From assembly GCF_000243155.2 (NCBI RefSeq), contig NC_018017.1, positions 1,736,001 through 1,800,000 of the forward strand: a DNA stretch of 64,000 bases, in the 5' to 3' direction. The translations under genes and the position numbers were made by a program. The notes under the pieces were generated by a model. That model had not been told where the DNA came from. It saw only the letters and a list, made by a program, of their open reading frames with translations, and did no database searches. The DNA comes from Desulfitobacterium dehalogenans ATCC 51507 (GTDB lineage: Bacteria > Bacillota > Desulfitobacteriia > Desulfitobacteriales > Desulfitobacteriaceae). This document shows, piece after piece, positions 1 to 64,000 of the stretch; the first letter of the stretch is position 1, and every line of letters begins with the position of its first letter.

Positions 1-7
1 TGAAGTC

Positions 8-235
8 ATGAAATCCTCAAATCCCATACTGGAAATATACAGAAATAACGGCATGCTACTTCGGATGAATAGAGCAGATATACAAGAAAAAGTACAAGAA
101 TATCTTTCGTTTGTAAAGCAAGCCGGATTTCAAGTTGCCTCAAAAGTTAAATTATCAGATGAAGTAGTATCTGGACTCAATTCAGAATTGTTAACTGTTG
201 ATGAATATATAAATGTCATTTCAGGTGGTAAGTAA
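8..235 (+). CDS. Small protein of unknown function, possibly 5'-partial
   Basis: A 75-residue reading frame opens at an ATG only seven bases inside the window. The frame is also open upstream of that ATG to the window edge, so the true start may lie outside and this may be the C-terminal part of a longer protein. The protein is mixed charged and hydrophobic, with no signal peptide or membrane segment. I recognise no domain. No ribosome site can be judged because the upstream sequence is missing. It ends before a terminator-like hairpin further downstream. Confidence 0.5.
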   Translation: MKSSNPILEIYRNNGMLLRMNRADIQEKVQEYLSFVKQAGFQVASKVKLSDEVVSGLNSELLTVDEYINVISGGK

Positions 236-294
236 TGACGAGTGTCTCCTTCTTCTTCATCACGGCGCACGGCACCCTTACAGGTGTAAAGGAT

Positions 295-328
295 ATAAGG
301 TCATTGACACAACGGCCAATGACCTTAT
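295..328. repeat. 12-bp perfect inverted repeat, hairpin
   Basis: ATAAGGTCATTG at 295-306 is matched exactly by its reverse complement at 317-328, with a 10-base loop. No T-run follows on either strand, so it is not a typical intrinsic terminator. The surrounding 236-520 stretch has no convincing gene. Confidence 0.7.
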
Positions 329-524
329 GATCCCCCGCAAGTGTAAACGGGCAGTGCCAGTTTAAATGATGAAGAGAGGAGGCAGGCCGTAAGAAAGCAG
401 GATTTGCCGGCAGCCTGGCCCCGGTCTCATCGTTTTCCCTGCACACTGTTAATACTATGATATGATAACTTTCCGCTGTTTGATCTTCTTTTTGGCTCCT
501 GGTGGAAAAGAAAATTATCAATCC

Positions 525-567
525 AAGACACTCTTGCTCAAATTTTGCAGAGTGTCTTATTTTTTTG
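525..567 (+). terminator. Intrinsic terminator
   Basis: A perfect 10-bp stem (525-534 with 549-558) around a 14-base loop is followed by a run of seven T. It ends transcription coming from the left before the glycosylase gene. Confidence 0.8.
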
Positions 568-696
568 TTCTATCCTTGAACTGGAAAGAGAATATCGATA
601 TCCGCATTTGATCGATGTTAGCACCGGTATAAGAAAGTTATTTATGTTTAAGCTATGAATGGTTTCAACAATCCCAGTAAGCTTAGGAGAGTTAAT

Positions 697-1272
697 ATGG
701 ATTCATGCTTTGAACCGGCGATTTGGCCGGAAGACAAATTGCCAAAAGAAGGCGCCGGTTATAAAGAATGTGAAATATGCACGGAAAAATCGCGCATCAT
801 TTGGGGGGAAGGGAATCCCAACGCGCCTGTTGTTATAATCTTAGATAATCCAGGCGCCCGCGAAGACAAAGATGGCAATGAATATGTCTGCGGAACGAGG
901 CAAACCCTGCAGACAGCTTTGCATCAAGTCAATTTGGCGCCAGGTGATATCTATTTAACTTATCTTTTAAAATGCAGGCCCCTTCGCCGATATAACAAAG
1001 AAGAAGTCAGAGCTTTCAGTAAACCATTTCTTATTCAACAAATAAAAACGATACAGCCGAAATTCATTGTTTGTCTGGGAGATACCGTGGTCCAGGCGAT
1101 GTTTGATGATAAGGAGGCCCATGTAAAGAATCTGAGAGGGTTATGGCATGTTGTACTGGGATATTCCTGCATTGTCTCCTATCATCCGCTGGCTGTAAGG
1201 AGACGGCCAAATCTGACACGTCAGTTTATGGAGGATTGGGACATGCTGGCGCAGCGGTTATTTAAGGGTTAA
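697..1272 (+). CDS. Uracil-DNA glycosylase family protein (family 4/5-like), divergent
   Basis: About 191 residues. The active-site-like segment GEGNPNAP...DNPGAREDKDG (near residues 37-60) and the YHPLA motif near the C-terminus match the uracil-DNA glycosylase superfamily, whose family 4 members excise uracil from DNA. I start at 697 because AGGAGA lies 7 bases upstream; the earlier in-frame ATG at 655 has no ribosome site. Family 4 enzymes hold a 4Fe-4S cluster with four cysteines. Here C25, C28 and C93 fit, but the fourth position (the usual cysteine before PFL) reads FSKPFL, so the cluster may be altered or absent. The acidic or polar catalytic residue is also atypical (LDNPGA instead of GEAPGA). 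Biochemical activity is therefore uncertain. Confidence 0.75.
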   Translation: MDSCFEPAIWPEDKLPKEGAGYKECEICTEKSRIIWGEGNPNAPVVIILDNPGAREDKDGNEYVCGTRQTLQTALHQVNLAPGDIYLTYLLKCRPLRRYNKEEVRAFSKPFLIQQIKTIQPKFIVCLGDTVVQAMFDDKEAHVKNLRGLWHVVLGYSCIVSYHPLAVRRRPNLTRQFMEDWDMLAQRLFKG

Positions 1273-1281
1273 GCCATGTAA

Positions 1282-1936
1282 CCATTTGATGTCGAACAAA
1301 AATCTCGACCGTGCAATCGGAAACAAGCACTATTACAATTTCTTTCTTTTTATTTTTACAATAATTACCCATCCAGTGTTGAAAATAACGATGTTACACC
1401 TATTCCAGCAGCCGGAAGTGTCGTCTACTATATTACTGACATTGTAGTCAGCGGCGAACATCTGGGCAGTTCGACTTTTTTTAAAATCATAGTAACTTCG
1501 GACGGTGAAATCAGTAAAAGCAACCCTAATTATTGGCGCATGGAAGAAGCATATAAAAAAGTAGTTCAAACCGCATGGAAACATCGAAATATTCATAAGG
1601 TCATATCATTTGGGAAAACAAAATGTCAAGCTATTGTAGTACCTTCAACAATAACTAATGGGGAATATAATATTTTCTTTATGGATGTCACGTCATCACA
1701 AGAACTTCTGAAAGATTTATTGATTGTTTCTACAGAGCTGACAAAGCAAGAGAAAATGAAATGGCAGCTATGGCTTAGGATTAGCAATAGCCAAAAGTAT
1801 ATCGGAGAACCTTGGTGCGGAGCTTACAGCTAGCAGTGCTCCAAATCAAAATACAACCTTTTCATTTCGTATAAAGGCAATAATTAATCAGATTAATAAT
1901 AAATGTGATAAAATTCCGTTAGAAAAGTGCCTGTAA
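1282..1936 (+). pseudogene. Decayed sensor histidine kinase (sensor part plus C-terminal ATPase tip, out of frame)
   Basis: A frame open from 1282 to 1833 has no ATG, GTG or TTG until 1540. Its translation resembles the extracytoplasmic sensor of Firmicute histidine kinases (F..I.VTSDGEI...NIFFMDVTSSQELL), running into a would-be membrane segment (DLLIVSTEL). Near 1769 the coding sense jumps to another frame, which reads YGLGLAIAKSISENLGAEL, the G2 box and end of a kinase HATPase domain, and stops at 1934-1936. The phosphoacceptor histidine, the N box and the rest of the catalytic core are missing. I infer a 5' truncation plus an internal deletion with frameshift. No partner response regulator lies nearby. 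Confidence 0.7.
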
Positions 1937-2002
1937 TTCCGTCTAAATATCTAAGTCAGAGTTAACTTTAGGCTCCGAAATCTAATAAAAGGAGAATCTT
2001 TT

Positions 2003-2695
2003 ATGTTTAAATTAACGAAAAAGGTGTTGTCTGTATTTACCGTAATAGCACTCGCCTTAATCTCTATTGTCGGGTGTTCTGCTCAGAGCAACCCTCCGCA
2101 GCCGAATAGCGGGTTACAAGAACATACACCTTCATCTGAGCTGCAGTCACAGAATAAGCCTGAGCAAACAGCACCAGGTTCTCAGATAACAAACCCGCCA
2201 TCTTCATCGGATCAAACAGATTCCAGTCAAGCTTTATTATTGAATATAAGGCAGCTAGCTGAAAAGGGAAAAGTTATTAATAGTGATTTTGCGGCGAAAA
2301 CAACTGTTATTGAAGATGTAGAGAAAAAATGGGGTAAGCCTGATAGCACCGATTGGGTTCCCGAAGCCAAAGGAAACTATGCTACCTATTCTAGCCATGC
2401 CATGGTATTCGGCTTTAACAAAGGGTCCCAGATTTTCGAGGTTCGGTCTTTTGATAAACAATTACAAAAAATCACTCTTTCCAAAGTTAAGGATATTTTT
2501 GGAACACCTGCCTACACAGCTACGGTAGGAGGAGAGGACATAATCGGCTATACTGCAGGGCAAGAGTTTAAGATCTTACTTGTTTTCCCAAAGGTAACCG
2601 GTACGAATTCAGACCCAACTTTAGATCATTATTCTGTACTCTATCCTCAAGGAACCGTCAACTCCATGGCAAATGATCCAGGAAGGCAATGGTAA
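2003..2695 (+). CDS. Secreted lipoprotein, YjgB/DUF4309-like
   Basis: This 230-residue protein begins with a type II signal peptide: positively charged start, hydrophobic stretch, and lipobox IVGC with the lipidated cysteine near residue 25. A Ser/Pro/Gln-rich linker of about 45 residues follows. The folded domain (about 75-230) contains the block GKVINSDFAAKTTVIEDVE and later VKDIFGTPAYT, typical of the YjgB family of Gram-positive surface proteins. Function is not established for the family. The ribosome site AAAGGAG precedes the ATG, and a terminator follows closely, so it is probably a single-gene transcript. Confidence 0.75.
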   Translation: MFKLTKKVLSVFTVIALALISIVGCSAQSNPPQPNSGLQEHTPSSELQSQNKPEQTAPGSQITNPPSSSDQTDSSQALLLNIRQLAEKGKVINSDFAAKTTVIEDVEKKWGKPDSTDWVPEAKGNYATYSSHAMVFGFNKGSQIFEVRSFDKQLQKITLSKVKDIFGTPAYTATVGGEDIIGYTAGQEFKILLVFPKVTGTNSDPTLDHYSVLYPQGTVNSMANDPGRQW

Positions 2696-2725
2696 CAGCT
2701 GGTTTTTAGCCCTGAAATGGCTATG

Positions 2726-2764
2726 AAAAATCGCCTCGTGCAGTGAGCACAAGGCGATTTTATA
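2726..2764 (+). terminator. Intrinsic terminator of the lipoprotein gene
   Basis: AAAATCGCCT at 2727-2736 pairs with AGGCGATTTT at 2752-2761, with an inner GTGC/GCAC pairing. The stem ends in T residues. Confidence 0.8.
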
Positions 2765-2783
2765 TTGTGAAGAATTTTTTGCA

Positions 2784-2831
2784 TAAAAAAACCTCCATAT
2801 GATGCTCTATCTTACATCAGTATGGAGGTTT
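2784..2831 (-). terminator. Intrinsic terminator of the poly-Asp gene
   Basis: AAACCTCCATA (2789-2799) pairs perfectly with 2821-2831. On the minus strand the stem is followed by six T, so it terminates the leftward small gene ending at 2902. Confidence 0.7.
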
Positions 2832-2901
2832 ATATAAGAGCCCAATCTACTGGGGTATTGATCAGAACTATAGGTTTTCTTGGTTTATCTGCTTATTTGG
2901 T

Positions 2902-3084
<183 letters not shown>

Positions 3085-3203
3085 GATCTAGCTCCTTTCT
3101 TTTTTATAAACTTCATCTCCTCAGAAGAACTTTGCTCAGTGAAGATGATAGCTTTTATATAATATATGGTGGTTATCAGTAATTGGTACAAGATTTACAC
3201 TCA

Positions 3204-4148
3204 TTACAGATAATTTTTGCATATATCTATGGTTTGTTGCTTTAAGCCTTCTTGCAATGAGCATTCCGGAGTATAGTTTAATAGTCTTTGTGCTTTGGAG
3301 ATGTCCGCCCAAGTATTCAATGGATCTCCATTCTGTCGGTCCATAAATTCCAGAGTTGCCTTTTGTTTGAGTAGATTTTCAAGCATCGAGATAACTTCCA
3401 GGATAGAAGCTCTTTCGAATCCCCCAATATTGATTACTTCTCCGATAACGTCTTTTGCATCAAGGGCCGAAACAGTTGCCTCTACACAATCTTTGACATA
3501 GGTGAAATCTCGTGTTTGTAATCCATTACCATAGATTTGGATCGGTTCGCCCTTAATAATTCCCTTGATGAATCGGTGAAAGGCCATATCAGATCTTTGT
3601 CTTGGACCAAATACCGTGAAATATCTTAGAATAACGATTGGAATCCCGTAACTTTCTTGATATACCTTACACAAGTATTCACCAGTTAACTTACTCACCC
3701 CGTAAGGGGAAAGGGGGGTGGGTATAGAAGTTTCAGCAACTTTCCCCGCTTTTTCACCGTAAACAGATGAAGTTGAAATATAAATGAACTTGCTAACTGG
3801 GCATTCACGGACTACTTCGAGTAAGAGTTGCGTAGCAACAATATTATGGTCAACATAGAGTTGAAAATCAGACCCCCAACTTGTACGGACACCGGGGATA
3901 GCAGCTAAATGATAGATAACGTCAACACCTTCTAAAAGTTGCTTTAGGTCCGTTTGGCGGAGGTCAACTTGATGAAACGCAAAGCGTGGATTGGTAAGCA
4001 AAAACCTGAGATTTCTCAGTTTGGTCTGGTTAAGAGAAGGGATAATAAAGCCATCAATTCCAATAACTTCAACATCGTTTATTTCAAGCAGGCGTTCACA
4101 AAGGTGTGAGCCAATAAAACCGGCGGCTCCCGTCACGAGTATTTTCAT
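3204..4148 (-). CDS. NAD-dependent nucleotide-sugar epimerase/dehydratase (SDR family)
   Basis: 314 residues. The N-terminal NAD-binding motif TGAAGFIGSH (GxxGxxG) and the catalytic pair YGVSK (YxxxK), with the upstream STSSVYG serine/threonine segment, place it in the extended short-chain dehydrogenases that act on UDP- or TDP-sugars. It overlaps the upstream UDP-glucose dehydrogenase gene by four bases (ATGA), so the two are translationally coupled. That pairing suggests UDP-glucuronate 4-epimerase (making UDP-galacturonate) or a related decarboxylase/epimerase; the exact product cannot be read from sequence. It likely feeds the neighbouring spore-coat glycosylation genes. Confidence 0.85.
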   Translation of the reverse strand: MKILVTGAAGFIGSHLCERLLEINDVEVIGIDGFIIPSLNQTKLRNLRFLLTNPRFAFHQVDLRQTDLKQLLEGVDVIYHLAAIPGVRTSWGSDFQLYVDHNIVATQLLLEVVRECPVSKFIYISTSSVYGEKAGKVAETSIPTPLSPYGVSKLTGEYLCKVYQESYGIPIVILRYFTVFGPRQRSDMAFHRFIKGIIKGEPIQIYGNGLQTRDFTYVKDCVEATVSALDAKDVIGEVINIGGFERASILEVISMLENLLKQKATLEFMDRQNGDPLNTWADISKAQRLLNYTPECSLQEGLKQQTIDICKNYL

Positions 4149-5425
4149 CCTATCCCAACCCCCAAGTATAGTAGCCCTTGATTTCGGATCAGTTCTCCAT
4201 CGAGACAGTTTCTTGCATCAAGAACGATAGATCCCTTCATTCTCCCTTGAACTTCTGGCCAATCGCAGTTGATAAAGTGGTCCCATTCTGTGGCGATAAT
4301 TAGAGCATCTGAATTGTCTACCGATTCATATTGATCCATATAGGGAATAACATCGCTGGCTTCAAGCTTTACCATAGGATCAAACGTATGAACGATACAA
4401 CCCCTTTGGATTAATTGCTGAATGAGAGCAATAGATGGCGAGAAACGAAGATCATCTGTGCCAGGTTTAAAGGTTACTCCCCAAACTGTAATCTGTCTAC
4501 CTGCTAAAGGTGAAAGTACATCACTAAGCTTCTGCACGTAGAGCTCAATTTGTTTATGATTGATCTCTATCACAGCATCCAGCAGCTTAGTTTCTATCTT
4601 ATGAGTTAAGGCTGAATGTTTAAGAGAACTAAGGTCCTTCGGGAGACAGGAACCGCCAAACCCTAGACCGGCGTTTAAGAAATCCGGTCCAATCCGAGGA
4701 TCCATCCCCAAGGCCTTATTGATATCAGCATAATCTACCTCAAAAGCATCACAGATCCGGGCCATTTCATTGGCAAAAGAAATTTTTGTGGCGAGAAAGG
4801 CATTGCTTGCATACTTGATTAGTTCCGCACCAGTTAAACTTGTAAAAATAAAGGGTGTGTCTTCATTGAGATAGAGCTGTTTGAGAACTTCCAACGGCCT
4901 ATCTGTTTTTGTTCCAAAGACGAGTTTATTGGGATGAAATATATCCCATAATGCTCTTCCTTCGCGTAAGAATTCCGGGTTAGAGACAATATCAAATAAA
5001 TCGTCCTTGATGCCCATCTCCATGAATGTTTGCTGAATCCATTCATTGGTTCCAGGTGGAACCGTACTTTTGGTAATGATAATTTTGTAACTATTGATTG
5101 TGGAAGCAATTATTTCCACAATTTGTTTAATATAACTTAAATTGCAGCTTCCGTCACTTTGGGAAGGAGTACCGACGGCAATTAAAATAATAGGATAGTC
5201 TCGAATACTCTCTACGACATTGTTCGAAAAATGAAGTTTGCTTTTTTGACTATATTCTGTAATGAGGTCATCTAAGCCTGGCTCGTATATTGGCATCTTA
5301 CCTTGGTTGAGATCGTCAATTTTTGCTTGATTGATATCTACACATTGAACTTCGTGGCCAAAAACCGCTAAAGCGGCTGCTGTTGTGAGTCCTACATAAC
5401 CTGCACCTACAACGCAAATTCTCAT
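4145..5425 (-). CDS. UDP-glucose 6-dehydrogenase
   Basis: About 426 residues. It converts UDP-glucose to UDP-glucuronate with two NAD+. The start MRICVVGAGYVGL gives the usual N-terminal Rossmann motif, and the catalytic cysteine sits in FGGSCLPKD at residue 260 when counted from this start, the same number as in the well-studied streptococcal enzyme. I therefore prefer 5425 over the upstream in-frame ATG at 5494, although neither has a strong ribosome site. The C-terminal substrate domain (VWGVTFKPGTDDLR) is intact. GalU, encoded about 3 kb away, would supply its substrate, and the overlapping epimerase would use its product. Confidence 0.9.
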   Translation of the reverse strand: MRICVVGAGYVGLTTAAALAVFGHEVQCVDINQAKIDDLNQGKMPIYEPGLDDLITEYSQKSKLHFSNNVVESIRDYPIILIAVGTPSQSDGSCNLSYIKQIVEIIASTINSYKIIITKSTVPPGTNEWIQQTFMEMGIKDDLFDIVSNPEFLREGRALWDIFHPNKLVFGTKTDRPLEVLKQLYLNEDTPFIFTSLTGAELIKYASNAFLATKISFANEMARICDAFEVDYADINKALGMDPRIGPDFLNAGLGFGGSCLPKDLSSLKHSALTHKIETKLLDAVIEINHKQIELYVQKLSDVLSPLAGRQITVWGVTFKPGTDDLRFSPSIALIQQLIQRGCIVHTFDPMVKLEASDVIPYMDQYESVDNSDALIIATEWDHFINCDWPEVQGRMKGSIVLDARNCLDGELIRNQGLLYLGVGIG

Positions 5426-5579
5426 AAATTTCAATCCAATCTCATATAATATCAATTTATACATCGTATTCATATGAGAAATAGAGAGTTCCATATTTTA
5501 GCAAAAGGCAATATGCTTGGTCCGTTTGCTTATATATGGGAATATAATGCATTAAATAATTTAAAGGTGGAGAAGATTT

Positions 5580-8519
5580 ATGAATGATTATCTGGTCCAA
5601 CCGTGGGATTTAGAAGAAGGTACCGGGGTAGACCTTGATATGTGGGTTCCTCCATATATAGATGAATTAGCACAGCAGGTCATGGCATATTATGACATGG
5701 AACCTCACACTAAAACGTTAATTACGTCTAAACCGGATAAAGGCGGGGCTATCTGGAAAATAGAAACCAACAAAGGACCTCGCAGTTTGAAGTTGTTGCA
5801 TCGTAAACCAAGAAGAAGCCATTTTAGCATAGGAGCTCAAGAATATATTGTAAAAAATGGTGGAAGGGTTCCCAAAATAATAGAGACCAAAGAAGGCGCG
5901 CTCTACGTTGAAAAGGGCGGTAAGTTATGGATTGTTACTGATTGGATTGAATCCCTTACTCCGGCGAGTAAGGATCTTTCCGGCGCCCAGGCCCTATGTT
6001 ATGGTCTTGGAGAGTTTCATAGGCATACACGTGGGTATACTCCGCCTGCTGGTTCTCAAAAAGCCTCAAGATTATATCGATGGCCCGCTTATTATAAAAA
6101 AATAATTGCAAAAATAGACTGGTTTCGCAATATAGCCAAGGCCTATAGTGATATTCCGAGTAGTCAAGCACTACTTGCGGTCATTGATGTATTCCAGCGT
6201 CAGGCCCAGGATGCCTTGTCCCTACTAGAGCAACCATTTTATACCCAAATGCTCTCGATGGGTGAAGAGCACTGGGGACTTGTGCACCAGGACTATGGAT
6301 GGTCTAACGGACAACTTGGTACTGGCGGCCTTTGGGTGATCGATTTGGATGGGGTCGCCTATGATCTCCCTATTCGAGATCTTCGGAAGCTTATATCAGG
6401 TACTATGGATGATTTAGGAAGGTGGGACATTCCTTGGATTAGGGGGATGATCAGTGCCTACCATGATGCCAATCCGATCGATAGGGAAACTTATGAGATA
6501 TTCTTAAATGATTTGGCATTTCCCAATGAGTTTTATAAACACTTAAATGAGATGTTGTTCGACCCAAGAGATTTTCTATCGAATAATTTAGATGGGATTA
6601 TAACACGCCTTAATTTATTAGAACAGACAAAGGGGATAGCCCTGGCTGAATTGGCATTAGACAAGGAGAAATTTCCAAAGGGAAACTATGAAACAGATGC
6701 ACCCCCAAAGTTGATTATCAAAGATGAGTCTCTCTTTTACCCGGATAGAAAACACGAGGAATATTTAAAAACAAGGACAGAGGCTGAGATTCAGCGACAA
6801 AAGGATGTAAAAAAAGTATCTCTTATGAACAAAGATCAATTAAAAGTTTTGATGATCTGTACGGAGAAATTGCCCGTCCCGGCTGTGCGTGGTGGTGCTA
6901 TTCAAACCTATATTGATGGTGTCTCGGGGCTGTTGAGTCAAGAGCATACTTTAACCATCTTAGGAACGACAGACCCTTCCTTGCCAAATGAGGAATGTAA
7001 GAATGATATTCGGTATGTAAGGATTGAAAGTGAACAGTTCTTCGAAATCTACGCCGCCAGGGTGATCGATTTTCTTCGAGATGAATCCTTTGATCTGATC
7101 CATGTTTTTAATCGCCCCCGGCTTATTCCCTTAATACGTGAAGTGGCACCTTACTCGCGAATCATTTTAAGCATGCATAATGATATGTTTAATAGTGATA
7201 AAATTGACCCACAGGATGCGCTGACTGCAATCAGAGAAGTAGAACAGATTATCACGGTGAGCGATTATGTCGGAAAGACTATCTCTAATCTCTATCCGCA
7301 AGCTGCTTCCAAGGTTCACACGATTTATTCGGGAGTTGACCTGAAAAGATTTATTCCTTGGAAAAAATCAGACCGGGCTGCTCAGGTTCGCCATGAACTA
7401 CGCAGCAGCTATAATCTTGAAGATAAAACTGTCATATTGTTTGTTGGGCGTTTGACCCCCAAAAAGGGTACGGACTTATTACTTCAAGCAATCAATGAGC
7501 TTTCAATAAAGAATCCCAATATCGCCTTGGTAATTGTAGGCGGAACGTGGTACAGTGTCGACACTGTTACCGATTATGTGGCCTATGTTCGAGCGTTAGC
7601 GGAGAAAGCTAAGTTTCCTGTGATAACGACAGGGTATGTATCTTCTGATGTTATTCACGAGTGGTTTTGGGCTGGTGATTTATTTGTGTGCCCATCTCAA
7701 TGGCAAGAACCTCTTGCCCGTGTTCATTACGAAGCAATGGCTGCCGGCTTACCATTTCTAACGACTGCACGAGGCGGTAATCCTGAAGTTGTGATTGATC
7801 AAAATGGTTTACTTGTCGATCGACCAGAGGATCCCCTTGAGTTTGCGGAAAAACTTGACATTCTAATTGCTGATCCTAAACTTCGACGGAAAATGGGGCG
7901 AACAGGCAGGTTGTTGGCTGAGGAACGTTTCAGCTGGGAACGTGTGGCTAACGAAGTTTTAGAATCATGGAAACAAAGGGTGAATAATGAACCGGATACA
8001 GAGAATATGTCTGTTTTTGTAGACTTGGCTAAGGTCAACGATGAAGAAGTAACTGTCGGTGATAACGAACTGGAAACAGAGAGTAAGTTTGCTATTGTAG
8101 ACTTGGCTAAAGTCAACGATAAAGAAGTAACTGTCGGTGATAACGAACTGGAAACAGAGAGTAAGTTTGCTATTGTGGACTTGGCTAAGGTCAACGATGA
8201 AGAAGTAACTGTCGGTGATAACGAACGGGAGACAGAGAGTAAGTTTGCTTTTGTGAACCTGGCTAAGGTCAACGATGAAGAGATCACTATCAGTGATAAC
8301 GAATCGGAAAATTTTTTTAATCAAACTATAGAAGCCTGTTTATTAATCTCAAATATCCCTCGTATCATGATTTATCCTAAAAGGGTAAAAGACGATGGGA
8401 TTAACTCCACAAATTCACACTTATGGAGAATCATTTGGTATCTAAAAATAATTGAATTGATTGTTTACGAAAAGAAAAATGCAGCACCTCTGTTGCCCTA
8501 TTTATTGAGAAATGCCTAA
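5580..8519 (+). CDS. Fused CotS-like kinase and CotSA-like GT4 glycosyltransferase with 26-residue repeats
   Basis: 979 residues in one frame. Residues 1 to about 390 resemble the CotS/YutH spore-coat kinase-like family (aminoglycoside-phosphotransferase fold) with the catalytic loop HQDYGWSN at about 236 and DLDG following. Residues about 421-805 form a GT-B glycosyltransferase of family 4, with the N-terminal motif PVPAVRGGAIQTY and the donor-site region QEPLARVHYEAMAAG near 707-721. In Bacillus, cotS and cotSA are separate adjacent genes for coat assembly; here they are joined. Residues about 814-910 hold four 26-residue acidic repeats beginning VDLAKVNDEEVTVGDNE, then a unique tail of about 65 residues. 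A clear ribosome site (AAGGTGGAG) precedes the ATG. The fused roles suggest glycosylation of the spore surface using sugars from the flanking genes. Confidence 0.85.
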   Translation: MNDYLVQPWDLEEGTGVDLDMWVPPYIDELAQQVMAYYDMEPHTKTLITSKPDKGGAIWKIETNKGPRSLKLLHRKPRRSHFSIGAQEYIVKNGGRVPKIIETKEGALYVEKGGKLWIVTDWIESLTPASKDLSGAQALCYGLGEFHRHTRGYTPPAGSQKASRLYRWPAYYKKIIAKIDWFRNIAKAYSDIPSSQALLAVIDVFQRQAQDALSLLEQPFYTQMLSMGEEHWGLVHQDYGWSNGQLGTGGLWVIDLDGVAYDLPIRDLRKLISGTMDDLGRWDIPWIRGMISAYHDANPIDRETYEIFLNDLAFPNEFYKHLNEMLFDPRDFLSNNLDGIITRLNLLEQTKGIALAELALDKEKFPKGNYETDAPPKLIIKDESLFYPDRKHEEYLKTRTEAEIQRQKDVKKVSLMNKDQLKVLMICTEKLPVPAVRGGAIQTYIDGVSGLLSQEHTLTILGTTDPSLPNEECKNDIRYVRIESEQFFEIYAARVIDFLRDESFDLIHVFNRPRLIPLIREVAPYSRIILSMHNDMFNSDKIDPQDALTAIREVEQIITVSDYVGKTISNLYPQAASKVHTIYSGVDLKRFIPWKKSDRAAQVRHELRSSYNLEDKTVILFVGRLTPKKGTDLLLQAINELSIKNPNIALVIVGGTWYSVDTVTDYVAYVRALAEKAKFPVITTGYVSSDVIHEWFWAGDLFVCPSQWQEPLARVHYEAMAAGLPFLTTARGGNPEVVIDQNGLLVDRPEDPLEFAEKLDILIADPKLRRKMGRTGRLLAEERFSWERVANEVLESWKQRVNNEPDTENMSVFVDLAKVNDEEVTVGDNELETESKFAIVDLAKVNDKEVTVGDNELETESKFAIVDLAKVNDEEVTVGDNERETESKFAFVNLAKVNDEEITISDNESENFFNQTIEACLLISNIPRIMIYPKRVKDDGINSTNSHLWRIIWYLKIIELIVYEKKNAAPLLPYLLRNA
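8019..8310 (+). repeat. 78-bp tandem repeat, four copies (last one diverged)
   Basis: Copies start at 8019, 8097, 8175 and 8253, exactly 78 bp apart, each encoding a 26-residue acidic unit in the CotS-CotSA fusion. The first three are nearly identical at DNA level, which indicates recent expansion. Confidence 0.95.
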
Positions 8520-8625
8520 AAGAGCTGTCGGGTAACAAATTTCCCAAAAGGTGATTATGTCGGCCTAGGATTTGGGGCTATAAAGAGAAAGTATATTGCG
8601 AACAAAACTATGGGGAGGGTCTAAA

Positions 8626-9498
8626 GTGAGGGTTACAAAAGCCGTTATACCCGCTGCAGGATTAGGAACAAGATTTTTACCTGCAACCAAAGCTTTGCCG
8701 AAAGAAATGTTTCCTGTCTGCAATAAACCAGTAATTCAATATATTGTCGAAGAAGCAGTCAATTCAGGTATTGAAGACATTATCATTGTTACGGGCAGGG
8801 GTAAATGGTCCATTGTTGATTATTATGATTGCTCCCCTGAACTTGAAGCTTATTTGACTAAGAAAGGAGATTATCAACAATTAGAACAACTGATACGGAT
8901 TTCAAGAATGGCCAATATTTATTATGTAAGGCAACGTGAACCTCTCGGTCTAGGGCACGCTCTTTGTTGTGCAAAGTCATTTGTAGGAAAGGATCCATTC
9001 GCTGTACTTTTGGGAGATGATATTATCAAATCCGACATTCCTGCTATAAAACAGCTTATGAAGGTTGCAGAAGAGACCCGTTCCAGTGTAATAGGAATTC
9101 AGGAAGTTCCCGAAAGAGATGTCAGTAAATATGGAATCATCGATCCTCTTAATAATGACTGTGATATCTACCGCATTAAAGATCTGGTTGAGAAGCCTTT
9201 ACTCAAAGATGCCCCTTCCAGACTTGCGATCATGGGTAGATATATCTTAAATCCTTCGATATTTTCCTTTCTTGAAAGCATTCCCAAAGGAGCGGGCGGG
9301 GAATTCCAACTTACTGATGCTCTAAAGATGCAGAGTAAGACTGAATCAATTTATGCTTGCAAATTAAATGGCATTCGCTACGATGCCGGTGATAAGCTTG
9401 GCTTTTTAATGGCGACTGTAGAATATGCCCTTGAATGTCCGGAGATTGGTCCGGAGTTTGCTCAGTATTTAGATACACTTTATAAAAATAGAATATGA
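8626..9498 (+). CDS. galU: UTP-glucose-1-phosphate uridylyltransferase
   Basis: 290 residues from a GTG start. It makes UDP-glucose from UTP and glucose 1-phosphate. The nucleotide-binding loop AAGLGTRFLPATKALPKEM near the N-terminus, the LGDD metal site near residue 125, and GRYILNPSIF further on are hallmarks of bacterial GalU. I choose GTG 8626 because GGGGAGGG lies just upstream and the protein then begins MRVTKAVIPAAG; the TTG at 8596 has no ribosome site. It supplies UDP-glucose to the UDP-glucose dehydrogenase and possibly to the glycosyltransferase next door. Confidence 0.93.
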   Translation: MRVTKAVIPAAGLGTRFLPATKALPKEMFPVCNKPVIQYIVEEAVNSGIEDIIIVTGRGKWSIVDYYDCSPELEAYLTKKGDYQQLEQLIRISRMANIYYVRQREPLGLGHALCCAKSFVGKDPFAVLLGDDIIKSDIPAIKQLMKVAEETRSSVIGIQEVPERDVSKYGIIDPLNNDCDIYRIKDLVEKPLLKDAPSRLAIMGRYILNPSIFSFLESIPKGAGGEFQLTDALKMQSKTESIYACKLNGIRYDAGDKLGFLMATVEYALECPEIGPEFAQYLDTLYKNRI

Positions 9499-9507
9499 TC
9501 TAAGAAA

Positions 9508-9526
9508 GCGGCCCTGATTGGGCCGC
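9508..9526. terminator. Probable bidirectional terminator between galU and the convergent phosphotransferase
   Basis: GCGGCCC and GGGCCGC form a GC-rich 7-bp stem with a 5-base loop. Moderate T-rich sequence follows on both strands (CTTCCTT; TTTCTTA). Confidence 0.6.
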
Positions 9527-9583
9527 CTTCCTTATGTCACATCTTTTATTTGATTCCCCAGGAGGAAGACAATCGCTTCCCCA

Positions 9584-12226
<2,643 letters not shown>

Positions 12227-12329
12227 CTATTGCATTATAGCAGTGGGGAAAAGGAACAAATAGTCTGCATTTACAATTTTTTATATGTTATAATTAATGT
12301 GGAAAGGGCTCTTTTAAAGGGGGTACTCT

Positions 12330-12836
12330 ATGAGGCTGTTGATTCATGATCTTGATCAGGAAGAGCTGGGTAAAATCAAGCCCGGGCTGGGCGGAGATAC
12401 CAAAATCATCACCAATAACGGGAAAATTCAGCACTGTATCGGATGCTTTGGCTGCTGGGTCAAGACACCTGGGGCTTGCGTAATCCGGGATGAGTATGGT
12501 GACATGGGAGCGAATTTAGGGCACAGCAGTGAACTCATGATTGTCAGCCAATGCTTCTACGGCGGATACAGCCCTTTTGTCAAAAATGTGCTGGATCGGA
12601 GCATCTCCTATATTCATCCCTATTTTGTGATTAGAAACGGGGAGATGCACCACAGGCCTCGCTATGATCTGCCCCTGGATTTGAGTGTTTGGTTTTATGG
12701 AGAGATCAGTGAAAAAGAACAACGGACTGCGGAAAAATTAGTCCGGGCCAATGCAATCAATCTGAACTGTCAAAGGGTCAAGGTTTCTTTTGTTCGGGAA
12801 CCGGCAGAGCTGGAGGGACAGTTATGCAGAAAATAG
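12330..12836 (+). CDS. Flavodoxin-like NAD(P)H/FMN oxidoreductase with CxxCxxC motif
   Basis: 168 residues. The segment HCIGCFGCWVKTPGACVIRDE near residues 33-53 is the signature of clostridial NADPH-dependent FMN reductase/iron-sulfur-flavoprotein relatives, followed by the flavin-phosphate region SQCFYGGYSPFVKNVLDR. The N-terminus is short compared with relatives, which normally begin with a GSPR loop; that loop is instead present in the overlapping next gene. The two proteins (13-base overlap) probably work together as a redox pair. Substrate unknown. Ribosome site AAAGGGGG. Confidence 0.75.
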   Translation: MRLLIHDLDQEELGKIKPGLGGDTKIITNNGKIQHCIGCFGCWVKTPGACVIRDEYGDMGANLGHSSELMIVSQCFYGGYSPFVKNVLDRSISYIHPYFVIRNGEMHHRPRYDLPLDLSVWFYGEISEKEQRTAEKLVRANAINLNCQRVKVSFVREPAELEGQLCRK

Positions 12837-13459
12837 CGTTAATCAACGGGAGTCCCAAGGCCAAAAACAGTGCTTCGAAAGCTGTGTTGCAGGCACTGCG
12901 GACCTTTGTGAACGACAGTGAGATTACAGAATATGATTTCCGCAAGCCACAGCTGAGCATTGAACACATGGAGCAGCTGGGAGAGCAGGACGTTTGGATT
13001 TTAGCCTTTCCTTTATATGTGGACGGAATTCCCTCCCATGTATTGAGCTGTTTAGCTCAGCTGGAGAATCACTTTAAAGCCAAGCCTACGCCAAAGGTCA
13101 CGGTTTATTGTCTGGTAAACTGCGGTTTTTATGAGGGAGAGCAGTGCGGGCTGGCTCTGGAAATGGTGGAAAACTGGTGCGCAAAATCAGGCTGGCAATG
13201 GGGGCAGGGCCTGGGAATCGGAGCGGGGGGAATGCTTCCGGCGGTAAAGAATGTCCCGGTAGGGAGCGGGCCTAAGAAGAATCTTGGCAAGGCACTGGAA
13301 ACCCTGGCCGCCAATATTGCCCGCCGTACCGGTGGGGATCATCTTTTTATTACGGCCAACTTTCCCAGGTTTGCCTATAAATTCGCGGCGGAAGCGGGCT
13401 GGCGGAAGATGGTTAAGGCTAATGGGCTGAAGACAGAAGATTTGTTTCAGCGGAAGTAG
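12824..13459 (+). CDS. Flavodoxin/NAD(P)H-dependent oxidoreductase family protein
   Basis: 211 residues. It begins MQKIALINGSPKAKNSAS, the phosphate-binding loop of flavodoxin-like FMN proteins, and has a second flavin segment at AFPLYVDGIPSHV. A Gly-rich stretch (GLGIGAGGMLPAVKNVP) occurs mid-protein and a basic C-terminus follows. It overlaps the preceding oxidoreductase, so they form one operon. The electron acceptor is unknown. Confidence 0.75.
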   Translation: MQKIALINGSPKAKNSASKAVLQALRTFVNDSEITEYDFRKPQLSIEHMEQLGEQDVWILAFPLYVDGIPSHVLSCLAQLENHFKAKPTPKVTVYCLVNCGFYEGEQCGLALEMVENWCAKSGWQWGQGLGIGAGGMLPAVKNVPVGSGPKKNLGKALETLAANIARRTGGDHLFITANFPRFAYKFAAEAGWRKMVKANGLKTEDLFQRK

Positions 13460-13568
13460 GGATTTTCTGTATCAAGGGAAGAGAGCGGACCTCGAAAATA
13501 TTTAAAGATGAAAACTAATCGTACTGGTTTTACAGGCTTTTATCACCCGCAAAAAGCTAGGTAAGGAA

Positions 13569-13599
13569 AAGGCCGTCGATTTTTGTCGGCGGTCTTTCT
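13569..13599 (+). terminator. Weak terminator after the oxidoreductase pair
   Basis: AAGGCCG and CGGTCTT form a 7-bp stem with one G-U pair, followed by TCTT. Weak T-run. Confidence 0.45.
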
Positions 13600-13626
13600 T
13601 ACCCAATCAAAAGGGAAATGATACTA

Positions 13627-14011
13627 TTACAATCCGAGCAGTTGTTTCTTTTTAGCTTCATATTCATCTTGGGAAATTGCACCTATGTCTAAAAGCTCCT
13701 TATATTTTTTAATTTCGTCAGCTGCACTTAACGAAGTATTTTTCTCGTCTTGTTCGTTTGTCAAATAGCTCTGAATTTTTTCCGAGAAGTGCCGACAAAG
13801 TGACTTGTGCAACCTTTTCACAATTCGTTTGCCAGAGTAAATAGGGCAGGCCTTTTGGTGACACAGTTATAAGAATGTCGCAACCACCCCCAACTGGCTT
13901 GGCGGAAAAAGTTACGTTTTCGCCGTTTCCTCCGCGAATAAAACTCATTTTCTTATCCACTTCAACAGTATTTGTGCTTGTATTTTCACAACGGATAGAG
14001 TACTTGTCCAA
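13627..14011 (-). pseudogene. SHOCT-domain protein gene with a frameshift
   Basis: A TTG at 14011 opens a frame giving DKYSIRCENTSTNTVEVDKK...VSPKGLPYLLWQTNCEK, a small beta-rich domain. The second frame, entered near 13815-13818 (a run of four T on the plus strand), continues RLHKSLCRHFSEKIQ and ends in a clean SHOCT motif (DEIKKYKELLDIGAISQDEYEAKK). Neither frame alone gives a complete protein, while the composite of about 125 residues looks like known short-C-terminal-domain proteins. I infer a one-base indel at the homopolymer; a sequencing error cannot be excluded. Confidence 0.6.
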
Positions 14012-14092
14012 CGTAGAGATCGCTTCTTAATATTTATAGCTTATATTTATATTTATAGCTTATATTTTTTATAACATAGACCAAAATTTAGG

Positions 14093-14151
14093 AGTAGTAA
14101 AGTTAAAGCAGGCCGGCATTTTCACTGCCGACCTGCTTTAACTTTACTACT
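14093..14151 (-). terminator. Very long hairpin (about 25 paired bases), likely terminator of the LysM gene
   Basis: Bases 14093-14112 pair perfectly with 14132-14151, and CGGCA 14114-14118 pairs with TGCCG 14126-14130, with one mismatch between and a 7-base loop. The flanks are T-rich on both strands. It lies between two leftward genes, just after the LysM gene ends at 14199. Confidence 0.7.
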
Positions 14152-14198
14152 ATTTTAATTTATAGAATATAATAGACGCTTTTAGGTGTCAGATCGGC

Positions 14199-15164
14199 CT
14201 ATTTTGTTATAACAATTTTTTGTCCTTCGAAGATCAGGTTCGGATTTTTGATTCTATCCTTATTAGCTTCATATATATTCATATATTTGCTTGAATCTCC
14301 ATAATACTTCGCTGCAATCTTGCCAAGTGTATCCCCAGCTTGGACAGTGTAAATTGTTCCACTTTCGCTCTTAAGAGCGGGCAACATTCCATCACCAGGT
14401 AAAACGAGGCTCATGCCGATAGTTAGGTTATTGTTGTTTTTCTTAAGAAGTTCCTTATTGGCATTATATATTTTTGTATGATACTCGTAGCTTCCATAAT
14501 GGTTCAAAGCAATAGTTCCCAAAGTATCTCCCGCTTGTACTGTATATGTAACATTTCCTTGAGAGTCTGCTGCAGGTGCCGGAGTTGGAACAGGAGCAGG
14601 TTTCGGAGTTGGAGCAGGAGCGGGCTCTGGAGTTGGAGCAGGAGCGGGCTCTGGAGTTGGAGCAGGAGCAGGCTCCGGAGTTTGAACAGGAGTAGGTTCT
14701 GGAGCCGGAACTGCTGTGCCATCGGAAATCTTATAAACGATCTTGGTAGTATCACCAGCATTACCAAAACTAAGTACGTAATAAGGCTCCATACCCCAAA
14801 AATTCTCAGCCAGGATCGCTGTTGCTGTTTTATTGGCTTTAATTTCAGTCACGGCTTCTTCCTGGCCGTCTATCGTCCACATGAGATTGCCTGCATAGAA
14901 GCCTTCAGGATCATAGGCTCTAATACTGGCTGACATTGTTTCTTTGGGTGTGAACTTTACTACAGCGTTCGCTTCCACAAGAACAACTTCGAATTCCTCG
15001 GCTGGGCTGGGTTCGAACTGAAGGGTTGCGGTTTCGGTGCCAATTTTACCGGTCAGCGAATACGAATACTTGTCGGCAGGAACCCCAAAAACCGCTGAGG
15101 GGATGGTTGTGAAGATAAAAAAGACGACTAACAAAGTTAAAGAAATTGTTTTAGTAATCTTCAA
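14199..15164 (-). CDS. Secreted protein with Pro-rich repeats and two LysM domains
   Basis: 321 residues from a TTG start, chosen because GGAGG sits 8 bases upstream; the longer GTG frame would place that site inside the gene. A Sec signal peptide (KITKTISLTLLVVFFIF) is followed by a beta-rich domain of about 130 residues, then a PAPTPEPA-type linker (residues about 160-200, encoded by 24-bp DNA repeats near 14598-14690). Two LysM domains follow, each starting YTVQAGDTLG.IA. LysM binds peptidoglycan or chitin-like glycans, so the protein is probably anchored to the cell or spore wall. The N-terminal domain is unrecognised. Confidence 0.85.
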   Translation of the reverse strand: MKITKTISLTLLVVFFIFTTIPSAVFGVPADKYSYSLTGKIGTETATLQFEPSPAEEFEVVLVEANAVVKFTPKETMSASIRAYDPEGFYAGNLMWTIDGQEEAVTEIKANKTATAILAENFWGMEPYYVLSFGNAGDTTKIVYKISDGTAVPAPEPTPVQTPEPAPAPTPEPAPAPTPEPAPAPTPKPAPVPTPAPAADSQGNVTYTVQAGDTLGTIALNHYGSYEYHTKIYNANKELLKKNNNNLTIGMSLVLPGDGMLPALKSESGTIYTVQAGDTLGKIAAKYYGDSSKYMNIYEANKDRIKNPNLIFEGQKIVITK

Positions 15165-15847
15165 AATACTAACCTCCACTATTTTTTTTGCATTGGTGTC
15201 AAATACTCCTCCTTATAATGAATTTTCCCCTCCTTACTTAGTCAATAATAATTACTTCTATGATTTTTTTATAACCTTTTTATGACTTTAAAGCAGGAGT
15301 ATTGCTAAAATTGCTACTTTTCACCAAGCAATAAAATTATAATACCATTTGTGAAAATTTCAAGGATAAATAAAGAATTTTTAATTATTAGGATTGGAAT
15401 TTAGTGTTTCTTATTATTTTAAAACTAATAATTATGCAATATCTGACGATCGTTTTTAAAAAATTAGTATCATGTATTATATTTTACAACTGAAATTTAA
15501 GTGATCCCTAGGGGAAAGGCTGGTATCATGTCCTGATAACAGAAAGAACCGCCTGCGTTTCATATACATATTTATGAAGGCGGGCGGTTTAATATTAGAT
15601 TAACCAGAACCAATACGATTTGGGATTCTCCTTTTCTTTATACAGCTATCACGTTACCTCCGTGGACCAGACTGACCCAGGAGCCTTCTACACATTCCGA
15701 TCCGTCATTTAGAGTGTCCGCATGAGCCAATATAGCACAAAATAAAAACTATTAGAAACGGCTATGTCATTTCGGACAGTGCCTCGGGCAGGCAGGAGCC
15801 AATAGAATGCTGCTCCTGAGTTTAACTCTCAGGAGCAGCATTCTGAA
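15165..15847. other. Intergenic stretch of about 680 bases with two hairpins, no convincing gene
   Basis: AT-rich. A hairpin at 15547-15589 (AACCGCC/GGCGGTT core, extended imperfectly) and a perfect 17-bp stem at 15804-15820/15828-15844, which begins 4 bases past the end of the next leftward gene. A short leftward frame of 30 codons (15638-15730) lacks a ribosome site and is not called. Confidence 0.6.
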
Positions 15848-16591
15848 TCAACCTACAGTAGGAGTACAAGGTACAAATCGAACGTTACCAGTAAGAGTAA
15901 TCGTTGTATTGAGAAGCGTAGTACCATTAGCGACACTAGTAGCGGTGATGTGGACTGTATTGTTTGTTGAGTTAAAAATAAATGTGAAGTTTGCAAGTTC
16001 GGTGTTACCTGATCCATTATTGAAGTTTGCTTGTGCAGTAACAGTTATCAAACCAGGTTGTGGGCTGTTGCATTGCATAGTCTGCATTTCTGTGAGGTTA
16101 ATTTCAAAATTAGGACCACTGGCTGGGAACTCAACATTGATGTGGTTGCCTTGTGGTGAACATTGATTTGCAGGACCACAGAGTTGAATAGATAAACTTG
16201 GTAGTCGGACTCCATCTGCTGTTCTTCCTTGTGTTGCCATGATAAATTCGCAACACGTGAAAGTTGTGGGGCTACATGGCCCTACTAGCGGTGTACCGCA
16301 AACAATTCCACCCGGAGTTGCAACAGCAGTAGCGCTAAAAGTAATTGGAACTTGGACACAAATTCTTTGATTAACGGAGAAAGTACAATTGGGCTGAACT
16401 GTACCTTCGCAAGGGCCAATTCGTGGATCACCTAAGCAAAATGTTTTTGTTGTACCGGGCACTACTACGGGAGAAATGACGACATTAGCTTGGACACAGA
16501 CCTCCTCATGAAAAGTTCTTGAGCATTCTTCTTGTTGTTGCTCTTGTTGGACAGTTACATTAGATTCTTCACAACCACATGGTTCTTTCAT
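15848..16591 (-). CDS. Cysteine-rich protein, probable spore coat/exosporium type; paralogue of the next gene
   Basis: 247 residues, 15 or more Cys, no signal peptide. The first half has the pattern ECSRTFHEEVCVQANVVI..., then CTFSVNQRICVQVPITFSA, then GGIVCGTPLVGPC, which is repeated almost position for position in the adjacent gene. The second half is Thr/Asn-rich and beta-prone. Lack of export signal, high Cys and the neighbourhood fit an assembled spore-surface protein, but this is inference; the CVQVPITFSA block is reminiscent of SPOCS/DUF3794-like proteins. Ribosome site AAAGGAAG. A 17-bp hairpin follows the stop directly. Confidence 0.7.
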   Translation of the reverse strand: MKEPCGCEESNVTVQQEQQQEECSRTFHEEVCVQANVVISPVVVPGTTKTFCLGDPRIGPCEGTVQPNCTFSVNQRICVQVPITFSATAVATPGGIVCGTPLVGPCSPTTFTCCEFIMATQGRTADGVRLPSLSIQLCGPANQCSPQGNHINVEFPASGPNFEINLTEMQTMQCNSPQPGLITVTAQANFNNGSGNTELANFTFIFNSTNNTVHITATSVANGTTLLNTTITLTGNVRFVPCTPTVG

Positions 16592-16612
16592 ATATTTCTT
16601 CCTTTCTTTGAT

Positions 16613-17080
16613 TTATTTAAGATACCCCAATCCTTTTAGTAGATTTTTAAGCATTGGGGAATATCTTCTTATAAGATTTAGAATAAGATCATTTTCTAAT
16701 AGAGGGTCCAATACAGGGTCTTTTGGCTTACAAGGAGGTTTATCATGACAATTTTCACTTAGAGGTGTTTCGCAAACTATCCCAAGAGGATCTACTTTGG
16801 CGTCAGCAGAAAAAATTAACGGAATTTCAACGCATATCTTTTGGCCTACCTCAAAGGTACAAGAATTAGCGCAATTCTTCGTTTTTTCGCAATCCCAGTT
16901 AATTGGTCCCTCGTCACAATAATATTTTATATCATGGACTTTTACATCTGGAGTAATTGTAACCTTTGCTTTAACACAAACAGTCTCATGAATAGTGGTT
17001 GGACAATGATCATGTTGGTGGTGTTCATTTTTTTCTACTAAAGTTTTTTTCTTTTTTTTACTTTTAGGTTTATTATCCAT
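16613..17080 (-). CDS. Cysteine-rich protein with Lys-rich N-terminus; paralogue of the downstream gene
   Basis: 155 residues from ATG 17080, preceded by AAAGGGGGTG; a TTG one codon earlier is less likely. A Lys/His-rich head (KPKSKKKKKTLVEKNEHHQ) precedes the shared core TIHETVCVKAKVTITPDV, then CTFEVGQKICVEIPLIFSAD and GIVCETPL. The C-terminal 40 residues are unique (LLKGLGYLK at the end). It lies 21 bases upstream of its paralogue in the same direction, so they form one transcript. Function unknown; a coat or exosporium role is inferred. Confidence 0.7.
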   Translation of the reverse strand: MDNKPKSKKKKKTLVEKNEHHQHDHCPTTIHETVCVKAKVTITPDVKVHDIKYYCDEGPINWDCEKTKNCANSCTFEVGQKICVEIPLIFSADAKVDPLGIVCETPLSENCHDKPPCKPKDPVLDPLLENDLILNLIRRYSPMLKNLLKGLGYLK

Positions 17081-17263
17081 CAATTAGCACCCCCTTTCCC
17101 TCTTTTTACCATTATATGTACAACTATTGTAAGTGAGACAAAGTAAAGTGCGTTTTTTTACAGTAGTGTTGCGTAAGCAGCAAACAGAAAAATGTAAAAA
17201 GAACGGGAATACGCTAGCCAATTTAATGGTCATCATACCCCGTTCTTTATGTGATGCAGTTTG

Positions 17264-17292
17264 CTTGTATTTCCGTGCAGATACGCTATAAT
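17264..17292 (+). promoter_or_regulatory. Candidate sigma-A promoter
   Basis: TATAAT at 17287-17292 with TTGTAT 17 bases upstream. If used, the transcript would start almost at the GTG of the following 73-codon frame, leaving little leader. Confidence 0.45.
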
Positions 17293-17300
17293 GGTTATAG

Positions 17301-17522
17301 GTGGAAATTAAAAAGCCGCCGCGGCCCGAAAGTGCGGGAACACTTTCAGGCACGCGCAAGGTGTACAAGGCACCTACACGTAACAGCAAGCTGTCCACGG
17401 CGACAGATCAATTATACAATGCCCTCCGCCTGAGTACAAGCGAGGGGCGTATAATCGAACTGCGGTCCAGGCGCCTGCTGGTTGTGTGCGACTTGATGGA
17501 GCAGAAGATTGAGACACGATGA
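17301..17522 (+). CDS. Possible small basic protein upstream of the SymE toxin
   Basis: 73 residues from GTG. The sequence is basic and soluble (PRPESAGTLSGTRKVYKAP..., then IIELRSRRLLVVCDLME). A TATAAT box lies just before it and a clear intrinsic terminator follows, which supports a short transcript here. There is no ribosome site, so translation is uncertain and the transcript might instead be a regulatory RNA for the next gene. No family recognised. Confidence 0.4.
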   Translation: MEIKKPPRPESAGTLSGTRKVYKAPTRNSKLSTATDQLYNALRLSTSEGRIIELRSRRLLVVCDLMEQKIETR

Positions 17523-17526
17523 AACC

Positions 17527-17568
17527 AAGCGCATGTGTAGGGATAAAAACCTTGCATGCGCTTTTTAA
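17527..17568 (+). terminator. Intrinsic terminator
   Basis: AAGCGCATG (17527-17535) pairs with CATGCGCTT (17555-17563), then TTTTAATTT. It separates the small unit from the SymE gene. Confidence 0.75.
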
Positions 17569-17659
17569 TTTCCCCTGATCACCGCCATGCTGCCGGTAAC
17601 TGGGCCCCTTGGTGACCACGGGCCTGGTCCGGTGCTGGCCGGCACAGGGGGAAAGTTAT

Positions 17660-17923
17660 ATGGATCGTATTACAGGAACGGGTACCCGTATCCTCACCGT
17701 TGCTTATACCCATCAGAACGGGGTGGAGCGCCCCTTCATCCGCTTGCGGGGCAAATGGCTGCAGGAGCTGGGCTTTTTGCCCGGTGCTAAAATCGAAGTG
17801 AGAGAAACCAAGGACGGATTGGTGATTAAGGCCCTGCCTTTGCCGGAGCAGGCAGATCCATTTCAAGAGGATTGTTTTTTATGCAGACATGGAGGAATTA
17901 CGTCCATGGTTAAAGAAACTTAA
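17660..17923 (+). CDS. symE: SymE-family toxin-like protein
   Basis: 87 residues. The core RILTVAYTHQNG....PFIRLRGKWLQELGF followed by PGAKIEVRETKDGLVIKAL is the AbrB-like fold of SymE. In Escherichia coli SymE is an SOS-induced toxin held down by the antisense RNA SymR. I start at ATG 17660, where AGGGGG lies 9 bases upstream. The C-terminal extension (FQEDCFLCRHGG) carries two cysteines not in the E. coli protein. No antisense promoter was proven by eye. The stop overlaps an ATG of the transporter frame. Confidence 0.7.
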   Translation: MDRITGTGTRILTVAYTHQNGVERPFIRLRGKWLQELGFLPGAKIEVRETKDGLVIKALPLPEQADPFQEDCFLCRHGGITSMVKET

Positions 17924-17961
17924 TGGGTAAGAGTGCGCAACGGAAAGGAATGGTCATCACT

Positions 17962-18885
17962 ATGGCTGAAAAAAGAATGGCTTATCTGGCGGCGATAGTC
18001 TATGCATTCATTATTGGACTATCCTTTATGTTTGTTAAATTGACTTTGGCAGTAGCGACACCCTTAGATACTTTAGCACATCGCTTTACCGTTGCCTTTT
18101 TTGTAGCAACACTTTTTATCATCTTTTCTAAAAAAAAGGTGAAAATAGGTTGGCATGATGTTACACAAATTGCACCTCTGGCAACATTGTATCCTATTTT
18201 GTTTTTTGGTTTCCAAATCTTTGGTTTGGCTCGAACCACCTCTTCAGAAGCTGGAATCATCCAATCCACCGTTCCTATTTTTACTTTGCTGTTAGCTGTC
18301 TCCATTTTGAAAGAAAAGGCCGGCCGGGGACAACTTATTTCTGTATTTTTATCAGTGTCTGGTGTGATTTTTTTACTTACCATGAGTGGTGTAGAATCTG
18401 AAACAGCAAATATAATAGGAAGTGTACTTATTATCATTTCTGCTTTTACTAATGCTTTGTATAATGTTTTGGCACGCAAGCTTACCCAACGCTATTCTTT
18501 ATTGACCTTGACTTATATCATGACATTATTTGGTTTTGTTGCCTTTAATAGTTTGGCAATTGGAAGTCGTGTGATCGAAGGAACAGTAGGTGAGTTTTTT
18601 CAACCCTTTCTACACTGGCAATTTGTATTGGCTATTTTGTATTTAGGAATATTATCGTCCCTTGTAACCTCCTTCCTTGCCAACTTTGTTTTATCCAAGA
18701 TAGAAGCTGCTAAAATGAGTGTATTCAGTAATGTTGCCACACTCATTACTATCCTCGCTGGTGTCTTATTTTTACAAGAAGCCTTTCATTTCTATCATGT
18801 CATTGGCGGAATTATGATTATCACCGGCGTTGTAGGGACAAATTTTATGGGTGCAAGAAGTAAAACAAAAGGTCGAGTTGGCTGA
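17962..18885 (+). CDS. EamA/DMT-family membrane transporter
   Basis: About 307 residues with ten hydrophobic segments and two EamA repeats (first around ATPLDTLAHRFTVAFF and GFQIFGLARTTSSEAGIIQST; second around ALYNVLARKLTQ and LANFVLSKIEAAKMSVF). The family exports or takes up small metabolites such as amino acids or nucleosides; substrate not predictable. Start 17962 gives MAEKRMAYLAA with AAAGGA about 12 bases upstream; in-frame ATGs at 17950 and 17923 are alternatives. Confidence 0.8.
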   Translation: MAEKRMAYLAAIVYAFIIGLSFMFVKLTLAVATPLDTLAHRFTVAFFVATLFIIFSKKKVKIGWHDVTQIAPLATLYPILFFGFQIFGLARTTSSEAGIIQSTVPIFTLLLAVSILKEKAGRGQLISVFLSVSGVIFLLTMSGVESETANIIGSVLIIISAFTNALYNVLARKLTQRYSLLTLTYIMTLFGFVAFNSLAIGSRVIEGTVGEFFQPFLHWQFVLAILYLGILSSLVTSFLANFVLSKIEAAKMSVFSNVATLITILAGVLFLQEAFHFYHVIGGIMIITGVVGTNFMGARSKTKGRVG

Positions 18886-19042
18886 GGTATTTTTATAAGG
18901 GGCTGGCTGGTCAATGACCAGGCAGGCATTTTGAAAGGGAGCTAAAGCCTGATGATAGTTTGGCTATACCTGTACATAATAAAATAGTGGAAATGAATGA
19001 AGTCAACTATTTTGTCAAGCATGAAAAGGAGTGTGCCGGAAA

Positions 19043-19480
19043 ATGGTCGGAGTGGAAATTGATATGGTTCTGGAAGATAGCTTGAAAGCCCTGGCATTAT
19101 ACGAAAAGATATTTGAGATCGAACGGGTTGAGGTAACGGATTTTCCTCAAGGGAAAAATGAAGTCGTTTTTACTCTGTACGGAGTGCGTTTTCATATGTT
19201 GGATGAAAATCCTCAGTTTGGGCTCAATGCGCCGAAGCCGGATCAACCTAAAACAATCTGGTTCAATATCCTCGTTCCCGACATCAAGGAGACCTATGCC
19301 AAGGCCATCGGGACGGGTTGTACAGAGGTGCAGCCGGTGACGGAATTGGCTGATTACGGTGTATCCAACGCTATATTTGCAGATCCCTTCGGTTACTTAT
19401 GGATGCTGCATCAAATGCACAAAGTAGTGAGCTTCGAAGAACGGGTGCGACTCTCGGAAGAGAAAATGGATAATCGATAA
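19043..19480 (+). CDS. VOC (glyoxalase/PhnB-like) family protein
   Basis: 145 residues. Start at ATG 19043 behind AAAAGGAG. The beta-alpha-beta-beta-beta repeat pattern, with VFTLYGVRFHMLDEN in the first half and DPFGYLWMLHQMHK in the second, matches PhnB-like vicinal oxygen chelate proteins, which may be enzymes or drug-binding proteins. Substrate not inferable. A very good terminator follows, so the gene stands alone. Confidence 0.75.
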   Translation: MVGVEIDMVLEDSLKALALYEKIFEIERVEVTDFPQGKNEVVFTLYGVRFHMLDENPQFGLNAPKPDQPKTIWFNILVPDIKETYAKAIGTGCTEVQPVTELADYGVSNAIFADPFGYLWMLHQMHKVVSFEERVRLSEEKMDNR

Positions 19481-19500
19481 TAAGGTTGTTGAACTAATTA

Positions 19501-19549
19501 TTAAGCCTAAAATCCTCAATATGTTGAGGGTTTTAGGCTTAAGTTTTTT
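19501..19549 (+). terminator. Strong intrinsic terminator
   Basis: TTAAGCCTAAAA pairs perfectly with TTTTAGGCTTAA, with an inner TCAA/TTGA pairing; GTTTTTT follows. Confidence 0.85.
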
Positions 19550-19571
19550 GGTCCGGTACAGTTATGGCCTA

Positions 19572-20378
19572 TCAAATGGCTAAATCTTTTTTATTAAAAG
19601 CATAAATCCCTAACCAGAGAAGAATAAATGAGCCGGCAATCAGCCCGAAGGTCTTCTTTGCCGGGCCAGAAGCCCCTTCGAGTACTTCTTGGGGCTGATA
19701 ACACTGAAAGAGAGAGAGTTTACGAATCCAAGAAAGTTTATCACTGAGTCCCCCGGCCACATCTAAGGCGTAGAAGGCTAAAGTCACTCCTGCTGCCAGA
19801 GTGAAGGCACTATCCTCATGGGCAGTCAACGCGGAGAAAAATAGGCTATAGGCACCGATAAATGAATAAAAGACGAGTCCGAGAATCCCAAAACGAAAAT
19901 AGCTCCAGCTATTAATAGTAATTCCAAACCAGCGGGCCCCGCAGTACAGCCCGAGAATGGTGCCGAGAACTAACAGAGCATTCCCGCTGAAAAGAACCAG
20001 GGCTTGCGTGGACAGATATTCGCCCCGTGGAACCGGGGTGGAGAGGAGCAAGGCAAGGGAGCCGTCATCGGCCAATTTTGCCAGTAGATCATTCGCTGTC
20101 TCCACATTATATAAAGCCATAAGCATCGCCCAAATCCGTGCTAAAAATTGGGCGGAGATAAAGGCTTCAAAGGTATCCGCCCGTGCCTCTTCGGCGACTC
20201 CGAATACGGTTTTTACAGCTGAGGGTATGGATTCAGTGATCTGAGCTACAGCCGAATTCTCGGAGACCAGAGGATAGACCCAGGTTAAGAGGGTTTCATA
20301 GAGGATGATCCCCGCAGCAAGTTTCCCTATCTTTTTGCGATTGTGCTTCATCATGGCTCGAAATAATGCCCGATTCAA
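19572..20378 (-). CDS. ABC-2 type transporter permease
   Basis: 268 residues with six hydrophobic segments and a first membrane segment near residue 20. The middle (NDLLAKLADDGSLALLLSTPVPRGEYLSTQ) is typical of ABC-2 permeases of the multidrug or antibiotic-export type. It overlaps the ATPase gene by four bases (ATGA), so the two form one exporter. Substrate unknown. Confidence 0.8.
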   Translation of the reverse strand: MNRALFRAMMKHNRKKIGKLAAGIILYETLLTWVYPLVSENSAVAQITESIPSAVKTVFGVAEEARADTFEAFISAQFLARIWAMLMALYNVETANDLLAKLADDGSLALLLSTPVPRGEYLSTQALVLFSGNALLVLGTILGLYCGARWFGITINSWSYFRFGILGLVFYSFIGAYSLFFSALTAHEDSAFTLAAGVTLAFYALDVAGGLSDKLSWIRKLSLFQCYQPQEVLEGASGPAKKTFGLIAGSFILLWLGIYAFNKKDLAI

Positions 20379-21274
20379 GTGCCATCCCCCCTTAAACTTG
20401 AGTGGTAATAGTGCATAAATGCTTCCTCCAGCTCAAGAGAGCCTTGTTGAAAGCGCTTAACCTGAATTTGCGCCAGGGTCTTCCATAATAATTCCTGTTC
20501 ACCCTCAACTTGGATAGTAAACTTATGATGATCTAAGGGGTAAAGAGTGAGGCCGCTTTGCCGGAGAAATTCTGCATCCTCTTCTCCTCCAACCTCAATG
20601 TCGAAAGTTTGACGCTCCTTCTGTTTGAGCAGGGCTATATCCTGAATGGCGAGAAGCTCACCATCCCGAATAATTCCCACACGTTCACAGGTTCTTTCGA
20701 TCTCTGAGAAATGGTGGGAAGACATGAAAATGGTTTTTCCTCTTTTTTTCTCTTCAAGAATCAGCTCGATAAAGGTTTTCCGCATGAGGGGATCAAGGCC
20801 TGATGTGGGTTCGTCTAGAATAAGAACGGGAGAGTCCAGCATTAATGCAGCAATGATGCCCAATTTCTGCTTCATGCCTTTGGACATTTTCCGAATTCCC
20901 TGACTCGGATCGAGTTCAAGAATGCGAAGAAGGTCTATTTGATTTTTTCTGATAGTCTCGTGCGCTCCATGCATACCTTCGATAAGATCCAGGAACTCCT
21001 GGCCTGTGAACTGTTCCATAAAGTGCAGTTCACCGGGAAGATAACTGATAATCCGCTTTAGCTCTGCCCGATCCTGCCAGCAATCCAGCCCCCAAATTCT
21101 TGCGCTGCCCAGGTCGGGTTTCATAAAACCCATAAGCAGGCGAATTGTGGTGGTTTTGCCGGCTCCATTCGGTCCTAAAAATCCGAAAGCCGTCCCTGAT
21201 TCAACCTGAAAGGAAAGGTCTTTTACCCCTCTTACCTTATGATAGGATTTCGTGAGTTCACTGACTTCAAGCAA
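20375..21274 (-). CDS. ABC transporter ATP-binding protein
   Basis: 299 residues from a TTG start with GGGAGGG about 6 bases upstream. Walker A GPNGAGKTT, signature MSKGMKQKLG, Walker B VLILDEPTSGLD and the switch histidine in SSHHFSEIE are all intact. The 80-residue C-terminal extension is like that of BcrA-type exporters. The signature reads MSKGM rather than LSGGQ, a common variant in this subfamily. It pairs with the following permease. Confidence 0.88.
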   Translation of the reverse strand: MLEVSELTKSYHKVRGVKDLSFQVESGTAFGFLGPNGAGKTTTIRLLMGFMKPDLGSARIWGLDCWQDRAELKRIISYLPGELHFMEQFTGQEFLDLIEGMHGAHETIRKNQIDLLRILELDPSQGIRKMSKGMKQKLGIIAALMLDSPVLILDEPTSGLDPLMRKTFIELILEEKKRGKTIFMSSHHFSEIERTCERVGIIRDGELLAIQDIALLKQKERQTFDIEVGGEEDAEFLRQSGLTLYPLDHHKFTIQVEGEQELLWKTLAQIQVKRFQQGSLELEEAFMHYYHSSLRGDGT

Positions 21275-21301
21275 AGCCCTCCCACCTTTATAAAAAATCC
21301 T

Positions 21302-21412
21302 TTTTATTCCATATAAGGTATGCGTTCTTCGGCTAAAGAGTTTTAGTTTTTCTTATTTCGAAGTAGGAATAGGGACGATCATGGTAACTATATACCATTA
21401 TATGGAATAAAC
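21302..21412. promoter_or_regulatory. Pair of inverted 19-20 bp elements in a divergent promoter region
   Basis: TTTATTCCATATAAGGTAT at about 21303-21321 recurs in inverted orientation at 21392-21411 with one inserted base. The two copies lie between the leftward ABC genes and the rightward small gene, about 70 bases apart, and each could be an operator or a promoter element for one direction. Confidence 0.5.
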
Positions 21413-21487
21413 TATGTTATCCGCATTGAGTTAGTGATGGTTCATTCAGTCGGTGTTCTAACCGACGCTTAAAGGAGGAAAAGAACT

Positions 21488-21700
21488 ATGTTTTTAGGCA
21501 GAAATCGATTTACAGCAGGCTCTTTCAGTGGAGAGGGAGAAGGGTTTGTCAGTCAAGATCCAGGGTTCCTTAATCAGGGTAACCCCCCGATGCCTAACGG
21601 CTTACAGCGGTTCTTGGCTAAGAAGGGTATTAATTCTCCCAATGATTTATTTAATCGTGTTCAAAATGCCCCGAGAATGTCCTTTAGAAGAGGACAGTAG
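21488..21700 (+). CDS. Small protein of unknown function
   Basis: 70 residues, Gly/Asn/Phe-rich, no signal peptide, ending RMSFRRGQ. The AAAGGAGG site is ideal, and a small hairpin (GTCGGT/ACCGAC, 21449-21466) sits just before it. The composition and the segment NGLQRFLAKKGINSPNDLFNRVQ would suit a small spore-core or coat protein, but I recognise no family. Confidence 0.65.
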   Translation: MFLGRNRFTAGSFSGEGEGFVSQDPGFLNQGNPPMPNGLQRFLAKKGINSPNDLFNRVQNAPRMSFRRGQ

Positions 21701-21918
21701 GGATTGCAGCGCTGTGCCCATTGATCGCCGCTTGGCCAACAACCAGTATCTCTGCATCTAAGCTCCTTCTTCTGGATAGAACAAAGTGTATTCTTCTATG
21801 GTATCGGGATGAACGTTCCGGTGCCATTATTTATTTAAGCTTAAAAAGGAAATAATTTGTCGCTTAGTTATCGGCCTCCAGCTCTTGAACAACTGACTAC
21901 TCTATGTTATTATGTAGC

Positions 21919-21957
21919 GGTACTCAATAATATAGATTACCAACGTTGTTGAATACC
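21919..21957. promoter_or_regulatory. Imperfect 12-bp inverted repeat upstream of padR, candidate operator
   Basis: GGTACTCAATAA (21919-21930) and TTGTTGAATACC (21946-21957) match in 10 of 12 paired positions and lie just before the ribosome site. PadR regulators often repress their own operon, so this is a plausible binding site. Confidence 0.45.
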
Positions 21958-21971
21958 AAGGAGGTAGTATT

Positions 21972-22316
21972 CTGGATAACCTAAGCGAAATGCTCAAAGG
22001 CGTTTTGGACGGGATCGTGCTGGAGATCATCAGCCGGGGTGAAATATACGGATATGAGATTGCCAAAAAACTGCATGCTATGGGTTTTAAAGACCTTGCG
22101 GAAGCAACCGTGTATGCCTTGCTCTTGCGGCTGGAAAAGAACAAGCTGGTTCACATCACCAGGAAACCCTCGGAAATTGGCCCCCCCAGGAAGTTCTATA
22201 CGCTCAACGAGCGGGGGGTTGAGGAACTGGCGGCCTTTTGGGCGAGATGGGATTTCTTAAGTGAGCGGATTCAAAATTTAAGAAATAATGGGGGTAAGAA
22301 TGATGAGCTTCAGTAA
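21972..22316 (+). CDS. PadR-family transcriptional regulator, probable CTG start
   Basis: 114 residues. The winged-helix sequence (LSEMLKGVLDGIVLEIISRGE, YGYEIAKKL, EATVYALLLRLE, GPPRKFYTLNERG) is classic PadR. Relatives begin M(D/E)NLSEMLKG, and this frame reads LDNLSEM from a CTG exactly 7 bases after AAGGAGG. The first ATG (21990) is 18 bases further and would be too far from that site. I therefore infer a CTG initiation codon. It overlaps the next gene and probably controls it. Confidence 0.85.
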   Translation: MDNLSEMLKGVLDGIVLEIISRGEIYGYEIAKKLHAMGFKDLAEATVYALLLRLEKNKLVHITRKPSEIGPPRKFYTLNERGVEELAAFWARWDFLSERIQNLRNNGGKNDELQ

Positions 22317-22878
22317 AGAGATCAGAGAAAAAATCTACCAGTTTGCCAAGGAGCAGTCCCAGCACTACTTGGAAGAAGCAGAAATGACTTATCTGGAAAA
22401 ACTGCGCCGTAAAACCGGTGAGACCAAAAGCAAAGTCACAGCGAAGCTGGCCAAGCTGAAGAACCGCTCGGAGAGAGCATTGGAAGCGCAAAACGATATG
22501 ATTCTCTATATGAGTGATTACATGAATGATTTGATCGCCGAGGGGTATTCCGAGCAGGAAGCGTTTAAACGGGCCAAGGAGGAGCTCAGGTTCCGCAGTG
22601 AAACGGCTAAGTCAGCCGATTTGCAGGAACGGTTCACCGAGTATTATTTAAACTTAAATCCTGCTGATTATGAAGCCGTCGGTTTGTTCTATGCGGGATT
22701 TCTCTTCTTTGGGATCGCCATCGGCACCCTGACCGGGTTTCTCGGCAGCGGGGGACGGGCAATGTTCCTGGCCGGCGGCTGGATCGATACCCTGATTGGG
22801 ACTGCTGTGGGGATAACCGTCGGAATCGCCCTGGGTCTGATCAGCAATGCCATCATCTCTTTAAAGAAAAGACACTAA
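22300..22878 (+). CDS. Membrane protein paired with the PadR regulator
   Basis: 192 residues from ATG 22300 (GGGGGT just upstream; 22303 also possible). The N-terminal 125 residues are charged and helical, including YMNDLIAEGYSEQEAFKRAKEEL, the pattern found in DUF1700/permease-prefix proteins linked to PadR. Two hydrophobic Gly-rich segments follow (LFYAGFLFFGIAIGTLTGF and LIGTAVGITVGIALGLI). It overlaps padR and forms an operon with it. Role unknown. Confidence 0.75.
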   Translation: MMSFSKEIREKIYQFAKEQSQHYLEEAEMTYLEKLRRKTGETKSKVTAKLAKLKNRSERALEAQNDMILYMSDYMNDLIAEGYSEQEAFKRAKEELRFRSETAKSADLQERFTEYYLNLNPADYEAVGLFYAGFLFFGIAIGTLTGFLGSGGRAMFLAGGWIDTLIGTAVGITVGIALGLISNAIISLKKRH

Positions 22879-22953
22879 AAAGGGGTGGTTATATGGCCTT
22901 ATCCGATTGATGCGACACATGTTTATCGAAAAGCTGTTGCGTAAACCGTCCGC

Positions 22954-22996
22954 AAGCGTCCTCACTCCACTATGATAGTGAAGGGAGGACGCTTTT
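22954..22996 (+). terminator. Intrinsic terminator of the padR operon
   Basis: AAGCGTCCTC pairs with GAGGACGCTT, with additional CACTA/TAGTG pairing inside; TT follows. Confidence 0.7.
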
Positions 22997-23019
22997 AAGA
23001 ATTAGAGAAACATCCTGTA

Positions 23020-23046
23020 TTAATAAAATCTTAAGGTTTTATTAAG
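23020..23046 (+). promoter_or_regulatory. Palindrome and TTAAG-N6-TTAAG box upstream of the VanR-like gene
   Basis: Bases 23020-23045 form a 26-bp near-perfect palindrome. Within it TTAAG at 23031 and 23042 are 11 bp apart, the spacing used by OmpR-family regulators binding direct repeats. A matching box lies upstream of the carboxypeptidase gene. Confidence 0.55.
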
Positions 23047-23119
23047 AGAAAAGCTGCGGATTATTTTTTACTTCGAAGTACAATAATAATGGGCACATAG
23101 GCTTGAAAGAAAGAAGTTG

Positions 23120-23824
23120 ATGCTGTTGGCAGCTAATATCTTGCTGGTGGATGATGAACAGGCGATTGCTGATTTGGTAGAAGTTTATCTGACTAATGAA
23201 AACTATAAGGTTTTCAAATTTTATAACGGTAAGGGCGCCTTGGATTGTATTGAAAAAGAAAAACTGGACCTGGCCATTTTGGATGTGATGCTTCCTGATG
23301 TGGATGGGTTTTCGATCTGTCAGCAAATCCGGGAGAACTATACTTTTCCTGTTATCATGCTGACAGCCAAAGAGGAGGAAATTGACAAAATTACTGGGCT
23401 TACTTTAGGTGCGGACGACTATATTACAAAGCCCTTCCGGCCATTGGAGCTGATTGCCCGGGTCAAAGCCCAACTGCGGCGGTTTACCAAGTACAATATT
23501 GGAGAAACAGGGCAGGATGAGCGGTTGATTGCTTTTTCCGGCCTGGTCTTGGACTTGGATACCCATGAATGTACTCTGAATGAGAAGAAGCTTTCCCTTA
23601 CACCGACAGAGTTTTCAATTCTTTGGGTTCTTTGCTCCAATCGCGGACGGGTCGTCAGTTCGGAAAGATTATTCCAGGAGGTATGGGGAGATAAGTATTT
23701 CAGCAACAGCAATAATACGGTGATGGTTCATATCCGGCATTTAAGGGAAAAGATGCAGGACAGCGCCGAGCATCCTAAATACATCAAAACCGTATGGGGG
23801 GTAGGCTATAAAATTGAAAAATAA
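23120..23824 (+). CDS. OmpR/VanR-like response regulator
   Basis: About 234 residues. The receiver domain shows the acidic pair LLVDDEQ, the phosphoacceptor in LAILDVMLPDVDGF and the KPFRPLEL lysine. The winged-helix output domain follows (LTPTEFSILWVLCSNRGRVVSSERLFQEVWG, VMVHIRHLREKM). Sequence style and the neighbours (kinase, then D,D-carboxypeptidase) resemble VanR of glycopeptide-resistance loci. The ribosome site is weak. The kinase gene overlaps its end by 11 bases. Confidence 0.88.
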   Translation: MLLAANILLVDDEQAIADLVEVYLTNENYKVFKFYNGKGALDCIEKEKLDLAILDVMLPDVDGFSICQQIRENYTFPVIMLTAKEEEIDKITGLTLGADDYITKPFRPLELIARVKAQLRRFTKYNIGETGQDERLIAFSGLVLDLDTHECTLNEKKLSLTPTEFSILWVLCSNRGRVVSSERLFQEVWGDKYFSNSNNTVMVHIRHLREKMQDSAEHPKYIKTVWGVGYKIEK

Positions 23825-24953
23825 TGAAAAAGGCCTTGTGAACCTTCCCATGATCTTGATAGCAACCAGCCTGTTTTGTTTAGGGATGCTATGGCTGGTA
23901 GACCAAGGGTTTAACGGAGTCATCAAAGAATGGATCTATAATCTTTTTTATATCGATCCCCGATATGCCGACTCCGCCTTGCCATATGATCAAAAAATCG
24001 GCGTGCTCTTCAGAAGCTGGCCGGAAATTAAAGGATTTTTTATTTACGGTTTTATCGCTTTTATTCTGATTTTGGCCCTGTGCATGAGCGTTTCGACCTA
24101 TCTTTATGCACGTTATAGCAGTAAAAAGGACATCGCCTTTATTACGAACGTCTTGAAATCTTACATGGACTCCAACACGGATGACTTAGTATTGCCCAAA
24201 AGGTATTTTGAGATTGGAGCACAGCTTATCAAGATAAAATCAATGTCTCAAAAGCATCAGCAGCTTATGCAAATGGAAATGCAACGGAAGAACGATTTAA
24301 TCACTTATCTGGCCCATGACCTGAAAACACCCCTTGCTTCGGTGATCGGATACTTAAGCCTTTTAAATGATGCGCCGGATATGCCGGCGGAGCAAAAAGC
24401 CAAATACACCGGGATCGCCTTGGATAAAGCCTATCGCTTGGAAGAATTGATCCATGAGTTTTTTGAAATAACCCGTTTTAACCTCCAGTCCATTGTTTTA
24501 AACAAAGGCAAAATAAAACTGGCCTTTATGCTGCAACAGCTTGCCGACGAGTTTTACCCCATGCTGACCCCACAGGGAAAAAAGGTCCTTATTCATGCCC
24601 CCGATGAACTGATCCTGGTTGGGGATGCCGATAAGCTGGCCCGTGTCTTCAATAATATCCTGAAAAATGCTATTGCCTATAGCTATGAAAACAGCGTTAT
24701 TGACATTACTGCAGTCCAACAAGCAGAAAATGTGATCATCACGTTCACCAATCGGGGGGATCCCATCCCCCCACAAAAACTGGATACGATTTTTGAAAAG
24801 TTTTATCGGCTTGATTCCGCTCGTTCCACAGACACGGGGGGAGCCGGGCTGGGCCTGGCCATTGCCCAGGAGATTATTGCGGTTCATAATGGAATAATCG
24901 TCGTGGAAAGCAAGCCGGAATATACCGTATTTACCGTAAAACTTCCGTCATAA
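23814..24953 (+). CDS. VanS-like sensor histidine kinase
   Basis: 379 residues from a TTG preceded by GGGGGTAGG. Two membrane segments (about 10-30 and 80-100) flank a short extracytoplasmic loop of about 50 residues. The H box is LAHDLKTPLASVIGYL, followed by the N box (VFNNILKNAIAYS) and G boxes (GAGLGLAI). The short sensor loop resembles VanS proteins that sense membrane or cell-wall signals. It acts with the overlapping response regulator. Confidence 0.87.
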   Translation: MKNNEKGLVNLPMILIATSLFCLGMLWLVDQGFNGVIKEWIYNLFYIDPRYADSALPYDQKIGVLFRSWPEIKGFFIYGFIAFILILALCMSVSTYLYARYSSKKDIAFITNVLKSYMDSNTDDLVLPKRYFEIGAQLIKIKSMSQKHQQLMQMEMQRKNDLITYLAHDLKTPLASVIGYLSLLNDAPDMPAEQKAKYTGIALDKAYRLEELIHEFFEITRFNLQSIVLNKGKIKLAFMLQQLADEFYPMLTPQGKKVLIHAPDELILVGDADKLARVFNNILKNAIAYSYENSVIDITAVQQAENVIITFTNRGDPIPPQKLDTIFEKFYRLDSARSTDTGGAGLGLAIAQEIIAVHNGIIVVESKPEYTVFTVKLPS

Positions 24954-24955
24954 GG

Positions 24956-24976
24956 AAATCTTAAGAAGTTCATAAG
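24956..24976 (+). promoter_or_regulatory. Second TTAAG-N6-ATAAG box, upstream of the carboxypeptidase gene
   Basis: GAAATC-TTAAG at 24956-24965 and ATAAG at 24972-24976 repeat the arrangement (including the preceding AAATC) found before the response regulator at 23031-23046. It suggests direct control by the VanR-like protein. Confidence 0.5.
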
Positions 24977-24993
24977 CTGGAATTCCTATATGG

Positions 24994-25036
24994 CTCCTTG
25001 TTTTGTGCTTGAATAATATCAGCACAAAATAAGGAG
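24994..25036 (+). promoter_or_regulatory. 16-bp inverted repeat that buries the ribosome site of the carboxypeptidase gene
   Basis: 24994-25009 pairs with 25021-25036 in 15 of 16 positions around an 11-base loop. The right arm contains AAGGAG, the ribosome site of the gene starting at 25045, and CTCCTT in the left arm would mask it. Either a translational switch in RNA or a DNA operator. Confidence 0.6.
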
Positions 25037-25044
25037 TTGTTTTT

Positions 25045-26022
25045 ATGGCGCAAAGAATAAGGATAAAAAAGCGAAAATCAAGAAAACCAGTACTGTTGTT
25101 ACCTCTGCTCCTGGTTGTACTAGCTGTCTTAGGGTATAGGTACATCCCTGAACCTCAGCACTTATGGGAGAAAATCTCTGAAGATAGAACAGCAGCGGTT
25201 TCCCCGCTAAAGCCTGAGACTCAATCCGCTGTCCCGGTATCCGCCGGGAGGTTGAACAGTTCTCAGGCAATTCTAGTCCGTTTAAAGGATCAGAGAATTT
25301 TAATGGAGAAGAACAGTGAAGAAAAAATCTATCCGGCTTCTTTGACAAAAATAATGACAGCTATTGTGGCTATAGAAAATCTGCCCGATCTGCAGGAGCA
25401 AATTAAACTTCCCCAATCGATGTTTCAGGAATTGTACCAAGCCAATGCCACCATGGCAGGCTTCCAGCCGGATGAGCAGGTCAGAGCCATGGATCTGTTA
25501 TACGGTGTCATGCTGCCAAGCGGTGCGGAAAGCTGTATCGGGCTTGCGGAGAGAATTGCCGGATCAGAGAGGAAATTCGCTCTCATGATGAATCAAAAGG
25601 CGGCAGAGCTGGGCATGAACCATACCAATTTTGAAAATACCACCGGACTTCACGCGAAAAACCACTACACAACCGTCAAGGATCTGGCGGTTCTTCTCAA
25701 TTATGCTCTGCAGAATGATACTTTCCGGGAAATTTTCACCTCATCCCGTCATTCTACTCAATCTACCAATAAGCATCCTGGCGGAATAACTTTTTACAGT
25801 ACCATGTTTACGGCACTGGGCAACTCAAGAATCAGGGGAGGGGAAATTTTAGGAGGAAAAACCGGATATACCGATGAGGCGGGCCTGTGTCTCGCCAGCT
25901 TCGCTCAAGTGGATAAGGAACACTATATTCTGATCACAGCCGGGGCCAAAGGGAATCACAATTCCGAGCAATACAATATTACCGATGCCTTGACAGTGTA
26001 CAACAGGTTGGAAAAGGAATAG
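25045..26022 (+). CDS. D-alanyl-D-alanine carboxypeptidase (S11/PBP5 family), membrane-anchored
   Basis: 325 residues. An N-terminal basic head and membrane segment (RKPVLLLPLLLVVLAVLGY) anchor it outside. The three active-site motifs are SLTK (in YPASLTKIMTA), SGA (LPSGAESC, in place of SxN) and KTG (GGKTGYTDEAG). It removes terminal D-Ala from peptidoglycan pentapeptides. The position right after VanR/VanS-like genes, with a shared upstream box, suggests it is an inducible VanY-like function, but no vanH, vanA-type ligase or vanX is present here. Its ribosome site lies in a hairpin. Confidence 0.87.
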   Translation: MAQRIRIKKRKSRKPVLLLPLLLVVLAVLGYRYIPEPQHLWEKISEDRTAAVSPLKPETQSAVPVSAGRLNSSQAILVRLKDQRILMEKNSEEKIYPASLTKIMTAIVAIENLPDLQEQIKLPQSMFQELYQANATMAGFQPDEQVRAMDLLYGVMLPSGAESCIGLAERIAGSERKFALMMNQKAAELGMNHTNFENTTGLHAKNHYTTVKDLAVLLNYALQNDTFREIFTSSRHSTQSTNKHPGGITFYSTMFTALGNSRIRGGEILGGKTGYTDEAGLCLASFAQVDKEHYILITAGAKGNHNSEQYNITDALTVYNRLEKE

Positions 26023-26209
26023 AATGTGGCACTTCTCGGATATGCGGTTTGAGCATTGCTTATATCTGACTCCATGTAAAATTGAATGATGCAATATGGG
26101 AAGACAGGCCCCCCAAAAGAAGGATTATATTAGAGGTGGAATAATCGTTCCGTTGAAGATGCTATGAGATGGGAAGTGTGGCATAATGGAAGCAAAAAGG
26201 AGTGGTCGG

Positions 26210-26893
26210 ATGCAGGCAGAAATCAAGGGTCAATTGAGGGAACTGGCGGAAGAAGAATACCGGGTATTTGCTTCCGGTCTGCTCCCGAATATCAGCAATA
26301 TCCTGGGAGTCCGCCTCCCCCTCTTGCGCAAAATGGCAAAGGAGATCACAAAGGCGGACTGGCGGGAATACTTAAAGACTGCCCGGGAGGATTTCTTTGA
26401 GGAAATCATGCTCCAGGGCATGGTCATTGGTTGTGCCAAGTGCTCACCGGAAGAAAGGCTTTCCACTATCCGGGAATTTGTGCCGAAAATAAATAATTGG
26501 TCCGTGTGTGACAGCTTTTGCAGCGGACTGAATTTTACGAAGGAAAACATGGAGTTGGTTTGGGAGTTTCTTCAGCCCTATGCCCGGTCGGAAGAAGAAT
26601 TTGAAATCCGGTTTGCGGTGGTCATGCTGCTCTTTTATTATAGCGATAAGGAACATATCGAAGCCGTACTGGAAATACTGGACGGTATCCGGCATGAAGG
26701 ATATTATGTGAAAATGGCGGTGGCCTGGGCAGTTTCCATCTGCTATATCAAGCTGCCGGAGCAGACTATGCCTTACTTGCAGAACAATCATCTAGATGAT
26801 TTTACTTATAACAAATCCCTGCAAAAAATCACGGAATCCTATCGAGTGGATCAGGAAACAAAAAAGCAGATTCGCCTTATGAAGCGCAAATAA
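26210..26893 (+). CDS. AlkD-type DNA alkylation repair glycosylase
   Basis: 227 residues from ATG 26210, 7 bases after AAAAGGAG (an ATG at 26186 lacks a site). The all-helical HEAT-like pattern and the motif NNWSVCDSFC near residue 95 identify the AlkD family, which removes bulky or cationic alkylated bases without base flipping; the Asp in VCDSF corresponds to the catalytic aspartate region. It lies 19 bases upstream of the DUF1848 gene and is likely co-transcribed. Confidence 0.85.
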   Translation: MQAEIKGQLRELAEEEYRVFASGLLPNISNILGVRLPLLRKMAKEITKADWREYLKTAREDFFEEIMLQGMVIGCAKCSPEERLSTIREFVPKINNWSVCDSFCSGLNFTKENMELVWEFLQPYARSEEEFEIRFAVVMLLFYYSDKEHIEAVLEILDGIRHEGYYVKMAVAWAVSICYIKLPEQTMPYLQNNHLDDFTYNKSLQKITESYRVDQETKKQIRLMKRK

Positions 26894-26912
26894 AACGGAA
26901 GGAGGAAAGCCG

Positions 26913-27860
26913 GTGATCGTCAGTGCCAGCCGCCGTACGGACATTCCTGCCTTCTATTCTGAATGGCTGCTCAACCGCCTCCGGGAAGGGTATGTTCAGG
27001 TGCCCAATCCCAGATGTCTATCCCGTTACAGCCGTGTGGAATTAAGCCCCCAAGTTGTGGACTGCCTCGTTTTTTGGACAAAGAATCCATCTCCCATGCT
27101 CCCACGGTTGGCAGAGATCACCGCCCTGGGATACCCCTTTTATTTTCAGTTTACCCTGACCCCCTATGAGCGGGACATGGAGCAGAATCTACCGCCCAAG
27201 GAAATTTTGCTCAAGACCTTTCAGAAGCTGAGCACGATGCTGGGGCCGGAACGTGTGGTATGGCGGTATGATCCTGTAATTCTGAACGCCGATCTGGATC
27301 TTGAGTATCACCTGGAGCAATTTGAACGAATGGCGGCGGCCTTAGAAGGCTACACCCACCGTTGTATTTTAAGCTTTTTGGACTTGTATCCCAAAGTGCG
27401 CCAAGCCATGAGTCTTGCTTTAGCCCAGGAGGGAAAGGAAGCGGATGAAACTGCCATGGAGCGAATAGCCCAAGGCTTTTCCGCGATTGCCCGGAGGCAT
27501 CGCCTGGGTCTCTTTACCTGCTGTGAATCTGTGGATTTGAGCCCATATGGGATCCGACCTGCTTCATGCATTGATCAAGGTATGATTGAAGAGATTCTTC
27601 AGTGTAGAATCCTTACCAAAAAAGACCCCAACCAGCGGCCCTCCTGCGGATGTATCGAAAGTGTGGAGATCGGCACTTATGACAGCTGTCCCCACGGATG
27701 CATTTACTGTTATGGGACTTCCTCCCCGCAAACTGTACGGAACAATAGGGCCGACCATGATCCGAAGTCACCGGTTTTGATTGGCGGTCTTACCAATAAC
27801 GCTATAATAACGGAGCGGAAAATGTGCTCCCGGAAGGATTCGCAGTTAACCTTGTTTTAG
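26913..27860 (+). CDS. DUF1848 family protein with C-terminal cysteine cluster
   Basis: 315 residues from GTG with GGAGG upstream. The start VSASRRTDIPAFYSEWL and the body (DCLVFWTKNPSPML, FTLTPYERDME, VVWRYDPVIL) are typical of DUF1848. The C-terminus has CGCIESVEIGTYDSCPHGC followed by YCYG, a conserved set of cysteines likely to bind an iron-sulfur cluster or zinc. Function unknown; co-occurrence with AlkD hints at a nucleic-acid role, which is inference only. Confidence 0.85.
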   Translation: MIVSASRRTDIPAFYSEWLLNRLREGYVQVPNPRCLSRYSRVELSPQVVDCLVFWTKNPSPMLPRLAEITALGYPFYFQFTLTPYERDMEQNLPPKEILLKTFQKLSTMLGPERVVWRYDPVILNADLDLEYHLEQFERMAAALEGYTHRCILSFLDLYPKVRQAMSLALAQEGKEADETAMERIAQGFSAIARRHRLGLFTCCESVDLSPYGIRPASCIDQGMIEEILQCRILTKKDPNQRPSCGCIESVEIGTYDSCPHGCIYCYGTSSPQTVRNNRADHDPKSPVLIGGLTNNAIITERKMCSRKDSQLTLF

Positions 27861-28068
27861 AGGGGTTTATAATCATTTTTATCTTGATAGTTTGAAGGTT
27901 GGACGTTATACTTATGTAAAATTTCACTCTTTATTTTGATATCATTTGAAATTATTCTGCTGTCAGTACATAATAGCAATAGATACCACTGTGTGGTTAA
28001 GTAAGAAAAGAAATTCACATATTTGTAGTCAGAAATTAAAAGATTTTTAAAGGAGGGAGAGTTCAATA

Positions 28069-29550
28069 GTGAATTTTTTCAAAAAAGCCCCCTGTGAAGA
28101 AGCCATATGTGTTATTAAGAGCGTAGAAGACAGGATGAAAGGGATAAAGGTTGATCTTCCGAATGTGGAGTACCCCATTCACCAAAACCTTGTGACAATC
28201 TTTGAAAAACTTCTATCCAGTGAAGAGCAGATGTCCAGAAGCTCGAAAAAAATGATTGGGCTGACTTCAGCTTTAAGCAATTTTGATGTGGAGATGACTC
28301 ACTCTTCCAACAAACTGGTGGAATTCGCCAGAGAGATGTCAACTATCAGTGAATCCAATCTGGCAATCGTCGAAGAGATCAGCGCCAGCATGAGTGAAGT
28401 GAACAACTCCATCAGCTACACTTCTGATGTAATGAACAATCTTCAGGAATCCTCCAAGGAACTTGTCCTGAAAAATGACGAAGGAATTACCCGGATTAAG
28501 GAAATCGATGTGCTGAAAAACGAGGTCTCCAAGGATGCCGCGTTAATGAGCGAACAAATCAGGGTCCTGGTGGAGATGGCGGCAAAAGTCAATGAGATTG
28601 TGGACGGTGTGGAGAATATCGCTAATCAGACCAACCTGCTGGCCTTAAATGCCGCCATCGAGGCAGCTCGGGCCGGGGAAGCGGGAAGAGGCTTTGCTGT
28701 CGTAGCGGAAGAAGTCAGAAAGCTGGCGGATAGCACCAAAACCAGCCTGGGGGATATGCGTTCCTTTGTGAATAACATTCAACAGGCAGCGGTAAGCGGG
28801 CAGGCGAGCATGGAAAACACCATGAGCTCCACCGGCAAGATGCATTCCGAATTGGATATGATATCCAAGACCATCATCGAAAATGTGTCCATGTTAAAGA
28901 ACACTATCAATGATGTTGACCTGATCACAGAATCACTGGGAAATATCAAAGAATCTGCATACCAGATTAATCAGGCCATGGAGGCATCGGCTCAGGATGC
29001 TGAAAAGCTCACGATTATGACTCAGAGGATTCAGGATGATGCGACTCAAAGCGCCGACAACGCCAAAGAGATAGCACGGATTGATGATGAACTCAGTGAG
29101 CTTGTAAGAGAAATGATCACTGCCCTGAACGGGGGCAAGAATGCTATATCCAATCAGGAACTGCTGGAGAATATCACCAAGGCTAAGGCGGCTCATTCCA
29201 ACTGGATTAAAAATCTGAACAGAATCGTAGAGGAAATGACAACCTATCCTTTGCAAACCAACTCCAAGAAATGCGCCTTCGGTCATTTTTATCATTCCAT
29301 GGATGTTGCCGGAACCGTTTTGGAAGAAACCTGGCAAGCCATCGATCATGTTCATGACGAACTGCACTCCAACGGCAGCAAGGTCATCGAGGCCGTCAAT
29401 AAAAATAAACCGGAATTGGCCAGGGAACTGTTTTTACATACGAAAGAGCTATCTCAGGATATTTTCGCCAGATTGGATGAAGTCAGCCATGTCATAGAAG
29501 ACAGCAGCGCTCAAGGGGTGGAGATCTTGAGAACCAGCAAGGCGAGCTGA
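28069..29550 (+). CDS. Soluble methyl-accepting chemotaxis protein with C-terminal CZB zinc-binding domain
   Basis: 493 residues from GTG behind AAGGAGGGAG. There is no membrane segment, so it is a cytoplasmic chemoreceptor. The signalling hairpin tip is present ([28 protein letters not shown], within residues about 184-215). The C-terminal 110 residues form a chemoreceptor zinc-binding domain: [26 protein letters not shown] and LFLHTKELS give the His/Cys set. In other bacteria CZB senses zinc or hypochlorous acid. It stands alone, away from che genes. Confidence 0.9.
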
Positions 29551-29571
29551 GATAGCATTCGTCTCTCTCAT

Positions 29572-29743
29572 CTGGTGCGAACCTGTAGTGAACATGAAAA
29601 TGCCGGGGGATTCGCCCGCGAAATGAGAAGAAAATTGTTGAAATGCAGAAGATATAGTGGGTTAAGATTCGGTCATTGGGTAGAATAGTTTGAAAAAGTA
29701 AACAAAAATGCGTCTATCGGATGATTTTTGTTTACTTTTTGTT
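29572..29743 (+). promoter_or_regulatory. Type I-C-like CRISPR leader
   Basis: The stretch contains a hairpin-prone GGTGCGAACC...GGGGGATTCGC segment near its start, which I associate from memory with leaders of type I-C arrays, and ends in an AT-rich TTTGTTTACTTTTTGTT directly abutting the single repeat. The orientation (leader left of repeat) fits. Confidence 0.55.
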
Positions 29744-29775
29744 GTCGCTCCCTGTATGGGAGCGTGGATTGAAAT
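29744..29775 (+). CRISPR. Single type I-C-like CRISPR repeat, no spacer array
   Basis: The 32-base unit begins GTCGCTCCC and ends GTGGATTGAAAT, with an internal GCTCCC/GGGAGC stem, matching the type I-C repeat architecture. Only one copy is visible; no second repeat follows at a spacer distance and no cas genes are in the window. It may be a naive or collapsed array served by cas genes elsewhere. Confidence 0.75.
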
Positions 29776-29794
29776 AGAGAAGGAAATGGGAGAG

Positions 29795-29854
29795 CCACCA
29801 GGGAGAGATAGCAAAATCTTCAACGTTGAAGATTTTGCTATCTCTCCCTGGTGG
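29795..29854. repeat. Perfect 60-bp palindrome without loop
   Basis: 29795-29824 is the exact reverse complement of 29825-29854, centred on CAACGTTG. It begins 19 bases after the CRISPR repeat and is not followed by a T-run. Such long perfect palindromes are rare and unstable in bacterial DNA. Confidence 0.95.
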
Positions 29855-29899
29855 GAACGCGGCTAACTGGGATCAAAGCTGCTAAAAGCGAATCTCAGA

Positions 29900-29977
29900 T
29901 CAGAATACAAGGCCTAAAGCAATTAAAATGAGGATGGAAATGGCAATTATCGCTATACCAGCTCCGCATAAAAACAT
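29900..29977 (-). CDS. 25-residue hydrophobic peptide
   Basis: A minus-strand frame starting with ATG behind AAAGGGGG (8 bases spacing) encodes MFLCGAGIAI followed by an Ile/Leu-rich single membrane helix ending in GLVF. The strong ribosome site makes it a credible gene although it is too short for routine gene finders. It resembles in size and character the tiny membrane peptides of sporulating Firmicutes such as YjcZ, but no family can be assigned with confidence. Confidence 0.55.
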   Translation of the reverse strand: MFLCGAGIAIIAISILILIALGLVF

Positions 29978-30057
29978 AAATTCAACCCCCTTTAGTTTAT
30001 ATATCATCATATGCAAAAAATATTTTTATGGGATATTATGGTAAAGATGGAGGGTTT

Positions 30058-30083
30058 AAAAGAGCGTTTAAACGCTCTTTTTT
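30058..30083 (+). terminator. Palindromic intrinsic terminator
   Basis: AAAAGAGCGTT and AACGCTCTTTT form a near-loopless stem followed by T residues. It could end a transcript coming through the CRISPR leader, repeat and palindrome. Confidence 0.75.
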
Positions 30084-30201
30084 CTTTATTTCTCACGATG
30101 TGTCACCATTCGTGAATTTTTAACTTTTCCGTAAGAATTTTTAAGGTTTTTGTAAAGCACTACAACTCAAAACTTGGTAAGGTGAAGAGGAAGAAATAGC
30201 T

Positions 30202-30252
30202 ATGACGGCAAGATCCGGAGCCTGGCACAAGTGGAGAGTGAAGATGAAATGA
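30202..30252 (+). CDS. Possible 16-residue leader peptide coupled to the acyltransferase gene
   Basis: ATG at 30202 with GAGGAAG upstream opens a 16-codon frame whose TGA overlaps the acyltransferase ATG (ATGA at 30249-30252). The peptide is basic with two Trp. Overlap and ribosome site suggest translational coupling; no attenuator hairpin was identified. Confidence 0.35.
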   Translation: MTARSGAWHKWRVKMK

Positions 30253-32174
30253 ATTGCAGCACAAAAACGAATCAATTGTATGAACAGCCGAACCGACCGC
30301 AAAGGGGGAGGAGAGTACGGGCGCATTCCAGCGGCTATATGCCGGGCTTGGACGGCCTGAGGGCTTTGGCGGTGTTTGCCGTGATTGCCTACCATCTCAA
30401 TGTATCCTGGGCGCCGGGAGGACTTTTAGGGGTAACTTTGTTCTTTGTGCTGTCCGGGTATTTAATCACCAATATTCTCCTGAAACAATGGGATGGCACC
30501 GGAAGGATTGACTTGAAAGATTTTTGGCTGCGCCGGGCCCGACGGCTACTGCCCGCTGTTTTTGTAATGCTGGCGGGGGTAATGCTCTGGATGATGCTTT
30601 GGGCTCCGGAACGACTGGCAGCCTTGAAGGGAGAAGCCCTGGCCGCGGTATTCTATATCAGTAACTGGTATCTGATCTTTCATCAGGTCTCCTACTTTGA
30701 AAGCTTCGGCCCTCCGTCTCCCTTGGGGCATCTCTGGTCTTTGGCGGTAGAAGAACAGTTCTATGTTATCTGGCCCCTCCTTTTGGGACTGGGACTGAGC
30801 CGGATCCGGCAACGCAAATGGCTGACCGTGGGAACAATTGCTGTTACATTGGCATCGGCTGCGGCCATGGCCTTGATCTATATACCGGGTCAGGATCCCA
30901 GCCGGATCTATTATGGAACGGACACTCGGGCGTTCTCTTTGCTGGTGGGAGCAGTTCTAGCTATGGCTTGGCCCAGCGGGAAGATGGCCGGGGAACTCTC
31001 CGGCTCAAAAAGATGGGTTCTTGATGGGGCAGGCATTCTGGGGCTATTGGTGGTGCTGTTGATGATTGGGAAAACCAACCAATACCAGGCCTTCCTCTAT
31101 CAGGGCGGACTCTTGCTCTTCTCTGTTGCCGCGGCTGTTTTGGTGGCCGTTCTGGCCCACCCGTCCAGTTTTCTGGGCCGGTTCTTCAGCTGGGGACCCT
31201 TGCGCTGGCTGGGAGAGTGTTCCTACGGAATTTATCTGTGGCATTATCCCGTCATCATCCTGACCAATCCCGTTGTGAATACGGGAGGCTTGGATCTTTC
31301 CCGTACCCTCTGGCAAATCGGGTTAAGCATTATTCTGGCCGCCCTGTCCCGCTACTTCATTGAGGACCCCATCCGGTACGGAAGGCGGAGACGGGGGCGG
31401 AGGCGGACACCGGTTCTTCAGTGGTGGCAAAGACCATTGGGTGTCGGCGCCAAAATTTCTCTCAGTATAATGCTGATGGCTGTGCTGTTGTTTATAACTC
31501 CCGCTTGTGTTGCTGATAACTCCGGCAATGAGGGTGCGGGAATTTCAGCAAAAGCTATAACGGAGAACCATGAGGCAACAGAACAAACACAGACTCAGAA
31601 TGAAAATGCAAATGAAAATGAAAATGCAAATGAAAATGTGAATAAACAAGAAGATGAAACCCAAGAGACGGAGCAGAAAGACAATGCCGTCAAGGGGGAC
31701 ACTGCCGGGAATGATATTACAGTCATCGGCGATTCCGTCATGATTAATGTAGCACCTGTTTTACAGGAACGGCTTAAGGGGGTTGTCGTCGATGCCCAAC
31801 TAGGAAGACAGATGTATCAGGCCCCGGAGATTATTGCCGGGCTTCAGAAAGAGGGCAAGCTGGGGAAAACCGTGATTATTCAATTGGGAACGAACGGTTC
31901 CTTCAGCGAAAAACAACTCAAGCAAACTCTCGACTCCCTGCAAGGAAGTCCCGAGATCCTGCTGATCAATTCCCGGGTCCCCAAGCCTTGGGAAGGAGAG
32001 GTAAATGAGACTCTCAAAAGAGTAGCCCAGACTTACCCCAAGACCAAACTGATCGATTGGTATTCAACAAGCAAGGGCCATAACGATTACTTCTACTCCG
32101 ACGGAGTTCATCTGACCCAGGCTGGGGTGGAAGCCTACGGAGAGATGCTCATCAACGCCTTATCTCCCAAATAA
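30249..32174 (+). CDS. Membrane O-acyltransferase (acyltransferase 3) with C-terminal SGNH domain, OatA-like
   Basis: 641 residues. After a basic N-terminus, YMPGLDGLRALAVFAVIAYHL begins the integral membrane acyltransferase-3 domain (about ten helices, to about residue 385). A low-complexity Asn/Glu linker (residues about 445-470, from 6-bp DNA repeats near 31599-31640) connects to an extracytoplasmic SGNH hydrolase-like domain with ITVIGDSVM, LGTNG and DGVHLT catalytic blocks. This layout is that of OatA/YrhL enzymes that O-acetylate cell-wall polymers, for example for lysozyme resistance. Start ATG 30249 has GGAGAG upstream; GTG 30231 is an alternative. Confidence 0.88.
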   Translation: MNCSTKTNQLYEQPNRPQRGRRVRAHSSGYMPGLDGLRALAVFAVIAYHLNVSWAPGGLLGVTLFFVLSGYLITNILLKQWDGTGRIDLKDFWLRRARRLLPAVFVMLAGVMLWMMLWAPERLAALKGEALAAVFYISNWYLIFHQVSYFESFGPPSPLGHLWSLAVEEQFYVIWPLLLGLGLSRIRQRKWLTVGTIAVTLASAAAMALIYIPGQDPSRIYYGTDTRAFSLLVGAVLAMAWPSGKMAGELSGSKRWVLDGAGILGLLVVLLMIGKTNQYQAFLYQGGLLLFSVAAAVLVAVLAHPSSFLGRFFSWGPLRWLGECSYGIYLWHYPVIILTNPVVNTGGLDLSRTLWQIGLSIILAALSRYFIEDPIRYGRRRRGRRRTPVLQWWQRPLGVGAKISLSIMLMAVLLFITPACVADNSGNEGAGISAKAITENHEATEQTQTQNENANENENANENVNKQEDETQETEQKDNAVKGDTAGNDITVIGDSVMINVAPVLQERLKGVVVDAQLGRQMYQAPEIIAGLQKEGKLGKTVIIQLGTNGSFSEKQLKQTLDSLQGSPEILLINSRVPKPWEGEVNETLKRVAQTYPKTKLIDWYSTSKGHNDYFYSDGVHLTQAGVEAYGEMLINALSPK

Positions 32175-32240
32175 AAGTGATAAAACAAAAATCGTGTTAT
32201 AATTAGAAAAAACCTAAAGCGAAAACTGAGGGATGAGACT

Positions 32241-32954
32241 ATGCACGAGAATAAGGTAAAAGTACTGGTTGTTGAAGATGAAGCATCGATCCGGCGTTTT
32301 ATCACCCTTAATCTGGAGACGGCCGGATATGAAGTGGGAGAAGCGGAGAGCGGGGAGGATGCCCTGGCTCTGCTTACCACATTTCTCCCTGATTTAGTGG
32401 TCCTGGATCTGATGCTGCCGGGGATGGACGGACTGGAAGTCTGTCAGCACATTCGCGGAACCATGCCGGACCCGCTGATTATCATGCTCACGGCCAAGGG
32501 GCAGGATACGGATAAAATTATGGGGCTTGAACTGGGAGCGGATGATTATATGGTCAAGCCCTTTAATCCTTTCGAATTAATTGCCAGGATCAAAGCACTG
32601 TTAAGACGCCGGGATCGCTATGAACCCGGCAGAAGAGCCTATACTTACGGCAGTCTGCATCTGGATACTGTTGCCAATAAACTCCTCAAAAACAATCAGG
32701 AAGTGGAGCTCACCCCCACGGAATACTCCTTGTTAAAAATGTTTATGGAAAATCCAGGGAAAGCCTTGCGCAGGGAGGAGATGCTGAATGCCATCTGGGG
32801 AGAAGATTATTTTGGGGATACGAAAACTCTGGATGTGCATATCCGACGGCTCCGGGAAAAAATCGAGGACAACCCCTCTGAGCCCCGGCATATTAAAACC
32901 ATTTGGGGTTCCGGTTACCGGTGGCAGAAGGAGACAACTGGGAGGTTGCCATGA
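32241..32954 (+). CDS. OmpR/PhoB-type response regulator
   Basis: 237 residues. VLVVEDEAS, VVLDLMLPGMDGLEV and VKPFNPFEL give the receiver, and LTPTEYSLLKMFMENPGKALRREEMLNAIWG with LDVHIRRLREKIEDNPSEP gives the winged helix. GAGGGATG precedes the ATG. It overlaps the downstream kinase gene by four bases; both are followed by a lipoprotein, making a three-gene operon. Confidence 0.9.
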   Translation: MHENKVKVLVVEDEASIRRFITLNLETAGYEVGEAESGEDALALLTTFLPDLVVLDLMLPGMDGLEVCQHIRGTMPDPLIIMLTAKGQDTDKIMGLELGADDYMVKPFNPFELIARIKALLRRRDRYEPGRRAYTYGSLHLDTVANKLLKNNQEVELTPTEYSLLKMFMENPGKALRREEMLNAIWGEDYFGDTKTLDVHIRRLREKIEDNPSEPRHIKTIWGSGYRWQKETTGRLP

Positions 32955-34345
32955 AAGGGATTAGAGGGAGACTGACAGCGAATTTCATGATCGTGATTTT
33001 GGTTTCGGTGGCCATCCTGGAAGTGCTGCTTATCTATACCGTCCAGCAGAATTATTACGGCAGCCTGAGGGGCAACCTGACCAACCAGGTGAAAATCAGC
33101 GCGGACATGTACTCCAAATACTATTCCGATACCTCCCTGGAAGATAACATCCTGTATAATGTGGATGCCTTTTGGAATCAAAGCAATGCCCAAGTGGAAA
33201 TTGTCGATAAAGACGGGACGATTGTCATGGACTCTCTGGGGACGATCCCGGAACAAGGAGAACCCATGGAGGATATTCAGGATGCCCTCAATGATAAGAT
33301 GGGGGAATGGGTGGGAAAATTAAACGGTCAGAAAGTTATGGCCGTAGCCTATCCTTTAAAATCGGAGGGACAAATTGTGGGGGCCCTGCGTTTTATTGGT
33401 TCTACCAGCGAAATTGATCAGGATATTCAGGACACGGCTAAAATTTTTATCGCTATCGGTCTCTTTGTGGCACTGGTGGTCGGTTTGCTCAGTATTTTCT
33501 TAGCCAATACCATTCTTATCCCCTTGAAGGAAGTGACAGCCGTTGCAGAAAGCATGGCGGCAGGCAATTTTCAGATCAAGAGCAGGAAAAAGCGGAATGA
33601 CGAGATCGGCAAGCTCGCCGACACATTAAACTATATGGCAGAAGAAATAACCAAAAAAGAAAAGCTGAAAAATGATTTCATATCTTCGGTTTCCCACGAA
33701 TTGCGCACTCCCTTAACCTCGATTATGGGCTGGGCCATTACCCTGCAAAGTGAAAAATTCCAGCAGAAAGAAACGTTGAACGACGGTCTCGGCATCATTG
33801 CCAAAGAGGCCGAACGGCTCACCCAGATGGTCGAAGAACTCCTGGACTTTTCCAAATTTGTTTCCGGCAGGATCAAGCTTAAATATGTCAATGTCAATTT
33901 GGCCGAGTTGATGGAGCATATCCGCAAACAGCTGACCCCCCGGGCGACACGGGAAAATATCCAGTTTACGGTGGTTTACCCGGAGAACCTTCCCGACTTG
34001 CTGACCGATCCTAACCGTTTAAAACAAGTGCTGATCAATATTTTGGATAATGCCTTGAATTTTACGCCTGCCGAGGGGTACGTCCGCTTTGAGGCCGAGG
34101 TAGGGGAGAAAGACTATACCTTTACGATCTCCGACAACGGGTGCGGCATTGCCGGCGAGGAGCTGCCCATGGTGAAGGAAAAGTTTTACAAGGGCAAGAC
34201 CTCACGCTCCCGAAACGGGATTGGTTTATCCATCTGTGAAGAGATCGTTACCCTGATGCAAGGCCGGCTGGAAATCCGCAGTGAAGTCAATGTGGGAACG
34301 ACTGTGGTCATTACTTTGCCTCGAGAGGTGTGTGCCAATGGTTAA
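32951..34345 (+). CDS. Sensor histidine kinase with HAMP domain
   Basis: 464 residues from ATG 32951 (GGGAGG upstream). Two membrane segments (about 10-30 and 155-180) enclose an extracytoplasmic domain of about 120 residues of the type seen in ResE/WalK-like kinases. Then HAMP, the H box SSVSHELRTPLTSIMGW, N box (INILDNALNFTP) and G boxes. It overlaps the regulator upstream and the lipoprotein gene downstream, so the three are translationally linked. Confidence 0.9.
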   Translation: MKGIRGRLTANFMIVILVSVAILEVLLIYTVQQNYYGSLRGNLTNQVKISADMYSKYYSDTSLEDNILYNVDAFWNQSNAQVEIVDKDGTIVMDSLGTIPEQGEPMEDIQDALNDKMGEWVGKLNGQKVMAVAYPLKSEGQIVGALRFIGSTSEIDQDIQDTAKIFIAIGLFVALVVGLLSIFLANTILIPLKEVTAVAESMAAGNFQIKSRKKRNDEIGKLADTLNYMAEEITKKEKLKNDFISSVSHELRTPLTSIMGWAITLQSEKFQQKETLNDGLGIIAKEAERLTQMVEELLDFSKFVSGRIKLKYVNVNLAELMEHIRKQLTPRATRENIQFTVVYPENLPDLLTDPNRLKQVLINILDNALNFTPAEGYVRFEAEVGEKDYTFTISDNGCGIAGEELPMVKEKFYKGKTSRSRNGIGLSICEEIVTLMQGRLEIRSEVNVGTTVVITLPREVCANG

Positions 34346-35825
34346 AAAATCCCTCCTTCTTCTCCTTTCTTTTTTGCTGCTCATCCTTAGCGGCTGCGCC
34401 GAATTTTCGGGCGCATCGGCAGGTAAGATTATCCCGCCCTCCAGCCCGGTCAGTTCCTTGGGAGGGAAATGGAAGGTGCTTCAGGAGTTGGATGCCAACG
34501 GCAGCGAAGGAGGAACCCAGCAATGGTTAGGGAGTGATGTTCAATTTGCTCCAGGCGCCATCTCTTTCGGCGGCCATGTCTGGGATAATCCTTCCTATAA
34601 AATCAAAAGAGTGAAGGCCGAGGATTATTTGCAGACAAAATATATCCCCCCGGCCGGTATTTTCGGCCCGAAAACCGAGAAGGTTGATGTGATTACGGTT
34701 TATGCCGCTACCAATTATCTGGGAGAATTTATGAAGCTGGATGATACCGGGATGATTTTCTTTGTGCAAAATAAGGTTCTTTTATTGAAGAAGGTTGCTG
34801 ATGAGGCCGACAGTACCCTGGGAGCGGCGAATACCAATGCCCAGGATCTGAACCAGGATAGCAGGGAAGGGATATCCGGCGTCTTGCTGGGACTGAGGAT
34901 CCCCTCAGACACAGGCTATACCTATCAGACACTATGGATTGCCGCCGATCACCATCAACTCCACCCGGTCCTGGCCTCTGACCAGCTTTTTTTCCCGCGG
35001 ACCAGCGGTTTTTGGGAACTTAGTGTCCAGGACCTCTCCTCCGCCGGCAAGACAGGCAATCTGCTTACTGCCCGCAATGTAACGGTCAAGGTACCCGAGC
35101 TGAAGACAGGGGAAACAGAAACAGAAGCCGGAGCGGAAACGGAGGATCAAGGCACTACCGATCCGGCGGAAAGAGTCATCCATTATATCGGTAATGACTT
35201 TGTTGCCATCGAAAAGAGAACTTCCGGTGTCAATCAATTGCAGATGCTACCCGTGGACAAACTCTCATCCTCTACCGAGATTAAAGTGTCCGATTTGTTG
35301 GGGGACAAGGGATTTAACGCCTATTTAAGCGCCAGGGAACAGGCTGTCGCAGCCTTAAGGGAGAAAGGAATGACTTCGATTAACCAGGATGAGCCCGGGG
35401 AAAATTTTGGCCTGATACGGAAAAACGGCCATTGGTCCCTGGTGGGGAGAATCAATTATCAAAATGGAGGGGTTTTTGAGGAAACAGATTTTGAACTTAA
35501 GCTCATTCCTCCGGCTAATTTGATCTTCTACGATACCTTGGTTTTAAGCTGGTACAAAATTAAAGACCGGGTTCCCGATGCCTTAGACGCTTTTACTTCG
35601 CCCAATAAGGATATCGCCCTGGTCAAAACCAAAAACAAATTAACGATTTATCCCATCGGCACGGAGCAATTAGGGGAAACCCCTTTGGCGGAGCTTGATC
35701 TGCCGGAAGGAGCTACTGTAATCATGGCGGAGTGGGGTACTGGGTCTTATGTGGACAGCTGGGAAAAGTCCTTTCTCGTTTATGGTGCCCAAGCCCTGGC
35801 AAAGGACTCTGTGCGGATGCGCTGA
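34338..35825 (+). CDS. Lipoprotein of unknown function, third gene of the two-component operon
   Basis: 495 residues from ATG 34338, chosen because GAGAGGTG precedes it and the protein then starts with a type II signal peptide (MVKKSLLLLLSFLLLILSGC). The mature part is a large beta-rich extracellular domain with segments such as HYIGNDFVAIEK and VGRINYQNGGVFEETDFELKL, not assigned to a family by eye. Since it overlaps the kinase gene, it may be an accessory sensor or a target for the two-component pair; this is inference. Confidence 0.8.
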   Translation: MVKKSLLLLLSFLLLILSGCAEFSGASAGKIIPPSSPVSSLGGKWKVLQELDANGSEGGTQQWLGSDVQFAPGAISFGGHVWDNPSYKIKRVKAEDYLQTKYIPPAGIFGPKTEKVDVITVYAATNYLGEFMKLDDTGMIFFVQNKVLLLKKVADEADSTLGAANTNAQDLNQDSREGISGVLLGLRIPSDTGYTYQTLWIAADHHQLHPVLASDQLFFPRTSGFWELSVQDLSSAGKTGNLLTARNVTVKVPELKTGETETEAGAETEDQGTTDPAERVIHYIGNDFVAIEKRTSGVNQLQMLPVDKLSSSTEIKVSDLLGDKGFNAYLSAREQAVAALREKGMTSINQDEPGENFGLIRKNGHWSLVGRINYQNGGVFEETDFELKLIPPANLIFYDTLVLSWYKIKDRVPDALDAFTSPNKDIALVKTKNKLTIYPIGTEQLGETPLAELDLPEGATVIMAEWGTGSYVDSWEKSFLVYGAQALAKDSVRMR

Positions 35826-35826
35826 T

Positions 35827-35851
35827 AAGGGCCTCAATTTTTGAGGCCCTT
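35827..35851 (+). terminator. Terminator of the two-component/lipoprotein operon
   Basis: AAGGGCCTCAA and TTGAGGCCCTT form an 11-bp perfect stem with a 3-base loop; only a weak T-rich tail follows. Confidence 0.65.
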
Positions 35852-35915
35852 GCTTAATTTCATAATTCGGCGGATTCTTGTAATTTTTTTAGTGTTTCCA
35901 GCAAATCATTAAACT

Positions 35916-37121
35916 TTGCCTTGCCTAAATTATTTTCTTAAGCCCCCATCGCATTGGGAAATAAAGCATATCGATGAAGGTCAGGAAGAGATCGATTTTA
36001 ATCAGGAAGCAGATTTAGTCGGCATAACGTTTCATACCCCCAGTGCCAACTATGTGTATGAAATAGCTGCAGAATTCAGGAAAAGAGGTATACCCGTGGT
36101 CATGGGCGGACCCCATGTGTCACTGCTGCCGGATGAAGCCGAAAAGCATGCCGATGCTATATTTATAGGGGAAGCGGAAGATACATGGATAGAATTTCTG
36201 ACTGATTTTGAGAATAAACGGTTTAAAAAAAGATATGAACAAAAGCATCCCTCTTCCCTGACTAACCTCCCTATGGCACGCAAAGATTTATTTCACAGAA
36301 GGGATCATTCCGGGGGAATTATGTTTGCAACCCGTGGCTGCCCTAATCAATGCGAGTTCTGTGCTTTAGCAGTAATGTATCATTGCAAATTCAGAAAAAG
36401 GCCCGTTGAAGAAGTTGCCAGGGAATACGGCTCTTTCAACGGGAAAGTTATTATCTTCTGGGATGACAATCTTGCAGCAGATCTACAGTACGCCAAGGAA
36501 CTTTTCCGGGCGCTCGTTCCTTATCGAAAATGGTGGAGCAGTCAGACCAGTATTCACGCCGGATGGAATGATGATCTATTGGAATTGGCGGCCAAAAGCG
36601 GCTGCAAGCAGCTGTTCCTGGGACTAGAGTCGGTATCTCAAATCAGCTTGGATAACGCCAATAAATCCTTCAATAAAGTTAAAGATTACTATAAAATCAT
36701 TAAAAAGATCCACTCCTATGGAATATCTGTACAGGTAGGGATTATTTTCGGTTTTGATGAAGATGACAAAAGTATTTTCGGAAAAACGATTTCTTTCCTT
36801 GAAGCTGCCGGAGTTCAAAATGCTACCTTCAATATGCTTACTCCCTATCCGGGTACTCCTCTGTTCAAGCGCCTTGAAGATGAAGGCAGAATATTGACCT
36901 ATGATTGGAGTAAATACAATGGGAGAAGAGATGTCGTCTTTAAACCTAAAAATATGACTTGTGAGGAACTGCTGGAAGGTTTTAACTGGGTAAACAGTCA
37001 GTTCTATTCTCTAAAAAGCATTGGGAAAAGATTAAGCAAATCAACGGCAGGGTTATGGTGGACGCTGCCTTTAAATCTCTCCTATTATTTTTCATATAAG
37101 CTTTATGGACCGAATGAGTAG
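35916..37121 (+). CDS. B12-binding-domain radical SAM protein, 5'-truncated
   Basis: 401 residues from a TTG with no ribosome site; a stop codon lies two codons upstream. The cobalamin-binding-like domain is incomplete: relatives carry about 60 more N-terminal residues before WEIKHIDEGQEE, and the preceding terminator leaves no room for them. The rest is intact: GGPHVSLLPDEAEKHADAIFIGEAE, the radical SAM cysteines in ATRGCPNQCEFCAL (CxxxCxxC), and FLGLESV, VGIIFGFDED and LTPYPGTPL. Members of the family modify lipids or other small molecules. I consider it a probable pseudogene or an unusual short form. Confidence 0.65.
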   Translation: MPCLNYFLKPPSHWEIKHIDEGQEEIDFNQEADLVGITFHTPSANYVYEIAAEFRKRGIPVVMGGPHVSLLPDEAEKHADAIFIGEAEDTWIEFLTDFENKRFKKRYEQKHPSSLTNLPMARKDLFHRRDHSGGIMFATRGCPNQCEFCALAVMYHCKFRKRPVEEVAREYGSFNGKVIIFWDDNLAADLQYAKELFRALVPYRKWWSSQTSIHAGWNDDLLELAAKSGCKQLFLGLESVSQISLDNANKSFNKVKDYYKIIKKIHSYGISVQVGIIFGFDEDDKSIFGKTISFLEAAGVQNATFNMLTPYPGTPLFKRLEDEGRILTYDWSKYNGRRDVVFKPKNMTCEELLEGFNWVNSQFYSLKSIGKRLSKSTAGLWWTLPLNLSYYFSYKLYGPNE

Positions 37122-37388
37122 AGTATGTTGATTAGGATATGTTTGGTGATTAAGTTTGAGATTAGTGATTATTCCCCAGGGATCAGATGCCCCTAGTACT
37201 ACATCTGTTACATCATATTCAACAGTGTTTGTTAAATAATTAATGGTACCGATGAAGGAAAGGCTTATTTGACCCAACTTGATCCAGGCTGCCTGAGCAT
37301 TGGGCTGCCAATAAAGGGACGTATACCCAAACGGAACCGGGAGTAATCCCTTAGTAACGGTTGCCATTGGAATAGGAAAAACAACCAT
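37092..37388 (-). CDS. Doubtful hypothetical protein in the 37.1-37.5 kb gap
   Basis: A 98-codon leftward frame with protein-like composition (GYTSLYWQPNAQAAW..., VEYDVTDVVLGASDPWG) but no ribosome site, overlapping the end of the radical SAM gene. It might be a remnant. Nothing else is visible in 37122-37467 beyond the promoter region of the activator gene. Confidence 0.3.
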   Translation of the reverse strand: MVVFPIPMATVTKGLLPVPFGYTSLYWQPNAQAAWIKLGQISLSFIGTINYLTNTVEYDVTDVVLGASDPWGIITNLKLNHQTYPNQHTLLIRSIKLI

Positions 37389-37467
37389 TCAGACCAAAAA
37401 TAGGATGGTGCGTTCTTCTTCTGCTATAATGTTTACATAACGCACAGAAGGAAAGGAAAGAACGGCC

Positions 37468-38859
37468 GTGAGAGCACATGCGGTGACTACCGAAGTGATC
37501 CCCCAATGGGATCAGGAACTGCTCTTTGACATTCTGAACAAGATCAGTGATGTCGTTCTGGTCTTGGATGCGGATACCACTATCGTCTTTGCCAATGAGG
37601 CCTATGCCCAAATTTTGGGCGTTCCGGTCAGCAAGGTGCTGGGGCGCAAACTGTCCAAGATCGAACCGGAAGCTGCAGCCATCGATGTCTTGCGTAAGGG
37701 CAGGGTTCGCTATGGTCAAAGCTATCTCCATTCGTTGGGTATCCACGTGATTGGCAGTACCTTTCCCCTGATCAAAAATAATAAAGTGTTCGGTTCAGTA
37801 TCCATTTTCAAAAACATTACAGAAGTCGTGCACCTGAATCAGGAATTGAAACGCACTCAGGGGGTAGCCGATTACCTGAAAGAGCAACTGGAACAATGGG
37901 AGCAACTTCCTTTATCGTTCAAAGAATACGTGGGCCAGAATCCCCGCTTAAAAGAGACCCTGGTTCTGGCAGCCAAAGTGGCCAAGACCGACAGTACGGT
38001 TTTGATCCGCGGGGAAAGCGGCGTGGGGAAAGAAGTGCTGGCCCGGGCGATCCACAACTGCAGCCGGCGCAAGGATAAACCGTTGATTAAGGTCAACTGT
38101 GCGGCCATTCCGGAGGCTCTGCTGGAGAGCGAGTTGTTCGGCTATGAAGAAGGAGCCTTTACCGGTGCCAAAAAAGGCGGCAAACTGGGAAAATTTGAGT
38201 TAGCCCATAGCGGCACGATCTTTCTTGATGAAATCGGAGATATGTCCATCGCGATGCAGGCCAAATTGCTGCGGGTTCTGCAGGAGCGGGAATTGGAGCG
38301 GATCGGCGGCACCAAGACCATCGGCGTGGATATCCGGGTGATTGCTGCCACCAATTGCGACCTGGAGACCATGGTGGAGAAAGGAACCTTCCGCAGCGAC
38401 CTTTTCTACCGTCTGAATATCGTACCTTTATTCCTTCCTCCTTTGCGGGAGCGCAAGGATGATCTGATGGTGTTGGCCACTACATTCCTGGGGCAGTTTT
38501 CCGCCGAATTTGGCCGGGAGATGAGCTTATCCCCCCATGTCATTCGCGTTTTTCAGGCCCATGATTGGCCGGGAAATATCCGCGAACTGCAGAATGTCCT
38601 GGAACATGCCTGTATTGTCTGCAGCGGTTCGGTCATCGAGCTGCAGCATCTGCCCGGGTACCTGATCTCCCAAAACGATATCAGGCACCACCATGATCGC
38701 CCTTATGATGTGAAAGAAACAGTAGCCCGAGTGGAGAAAGAGATGATCCTGACCGCTTTGGCCACTTATAACAACAATCGTTCCCAAGCCATGAAAGCTC
38801 TGGGTATTTCCCGGCGGGCCTTCTATGACAAGTTGCGCCGTTACGGTATTGAGAAGTAA
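37468..38859 (+). CDS. PAS-domain sigma-54-dependent transcriptional activator
   Basis: 463 residues from GTG. Residues about 20-130 form a PAS sensor domain (ILNKISDVVLVLDADTTIVFAN). The AAA+ domain has Walker A GESGVGKE, the sigma-54 contact loop GAFTGAKKGG, Walker B GTIFLDEIGDM and the R-finger region FRSDLFYRLN. The C-terminus is a Fis-type helix-turn-helix (NNRSQAMKALGISRRAFYDKLRRYG). It sits just upstream of a sigma-54-like promoter that leads the acyl-CoA operon, so it is very likely that operon's activator, with the PAS domain sensing a substrate or redox cue. Confidence 0.93.
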   Translation: MRAHAVTTEVIPQWDQELLFDILNKISDVVLVLDADTTIVFANEAYAQILGVPVSKVLGRKLSKIEPEAAAIDVLRKGRVRYGQSYLHSLGIHVIGSTFPLIKNNKVFGSVSIFKNITEVVHLNQELKRTQGVADYLKEQLEQWEQLPLSFKEYVGQNPRLKETLVLAAKVAKTDSTVLIRGESGVGKEVLARAIHNCSRRKDKPLIKVNCAAIPEALLESELFGYEEGAFTGAKKGGKLGKFELAHSGTIFLDEIGDMSIAMQAKLLRVLQERELERIGGTKTIGVDIRVIAATNCDLETMVEKGTFRSDLFYRLNIVPLFLPPLRERKDDLMVLATTFLGQFSAEFGREMSLSPHVIRVFQAHDWPGNIRELQNVLEHACIVCSGSVIELQHLPGYLISQNDIRHHHDRPYDVKETVARVEKEMILTALATYNNNRSQAMKALGISRRAFYDKLRRYGIEK

Positions 38860-38931
38860 AAGTGTTTCCAATGTATACTTAATGACAAGCAAGAAGTATG
38901 GAGTTGTATCCTAACTATACACCTAGTGATC

Positions 38932-38975
38932 AGCCTTCGGCAGGTAATCCCCTGTATGAAGGCTTTTTCTCTTTT
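38932..38975 (+). terminator. Terminator of the activator gene
   Basis: AGCCTTC and GAAGGCT pair, followed by TTTTTCTCTTTT. Upstream, ATACTT...AAGTAT and TGTAT...ATACA inverted repeats (38876-38925) may be activator sites. Confidence 0.65.
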
Positions 38976-38984
38976 GTTGGGAAG

Positions 38985-39001
38985 TTGGCATGATTCTTGT
39001 A
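38985..39001 (+). promoter_or_regulatory. Sigma-54-type -24/-12 promoter of the acyl-CoA operon
   Basis: TTGGCATG-N4-TTGTA matches the -24/-12 consensus (TTGGCACG-N4-TTGCA) with substitutions at two positions, including GC to GT at -12. It lies about 100 bases before the enoyl-CoA hydratase gene and just after the sigma-54 activator gene. Confidence 0.7.
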
Positions 39002-39103
39002 TATAGAGAGTTTAGTCAAATGAAATGACAGGGAAGGGAGTGCTCAGCAAACTAATATTCGGATAATTCAGTTAATTGGATACAAGAGGAGGAAGAATCA
39101 GAA

Positions 39104-39883
39104 ATGGCCTACGAAACAATTTTGGTGGATATTGCCGACGGTATTGCCACCGTCACGTTGAACCGGCCTGAAGTACTGAATGCTTTGAACGGCCAGGTCT
39201 TTAACGAACTGGGGGATGTGGCTCTGGAATTGGGAGCTGACCCTTCTGTACAGGCCGTGATCATTACCGGAGGGGATAAGGTGTTTGCGGCTGGGGCGGA
39301 TATCAAACAGATGGCCAACCTTTCGGCTGTGGATGCAGCTATTGGCGGAAGGCCGTCCCACCGGGCATTTAGCCTGATTGAAACTATACCTAAACCAGTG
39401 ATTGCTTCTATTGCCGGTTTTGCCTTGGGAGGCGGCTGTGAACTGACCCTGGTCTGCGATGTGCGGATTGCTGCAGACAGCGCCCAATTCGGTCTGCCCG
39501 AGATCAAACTGGGTATCCTGCCCGGGGCCGGCGGCACCCAACGGCTGCCTCGTCTGATTGGAGCCGGCAAGGCGAAAGAGCTGATTTTCAGCGGCGATTT
39601 TATTAATGCCGATGAGGCTTTGCGGGTGGGCCTGGTCAACAAAGTGGTTCCTGCCGACCAACTGCGCGAAGAAACATTGAAAATGGCCAAACGCTTTGCC
39701 GCCCGGGGAGCCGTAGCCTTGCGCCTGGCTAAATCCGCGATTGACGAAGGACTGCGAATGGATCTGGAAGCCGGGATACAGTACGAGCATAAATGCTTTT
39801 CCCTGTTGTTTGCCACCGTGGATCAAAAGGAAGGAATGCGCGCTTTTATCGAGAAACGCCCGCCTGACTTCAAAGGGCAGTAG
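39104..39883 (+). CDS. Enoyl-CoA hydratase (crotonase)
   Basis: 259 residues, standard length. Crotonase fold with oxyanion-hole segments GGDKVFAAGADIKQM and IAGFALGGGCEL and the catalytic glutamates in LPEIKLGILPGAGGTQRL. It hydrates 2-enoyl-CoA to 3-hydroxyacyl-CoA. First gene after the sigma-54 promoter, with AGGAGGAAG upstream; the rest of the pathway follows in the same direction. Confidence 0.92.
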   Translation: MAYETILVDIADGIATVTLNRPEVLNALNGQVFNELGDVALELGADPSVQAVIITGGDKVFAAGADIKQMANLSAVDAAIGGRPSHRAFSLIETIPKPVIASIAGFALGGGCELTLVCDVRIAADSAQFGLPEIKLGILPGAGGTQRLPRLIGAGKAKELIFSGDFINADEALRVGLVNKVVPADQLREETLKMAKRFAARGAVALRLAKSAIDEGLRMDLEAGIQYEHKCFSLLFATVDQKEGMRAFIEKRPPDFKGQ

Positions 39884-39906
39884 ACAAAACTTAAAGGAGG
39901 ATGACT

Positions 39907-41382
39907 ATGAGAACTCGGGCTCAGTATAGTGAAAAGTTAGGGAAAATGAACCGCAATCTTTATTGTAATGGAGAAAAAATTGATCGCTTGGATGAACGGC
40001 AGGAGAGTGTCATCAATGTCATGGGGTTGACCTTTGATGCAGTCTGGGATCCGGCCAGCCGGGAACTATGCACGGCGGTCTCCCACCTGACCGGCGAAAC
40101 CATCAACCGCTTCAACCATATTCATCAAAACCCGCTGGATCTGCATAAGAAGCAGGACATGACCCGCTACCTCTGCAACAAGGTAGGTTCCTGCATCCAA
40201 CGCTGCATGGGGATTGATGCCGCTAATGCGATCAACGCCGTAGCATTTGAAGCCCAAAAATCTCCGCGGGCCAAGACCAGGTACTATGACAACTGGCTTA
40301 AATGGCTGGAGCGTTTTCAGAGAGAAGATCTGGTGGTCAGCTGCGCCCAGACCGATGTTAAAGGGGAGCGCTTGAAGCGGCCGGCAGAACAGACTGACCC
40401 CGATGTTTATGTACATGTGGTGGAAGAGCGCAGTGACGGGATCGTGGTCCGCGGTTCCAAAGTGCACATTTCCGAAGCCTCAATTTCCGATGAAATTCTT
40501 GTGGTGCCGAATCGGGCCTTGCTAAAAGGAGAAGAAGAATACGCCGTGGTCTTTGCTGTTCCTTCGGATTATGAAGGGATCAAGCAAGTGGTTCATTTCC
40601 ATAATAATCGCAAACGGGAGCATTACCAGCGGGGGATCGACACCGGATACTCCGATTCCTACGTGATCTTTGACGATTGTTTCATTCCCTGGGAGCGGGT
40701 TTTCCTGTGTGGAGAGGTCGAACACGGGGGGATCGCCGCTCTGCTCTTTGCTCTGTTCCACCGCCATTCCTACTCAGGGTGCAAGCCGGCCATGCTTGAT
40801 TATGTGATTGGTCTGGCCGGGTTGGCGGCAGAGATCAATGGAATCGAGAAGACTTCCCATGTGCGGGAGATGCTCTCCGAGCTGATCATGACCGGAGAAC
40901 TGGGATATTCCGCCGGCTATACCGCCTCGGACATGGGCAAACCGGAGATTTATTTTCCTGGCAAGGGGTTGGTTCCTTACGGGCCGGGGGGGTGCATCCC
41001 TAATTCCATCTATTGCAATGTCGGCCGCTGTCTGACCGGTGAGGCGGTTTTTCACGAGCAGGAGATTCTGTGCAATATCGCCGGCGGCATGCCGGCAACC
41101 TTCCCCTATGAAAAGGATCTGGTCAATCCAGAGACGAGAGCGCTCCTGGAGAAGTACCTCAGCCGGAATCCGAAAATCCCGGTGGAGGAGCAAATTAAGT
41201 TTTGGCTCACCTTCGCCGATTTTACCCTCTCCGGATTGGCAGCTTCCACCAACTATGGAGCCTACCATGGCGGCGGCTCACCAATTATGGAGCAGATTGC
41301 CATCACGTCCCAGTACGATATCGAAGGGAAAAAGGATATTGTCAGGGCGATTGCCGGAATGGCGCCCCGGTCTTCAAAATAA
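39907..41382 (+). CDS. 4-hydroxybutyryl-CoA dehydratase / vinylacetyl-CoA isomerase family enzyme
   Basis: 491 residues of the HpaB-like flavoprotein superfamily. The four 4Fe-4S ligands known in the Clostridium aminobutyricum enzyme are all in place: C96 and C100 (GSCIQRC), H285 and C292 (HRHSYSGC). HpaB monooxygenases lack them, so this is a dehydratase-type protein using radical chemistry to form crotonyl-CoA, or a close relative with a different substrate. Start at ATG 39907, 7 bases after AAAGGAGG; ATG 39901 is too close to that site. The product crotonyl-CoA would enter the flanking hydratase and dehydrogenases. The enzyme is oxygen-sensitive in known cases, which fits an anaerobe. Confidence 0.87.
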   Translation: MRTRAQYSEKLGKMNRNLYCNGEKIDRLDERQESVINVMGLTFDAVWDPASRELCTAVSHLTGETINRFNHIHQNPLDLHKKQDMTRYLCNKVGSCIQRCMGIDAANAINAVAFEAQKSPRAKTRYYDNWLKWLERFQREDLVVSCAQTDVKGERLKRPAEQTDPDVYVHVVEERSDGIVVRGSKVHISEASISDEILVVPNRALLKGEEEYAVVFAVPSDYEGIKQVVHFHNNRKREHYQRGIDTGYSDSYVIFDDCFIPWERVFLCGEVEHGGIAALLFALFHRHSYSGCKPAMLDYVIGLAGLAAEINGIEKTSHVREMLSELIMTGELGYSAGYTASDMGKPEIYFPGKGLVPYGPGGCIPNSIYCNVGRCLTGEAVFHEQEILCNIAGGMPATFPYEKDLVNPETRALLEKYLSRNPKIPVEEQIKFWLTFADFTLSGLAASTNYGAYHGGGSPIMEQIAITSQYDIEGKKDIVRAIAGMAPRSSK

Positions 41383-41425
41383 AATTAAACGAATACTGGA
41401 AAATCAGGCTTAAGGAGGAGTTGTT

Positions 41426-43237
41426 CTGGGCAGCAAATACATCTATGACAACCGGGATCACAAGTTCATTATCAAAGAGTGGCTGGATGGGGAAAAGATC
41501 CTGGGACTGAAGCGTTTCCGTGATGCATTCAGCCTGGATGATGTGGACGGCATCCTTGATCAATCTCTCAAAGTATGCCGGGAGGTGGTGGCTCCCACCA
41601 ATGATGACGGGGATCAGATGGGTGCCGTACTCCGTGACGGCCAGGTGAGTGTACCCCCTTCATTTCATAAGGCCTTCCGCTATGTCGAGGAAAACGGCTG
41701 GGGCTCCAGCAATAAAGACGTGGATGCTGAGGGCACTCTGCCATCCATGCTCTACGGCGCGGTCCATGAGTTTATGATTGGAGCTAATCCGGCCTTTACC
41801 CCCTACGTCGGTCTGGCCGGCGGGATCGCCTCCGTGATCAAAGCCTTTGGTTCCCCGGAACAGATTAAGTTATATACCCCAAAAATGTTTGCCGGGGAGT
41901 GGGGAGGTACTATGTGCCTGACGGAACCGGGCGGTGGATCCGATGTCGGTGACATGCTCTCCAAGGCTTACCCCACCGACGATCCCCTGATCTATAAAGT
42001 CAAAGGCACAAAATGCTTTATCACCGGAGGGGATCATGACCTAACGGAGAATATCATCCACTTGGTTCTGGCCAGGGTGGACGGCGCAGCCCCCGGCACC
42101 AGAGGTTTATCTCTTTTCATCGTGCCCAAGTACTGGGTCAACCCGGACGGTTCCCTCGGGGAGCGCAATGACGTCTCTACCGTCAGCATCGAACACAAGA
42201 TGGGCCTCAAAGGCTCTTCCACGGCCGTACTCGGTTTCGGGGAGGAGGAGCAATGCCGGGGCGTTTTGCTGGGCAGCCCGCCGGATGAAAGAGGAGTCGG
42301 CCAGGGAATGGCTCAGATGTTTAAGATGATCAACGGGGCGCGGGTGGACACGGGGCACAGTGCTTTGGCCGTGGCCACTGTCGCCTATAACAATTCAGTG
42401 CAATATGCCAAAGAACGGATTCAAGGCCGCCCCATCGCTGACCCCAAGGCCGGTCGGAAACCGATCATTCAGCATGAAGATGTGCGCCGCATGCTCCTTA
42501 CCCAGAAGTCAACCCTGGAGGGAATGCGGGCCATGATTTTTAAAGCCTATTATTATTTTGACATGATTGCCTTTGGAGAGGATTCGGCTGAGGTGAATGA
42601 TGCCAAGGGAAAACTGGAGGTAATCACCCCCCTGATCAAGGCTTACTGCTCTGACCAGGCCTGGCTGATGATTACCGAAGCGATCCAGGTTTACGGCGGG
42701 TACGGTTATACCGAGGAATACCCGGTGGCCCGTCAAGCCCGGGACAGCAAGATCTATTCCATTTGGGAGGGAACCAACTTCATCCAGTCCCTGGATTTAG
42801 TCGGCCGCAAATGGCGCTTGGACAATGGCAAGGTCTTCCGGGACTGGCTGACCGAGTTGGGAACCTTCATTCAGAAAAACCGGGAGAATCAACACTTTGC
42901 GTCTGAATTTGCGATCCTGGGCAAAGCCCTCCATGCTTATCAGGGGCTTTTGGGCACAGTCATGGCCTATTTTACCCAGGACATCCGCAAGATAGCTCTT
43001 TTTTCCACCCGCATCCTGCGCCTTACCGCAGAATTATATGCCGGATGTCTCCTGATGCAGCAAGCCCTGATCGCTCAGGCCAAACTGGACGAAGGGAATG
43101 CTGATCCCTACTATGCCGGAAAGGTAGCCGGTTCCCGCTTCTATATCCATAATAGTGTTCCTGATGTGATCACTGCGGTCAAGGTGATTGACGACGGGGA
43201 CACATCCGCCCTGGAAATTCCTGAAGAGGCATTCTAA
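41426..43237 (+). CDS. Acyl-CoA dehydrogenase, probable CTG start
   Basis: 603 residues if started at CTG 41426, which lies 5 bases after AAGGAGGAG. The translation from there (GSKYIYDNRDHKFIIKEWLDG) matches the N-terminus usual in this large acyl-CoA dehydrogenase group, while the first ATG/GTG in frame (41543) would lose about 39 conserved residues. FAD and substrate motifs include TMCLTEPGGGSDVG, KCFITGGDHD and YGGYGYTEEYPVARQARDSKIYSIWEGTN. The long C-terminal extra domain is as in DmdC-like members. It oxidises acyl-CoA to enoyl-CoA; the electron-transfer flavoprotein must be encoded elsewhere. Confidence 0.9.
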   Translation: MGSKYIYDNRDHKFIIKEWLDGEKILGLKRFRDAFSLDDVDGILDQSLKVCREVVAPTNDDGDQMGAVLRDGQVSVPPSFHKAFRYVEENGWGSSNKDVDAEGTLPSMLYGAVHEFMIGANPAFTPYVGLAGGIASVIKAFGSPEQIKLYTPKMFAGEWGGTMCLTEPGGGSDVGDMLSKAYPTDDPLIYKVKGTKCFITGGDHDLTENIIHLVLARVDGAAPGTRGLSLFIVPKYWVNPDGSLGERNDVSTVSIEHKMGLKGSSTAVLGFGEEEQCRGVLLGSPPDERGVGQGMAQMFKMINGARVDTGHSALAVATVAYNNSVQYAKERIQGRPIADPKAGRKPIIQHEDVRRMLLTQKSTLEGMRAMIFKAYYYFDMIAFGEDSAEVNDAKGKLEVITPLIKAYCSDQAWLMITEAIQVYGGYGYTEEYPVARQARDSKIYSIWEGTNFIQSLDLVGRKWRLDNGKVFRDWLTELGTFIQKNRENQHFASEFAILGKALHAYQGLLGTVMAYFTQDIRKIALFSTRILRLTAELYAGCLLMQQALIAQAKLDEGNADPYYAGKVAGSRFYIHNSVPDVITAVKVIDDGDTSALEIPEEAF

Positions 43238-43265
43238 ATCAAATTAATTAATGGAGGTGTCTTTA

Positions 43266-44132
43266 ATGACGATTGACGACATTAAGACTATTTGTGTGAT
43301 CGGGGCCGGCACCATGGGCCACCAAATCTCCCTCTGCGCCGCATTGAGCGGGTATAAAGTGAAATGCACCGATATCAGCCAGGAAATGCTGGATAAAGCG
43401 GGCCAATTCGCACGCACCTATTTGCCGGAGCGGGTAGCCAAGGGGAAGATGACCCAGGAACAGGCGGAACTGGGGCTGGCTAATCTGAGCTTCACCACCA
43501 GTCTGGAGGAAGCGGCTCAGGACGCGGATTTTATAATCGAAGCTGCCGTAGAGAAAATCGATGTCAAACGCCAACTGTTTGCCGATTTGGATCGGATCGC
43601 TCCTTCCCATGCCATATTGGCTACCAACAGTTCCTTTATCGTCAGTTCTAAAGTGGCCGATGCGACCCGGCGCCCGGATAAAGTCTGCAATATGCATTTT
43701 TTTAACCCGCCCTTGGTGATGAAACTGGTCGAAGTGGTTCAGGGTAACCATACCTCCCCGGAGACGGCGCAAATCACCATGGATCTGTGCGAGAAGATGG
43801 GGAAAACCGGAGTATGGTTGAAGAAAGAAATCTATGGTTTCCTGGTCAACCGGATTCTGGCCGCTATCAATCATGAGGCCCTCTTCCTGGCAGATATCGG
43901 GATTGCCAGTCCGGAAGAAATTGACACCGCCGTTACCAATGCTCTCGGGCATCCCATGGGACCGTTCCGGCTAATGGATATGACCGGGATTGACCTCTCC
44001 TATTACATCGGAATGGAGCTCTACAAAGAAACACGGGATCCCAAGGATAAGCCCTCGCCCCTGGTGGTGGAAAAATACGCTAAAAGAGAGTGGGGCCGTA
44101 AAACGAAAAAAGGGTTCTATTCATACGAATAA
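43266..44132 (+). CDS. 3-hydroxyacyl-CoA (3-hydroxybutyryl-CoA) dehydrogenase
   Basis: 288 residues from ATG 43266 behind GGAGGTG. NAD-binding motif VIGAGTMGHQI, catalytic region MHFFNPPLVMKLVEVVQG and NRILAAINHEA, C-terminal ...KTKKGFYSYE. The standard length and sequence of HBD-type enzymes. It interconverts 3-hydroxyacyl-CoA and 3-oxoacyl-CoA. No thiolase gene is in the operon, so the last step needs an enzyme encoded elsewhere. Confidence 0.92.
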   Translation: MTIDDIKTICVIGAGTMGHQISLCAALSGYKVKCTDISQEMLDKAGQFARTYLPERVAKGKMTQEQAELGLANLSFTTSLEEAAQDADFIIEAAVEKIDVKRQLFADLDRIAPSHAILATNSSFIVSSKVADATRRPDKVCNMHFFNPPLVMKLVEVVQGNHTSPETAQITMDLCEKMGKTGVWLKKEIYGFLVNRILAAINHEALFLADIGIASPEEIDTAVTNALGHPMGPFRLMDMTGIDLSYYIGMELYKETRDPKDKPSPLVVEKYAKREWGRKTKKGFYSYE

Positions 44133-44185
44133 GTGTGGGAAAGGAATGAGAGATCTAATCTGCAAACCTGAGGAGGTATGACAAG

Positions 44186-45832
44186 ATGTCGACAAGAGGT
44201 AAACCGTGGATTAATCACTATCCAGCCAGAGTCCGGCACCACCTCGATTATCCGGACAAATCCCTGGGCCAGGTATTCGATGAAACCGTGGCCAACATGC
44301 CGGATACTATTGCCATGATTTTTGCTGACCGGGAAATTACTTACAGTCAGTTTGGGGATAGAGTAAACCGCTTGGCCACGGCCATCGCCGGACTGGGAAT
44401 CGGCAAAGGGGATCGGATCGGATTGATGGGCCCCAATTGTCCCCAGTGGATAATTGCTTACTTTGCCCTGCTCAAGCTGGGCGTCATCGTGGTGCAAACC
44501 AACCCCATGTACGTGGAACGGGAAATCATTCACCAGATGAAGGACTCGGGAGCTTCAGGGATCGTCGTCTTTGAGCCCCTTTACCCTCGGGTGAAAAACG
44601 TCCTTGATCAAACCTCCCTCAGTAAGGTGATCGTGTTTAACTTTACCCCGGTCAAGGCCGGGGAGGATTTCTACTCCCTCGATGAGTTGATCGCCGGATC
44701 TGAACCGACTCCGCCGGCCGTATCCATTGATTCGGCCGAAGATATCGCCGTCCTCCAGTATACCGGAGGAACAACCGGGGTATCCAAAGGGGTCATGCTC
44801 ACCCACCGTAATCTGATCTGCAACACCCTGCAAGTGATTGAATGGGCGGTGGATATGAATTATGGCGATGAACGGATTATTACTTTATTGCCGGTCTTCC
44901 ATGTCTATGGGATGACCAATTGTGTCAATTATTCTATCGCCATAGCTGCGACGCAGATTATCCTTCCACGCTTTGATGTGGATATGCTCCTGGAAACGAT
45001 CCGAAAATACCGTCCTACCCTTTTCCCCGGGGCGCCGACGATGTTCCTGGCCATCAACAACCATCCCCGGGCCGCCGAGTATAAAGAGGTCCTGGCGGCT
45101 ATCAAGGTCTGCAACAGCGGTTCCGCTCCCCTTCCTCTGGAAGTAGCCCATAAGTTCGCCGAAATCACTGGTGGAGCAGGGAATTTACAGGAAGGATACG
45201 GCCTGTCCGAGGCTTCTCCGGTTACCCACAGCAATCCTTTGGATCGTCCCTCCCGGGCAGGTTCGATCGGTTTGCCCCTTCCTGATACGGACAGCAAAAT
45301 CGTCGATTTGGAGACTGGAAACAATACATTGCCCATCGGCGAGGTCGGGGAACTCTGTATCCGCGGTCCTCAGGTCATGAAAGGGTACTGGGAAAAGCCG
45401 GAAGAGACGGAAAAAACCTTGCGCGACGGTTGGCTGCATACCGGAGATATCTCCAAGATGGATAAAGACGGTTATTTCTATATTATTGACCGCAAGAAGG
45501 ACATGATCATTGCCGGCGGCTATAATATTTATCCCCGCGATATTGAGGAAGTGCTCTATGAGCATCCTAAAATCAAGGAAGTGGTGGCGGCCGGAATTCC
45601 CGATTCCTACAGGGGAGAAACGGTCAAGGCCTATATTGTCTTAAACCCGGATACGGAAGGGACGGCCGAGGAATTTATCGAATACTGCCGCACCAAACTG
45701 GCAGCATACAAAGTCCCGCGCCAGATTGAATTCCGGGAAGCCTTGCCGCGGACCATCGTCGGCAAAGTCCTGCGCCGACAATTGGTGGCCGAAGAATTGG
45801 CAAAGATCAAGGCCGCAGGCAGTAACGGTTAA
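44186..45832 (+). CDS. Acyl-CoA synthetase (AMP-forming)
   Basis: 548 residues. AMP-binding motif YTGGTTGVSKGVMLTHRN, the YGLSEASP signature, WLHTGDISKMDKDGYFYIIDRKKDMI and the C-terminal lysine in PRTIVGKVLRR all present. It activates a carboxylic acid to its CoA thioester with ATP. Ribosome site GAGGAGG. Likely the entry step of the pathway; long-chain style sequence, but chain length cannot be fixed. Confidence 0.92.
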   Translation: MSTRGKPWINHYPARVRHHLDYPDKSLGQVFDETVANMPDTIAMIFADREITYSQFGDRVNRLATAIAGLGIGKGDRIGLMGPNCPQWIIAYFALLKLGVIVVQTNPMYVEREIIHQMKDSGASGIVVFEPLYPRVKNVLDQTSLSKVIVFNFTPVKAGEDFYSLDELIAGSEPTPPAVSIDSAEDIAVLQYTGGTTGVSKGVMLTHRNLICNTLQVIEWAVDMNYGDERIITLLPVFHVYGMTNCVNYSIAIAATQIILPRFDVDMLLETIRKYRPTLFPGAPTMFLAINNHPRAAEYKEVLAAIKVCNSGSAPLPLEVAHKFAEITGGAGNLQEGYGLSEASPVTHSNPLDRPSRAGSIGLPLPDTDSKIVDLETGNNTLPIGEVGELCIRGPQVMKGYWEKPEETEKTLRDGWLHTGDISKMDKDGYFYIIDRKKDMIIAGGYNIYPRDIEEVLYEHPKIKEVVAAGIPDSYRGETVKAYIVLNPDTEGTAEEFIEYCRTKLAAYKVPRQIEFREALPRTIVGKVLRRQLVAEELAKIKAAGSNG

Positions 45833-45947
45833 TGGGGAGATCATCAGAAACTGACCTTCGACGGGGAGACGCCTGATGCCTCCAGAGCAAGATCAACCGC
45901 AATTCATGGGTTAGTAGCGATAATACTAAACAGAAAGAGGAGAGAGT

Positions 45948-47249
45948 ATGAAATCCACTGTTGCCATCGTCAAAGCCGCCCAGGATGTGCAGGAGTCCTT
46001 GCGCCAGGCGCTCAGACTCAGTGACGGATTGGCCGGCTTAAATACCGGGGACAAGATCATGATCAAACCGAATATCGTCAGTTGGGATTTTGACCTGCCC
46101 TTTGCCCCGTTTGGAGTGGTGACCACCAGTACTGTGATCGCTGCCTTGGTGCATATCCTGGCCGAGCACGGCTTCCGGGATCTGACGATCGGGGAAGGTG
46201 GAATAATGAATGCCAAACCGGAAGGGGATGCTGTGTTCACTGCCTTGGGCTATAAAAATCTCCAGGAGCGCTACGGTGTCAAACTGGCTGATTTTAACGC
46301 CGGAAAATTTCTCCCTGTCGATTATGGCGATGGCATGGTTTTAAACATTGCCCAGCAGGTTCTGGAGATGGATAAGATGATCAATGTCCCGGTTCTCAAG
46401 ACCCATAATCAGGCCAAAGTATCCCTGGGCATCAAAAATCTGAAAGGATGCTTAAACAGAGCGTCCAAACAATACTGTCATGGCTTGGGAGATCTGGAGC
46501 TTAGCGCAACCTTTCCCCGGATCATTGAGAAACTGCCTGTGGCTTTAACGATTTTAGACGGGCTCTTTACTCTGGAAAAAGGTCCAGCTCCTACCGGCAA
46601 AGCTTTCCGTAAGGATCTGTTGATCGCTTCCCGGGATCCCCTTGCCTGTGACTTGGCTGGGGCTGCAATTCTCGGCTATGATGCCCGGGATGTTGCCCAT
46701 CTGGTCAACTATGCCCAGCGGCACGGCCGCAGCCTCGACCTGGATGATTATGAAATCAAAGGGGAAAAAATCTCCGACCACCGGGAATTCATCGATTACG
46801 ACTGGGAATGGACTGATGATGATACCGGACCGGCCGGATTTAAGAAGCGGGGGATCAGCGGGCTGGCAGTCCGCAAATACGACAGCAGCCTCTGCACCGG
46901 TTGCTCAGTCCAATACAATCCTATGTTAATCCTTCTCAGCTCAGCCTTTAAAGGCCAGCCATTTCCCAATGTAGAAGTGCTCACCGGCAAGCAGCAGTTG
47001 GCTGGGGCAGATTTCGATCTGACGGTGCTCTTCGGGAAATGTGCCTGCCATAATAACAAGGATCATCCGAATATCAAAAAAGCAATTAAGCTCTGGGGAT
47101 GCCCGCCGGACATGAAGAAGTTCACCGAGGAATTGGCCAAAGAAGGAGTGGAGTGTGAGTACGCAGAATACGTGCGTTTCCGCCACTACCTTCTCGACCG
47201 CTACAAAGGGCAAGAAGGGTTTGATCTAGTTTATTGGAATGTGGAGTAA
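45948..47249 (+). CDS. DUF362 family protein, probable iron-sulfur protein
   Basis: 433 residues. The DUF362 core is clear (KIMIKPNIVSWD, GEGGIMNAKPEGDAVF, NVPVLKTHNQAKVSLGIKNLKGCLN, DLAGAAILGYDARDVAHL). The last 130 residues hold CTGCSVQYNP and GKCACHN...WGCPPD, cysteines likely to bind a metal cluster. The family is of unknown function. Its place as last gene of the acyl-CoA unit suggests a redox or activation role for that pathway. GAGGAGAG lies before the ATG; the 115-base gap from the ligase shows no promoter. Confidence 0.82.
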   Translation: MKSTVAIVKAAQDVQESLRQALRLSDGLAGLNTGDKIMIKPNIVSWDFDLPFAPFGVVTTSTVIAALVHILAEHGFRDLTIGEGGIMNAKPEGDAVFTALGYKNLQERYGVKLADFNAGKFLPVDYGDGMVLNIAQQVLEMDKMINVPVLKTHNQAKVSLGIKNLKGCLNRASKQYCHGLGDLELSATFPRIIEKLPVALTILDGLFTLEKGPAPTGKAFRKDLLIASRDPLACDLAGAAILGYDARDVAHLVNYAQRHGRSLDLDDYEIKGEKISDHREFIDYDWEWTDDDTGPAGFKKRGISGLAVRKYDSSLCTGCSVQYNPMLILLSSAFKGQPFPNVEVLTGKQQLAGADFDLTVLFGKCACHNNKDHPNIKKAIKLWGCPPDMKKFTEELAKEGVECEYAEYVRFRHYLLDRYKGQEGFDLVYWNVE

Positions 47250-47301
47250 GGGAAAGGGATCAAGCGACAGGCAACTCCCGCACATGGGGAATACATTGAA
47301 C

Positions 47302-47348
47302 AGCAATACCCTGTAGAGTAATTGATGATTACTTTACAGGGTATTGCT
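47302..47348. repeat. 21-bp inverted repeat hairpin after the acyl-CoA operon
   Basis: 47302-47322 pairs with 47328-47348 with a single G-T pair and a 5-base loop, no T-run. It probably ends or protects the operon mRNA. Confidence 0.7.
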
Positions 47349-47473
47349 AAAGGTGCATAAAGCTGAATAGGGAATAGCTCCTAAATATTAGCGTTTAATA
47401 GACAATTTATTAAATCCCCACTTGCTGGTATTATATATATATCACTATGGACAGCGAAGGATTAAAACAGATT

Positions 47474-50122
47474 ATGAAGAAATTGGTCATCGGCATATGT
47501 GCCCATGTGGATGCGGGCAAGACAACCTTATCAGAAAGTTTGCTTTATTTGAGCGGTGCTATTCGCAAAATGGGCAGGGTGGACAATAAGGACGCTCATC
47601 TGGATAACTTTGAGCTGGAACGGGCCAGAGGGATCACTATTTTTTCCAAACAGGCCATGCTGGAAGTGGGCGATGTACAAATTACCTTAGTGGATACCCC
47701 GGGCCATGTGGATTTTTCCTTGGAAATGGAAAGAACCCTCCAGGTGCTGGATTATGCCATTTTAGTGATCAACGGAGCGGATGGGATACAGGGACATACC
47801 AAAACCTTATGGCGGTTGCTGGCCATCTATCAGATACCAGTTTTTTTATTTATTAATAAAATGGACCAGGTGGGTACGGATAAAGAAAAAATAATGAATG
47901 AATTAAAACAACAGTTCAGCGATGGATGTATTGAATTTGGACAGACTGAGGCCGATGATTTTTATGACCAATTGGCCATGAGTGATGAAATTTTGCTGGA
48001 GTCTTATGTGGATCGGGGACAGATAGAGATTCCACAGATTATAGAAGCGGTTAGGAAGCGTAAAGTATATCCCTGCTTTTTCGGCTCCGCTTTAAAACTA
48101 GAGGGCGTAGAGGGATTGATGCAGGGGATGGTGAACTATGCTCACATACCTTCCTATCCGGAAGCCTTTGGGGCTAAACTGTTTAAAATAGGCAGAGACG
48201 AACAGGGCAACCGCCTTACCTATATGAAGATTACGGGAGGAAGGCTGAAGGTAAGGGATAGTTTAAGCAATGGAGTATGGGAAGAGAAGGTCAATCAGAT
48301 TCGCATCTATTCCGGGAAAAAATTCGAAGCAGTGAATGAGGTGGAAGCAGGCTCAGTCTGTGCAGTAACAGGACTCACTCAGACCAAGCCGGGAGAAGGG
48401 TTAGGGATAGAGGCAGCTTCTCATGCCCCCCTGTTGGAACCGGTATTGGCCTATCAAATTCTCCTTCCGGAAGGCTGTGATCCCAGAGTGATGCTTCCCA
48501 AGCTGCGCCAGCTGGAGGAAGAAGATCCGGGCCTGCATATGGTCTGGGACGAGCAGCTCAGTGAAATACAGGTACAGATTATGGGAGAAGTGCAGCTGGA
48601 GATCCTGCAAAGCCTGATCCAAAGCAGATTTGGCATCGAGGTGTCCTTCGGCTCAGGGAGGATTGTTTATAAAGAAACCATTGGGGGTGTGGTTGAAGGA
48701 GTAGGGCACTTTGAACCTTTGCGGCATTATGCGGAGGTTCACTTATTAATGGAACCGGGGGAACGGGGAAGCGGTCTGCAGTTTGGGGTAGAATGCAGTG
48801 AGGATGTACTGGGAAAAAGCTGGCAAAGACTCATCTTATCCCACCTGGAAGAAAAAGTTCATAAGGGGGTTCTCACCGGGGCTCCGATTACCGATATGAA
48901 AATTACTTTAGTGTCAGGCCGGGCCCACACTAAGCATACCGATGGGGGCGACTTCAGAGAGGCTACCTATCGTGCGGTACGTCAGGGATTAAAATCGGCA
49001 GAATCCATCCTGTTGGAACCCTATTATTCGTTTCATCTGGAGTTGCCTGAAAAAATGGTGGGGCGTGCCATGACCGACCTTGAGAAAATGCATGGTACCT
49101 GTCAGATTACTCATATAGAGGGGAATATAGCAGTTCTTACAGGAAGTGCTCCAGTGCTTACCATGAGGAACTATCACAAAGAGGTCATGGCCTACACTAA
49201 AGGTCTTGGCAGGCTTTTTTGCAGTCTGAAGGGTTATGAACCCTGTCATAATCCTGAAGAGGTCATAGAAAAGGCCGGATATGACTCGGAAAGGGATGTG
49301 GATAATCCAACAGGTTCGGTATTCTGTGCCCATGGTTCCGGATTTTTGGTTCCATGGGATGAAGTAAAGGACTATATGCATGTGGAAAGCTACTTCCAAA
49401 AAGAGCATGAATTATTCGAGGAAGGTCCTTATGTTCAGGCATCCTATTCTGAGGAAAGGTGGATCGATCCGGAAGAGATCGACAGGATCCTTAACCAGAC
49501 CTATTATGCTAACCAGGGCAAAAAATCGGTCTGGCAGAAACGGAAAACAGCCGCAGAAAGTTATTATAGACCCACTGCCGACTTACATAAGTTCAAAGAA
49601 CTTAAGGAGGACTATCTTCTTGTTGACGGCTATAATATTATCTTTGCCTGGCCTGAACTGAAAGAGCTTGTCAAAGATAATATGGATGGTGCAAGAATGC
49701 GGCTTCTTGATACCTTAAGCAATTATCAGGGGATTCGCAAGTGCCGGATTATGGTTGTTTTTGATGCTTACCGTGTTCAGGGGCATCCTGAGGAAGTAGT
49801 CGACTATGATACTATTCGCATCGTCTATACCAAGGAAGCTCAAACGGCGGATCAATATATTGAAAGATTTGCCTATGATCATCAGAAAAAATTCAATATA
49901 GCCGTTGCTACGTCGGACGGTTTACAACAGATCATTATCAGGGGAGCGGGATGTGCCTTATTATCCGCCAAGGATCTGAAAGAAGAAATCGAAATGGCCA
50001 ATGAAAGTGTCAGGCAGGCTTATCAGGCAAAACAAACGGAAACCCGTAATTATCTCAAGGATGCATTATCTGCTAAAACAGAACAGCAGATAAAGGAACT
50101 CCTTAAAGAAGAGAAAGAATAA
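47474..50122 (+). CDS. TetM-like ribosomal translation GTPase fused to a Rae1/YacP-type NYN nuclease domain
   Basis: About 882 residues. Residues 1 to about 640 follow tetracycline-resistance ribosomal protection proteins and EF-G: G1 AHVDAGKTT, switch GRVDNKDAHLDNFELERARGIT (two parts), DTPGHVDF, INKMDQ, then domains II-V (LLEPYYSFHLELPEKMVGRAMTDLEKM in domain V). After about 75 linker residues comes an NYN/PIN-like domain (about 715-850) with four acidic positions: LLVDGYNII (D718), VVFDAYR, TADQYIER and VATSDGLQ. Rae1/YacP is a ribosome-associated A-site endoribonuclease in Bacillus. The fusion implies a factor that binds the A site and may cut mRNA. Start uncertain (47447 is the alternative). 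Confidence 0.88.
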   Translation: MKKLVIGICAHVDAGKTTLSESLLYLSGAIRKMGRVDNKDAHLDNFELERARGITIFSKQAMLEVGDVQITLVDTPGHVDFSLEMERTLQVLDYAILVINGADGIQGHTKTLWRLLAIYQIPVFLFINKMDQVGTDKEKIMNELKQQFSDGCIEFGQTEADDFYDQLAMSDEILLESYVDRGQIEIPQIIEAVRKRKVYPCFFGSALKLEGVEGLMQGMVNYAHIPSYPEAFGAKLFKIGRDEQGNRLTYMKITGGRLKVRDSLSNGVWEEKVNQIRIYSGKKFEAVNEVEAGSVCAVTGLTQTKPGEGLGIEAASHAPLLEPVLAYQILLPEGCDPRVMLPKLRQLEEEDPGLHMVWDEQLSEIQVQIMGEVQLEILQSLIQSRFGIEVSFGSGRIVYKETIGGVVEGVGHFEPLRHYAEVHLLMEPGERGSGLQFGVECSEDVLGKSWQRLILSHLEEKVHKGVLTGAPITDMKITLVSGRAHTKHTDGGDFREATYRAVRQGLKSAESILLEPYYSFHLELPEKMVGRAMTDLEKMHGTCQITHIEGNIAVLTGSAPVLTMRNYHKEVMAYTKGLGRLFCSLKGYEPCHNPEEVIEKAGYDSERDVDNPTGSVFCAHGSGFLVPWDEVKDYMHVESYFQKEHELFEEGPYVQASYSEERWIDPEEIDRILNQTYYANQGKKSVWQKRKTAAESYYRPTADLHKFKELKEDYLLVDGYNIIFAWPELKELVKDNMDGARMRLLDTLSNYQGIRKCRIMVVFDAYRVQGHPEEVVDYDTIRIVYTKEAQTADQYIERFAYDHQKKFNIAVATSDGLQQIIIRGAGCALLSAKDLKEEIEMANESVRQAYQAKQTETRNYLKDALSAKTEQQIKELLKEEKE

Positions 50123-50177
50123 ATCCGTTGGAAATGCAACCGACATTAACCGGCTCATCATCTTTAGAGTCTGGAGA

Positions 50178-50222
50178 AAAAAGGACATATTGTGGATCAC
50201 GTCCTCAATATGTCCTTTTTTA
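50178..50222. terminator. Bidirectional intrinsic terminator
   Basis: A 15-bp perfect stem (50178-50192 with 50206-50220) with A- and T-runs on its two flanks serves the convergent GTPase and decarboxylase genes. Confidence 0.85.
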
Positions 50223-50283
50223 ATTTGCGCAATTTATGGTACCTATCTCGCTTATTTACCCCACGGCAGTGCTTTTAGGTAAC

Positions 50284-51714
50284 TCATTCAGTCCTTTGGA
50301 AACTGACAAGTTCTTCAAAATATCGATTCAAAAGCCTAACAGTGTTGCGTATATCGACCTCTGTTGTATCCGGATGAATTGCACAAATGCGCAAAACTTT
50401 TTTCCCGTTTATCTCGGTAGTAAAGATACCAGCATAACCACTATCAAGCATTTTTTTCGAAATCTGCTGATTCAGCTCGTCCTTTTGATGTTCAGTCATA
50501 TTACGAGGACTGTACCGGAAATTGACAATAGCCATTTGTGCCGGGGAAACTATTTCTATCTCCTTATTTTTTTTCAATTCATCCTCTGCCCATTCCGCAA
50601 GTTGAAATCCATGCTCGATGGCAGCCCCAATCGCATCACTGCCCATAACCTGCAAAGTAAACCATAACTTGAGTCCACGAGCTGGTCTTGTCAACTCTAT
50701 ACCCATTTCCCATGGGTTAAAGGAATCCTGTACTGCCCCTAAATCTTTTAAATATTCAGGCTGCACATGAAAACTATTCATCAGGTTTTCTCTGTTTTTC
50801 ACTAAAATCATACCGCATGCATAGGTCTGGAACAGCCACTTGTGTGCATCCCAACTAATACTATCAGAAAGTTCTATTCCTTTAAGCAGGTTCTTATGAG
50901 TCTTTGTCAACAGGACGGAAGCGCCAAATGCTCCATCCACATGCATCCACATACCGTAACGCTGGCATATAGAAGAGATTTTTTCGAATGGATCAATACT
51001 GCCAGTATTTGTTGTCCCTGCACTTGCGATAACAATAAAAGGAGCAAGCCCCTCATCTATATCTTTCTGAATGGAACATGTTAAATGGTCCGTATCCATT
51101 TTAAAATATGAATCTACAGGTATTCTCCGTATTCTGCTATCAGGGATTCCAATAATACGTAGTCCTTTTGCCACAGAACTGTGGGTTTGCTCTGAAACAT
51201 AGGCAACTCCCAAATGCTGAGTTTCCTCTGAGAGAATTTTATCTCTGGCAACAGTCATTGCAGTCAGGTTGGCCATAGAACCTCCGGATACAAACAGTCC
51301 GCCTGACTTTTCAGTGAAACCAGCCTGATCACATAGCCATCCTATTAATTCCTGTTCAATACAGCTTGCGGCAGGGCAGGATACCCAACTTCCGGCATGA
51401 CGATTGAACGCTGAAGTCATAACATCACCGAGCCAAGAAAGCATGGAAGCAGGTCCGGGAATAAAACCTAGATACCGAGGATGATTGACATTATTTCCAT
51501 ATTGGTAAATATCTTCTACCATTTCATTGACCACAGTGTCTATAGCGCGCCCTTGAATAGGAATACCAATTTTCCTCAAGTTTTCTATTTTATCATTATC
51601 TATTTCGTTAATTATTTTGTCATTGGGTAATTTGCGATAATAAGAAAAGAAATTTCTAATAAATTCTTCAGCGGCATTCTCTATTTGTTTGCTTGTTGTA
51701 ATTTTTTCATGCAT
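50284..51714 (-). CDS. Pyridoxal-phosphate group II amino-acid decarboxylase
   Basis: 476 residues from the ATG giving MHEKITTSK. The PLP-lysine motif is SWDAHKWLFQTY, with GGSMANLTAM, ASAGTTNTGSIDP and MHVDGAFGA upstream, typical of the aromatic-L-amino-acid/tyrosine/glutamate decarboxylase group. Substrate is uncertain (aromatic amino acid or 2,4-diaminobutyrate are options). It is transcribed divergently from a LysR-type gene and shares a regulatory region with palindromes, so LysR control is likely. Confidence 0.87.
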   Translation of the reverse strand: MHEKITTSKQIENAAEEFIRNFFSYYRKLPNDKIINEIDNDKIENLRKIGIPIQGRAIDTVVNEMVEDIYQYGNNVNHPRYLGFIPGPASMLSWLGDVMTSAFNRHAGSWVSCPAASCIEQELIGWLCDQAGFTEKSGGLFVSGGSMANLTAMTVARDKILSEETQHLGVAYVSEQTHSSVAKGLRIIGIPDSRIRRIPVDSYFKMDTDHLTCSIQKDIDEGLAPFIVIASAGTTNTGSIDPFEKISSICQRYGMWMHVDGAFGASVLLTKTHKNLLKGIELSDSISWDAHKWLFQTYACGMILVKNRENLMNSFHVQPEYLKDLGAVQDSFNPWEMGIELTRPARGLKLWFTLQVMGSDAIGAAIEHGFQLAEWAEDELKKNKEIEIVSPAQMAIVNFRYSPRNMTEHQKDELNQQISKKMLDSGYAGIFTTEINGKKVLRICAIHPDTTEVDIRNTVRLLNRYFEELVSFQRTE

Positions 51715-51760
51715 AGTCATCACCCTCAAATTTAACTAGTTATTGTACTTTAACTTTATT

Positions 51761-51808
51761 TGCTATTATAATAGCATGTGAATAGATATTGGTGAAATTC
51801 ATAATTTC
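51761..51808. promoter_or_regulatory. Two palindromes in the decarboxylase/lysR intergenic region
   Basis: A perfect 16-bp palindrome TGCTATTATAATAGCA (51761-51776) and GAAATT-CAT-AATTTC (51794-51808), the latter fitting the T-N11-A pattern of LysR-type operators. Both lie between the divergent genes. Confidence 0.6.
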
Positions 51809-51843
51809 AATATAACGTTTAAAAAAAGTAATAGGTGATGACT

Positions 51844-52755
51844 ATGGAATTAAGAAATATTGTAACTTTTCTAAAAGTAGCAGAAATGCGGAATTTTTCA
51901 AAAGCGGCAGAGAAGCTTGGTTATTCTCAATCCACCATAACTATTCAAATTCAACAGTTGGAAAAGGAACTAGGAACGCAGCTTTTTGAGAGGATTGGCA
52001 AAGGAGTGACCCTCACGGAACAGGGCAAGGCTTTTATTTTTCATGCTAATGAAATTATTCGAGTTACTAATAAAGCGATTGTATCCACTAAAGCTAATGA
52101 CTCAACCAAAGACACTGATGTTATTGCAGGTACGCTTCGGATCGGAAGTGTAGAATCTGTTTCCACTGCTATATTGCCGGATATTCTGTTACAATTTCAT
52201 CATGCTCATCCCAAAGTCGAAATTGTCGTGAATACCACAGGAAGAGATGCTCTTATTGATCTGGTAAGAAACAACACGATTGATTTGTTTTTTACCCTGG
52301 AAAAGAAAATAAACGTTCCCGGGTTGAAACGAACTATCCTTAGAGAAGAAAAAATTATATTTGTCGCGCCAACACACTATGCTATTCCTTATAAAGAGAA
52401 AGTCAAATTAGAGGATATAGTTAATATGCCTTTCCTGTTAACAGAGCAGGGAGAAAGCTATCGCTATGAACTGGAAAGGTTATTATCCGATAAGGATATA
52501 GAGATGAAACCTATACTGGAAATTAGTAATACGGAAACCATCATCCATCTTGTTGAAAAAGGAATGGGGATTTCCTTTTTACCTCTGTTTTCGGCACAGA
52601 CCTCAATTGAGAAGGGAAAGCTCTCTCAAATTCAGACAGATATCCCGGCAATTTATATGTGGAGCCAACTGTTTTATCATAAAAACAAATGGATTACACC
52701 GCAGATGAGTGCCTTTATCTCAGTAGCCCAAGATTTCTTTAAGACTGGAACGTGA
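51844..52755 (+). CDS. LysR-type transcriptional regulator
   Basis: 303 residues. Start ATG 51844 with AGGTGA upstream. The N-terminal helix-turn-helix (FLKVAEMRNFSKAAEKLGYSQSTIT, ... LEKELGTQLFER) and a two-lobe effector domain (LRIGSVESVSTAILPDILLQF; GMGISFLPLF) are intact. It is likely to regulate the divergent decarboxylase gene in response to its substrate or product. Confidence 0.9.
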   Translation: MELRNIVTFLKVAEMRNFSKAAEKLGYSQSTITIQIQQLEKELGTQLFERIGKGVTLTEQGKAFIFHANEIIRVTNKAIVSTKANDSTKDTDVIAGTLRIGSVESVSTAILPDILLQFHHAHPKVEIVVNTTGRDALIDLVRNNTIDLFFTLEKKINVPGLKRTILREEKIIFVAPTHYAIPYKEKVKLEDIVNMPFLLTEQGESYRYELERLLSDKDIEMKPILEISNTETIIHLVEKGMGISFLPLFSAQTSIEKGKLSQIQTDIPAIYMWSQLFYHKNKWITPQMSAFISVAQDFFKTGT

Positions 52756-52762
52756 GCGGGAT

Positions 52763-52942
52763 GTGGCCAAAATCAACCAGTCCATGGCCCAGGCCGACCC
52801 CAAGGCTTTCCGACTGTTTTTAATTCAAATCAATGAATTCATGGGCAAGACCATGCGGAAGTTAAAGCGTCTGGAGAAAAAGGCACCCTCTGAACCGGCG
52901 GTTGTCGAAACTCCCGAAGCTCCCGCCTCCGAAACACCCTGA
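52763..52942 (+). pseudogene. Short open frame, probable 3' remnant of a gene
   Basis: A frame overlapping the end of lysR reads RLERERDVAKINQSMAQADP, continues through IQINEFMGKTMRKLKRLEKK and ends in a Pro/Glu/Ala tail at 52942. GTG 52763 could start a 59-residue protein but has only a poor ribosome site. Composition and GC are higher than in lysR. No family recognised; I favour the end of a truncated gene. Confidence 0.4.
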
Positions 52943-52965
52943 AACTGAACTCTGCAGATAAAAAG

Positions 52966-53008
52966 AAGCGGCCTTATAGTTCACTAATAAAGTGGAATAA
53001 GGCCGCTT
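52966..53008 (-). terminator. Terminator of the leftward two-component operon
   Basis: AAGCGGCCTTAT (52966-52977) pairs with ATAAGGCCGCTT (52997-53008), with inner CACT/AGTG; on the minus strand CTTTTTATC follows. Confidence 0.8.
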
Positions 53009-53013
53009 AATGA

Positions 53014-54495
53014 TTAATCTTTTTGAGCTTCTCCTTCCGGGACAAGGGGAAGAACCAGGGAGATCCGAGTGCCGATATCCTGCCGGCTGAGAACTTCCAG
53101 ATGTCCGCCATGCCGCTCCGTAATCCACTTGGCAATGGAAAGGCCCAGGCCCGAGCCACCGGTGGTCCGGGTGCGGGACTCATCGGTGCGGAAGAACCGA
53201 TCAAAGATCAAAGGAACGGCTTCCGGTTCAATACCGATTCCTTCATCTTGAACAGTGAGGCGGGCAAAGTTTCCCTTGCTGGAAACAGATAGAGTGATCT
53301 GCTTTCCAGCAGGGGTATATTTCATGGCATTGTCCATGAGGATCCGGGTGGCTTGTTTAATCAGGCCTTTATCCCCCTTGATGTAAACGGGAGTAAGTGC
53401 GGAGGAGTATTCGTGCCCCCCATCAATCATTTGTGTTTCCCGCAGAATCTCATGGGCAAGGGAGGATAATTCAAAGGACTCTGCCTGCAGGGCCATGGTG
53501 TTATTGTCCCCCCGGGCGAGAAACAAGAGCTGTTCCACCAAGGCCTTCATATGGGCGGTTTCATTCTTGATGGCATCAATGGATTCCTGAAGTGTTTTTT
53601 CATCCTTTTTACCCCAGCGGTCCAGCAGGTTGGCATAGCCTTGAATCACCGAGATAGGGGTCCTGAGTTCATGGGAGGCATCAGAGACAAAACGCACCTG
53701 GGAGCGGTAGGATTCATTAATGCGGTCCAGCATACTATTGATGGCCTGGGCCAGGCTTTGCAGCTCGCTCTGAGTTTCGTCCATGGAAATTCGCGTATCC
53801 AAACGGGTAGCATTGATATGATCCAATTTCCCTGCCAAATCCTTGAGCTGCTCAGGTGAAAAAATCCCTTCATGACTTAAACTCCGGGCTGTTTCGGCCA
53901 ATTGCTCGATGGGCTGAAGAGTATGGCGGATGACTCGGGCACCGGAAGAAATACTGCTAAGCAAGATGATCCCTTCGATTAAGAACATGATCCCGAACAG
54001 AGCGACCAAAATTCTGATCGTACTCTCAGGGCGGAAGGAGAGAAGGTAGGAACCGTTGTCCGTTTGAAAGGTCACATTATAGCTTGCCTTCTGAATGCGT
54101 TCCCAAATTCCCTGACCCGCCCCATGGGGCAGATCAATACTTCTGACCTGGTTTGCGGTCAAAGGGGAAAGGTAGGCTTGTAAACCAGGAGGGATATGAA
54201 ATCCTTCAGGTTCTCCGGCTATAGGATCGATACGGATGGGGGTAAGGTCAAGCCAATTCTCCATCTCCGGAGGGGGCGGCGTTCCTGCCTGAGTCAGCTT
54301 TTCGGCAGTTGCCCCCACTGTTTGTTCAGCATACACAAATAGTCCTGCAGCGGACAGGACTAATAAACAGATGTTCAGATTTAAAAATATCCCGAACAGC
54401 CGGAAGAACAGCTTGGTGTTCAATTTCCATACGATGGAAAACCGCACTTTATTGCGAATACGGCCGGGAGAACGAGTTGAGGATTTATTGGTCAT
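53014..54495 (-). CDS. Sensor histidine kinase
   Basis: 493 residues. A basic N-terminus, a membrane segment at about 30-55 and a second near 165-190 enclose an extracytoplasmic region of about 110 residues. A HAMP-like linker leads to the H box FVSDASHELRTPISVIQGYANLL, N box RILMDNAMKYTPAG, and DEGIGIEPE and GSGLGLSIAKWI boxes. It overlaps the regulator gene by 11 bases. It is similar in plan to CssS/ArlS-type kinases; signal unknown. Confidence 0.9.
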   Translation of the reverse strand: MTNKSSTRSPGRIRNKVRFSIVWKLNTKLFFRLFGIFLNLNICLLVLSAAGLFVYAEQTVGATAEKLTQAGTPPPPEMENWLDLTPIRIDPIAGEPEGFHIPPGLQAYLSPLTANQVRSIDLPHGAGQGIWERIQKASYNVTFQTDNGSYLLSFRPESTIRILVALFGIMFLIEGIILLSSISSGARVIRHTLQPIEQLAETARSLSHEGIFSPEQLKDLAGKLDHINATRLDTRISMDETQSELQSLAQAINSMLDRINESYRSQVRFVSDASHELRTPISVIQGYANLLDRWGKKDEKTLQESIDAIKNETAHMKALVEQLLFLARGDNNTMALQAESFELSSLAHEILRETQMIDGGHEYSSALTPVYIKGDKGLIKQATRILMDNAMKYTPAGKQITLSVSSKGNFARLTVQDEGIGIEPEAVPLIFDRFFRTDESRTRTTGGSGLGLSIAKWITERHGGHLEVLSRQDIGTRISLVLPLVPEGEAQKD

Positions 54496-55165
54496 CTTTA
54501 ATCACATATCCTACTCCTCTGACGGTGTGAATGAATTTAATATTGAATACTTCGTCAATTTTTCCGCGGAGAAAGCGTATGTAGACATCCACAGCGTTGG
54601 TGTCTCCCGCAAAATCAAAGCCCCAGACATTTTCCAGCAGAGCTTCCCGTGAGAGGACGATGCCTTTGTTTTTAAGGAGGAAATGGAGCAGGTCAAATTC
54701 CCGTTTGGTTAAATCAACGGGTTCCCCCATCATGGTCACGGTGCGGCGGTCGCTATCCAGCTGCAGGCCGGAAGCGGACAATACCTCCGTAGAGGATAAG
54801 GATACAGTGTTCCTCAGGGCGTTGCGGATACGGGCGAGAAGCTCCTCGATGGCGAAAGGCTTGGTGATATAATCGTTTGCTCCGCTGTCGAGACCGGAAA
54901 CCTTATCCATGACGCTGTCCCGGGCTGTGAGCATGATAATGGGGACGGAAGAGGTTCGGCGGATTCTCCGCAGAACCTCTGTACCGTTTAATTTAGGCAG
55001 CATGATATCAAGCAGGATCAAGTCGAACCGTCCGGTCTCCGCAAGTTCGAGCCCCGTTCGTCCATCAAAGGCCTTCGTGACAGTGTACCCTTCATAATTA
55101 AGCTCAAGCTCCATAAAGCGAGCAATTTTTTCTTCATCCTCAATAATCAGGATGTTTGGGCTCAT
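54485..55165 (-). CDS. OmpR-type response regulator
   Basis: 226 residues from the ATG giving MSPNILIIEDEEK, preceded by GGTGGGAG. Receiver motifs ILLDIMLPKLNG and TKPFAIEEL, and a winged helix with LTKREFDLLHFLLKNKGIVLSREALLENVWG (two halves) and RGVGYVI. Middle gene of an operon with the UBA-like protein and the kinase. Confidence 0.9.
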   Translation of the reverse strand: MSPNILIIEDEEKIARFMELELNYEGYTVTKAFDGRTGLELAETGRFDLILLDIMLPKLNGTEVLRRIRRTSSVPIIMLTARDSVMDKVSGLDSGANDYITKPFAIEELLARIRNALRNTVSLSSTEVLSASGLQLDSDRRTVTMMGEPVDLTKREFDLLHFLLKNKGIVLSREALLENVWGFDFAGDTNAVDVYIRFLRGKIDEVFNIKFIHTVRGVGYVIKDDQ

Positions 55166-55191
55166 GGAAACTCCCACCATTTCCGAATAAA

Positions 55192-55740
55192 TTATTTGTC
55201 CATGGACTTTTTGAGGTTTTCAGCGGCGTCGGCGGCGCTATCCATAGCGTCATTGATTGTAGTGGCTTTGATATCAGCCCCCACAAAACGATAACGGAAG
55301 CCGAAAAACAGTCCGATAACCATTAGAGGAATGGTAACCCAAAAGGCGAAGATCATAAGCAAGACGAGGGCGGTAATGGGGAATGAGCCCTTTACTTCCG
55401 TCCCTTTAAGCACTTCAAAGGAATTTTCGTTGCCCTTGCGCAGAAGTTTTAAGAAAAAGTCCCAGGCATCCTTGAAGAGAGAAAGGAATGGATTCTCCTT
55501 ATCGCCGCTATGATGCTCCTTTTTCCAATCCTTGGCCTGATAGGAGACGACATGGGCATCGACGGCTTTTTCACTGCTGTAATAACCGCCGCTGGAAGGG
55601 GCGTGGATTTTATCTTGTTTTTCGAGATAGATGATGGCGTCCAGCAGATCCCCGTTAGCAGCATCCAGAGCAGCTTTAGCCTCCTCAAAGGTGATATTTC
55701 CCATTGAACATAGTTTTTCTACTTTTTCCAGGGGTGTCAT
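55192..55740 (-). CDS. UBA-like/DUF4342 membrane protein, first gene of the two-component operon
   Basis: 182 residues. Residues 1-45 form a UBA/TS-N-like helical domain (EKVEKLCSMGNITFEEAKAALDAANGDLLDAIIYLE), followed by a charged linker and a DUF4342-like region with a hydrophobic segment (ITALVLLMIFAFWVTIPLMVIGLFFGF) that spans the membrane. The C-terminus is helical. AAGGAGGAAGG precedes the ATG. It may be a target or modulator of the two-component pair encoded 27 bases downstream. Confidence 0.78.
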   Translation of the reverse strand: MTPLEKVEKLCSMGNITFEEAKAALDAANGDLLDAIIYLEKQDKIHAPSSGGYYSSEKAVDAHVVSYQAKDWKKEHHSGDKENPFLSLFKDAWDFFLKLLRKGNENSFEVLKGTEVKGSFPITALVLLMIFAFWVTIPLMVIGLFFGFRYRFVGADIKATTINDAMDSAADAAENLKKSMDK

Positions 55741-56197
55741 AGATCCTTCCTCCTTGTTTTTTGGCTTTCAACTTGGCTATGTCTGAATTCTAACCCAAAA
55801 AACTTTAAGGACTATTGGCTTAAAATTAAAATTACATTAAAAAACAATGAAAAGCCCCGACTTTCAGTGCGTAATATACAAACAATATACACGTAATAAA
55901 GACATAATATACAAATTTTAGATTAAGTCAATGGTTTCTAGTAAGTCATTATCCGCTTAAGAAGGGGAATTAGATTTTTATTTTAATTCCTCCGCTTAGA
56001 CAAATTAATTGATATTAATGCTTTATACAAAAACGGCAAAAACCCTGCATTTGTTTTCCTCTAATGATAATTTTTATGGTACTGCTATTTTAACCTATGT
56101 ACCTAGATCATTACTTTGAAAAAGCACCGTGAAAAAGTATAATTGAATAAACGGAATGAATGCAAAAAGTTTCCGAGTTTTAGTATAGGAGTGCAGA
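55741..56197. other. Intergenic AT-rich stretch with repeated AATATACA motifs
   Basis: No gene is seen. TAATATACAAA-like words occur at about 55872, 55884 and 55905; they may be operator repeats for the leftward operon or simple AT-rich sequence. Confidence 0.5.
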
Positions 56198-56905
56198 ATG
56201 ACAATGACCAGAGAACTAAAAATCATCGCCCGTATTCGCACTGATTTCCCGACAAAGTTCGGAATTCCCCGTCAAAGTGGCCTCATAGATGAACTTAAAG
56301 CGGTCATAGTGTTCGAGCCGGAATACCGCAATCCTGATGCAATACGCGGTTTAGAAGGGTTTTCTCATATCTGGCTTATTTGGGAGTTTTCTGAAGCTGT
56401 CCGCGACACGTGGTCTCCGACTGTGCGCCCGCCGCGGCTGGGCGGCAACAAACGAATGGGGCTTTTCGCAACGCGCTCTCCCTTTCGGCCTAACCCGCTG
56501 GGGCTCTCATCTGTAAGGATTGAGAGGGTAGAAGTTCATCCGGAGTTCGGCCCGATTCTCCATGTATCGGGGGCCGATCTTATGGATCATACTCCCATTT
56601 TCGATATTAAGCCATATCTTCCTTATACAGACTGCCACCCGGAGGCTGTGGGGGGATTCATCGAACCACTCACAGATCATAAATTGGAGGTGGACTTCCC
56701 TGAGCCATGGCTAAGCCGTATTCCGCCGGAACGGCGGGAGGCCCTTTTCAGTGTACTGGCCCATGACCCCAGGCCTTCTTATCAAAATGACCCTGAACGT
56801 ATTTACGGTCTCGAATTTGCTGGATTCGATATAAAGTTTACAGTTCTGGATAAGGTGCTTACAGTGTGTGAAGTGGTACAAGGCAGAACACATCCTGCTT
56901 CCTAG
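56198..56905 (+). CDS. trmO: tRNA threonylcarbamoyladenosine methyltransferase TrmO (TsaA-like)
   Basis: 235 residues. Conserved blocks ARIRTDFPTKFGIPRQ, GLEGFSHIWLIWEFSE, RMGLFATRSPFRPNPLGLS and VSGADLMDHTPIFDIKPYLPYTD are diagnostic of TrmO, which N6-methylates t6A at position 37 of a tRNA(Thr) using S-adenosylmethionine. AGGAG lies 6 bases before the ATG. It stands alone. Confidence 0.9.
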   Translation: MTMTRELKIIARIRTDFPTKFGIPRQSGLIDELKAVIVFEPEYRNPDAIRGLEGFSHIWLIWEFSEAVRDTWSPTVRPPRLGGNKRMGLFATRSPFRPNPLGLSSVRIERVEVHPEFGPILHVSGADLMDHTPIFDIKPYLPYTDCHPEAVGGFIEPLTDHKLEVDFPEPWLSRIPPERREALFSVLAHDPRPSYQNDPERIYGLEFAGFDIKFTVLDKVLTVCEVVQGRTHPAS

Positions 56906-57015
56906 TAGAATTTAGGGGGCAGGATTTTTCGTTTAAGGACTATTTAGATTTTTTATACTTTAATAAAAATAGCTATTGACTAAGTCATTAAGCTGTGGTA
57001 ATTTTTACATGCGGG

Positions 57016-57150
57016 ATACTTGTTATTGCAATACTTGTCTGACTAATACTTGATGTGATAATAATTGTACCTACAATAATTGAAGGATTTATGAAAGTTA
57101 GAACTAAAACTATATCCGTTTCAGCTACATATGCTTCAACTACATAAGCT
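57016..57150. repeat. Nine 15-bp units, diverged tandem repeat
   Basis: ATACTTG starts units at 57016, 57031 and 57046; ATAATTG at 57061 and 57076; and TCARCTACATAWGCT fills 57121-57135 and 57136-57150. The whole block has a strict 15-base period but no intact reading frame with a start codon on either strand. The rest of 56906-57310 has no gene. Confidence 0.6.
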
Positions 57151-57238
57151 CAGGTCTCATTTACCACGATTCTCACAAAGTGATACTTACCAGATGAATG
57201 AGATGGATGAATAAAAAAACAATGAGGGGTTAGATTTG

Positions 57239-57282
57239 GGATTCATGAATTTAAGTTTCATTTTACTTAGGTTTATGAATCC
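57239..57282. promoter_or_regulatory. Inverted repeat before the LysM gene
   Basis: GGATTCAT (57239-57246) and ATGAATCC (57275-57282) flank a 28-base loop just upstream of the ribosome site; candidate operator or leader hairpin. Confidence 0.4.
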
Positions 57283-57310
57283 TAGAATAAAAAATTTAAG
57301 GAGGAGTAAC

Positions 57311-58297
57311 ATGAAAAAAACCCTGGGTATTATTCTATCAATTTCAGTCGCTTTTTCCGTATTGGCACTCCCGATTTTTGCTGCAGTTGACACCACAACT
57401 TCAGCAACAGTGGAGGCACAAACCCCAGCTGCGCCCGCAACGCCGGCAAAACCTGCGGCAACAGCGCCAGCTGCAACAACTAGTGTCGACACCTCTAAAG
57501 TGGCAGCAGGATCCTACTACACCGTAGTAAGTGGTGACGCTTTCTGGATGATTGCTGCAAAAAATGGTCTGACAATTGACGCTTTAGCAAAATTAAATCC
57601 ACAAATTAAGAACATCAATTTGATTTTCCCTGGTCAAAAAATTCTTGTTAAGGCTGAAGCTGAAGCAACGGCTACTGCTCCCAGTACTACTGTTGCCCCG
57701 GCAGCAAAGAAACTTTACCAAGGAATTGGTATGGTAGCCAACTATCGTGATAACACTGCCAGACAAAAAAATCATGACAACTTAAACGTTACTACTGTTG
57801 CCGCACTTTTTGATGATGCCGGCAAGATTGTAAAATTACAGTTTGACGTTTTAGAAGTCCTTCCTGATATGTTCCCAGGTTGGATGGATCCTGAAGCGGC
57901 AGACAAATCACTCTACAAAAATGCTCAAACCAATGGCTTTAACTGGGAAACTAAGAAAGAAGAAGGCGATGCTTACGCTATGAAAGCCAGCGCCGTTTCC
58001 GGTAAAGAATGGTGGGAGCAAATGAACTTCTATGAAGAGTACTTCAAAGGAAAGACTGTTGCCGAAGTTCAAGCTTGGTTTGCTAAGTATTGCGATGCCA
58101 ACGGAAGACCTTATAAAATGGCTTATCCTGAGAAGTTAACTGACGCTGATAAAGCTAAAGTTGCAACCTTCACAGAAGCTGAAAAGAAAATGCTCGTAGA
58201 CGTTACAACCGGTGCTACTATGTCACTTCAAGATCCACACTCCCGCTTCATTGATGCTTTAGTAAAAGCTTATGAAGTAAGAAAAGAAGTAAAATAA
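57311..58297 (+). CDS. Secreted LysM protein with a C-terminal FMN-binding-like domain
   Basis: 328 residues from ATG 57311 behind AAGGAGGAG. Signal peptide with cleavage after PIFA, an Ala/Thr/Pro linker, one LysM domain (YYTVVSGDAFWMIAAKNGL... to about residue 115), a second linker, and a C-terminal domain of about 190 residues (LYQGIGMVANYRDN...). Near its end VDVTTGATMS resembles the [DN]xx[S/A]GAT motif in which Thr carries covalent FMN in extracellular electron-transfer proteins; here Thr replaces Ser/Ala. A wall-bound flavoprotein is an inference. A strong terminator follows. Confidence 0.75.
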   Translation: MKKTLGIILSISVAFSVLALPIFAAVDTTTSATVEAQTPAAPATPAKPAATAPAATTSVDTSKVAAGSYYTVVSGDAFWMIAAKNGLTIDALAKLNPQIKNINLIFPGQKILVKAEAEATATAPSTTVAPAAKKLYQGIGMVANYRDNTARQKNHDNLNVTTVAALFDDAGKIVKLQFDVLEVLPDMFPGWMDPEAADKSLYKNAQTNGFNWETKKEEGDAYAMKASAVSGKEWWEQMNFYEEYFKGKTVAEVQAWFAKYCDANGRPYKMAYPEKLTDADKAKVATFTEAEKKMLVDVTTGATMSLQDPHSRFIDALVKAYEVRKEVK

Positions 58298-58320
58298 ACA
58301 TAAGTCATGATGAAAAGGAA

Positions 58321-58360
58321 TTGCCCTGAATCAGTGATCTGATTCAGGGCAATCTTTTTT
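58321..58360 (+). terminator. Intrinsic terminator of the LysM gene
   Basis: TTGCCCTGAATCAG and CTGATTCAGGGCAA form a perfect 14-bp stem with a 4-base loop, followed by TCTTTTTT. It may also serve the convergent SCP2 gene. Confidence 0.88.
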
Positions 58361-58375
58361 GGGGTACAAGTAGGG

Positions 58376-58696
58376 TTATAGGAATTGCTGCATCTTCATG
58401 GCGGCGGACATATTGCCCTTGATTTTGATCTTGCCTGTCATAACGGCAGACATCGCGTTAAGTTTTCCTTGGTAAAAATCAACGAAGGTATCAAATTTAG
58501 CTTTTATGGTAACTACGGGGTCTTGAACTTCACCTTCTTTATAGACTGCTTTGCCGTTTTCGAAAGTAACGCTCCATACTCCGTGATCGCTGGCTGAAAA
58601 ATCATATTGATAGACTCCGTTGATGCTCGATGTTAGTTCCGCTTTTTCCTCCGTTTTTTTGATGAAGTCATCCATCAGTGCCTTAGGTGAATTCAT
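58376..58696 (-). CDS. SCP2 sterol-binding-domain protein
   Basis: 106 residues from ATG 58696 behind GGGAGG. The small SCP-2 fold is indicated by YQYDFSASDHGVWSVTFENGK, then DPVVTIKAKFDTFVDFYQGKL and MTGKIKIKGNMSAAMKMQQFL. Such proteins bind lipids or fatty acyl groups. The role in this bacterium is unknown; it might serve acyl metabolism. Confidence 0.82.
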   Translation of the reverse strand: MNSPKALMDDFIKKTEEKAELTSSINGVYQYDFSASDHGVWSVTFENGKAVYKEGEVQDPVVTIKAKFDTFVDFYQGKLNAMSAVMTGKIKIKGNMSAAMKMQQFL

Positions 58697-58879
58697 TGTC
58701 TTACCTCCCGTTTCTTTCATAAAAATCTAAAACGCTTAGGGATGTCCGAATATTCTGATATAAACTCTAGCATATCTGGTCTGGAATTTATATTATTTTT
58801 ATTAGAAAGACCAAAATTAGCTGAACGTAATATTTCAAAGAATATACACGAATGGCGGATTTTAGTTATTTAACTTATG

Positions 58880-58908
58880 ATTGAAAGAGTATGGATAATA
58901 AAGTATAA
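58880..58908 (+). promoter_or_regulatory. Sigma-A promoter of the marR-ABC operon
   Basis: TTGAAA (58880-58885), 17-base spacer, TATAAT (58903-58908). A near-consensus housekeeping promoter. Confidence 0.8.
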
Positions 58909-58940
58909 TGTTGCATGGCGAACAATTCGTCATGCAACAT
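58906..58940 (+). promoter_or_regulatory. MarR-type operator overlapping the promoter
   Basis: AATGTTGCATG and CATGCAACATT are perfect inverted 11-mers with an inner CGAA/TTCG pairing. The left arm overlaps the -10 box, so binding would block transcription. Autorepression by the MarR protein encoded next is the simple reading. Confidence 0.75.
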
Positions 58941-58977
58941 TATTGGTGTTTTTACTTAGTTAAGGAAGGAATATAGC

Positions 58978-59538
58978 ATGAAATCAATCGATCTGGACAA
59001 GAAAGCCATAGGGTTTCAAATCCGTTCTCTCAGTCATCTGATTAAACGGCATGTAAAGAACTCTGTTAATTTTCAATACGCTAAGAGGATCACCGGAACC
59101 AACAGTTGGATTATTGCTTATCTTGCGGAGAATAAGGATAAGGATATCTTTCAGAAAGATATTGAAGAGATGTTTACGGTCAATCGATCGACGGCTTCCA
59201 AAGTTCTTAAGCTTATGGAACAAAAAGAGCTTATCGATCGCCAGAGCGTGCCCTATGATGCACGCCTCAAGAAGCTGGTCCTTACGCCTAAGGCCTTGGC
59301 ACTTCACGAAAGTATTGTTGAAGATATTGACAACCTGGAAGCAATGTTGATTCGTGGTTTTACAGAAGAAGAAATCGTTCAGTTTTATTCTTATATCCAA
59401 AGAATGAAGAATAATTTAACAGAGAGCCCTTTCTCCCAAAGCAGTCTTGATGAGAAGGACTTAGGTAGTAAGAGGGACCTTGGTAAGGGAGACATGGAGT
59501 GTCAGAGGAAGCAGTTATTGGAGGAGTTCAGTGAATGA
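58978..59538 (+). CDS. MarR-family transcriptional regulator
   Basis: 186 residues. The winged helix is at about 55-110 (KDIFQKDIEEMFTVNRSTASKVLKLMEQKELIDRQSVPYDARLKK in two parts), with the DARLKKLVLT wing. The C-terminal 35 residues are a charged extension. It overlaps the first ABC gene by four bases (ATGA) and sits behind a strong promoter with a palindromic operator, so it most likely represses this exporter operon until a ligand binds. Confidence 0.9.
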   Translation: MKSIDLDKKAIGFQIRSLSHLIKRHVKNSVNFQYAKRITGTNSWIIAYLAENKDKDIFQKDIEEMFTVNRSTASKVLKLMEQKELIDRQSVPYDARLKKLVLTPKALALHESIVEDIDNLEAMLIRGFTEEEIVQFYSYIQRMKNNLTESPFSQSSLDEKDLGSKRDLGKGDMECQRKQLLEEFSE

Positions 59539-61292
59539 TTAGAAAACTAGCTGAAAGTATTCGGGAGTACAAGAAAGCAACTCTATTGACCCCGCTTTTT
59601 GTGGCCCTGGAAGTGACCATGGAAGTTATGATTCCTTTATTGATGGCCAATCTTATCGACTATGGCATTGATGCGGGAGATATGAATTATATAGCTAAAA
59701 TGGGAGGCGCTCTTCTTGTCGCGGCATTTATAAGTTTGGCTTTCGGACTATTAGCTGGAAGAACTGCCGCGGTTGCCTCGGCAGGCTTTGCCCAGAATCT
59801 GCGCAAGGACATGTTTTATAGAGTTCAGGGCTTTTCCTTCTCCAATATCGATAAGTTCTCCACAGCAAGCATAGTGACCCGACTGACCACAGACGTTACT
59901 AACGTGCAGAACTCCTTCCAAATGCTTACCCGCATGGCTATACGCAGTCCGATCATGCTTGTGTTTGCTCTCTTAGTCTCCTTCCGTATCGATCAAAAAC
60001 TGTCCCTTATTTTCCTGGGAAGCATTCCGATTCTCGGTGTGGGGCTATGGCTCATTATGAGCAATGCTCATCCCATTTTCGCCAGAGTCTTTCGCACCTA
60101 TGATAAGTTGAATAGCGTGGTTCAGGAAAATCTCCGGGGAATTAGGGTGGTGAAGTCCTTTGTCCGTGAAGACTTTGAAACGGAAAAATTCACGGCTATT
60201 TCCGGCTCAATCTACAAGGACTTTACCAAAGCGGAACGATTGCTGGTCTTTAATATGCCTCTGATGCAATTTTGCATGTATGCCTGTATTCTTTTAGTAT
60301 CCTGGTTTGGAGCCCGTGCCATTGTGGCTTCCGGTGGGGATCCCGTACTTGGGCTTTCCACAGGAGAACTTTTAAGCTTGATTACTTATGCCATCCTGAT
60401 TCTCATGAGCCTTATGATGCTTTCCATGGTCTTTGTTATGCTGACTATTTCCCGGGCTTCCGCCGAAAGGATCGTTGAACTTCTCGGGGAAGAGAGCAAT
60501 CTGCGAAACAATGACTATCCGGTCTATCAAGTCCGCAATGGAGATATTTCCTTTGAAAATGTCAGCTTCAGCTACGGTAATAACACGGAGAAATCAGTCT
60601 TGGCTAATATCAACCTGAAGATTAAAGCCGGTGAAACCATTGGCATTTTAGGGGGAACAGGATCCTCTAAATCTACTTTAGTCCAATTGATTCCCCGTCT
60701 GTACGACGTGACCCAGGGCCAGGTCAAGGTAGGCGGTGTCGACGTCAGAGAGTATGACCTTGAGACCTTACGGAATGAGGTGGCCATGGTTCTGCAGAAG
60801 AATGTGCTTTTCTCAGGAACGATCAAAGAAAACCTGCGCTGGGGAAATGAGAACGCCACGGGGGAAGAGCTCATCCATGCCTGCAAGCTGGCCCATGCCC
60901 ATGACTTCATTGAAGGATTCCCGGAAAAATACGATACCCTTCTTGAACAGGGAGGAGTAAATCTCTCGGGAGGGCAAAAACAGCGGCTATGTATAGCCCG
61001 GGCTTTGCTGAAGAATCCTAAAATCCTGATTCTTGATGATTCAACTAGTGCCGTGGATATGGAGACTGATGCCCAGATCCGCAGGGTGTTGGGCGAAGAG
61101 ATACCGAATACGACGAAGCTGATCATCGCTCAGCGGGTTTCATCAGTGCAGGATGCGGACAAGATCGTGGTCATGGATGATGGAAAAATAAGCGCTGTGG
61201 GTTCCCATGAAGAATTGCTGCAGAGCTGTGATATTTACAGGGAAGTCTATGAGTCGCAAGCTAAAGGGGGGAAGAATGATGATGGGATTTAG
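59535..61292 (+). CDS. ABC exporter half-transporter, degenerate-site subunit
   Basis: 585 residues: six membrane helices (about 1-320) and a nucleotide-binding domain. Walker A is GGTGSSKST (Ser replaces the usual Gly), the signature LSGGQKQRLC is canonical, Walker B ILILDDSTSAVD has Asp in place of the catalytic Glu, and the switch histidine is Gln (IIAQRVSS). These are the marks of the non-hydrolysing site in heterodimeric exporters such as TM287/288 or BmrCD. Partner: the next gene, which overlaps by 17 bases. Confidence 0.92.
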   Translation: MIRKLAESIREYKKATLLTPLFVALEVTMEVMIPLLMANLIDYGIDAGDMNYIAKMGGALLVAAFISLAFGLLAGRTAAVASAGFAQNLRKDMFYRVQGFSFSNIDKFSTASIVTRLTTDVTNVQNSFQMLTRMAIRSPIMLVFALLVSFRIDQKLSLIFLGSIPILGVGLWLIMSNAHPIFARVFRTYDKLNSVVQENLRGIRVVKSFVREDFETEKFTAISGSIYKDFTKAERLLVFNMPLMQFCMYACILLVSWFGARAIVASGGDPVLGLSTGELLSLITYAILILMSLMMLSMVFVMLTISRASAERIVELLGEESNLRNNDYPVYQVRNGDISFENVSFSYGNNTEKSVLANINLKIKAGETIGILGGTGSSKSTLVQLIPRLYDVTQGQVKVGGVDVREYDLETLRNEVAMVLQKNVLFSGTIKENLRWGNENATGEELIHACKLAHAHDFIEGFPEKYDTLLEQGGVNLSGGQKQRLCIARALLKNPKILILDDSTSAVDMETDAQIRRVLGEEIPNTTKLIIAQRVSSVQDADKIVVMDDGKISAVGSHEELLQSCDIYREVYESQAKGGKNDDGI

Positions 61293-63231
61293 GGGTGGGC
61301 CGGGAAAGGGTTCAATTCATGGCAGGGGACTTCCCGGCGGGAAACCGCCTAAAGCCAAGTTCAATCCTCAAACGGCAAAACGGCTTTTGTCTTATTTGCG
61401 AGGTTACAAGGTAGAAACCCTCTTCGTTATGGTTTGCATTCTGATCAGTGCTCTTGTCGGAGTTCTGTCCTCCGTATTCTTGAAGATCCTGATTGATAAC
61501 TATATTGCTCCCCTTCTTCTGGAAGCCGTCCCCAACTATGCCGGTTTGCTGCGGATTATGATGGTGATGGCGGGCATTTATCTGGTTGGGGTTCTATCCA
61601 CCTTAATTTATAACCGGATTATGGTGTCCATCTCCCAGGGGATATTAAAGAAAATCCGGGATGAGATGTTTTCCCACATGCAGAAGTTGCCCATTAAGTA
61701 TTTTGACTCCCATACCCACGGCGATGTGATGAGTCATTACACCAATGATACGGATACCTTAAGACAGATGATCTCCCAAGGTATTCCGCACACCTTTTCC
61801 TCCTTCGTTACGATTGTTGCAGTTTTCTTTGCCATGCTATACCTCAGCCTTTGGCTGACCTTGTTTGTAGTCTTGTGTATTTTCCTTATCTTAAGGCTTA
61901 TCGGCAGCATTGCAGGCAAGAGTGGTACCTATTTTATCCGGCAGCAGCAATCCTTGGGAGCTCTTAATGGCTATATCGAAGAGATGATCAACGGTCAGCG
62001 GGTCGTTAAGGTCTTTAACTATGAAGAAAAAGCCAAAGAGACCTTTAACCGCAAAAATGAGGAGCTTTGTGCCCATGCCACGGCAGCCAATTCCTATGTC
62101 AATATCATCATGCCTATGATGAACAATTTTGGCTATATCCTTTATGTAGCTTTAGCCATTGTCGGCGGCTTCATGGCTATTAGGGGAGTTCCCAATCTGA
62201 CCATCATCGGGACTAATGTACTTACCTTGGGAACGATTGCCTCTTTCCTGCAGTTGTCCCGCAGCTTCATCATGCCCATTGCTCAGGTGTCTCAGCAGTT
62301 AAATGCCATCATCATGGCTTTAGCTGGGGCTGAACGGATCTTCAAACTCCTTGATGAAGAGCCGGAAAGGGATGAAGGGCATGTGAGCTTAGTCCATGTC
62401 AAAAAAGAAAAAGGCCGCATGATTGAAAGTGCAGAGCACACAGATATGTGGGCCTGGAAAATTCCTCAGGAAGATGGAACGGTGGAGTATAGAGAGCTTA
62501 AAGGAGAAGTCCGTTTCTTCGATGTAGACTTTGGCTATGAAGAGAATAAGATGGTTCTGCACAACATCACCTTATATGCTGAACCCGGGCAGAAGGTGGC
62601 CTTTGTCGGGGCTACGGGAGCCGGTAAGACTACCATTACCAATCTGATCAACCGTTTCTATGATCTTGCCGATGGAAAGATCCGCTACGACGGAATCAAC
62701 ATCAATAAAATCAAAAAAGGGGATCTGCGCCGTTCCCTGGGTATCGTACTGCAGGATGTCAATCTGTTTACAGGAACAGTGATGGACAATATCCGTTATG
62801 GCCGTCTTGATGCTGGTGATGAGGAATGCATTGCCGCCGCTAAGCTGGCCAATGCAGATGGCTTTATCCGTATGCTTCCCCAAGGCTATCAGACGGTTCT
62901 TTCCGGGGACGGCAGCGGATTATCTCAAGGCCAACGGCAGCTGATATCGATTGCCCGTGCCGCGGTAGGGGACCCGCCGGTGATGATTCTGGATGAAGCC
63001 ACCTCCTCCATCGACACCCGCACCGAGGCCATCGTCCAGCGGGGGATGGATTCCTTGATGGAAGGGAGAACGGTCTTTGTCATTGCCCATAGACTTTCCA
63101 CAGTTAAGAACTCCGATGTGATCATGGTTCTCGAAAAGGGAAGGGTTATTGAACGAGGCACCCATGAGAAGCTGATTGCCGAAAAAGGGAAGTATTATCA
63201 GCTTTATACGGGAGCCTTTGAGCTGGAATAG
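61276..63231 (+). CDS. ABC exporter half-transporter, catalytic-site subunit
   Basis: 651 residues from ATG 61276 behind GGGGGGAAG. A Gly/Lys-rich head of about 30 residues precedes the membrane domain (LFVMVCILISALVGVL onward). The nucleotide-binding domain has Walker A GATGAGKTT, signature LSQGQRQLIS, Walker B VMILDEATSSID and switch histidine IAHRLST, so it carries the competent catalytic Glu and His. There is a 50-residue insertion before the nucleotide-binding domain (HVKKEKGRMIESAEH...) as in BmrD-like subunits. It forms a heterodimer with the preceding protein to export drugs or lipids. Confidence 0.92.
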   Translation: MMMGFRGGPGKGSIHGRGLPGGKPPKAKFNPQTAKRLLSYLRGYKVETLFVMVCILISALVGVLSSVFLKILIDNYIAPLLLEAVPNYAGLLRIMMVMAGIYLVGVLSTLIYNRIMVSISQGILKKIRDEMFSHMQKLPIKYFDSHTHGDVMSHYTNDTDTLRQMISQGIPHTFSSFVTIVAVFFAMLYLSLWLTLFVVLCIFLILRLIGSIAGKSGTYFIRQQQSLGALNGYIEEMINGQRVVKVFNYEEKAKETFNRKNEELCAHATAANSYVNIIMPMMNNFGYILYVALAIVGGFMAIRGVPNLTIIGTNVLTLGTIASFLQLSRSFIMPIAQVSQQLNAIIMALAGAERIFKLLDEEPERDEGHVSLVHVKKEKGRMIESAEHTDMWAWKIPQEDGTVEYRELKGEVRFFDVDFGYEENKMVLHNITLYAEPGQKVAFVGATGAGKTTITNLINRFYDLADGKIRYDGININKIKKGDLRRSLGIVLQDVNLFTGTVMDNIRYGRLDAGDEECIAAAKLANADGFIRMLPQGYQTVLSGDGSGLSQGQRQLISIARAAVGDPPVMILDEATSSIDTRTEAIVQRGMDSLMEGRTVFVIAHRLSTVKNSDVIMVLEKGRVIERGTHEKLIAEKGKYYQLYTGAFELE

Positions 63232-63233
63232 CG

Positions 63234-63256
63234 CAGAGGGGGGGAATCCCCCTCTG
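63234..63256 (+). terminator. GC-rich hairpin after the exporter operon
   Basis: CAGAGGGGG and CCCCCTCTG form a 9-bp perfect stem 3 bases after the stop codon; no T-run follows. Confidence 0.45.
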
Positions 63257-63442
63257 AGTGAGTCTCGCTCAAACATCCCGCTACTCGAAATGGCGAAAAT
63301 ATATTTAGAATAGCTACCTTTTTCCAATTACGAATGGTTAGTTTTCTACCCAACTTAAAAGAGGATTTCGGAATTGTGCAAGCGAAAACATGTAATATGA
63401 TAGTTGAATATCTCTAGAAATTTAAAAGTGAGGAGTATTCTT

Positions 63443-64000
63443 ATGCAAAGCAAAATTGCCCAAGCTATTAAATTAAGAAACCAGCCTGTAGCGGTATTGC
63501 GCTCCAATTCCAAGCCCGAAAAGGCAATGCAATTTAAAGAAGGAAAATGGGGTTGTGCCATCTCTCTGCTCAACATGGCTGCCAAAGGACATGTTGCGGT
63601 ATTTGCTAACTCTACGACTACTTGTAACGGTGGTAAGGTGGGACTGGGATTCAGGCAATTTGAGTTGGGTTTTATTGAGTATTTCTTATCTACGGGTGGT
63701 GTAGGTGGACGAGAAGGGGAGTTTTATAAAAAGAACCCTGAACTCGCTGGTAAATTCGCTCTTGGACTGCCTAAAGTGACAGCAAAAGAATATATTATCT
63801 TTAAGCCCCTGTCCGAAGCAAAAGAAGGCGAAACTCCGGAGGGGATCATCTTTTTAGTTAATGCGGATCAGATCTCGGCCTTGACTGTGCTGGCCAATTA
63901 TGATCGACCGACTCAGGATAATGTCAAAGTTAACTTTGGAGCGGGCTGTCATCAGACTGTGCTCTTTACCTTGGATCAAGTCGATAAGGACAAGGATCAG
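63443..64000 (+). CDS. DUF169 family protein, 3' end beyond the window
   Basis: The frame runs from ATG 63443 (GAGGAG about 10 bases upstream) to the window edge without a stop, 186 residues so far. SKIAQAIKLRNQPVAVLRSNSKP, then WGCAISLLNMAAKGHVAVFAN, TTTCNGGKVGLGF and GAGCHQTVLF are typical of DUF169, a family of unknown function common in anaerobes and methanogens and rich in conserved Cys. It stands downstream of the exporter operon but is separated by about 200 bases. Confidence 0.8.
   Translation, partial: MQSKIAQAIKLRNQPVAVLRSNSKPEKAMQFKEGKWGCAISLLNMAAKGHVAVFANSTTTCNGGKVGLGFRQFELGFIEYFLSTGGVGGREGEFYKKNPELAGKFALGLPKVTAKEYIIFKPLSEAKEGETPEGIIFLVNADQISALTVLANYDRPTQDNVKVNFGAGCHQTVLFTLDQVDKDKDQ

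Follow-up and report, generated by a model that had tools for sequence, protein, structure and literature searches.

CRISPR arrays that lack accompanying cas genes, known as orphan arrays, have been described in E. coli (type I-F) and in Lactobacillus acidophilus NCFM (PMC8616872, PMC6990116). Such arrays are taken to indicate degeneration (PMC8616872), and self-targeting is linked to the deletion of cas genes (PMC6990116). Solitary repeat units and RNA anti-CRISPRs, in which a single repeat lies outside an array, are described from viruses and proviruses (PMC10651486, PMC8616872). For the genus considered here, one report gives Desulfitobacterium hafniense PCE-S, DCB-2 and Y51 five CRISPR regions each, close together and with cas genes between them, in wording that leaves the type unnamed and covers 'all Desulfitobacterium spp. 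genomes' (PMC4511579). The genome analyzed here does not fit that wording.

We analyzed a window of 64,000 nucleotides (G000:C1:1736001-1800000) from the genome of Desulfitobacterium dehalogenans ATCC 51507, which is a single contig of 4,321,753 bases and is 100% complete. The locus lies in the 680 bases of intergenic DNA between a chemotaxis gene and an acyltransferase-like gene (Table 1). Very probably it is an inert, cas-less remnant of a collapsed type I-C array, consisting of the leader, one repeat and most of one near-self spacer. Loci of this kind are already known. This one is a new example as far as the literature searched shows; no published description of it was found in that literature, and most subscription papers lay outside its scope.

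The locus resembles orphan arrays in that repeat and spacer are present, cas genes were not found, and the spacer that survives is related to DNA of the genome or of relatives (PMC8616872, PMC6990116). It differs from them in that there is a single repeat, the truncated spacer is bounded by a palindrome instead of a second repeat, and the target is the fic gene of a mobile element and not a cas gene. With the type I-C loci of Desulfitobacterium it shares the repeat type and, in a same-genus draft genome of 5.6 Mb (G003), a homologous leader at the same chromosomal place; whereas those loci have long arrays and cas genes, here there is one repeat, and no cas gene was found. The single repeat outside an array is also a feature of solitary repeat units, but these are placed in viruses and proviruses (PMC10651486, PMC8616872), whereas the present locus is chromosomal and has a full-length leader and a spacer remnant. 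Solitary repeat units are carried by mobile elements and have no leader; the flanks of this locus are common to G003, and the leader is present.

Table 1. Features of the locus and its flanks (positions within the window)
Feature	Position	Strand	Basis
Upstream flank: methyl-accepting chemotaxis gene with C-terminal CZB domain	28069..29550	+	Pfam MCPsignal and CZB
Type I-C CRISPR leader, almost intact	about 29568..29743	+	Alignment to relatives' leaders
Inverted repeat AAAAAGTAAACAAAAAT / ATTTTTGTTTACTTTTT in leader, adjoining the CRISPR repeat	29693..29740	+	
Single type I-C repeat, 32 bases, GTCGCTCCCTGTATGGGAGCGTGGATTGAAAT	29744..29775	+	Pattern searches of window, genome and family
Putative spacer remnant matching fic gene	29776..29805	+	Own-genome match and TTC PAM
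Perfect palindrome of 60 bases, loop-free; arms 29795-29824 and 29825-29854	29795..29854	.	
Segment common to G003 (75% identity)	29902..30051	.	Sequence comparison
Downstream flank: gene of a membrane protein, acyltransferase-like (label from sequence)	30231..32174	+	Orthologue in G003

A leader that abuts the repeat had been proposed in a sequence-only reading of this DNA, and the comparison with relatives bore this out. The stretch 29568-29775 aligned at 70-74% with the leader and first repeat of relatives at at least 13 places in at least seven genomes (G001, G007, G009, G018, G032, G035 and G040 among the matches listed), and at 67-69% at three more places among the matches listed. Since the leaders of relatives align over nearly all of this stretch, the leader is real and nearly complete. 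We aligned 16 leaders, a selection of the matching places from which the truncated leader of G012 was left out. At one of the 33 columns that are invariant in the other 15, the window leader deviates; this is a single-base deletion in the motif TTCGCACC, at a base that all 15 others keep. The 15 other leaders deviate at 0-5 columns. Leader decay is therefore weak as proof that the locus is dead, and we rejected it as such: decay is hardly visible because the leader is nearly intact.

The leader is identical to that of G003 at 121/149 bases (81%). The identity of the adjacent gene to its G003 counterpart was lower, 61% at 165 fourfold-degenerate sites. Since the leader is more conserved than the neighboring silent sites, constraint probably acted on it over most of the period after the two lineages separated, and the loss was thus probably late. 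The conservation of the leader, its single deviating column and an intact repeat stem would also be expected of a naive or dormant array that is still competent, with the leader and one repeat serving as a landing site for cas genes that arrive later or act in trans. The sequence-only reading had listed a naive array among its possibilities. Against a competent array, the one change in the leader deletes the very base retained in the 15 others, and searches of the genome for Cas1, run with positive controls, found none (see below). The presence of a spacer remnant means that the array is not naive. We consider a competent array improbable.

The repeat fits the I-C kind in its length of 32 bases and in its sequence (GTCGC...GTGGATTGAAAT). 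At up to three mismatches it is the only copy in the window (0 in 100 shuffles), and at the same threshold it occurs once in the complete 4.32-Mb genome, in accordance with the single repeat first noticed. Of the 45 family genomes, 20 contain the repeat-type pattern at up to three mismatches, and 15 of these 20 hold at least 10 copies. The assignment to type I-C, as the sequence-only reading had it, is supported by the repeat and leader and by the cas operon that G003 has at the corresponding place. Its further statement that no other repeat follows at a spacer distance also stands, as the window contains no second intact repeat there. The best gapped partial match (29841-29862) had a score of 11, which 1.4% of 420 control windows also reached; more than half of it lies within the right arm of the palindrome, and its spacing of ~97 does not suit one repeat-spacer unit. 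We rejected it as a second repeat. An array requires at least two repeats that enclose a spacer, and the locus has one repeat and a spacer that is left unclosed.

The original description of the unit as having no spacers was not upheld. When the 150 bases after the repeat were searched against the genome itself, positions 29776-29805 matched G000:C1:3197314-3197343 (minus strand) at 27/30 bases with an E value of 1.6e-4. This site lies in a fic gene and is the one match that the start of the 150-base query has elsewhere in the genome. The match starts immediately behind the repeat. The target is bordered on its 5' side by TTC, the I-C PAM (PMC8406640), so that an own-genome match and the correct PAM, which together define self-targeting, are both present. 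The mismatches fall at spacer positions 3, 6 and 21 and are all silent, both sequences encoding REGNGRATRE. The spacer is in the same sense as the fic message. Beyond base 30 the match stops, with agreement at 0/6 of spacer bases 31-36. The spacers of relatives are 32-38 bases long (n=168).

Apart from the locus itself, the spacer pattern at up to three mismatches matched one of the 73 genomes of the order, namely its own. None of the 72 other genomes matched at that threshold, and the reversed-pattern control matched 0/73. The null distribution was obtained on four stretches of the own genome (138,008 bases, both strands), one of them chosen for holding the target, and not on the whole genome; there, 400 random 30-mers from the window gave 7 mismatches at best and 200 shuffles of the spacer gave 8 at best, as compared with 3 for the spacer. 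Phage and plasmid searches with bases 29776-29824 gave no match at E ≤10, and a degenerate fic pattern had no exact match in viral contigs.

On sequence grounds, the start at the repeat edge, the PAM, the silent mismatches and the restriction of the match to the own genome indicate that 29776-29805 is a spacer remnant. The silent mismatches suggest, moreover, that the spacer was derived from a relative of the resident element. The same bases could instead be trailer DNA that resembles fic by chance. The match extends over 30 bases with 3 mismatches, fewer bases than in any spacer measured in relatives, and it is not closed by a repeat on its downstream side, as would be expected of trailer DNA. 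However, chance would then have to supply a start exactly at the repeat edge, a TTC on the correct side and mismatches that are all silent, in a sequence with 0 matches in the 72 other genomes and 0 in the reversed controls, and the random 30-mers came no closer than stated above. We regard trailer DNA as extremely improbable.

The palindrome begins within the spacer and takes up the position of the following repeat: given that the spacers of relatives are 32-38 bases long, it stands where that repeat should begin. The palindrome is probably younger than the spacer, as the final 11 bases that match fic lie in its left arm. A folding energy of -83.1 kcal/mol (z -9.6) was calculated for the stretch 29730-29900. 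No full copy of the palindrome occurs elsewhere in the genome. An inverted duplication or a template switch would, we infer, account for its form, though not for its central bases. The center resembles a near-palindrome at G000:C1:2182552-2182578 (25/27), and a second spacer within the palindrome was considered on this account. We rejected it, since both sequences are palindromic, which inflates the score; no open reading frame of at least 60 aa is listed at the 2182552 site. A search of Rfam gave 11 matches at E ≤1, all of them far below the gathering scores, and 7 of these were miRNA families on the palindrome hairpin. The whole 680-base intergenic region had no match in the plasmid search.

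Two other features of the intergenic region were observed. A minus-strand open reading frame of 25 hydrophobic residues (MFLCGAGIAIIAISILILIALGLVF) runs from 29977 down to 29900; a purine-rich stretch precedes its start, and it overlaps the segment that is 75% identical in G003. A simple consensus scan found one terminator-like site, at 30058-30081. The same kind of scan gave no sigma-70-like promoter match across 29500-30300.

The target gene encodes a Fic protein (PF02661, 8.9e-15) with the motif HPFREGNGR, and its neighbors encode ParA, ParB, RadC and a resolvase. About 14 kb from fic, the gene of a large serine recombinase continues in frame into the C-terminus of a magnesium-chelatase gene, which we take to be of the ComM type. 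Integration of an element in that gene would give this arrangement. On the side of fic opposite to the recombinase, ~23 kb away, there is a type II/IV secretion ATPase. The part of the element that was followed lies at about 3.17-3.214 Mb of G000:C1 and also carries a cytosine methylase.

Cas proteins were searched for in the genome by profile or by query. The Cas1 profile (PF01867) had no match in the own genome, whereas 9/14 control genomes and 22/45 family genomes matched. Two of the 20 repeat-bearing genomes are without Cas1, namely the own genome and G027 (91% complete). Cas1 is likewise missing from two other genomes of the genus, G004 and G005, of which G005 is 82% complete. The Cas3 protein of G003, used as a query, had no match in the own genome and matched G003 itself. 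Cas5d is the protein that processes I-C repeats. Its profile (PF09704) had no match in the own genome and was found in G003 and in 6/14 controls. Cas7 of G003 as query also gave no match in the own genome, in a search without a positive control. Thus the genes that a functional type I-C system would need (cas1, cas3, cas5d and cas7) were not found alongside the one repeat. This absence covers the four named proteins; other CRISPR types (e.g. III or V without Cas1) lie outside the search. Since the Cas proteins were not found, the locus should be inert.

These searches bear on the proposal of the sequence-only reading that a solitary repeat has a regulatory job. In such a working unit, the repeat and a partial anti-fic guide would act in the manner of crRNA-resembling antitoxins or RNA anti-CRISPRs. 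A guide that matches fic next to a PAM and is followed by a very stable hairpin would suit this role. Cas proteins that could use the guide were not found, neither Cas5d nor the effector proteins Cas7 and Cas3, and the promoter scan described above gave no match. The locus is also chromosomal and stands behind a long leader, unlike the solitary repeat units of mobile elements. Because guide and fic message are alike in sense, antisense action without Cas proteins is unlikely for a transcript driven from the leader. We consider a working regulatory unit exceedingly unlikely. There is, in our estimation, also very little probability that the relic still acts by way of a crRNA-like RNA with a 5' handle derived from the repeat, ~19-30 anti-fic guide bases and the palindrome as a 3' hairpin that replaces the lost repeat. 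If it did, type I-C cas genes re-entering the cell would be turned on the resident fic gene, by silencing or killing, and the active relic would be a lock against regaining the immune system.

The collapsed-array interpretation draws on the equivalent locus of G003, located on G003:C6. Its first part contains the orthologue of the chemotaxis gene, a leader (leader 1, 81% identical to that of the window), a run of 1830 N and a degraded repeat at 68,347. The array behind leader 1 is unreadable, as the 1830 N begin within the end of the leader. TetR-like, alcohol-dehydrogenase-like and aldehyde-dehydrogenase-like genes (labels from sequence) come next, followed by the segment equivalent to window positions 29902-30051. 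After this shared segment lies a cas operon of the order Cas5c-Cas8c-Cas7-Cas3-Cas4-Cas1, then a second leader (leader 2) with 11 repeats. Two minus-strand genes (PadR-like and membrane protein; labels from sequence) separate this array from the acyltransferase-like gene. The window keeps both ends and the middle segment of the G003 order and is without the intervening blocks. Because both ends and the middle segment are common to the two genomes, the leader probably predates their split. CRISPR parts without cognate cas genes thus stand where a relative has a full system, as is characteristic of a relic. Of the possibilities first raised, the remains of a collapsed array agrees with the leader, repeat and spacer remnant found where the sister species has a leader, an I-C operon and an array.

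The comparison also allows a different history, in which no cas operon ever stood here in the present lineage: the ancestral array would have been served in trans, and G003 would have gained the operon later. The array linked to the operon in G003 (behind leader 2) has a repeat that differs from the GTCGCTCCC-type repeat of the window, and the lack of Cas1 in G004 and G005 also suits such a history. Against it, the G003 operon sits between the same flanks as the window leader. We hold a later gain of the operon to be possible though doubtful. It would alter the history of the locus and not its present state, and it overlaps with the explanation by a collapsed array.

We propose the following course of events for a collapsed array. 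The common ancestor would have had an array at this site. In the present lineage, the cas genes and the greater part of the array would have been lost. The spacer would have been taken from the fic gene of a related mobile element, as all three mismatches are synonymous. The palindrome would have arisen later, by inverted duplication or template switch, and would have removed the next repeat. Without Cas proteins, the locus would neither acquire spacers nor interfere. Either the loss of immunity may have let the element settle, or self-targeting by the spacer may have selected for the loss of the cas genes.

Lone or reduced repeats were also observed at other places. In G003, a single variant repeat (...GTCTGTGGATTGAAAT) lies near position 72320 of contig C6, directly upstream of cas5c. 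Lone repeats that adjoin cas operons can yield RNAs that regulate Cas proteins. Another place in this genome, G003:C19:70172-70203 (L062 8173-8204), holds a solitary I-C-like repeat (GTCGCTCCCTTCGTGAGAGCGTGGATTTAAAT) for which no leader was noticed, at the end of a small zinc-ribbon-like open reading frame (weak Pfam matches below the cut-offs); the region also contains HTH, excisionase-like and HD-domain dGTPase-like genes. This repeat may be a solitary repeat unit (RNA anti-CRISPR) carried by a mobile element. A similar dGTPase-like gene adjoins the integrase of the element that carries fic in the present genome. Among viral contigs, one I-C repeat pattern had a single match, in the IMG/VR contig IMGVR_UViG_3300029775_000009 (L076 889-920), where the lone repeat lies in a 36-kb contig and adjoins an HTH-like open reading frame (label from sequence). 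Three further units also look like relics. In G012:C22 (L059 5883-5982), two degraded repeats follow the end of a leader in a genome without Cas1, and G027:C42 (L060 6022-6053) has a lone repeat with no leader noticed, likewise in a genome without Cas1. G035:C1 (L061 6345-6443) carries a small array with a leader away from the Cas1 genes of that genome. Finally, a search of genome contigs with the C-terminus of the chemotaxis protein found four loci in other organisms, two of them in Syntrophomonas sp. UBA5288 (73%); none of these four has a leader and repeat, apart from one 19-base chance match.

The locus indicates that a leader-repeat unit that appears to be without spacers can conceal a spacer after loss of the following repeat. 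Array-finding programs that require two repeats would probably miss this locus. It is a clear example of a chromosome from which a CRISPR system is absent although the leader has stayed. The loss of immunity would be linked either to the establishment of an element of the kind recorded in the spacer or to escape from self-targeting.
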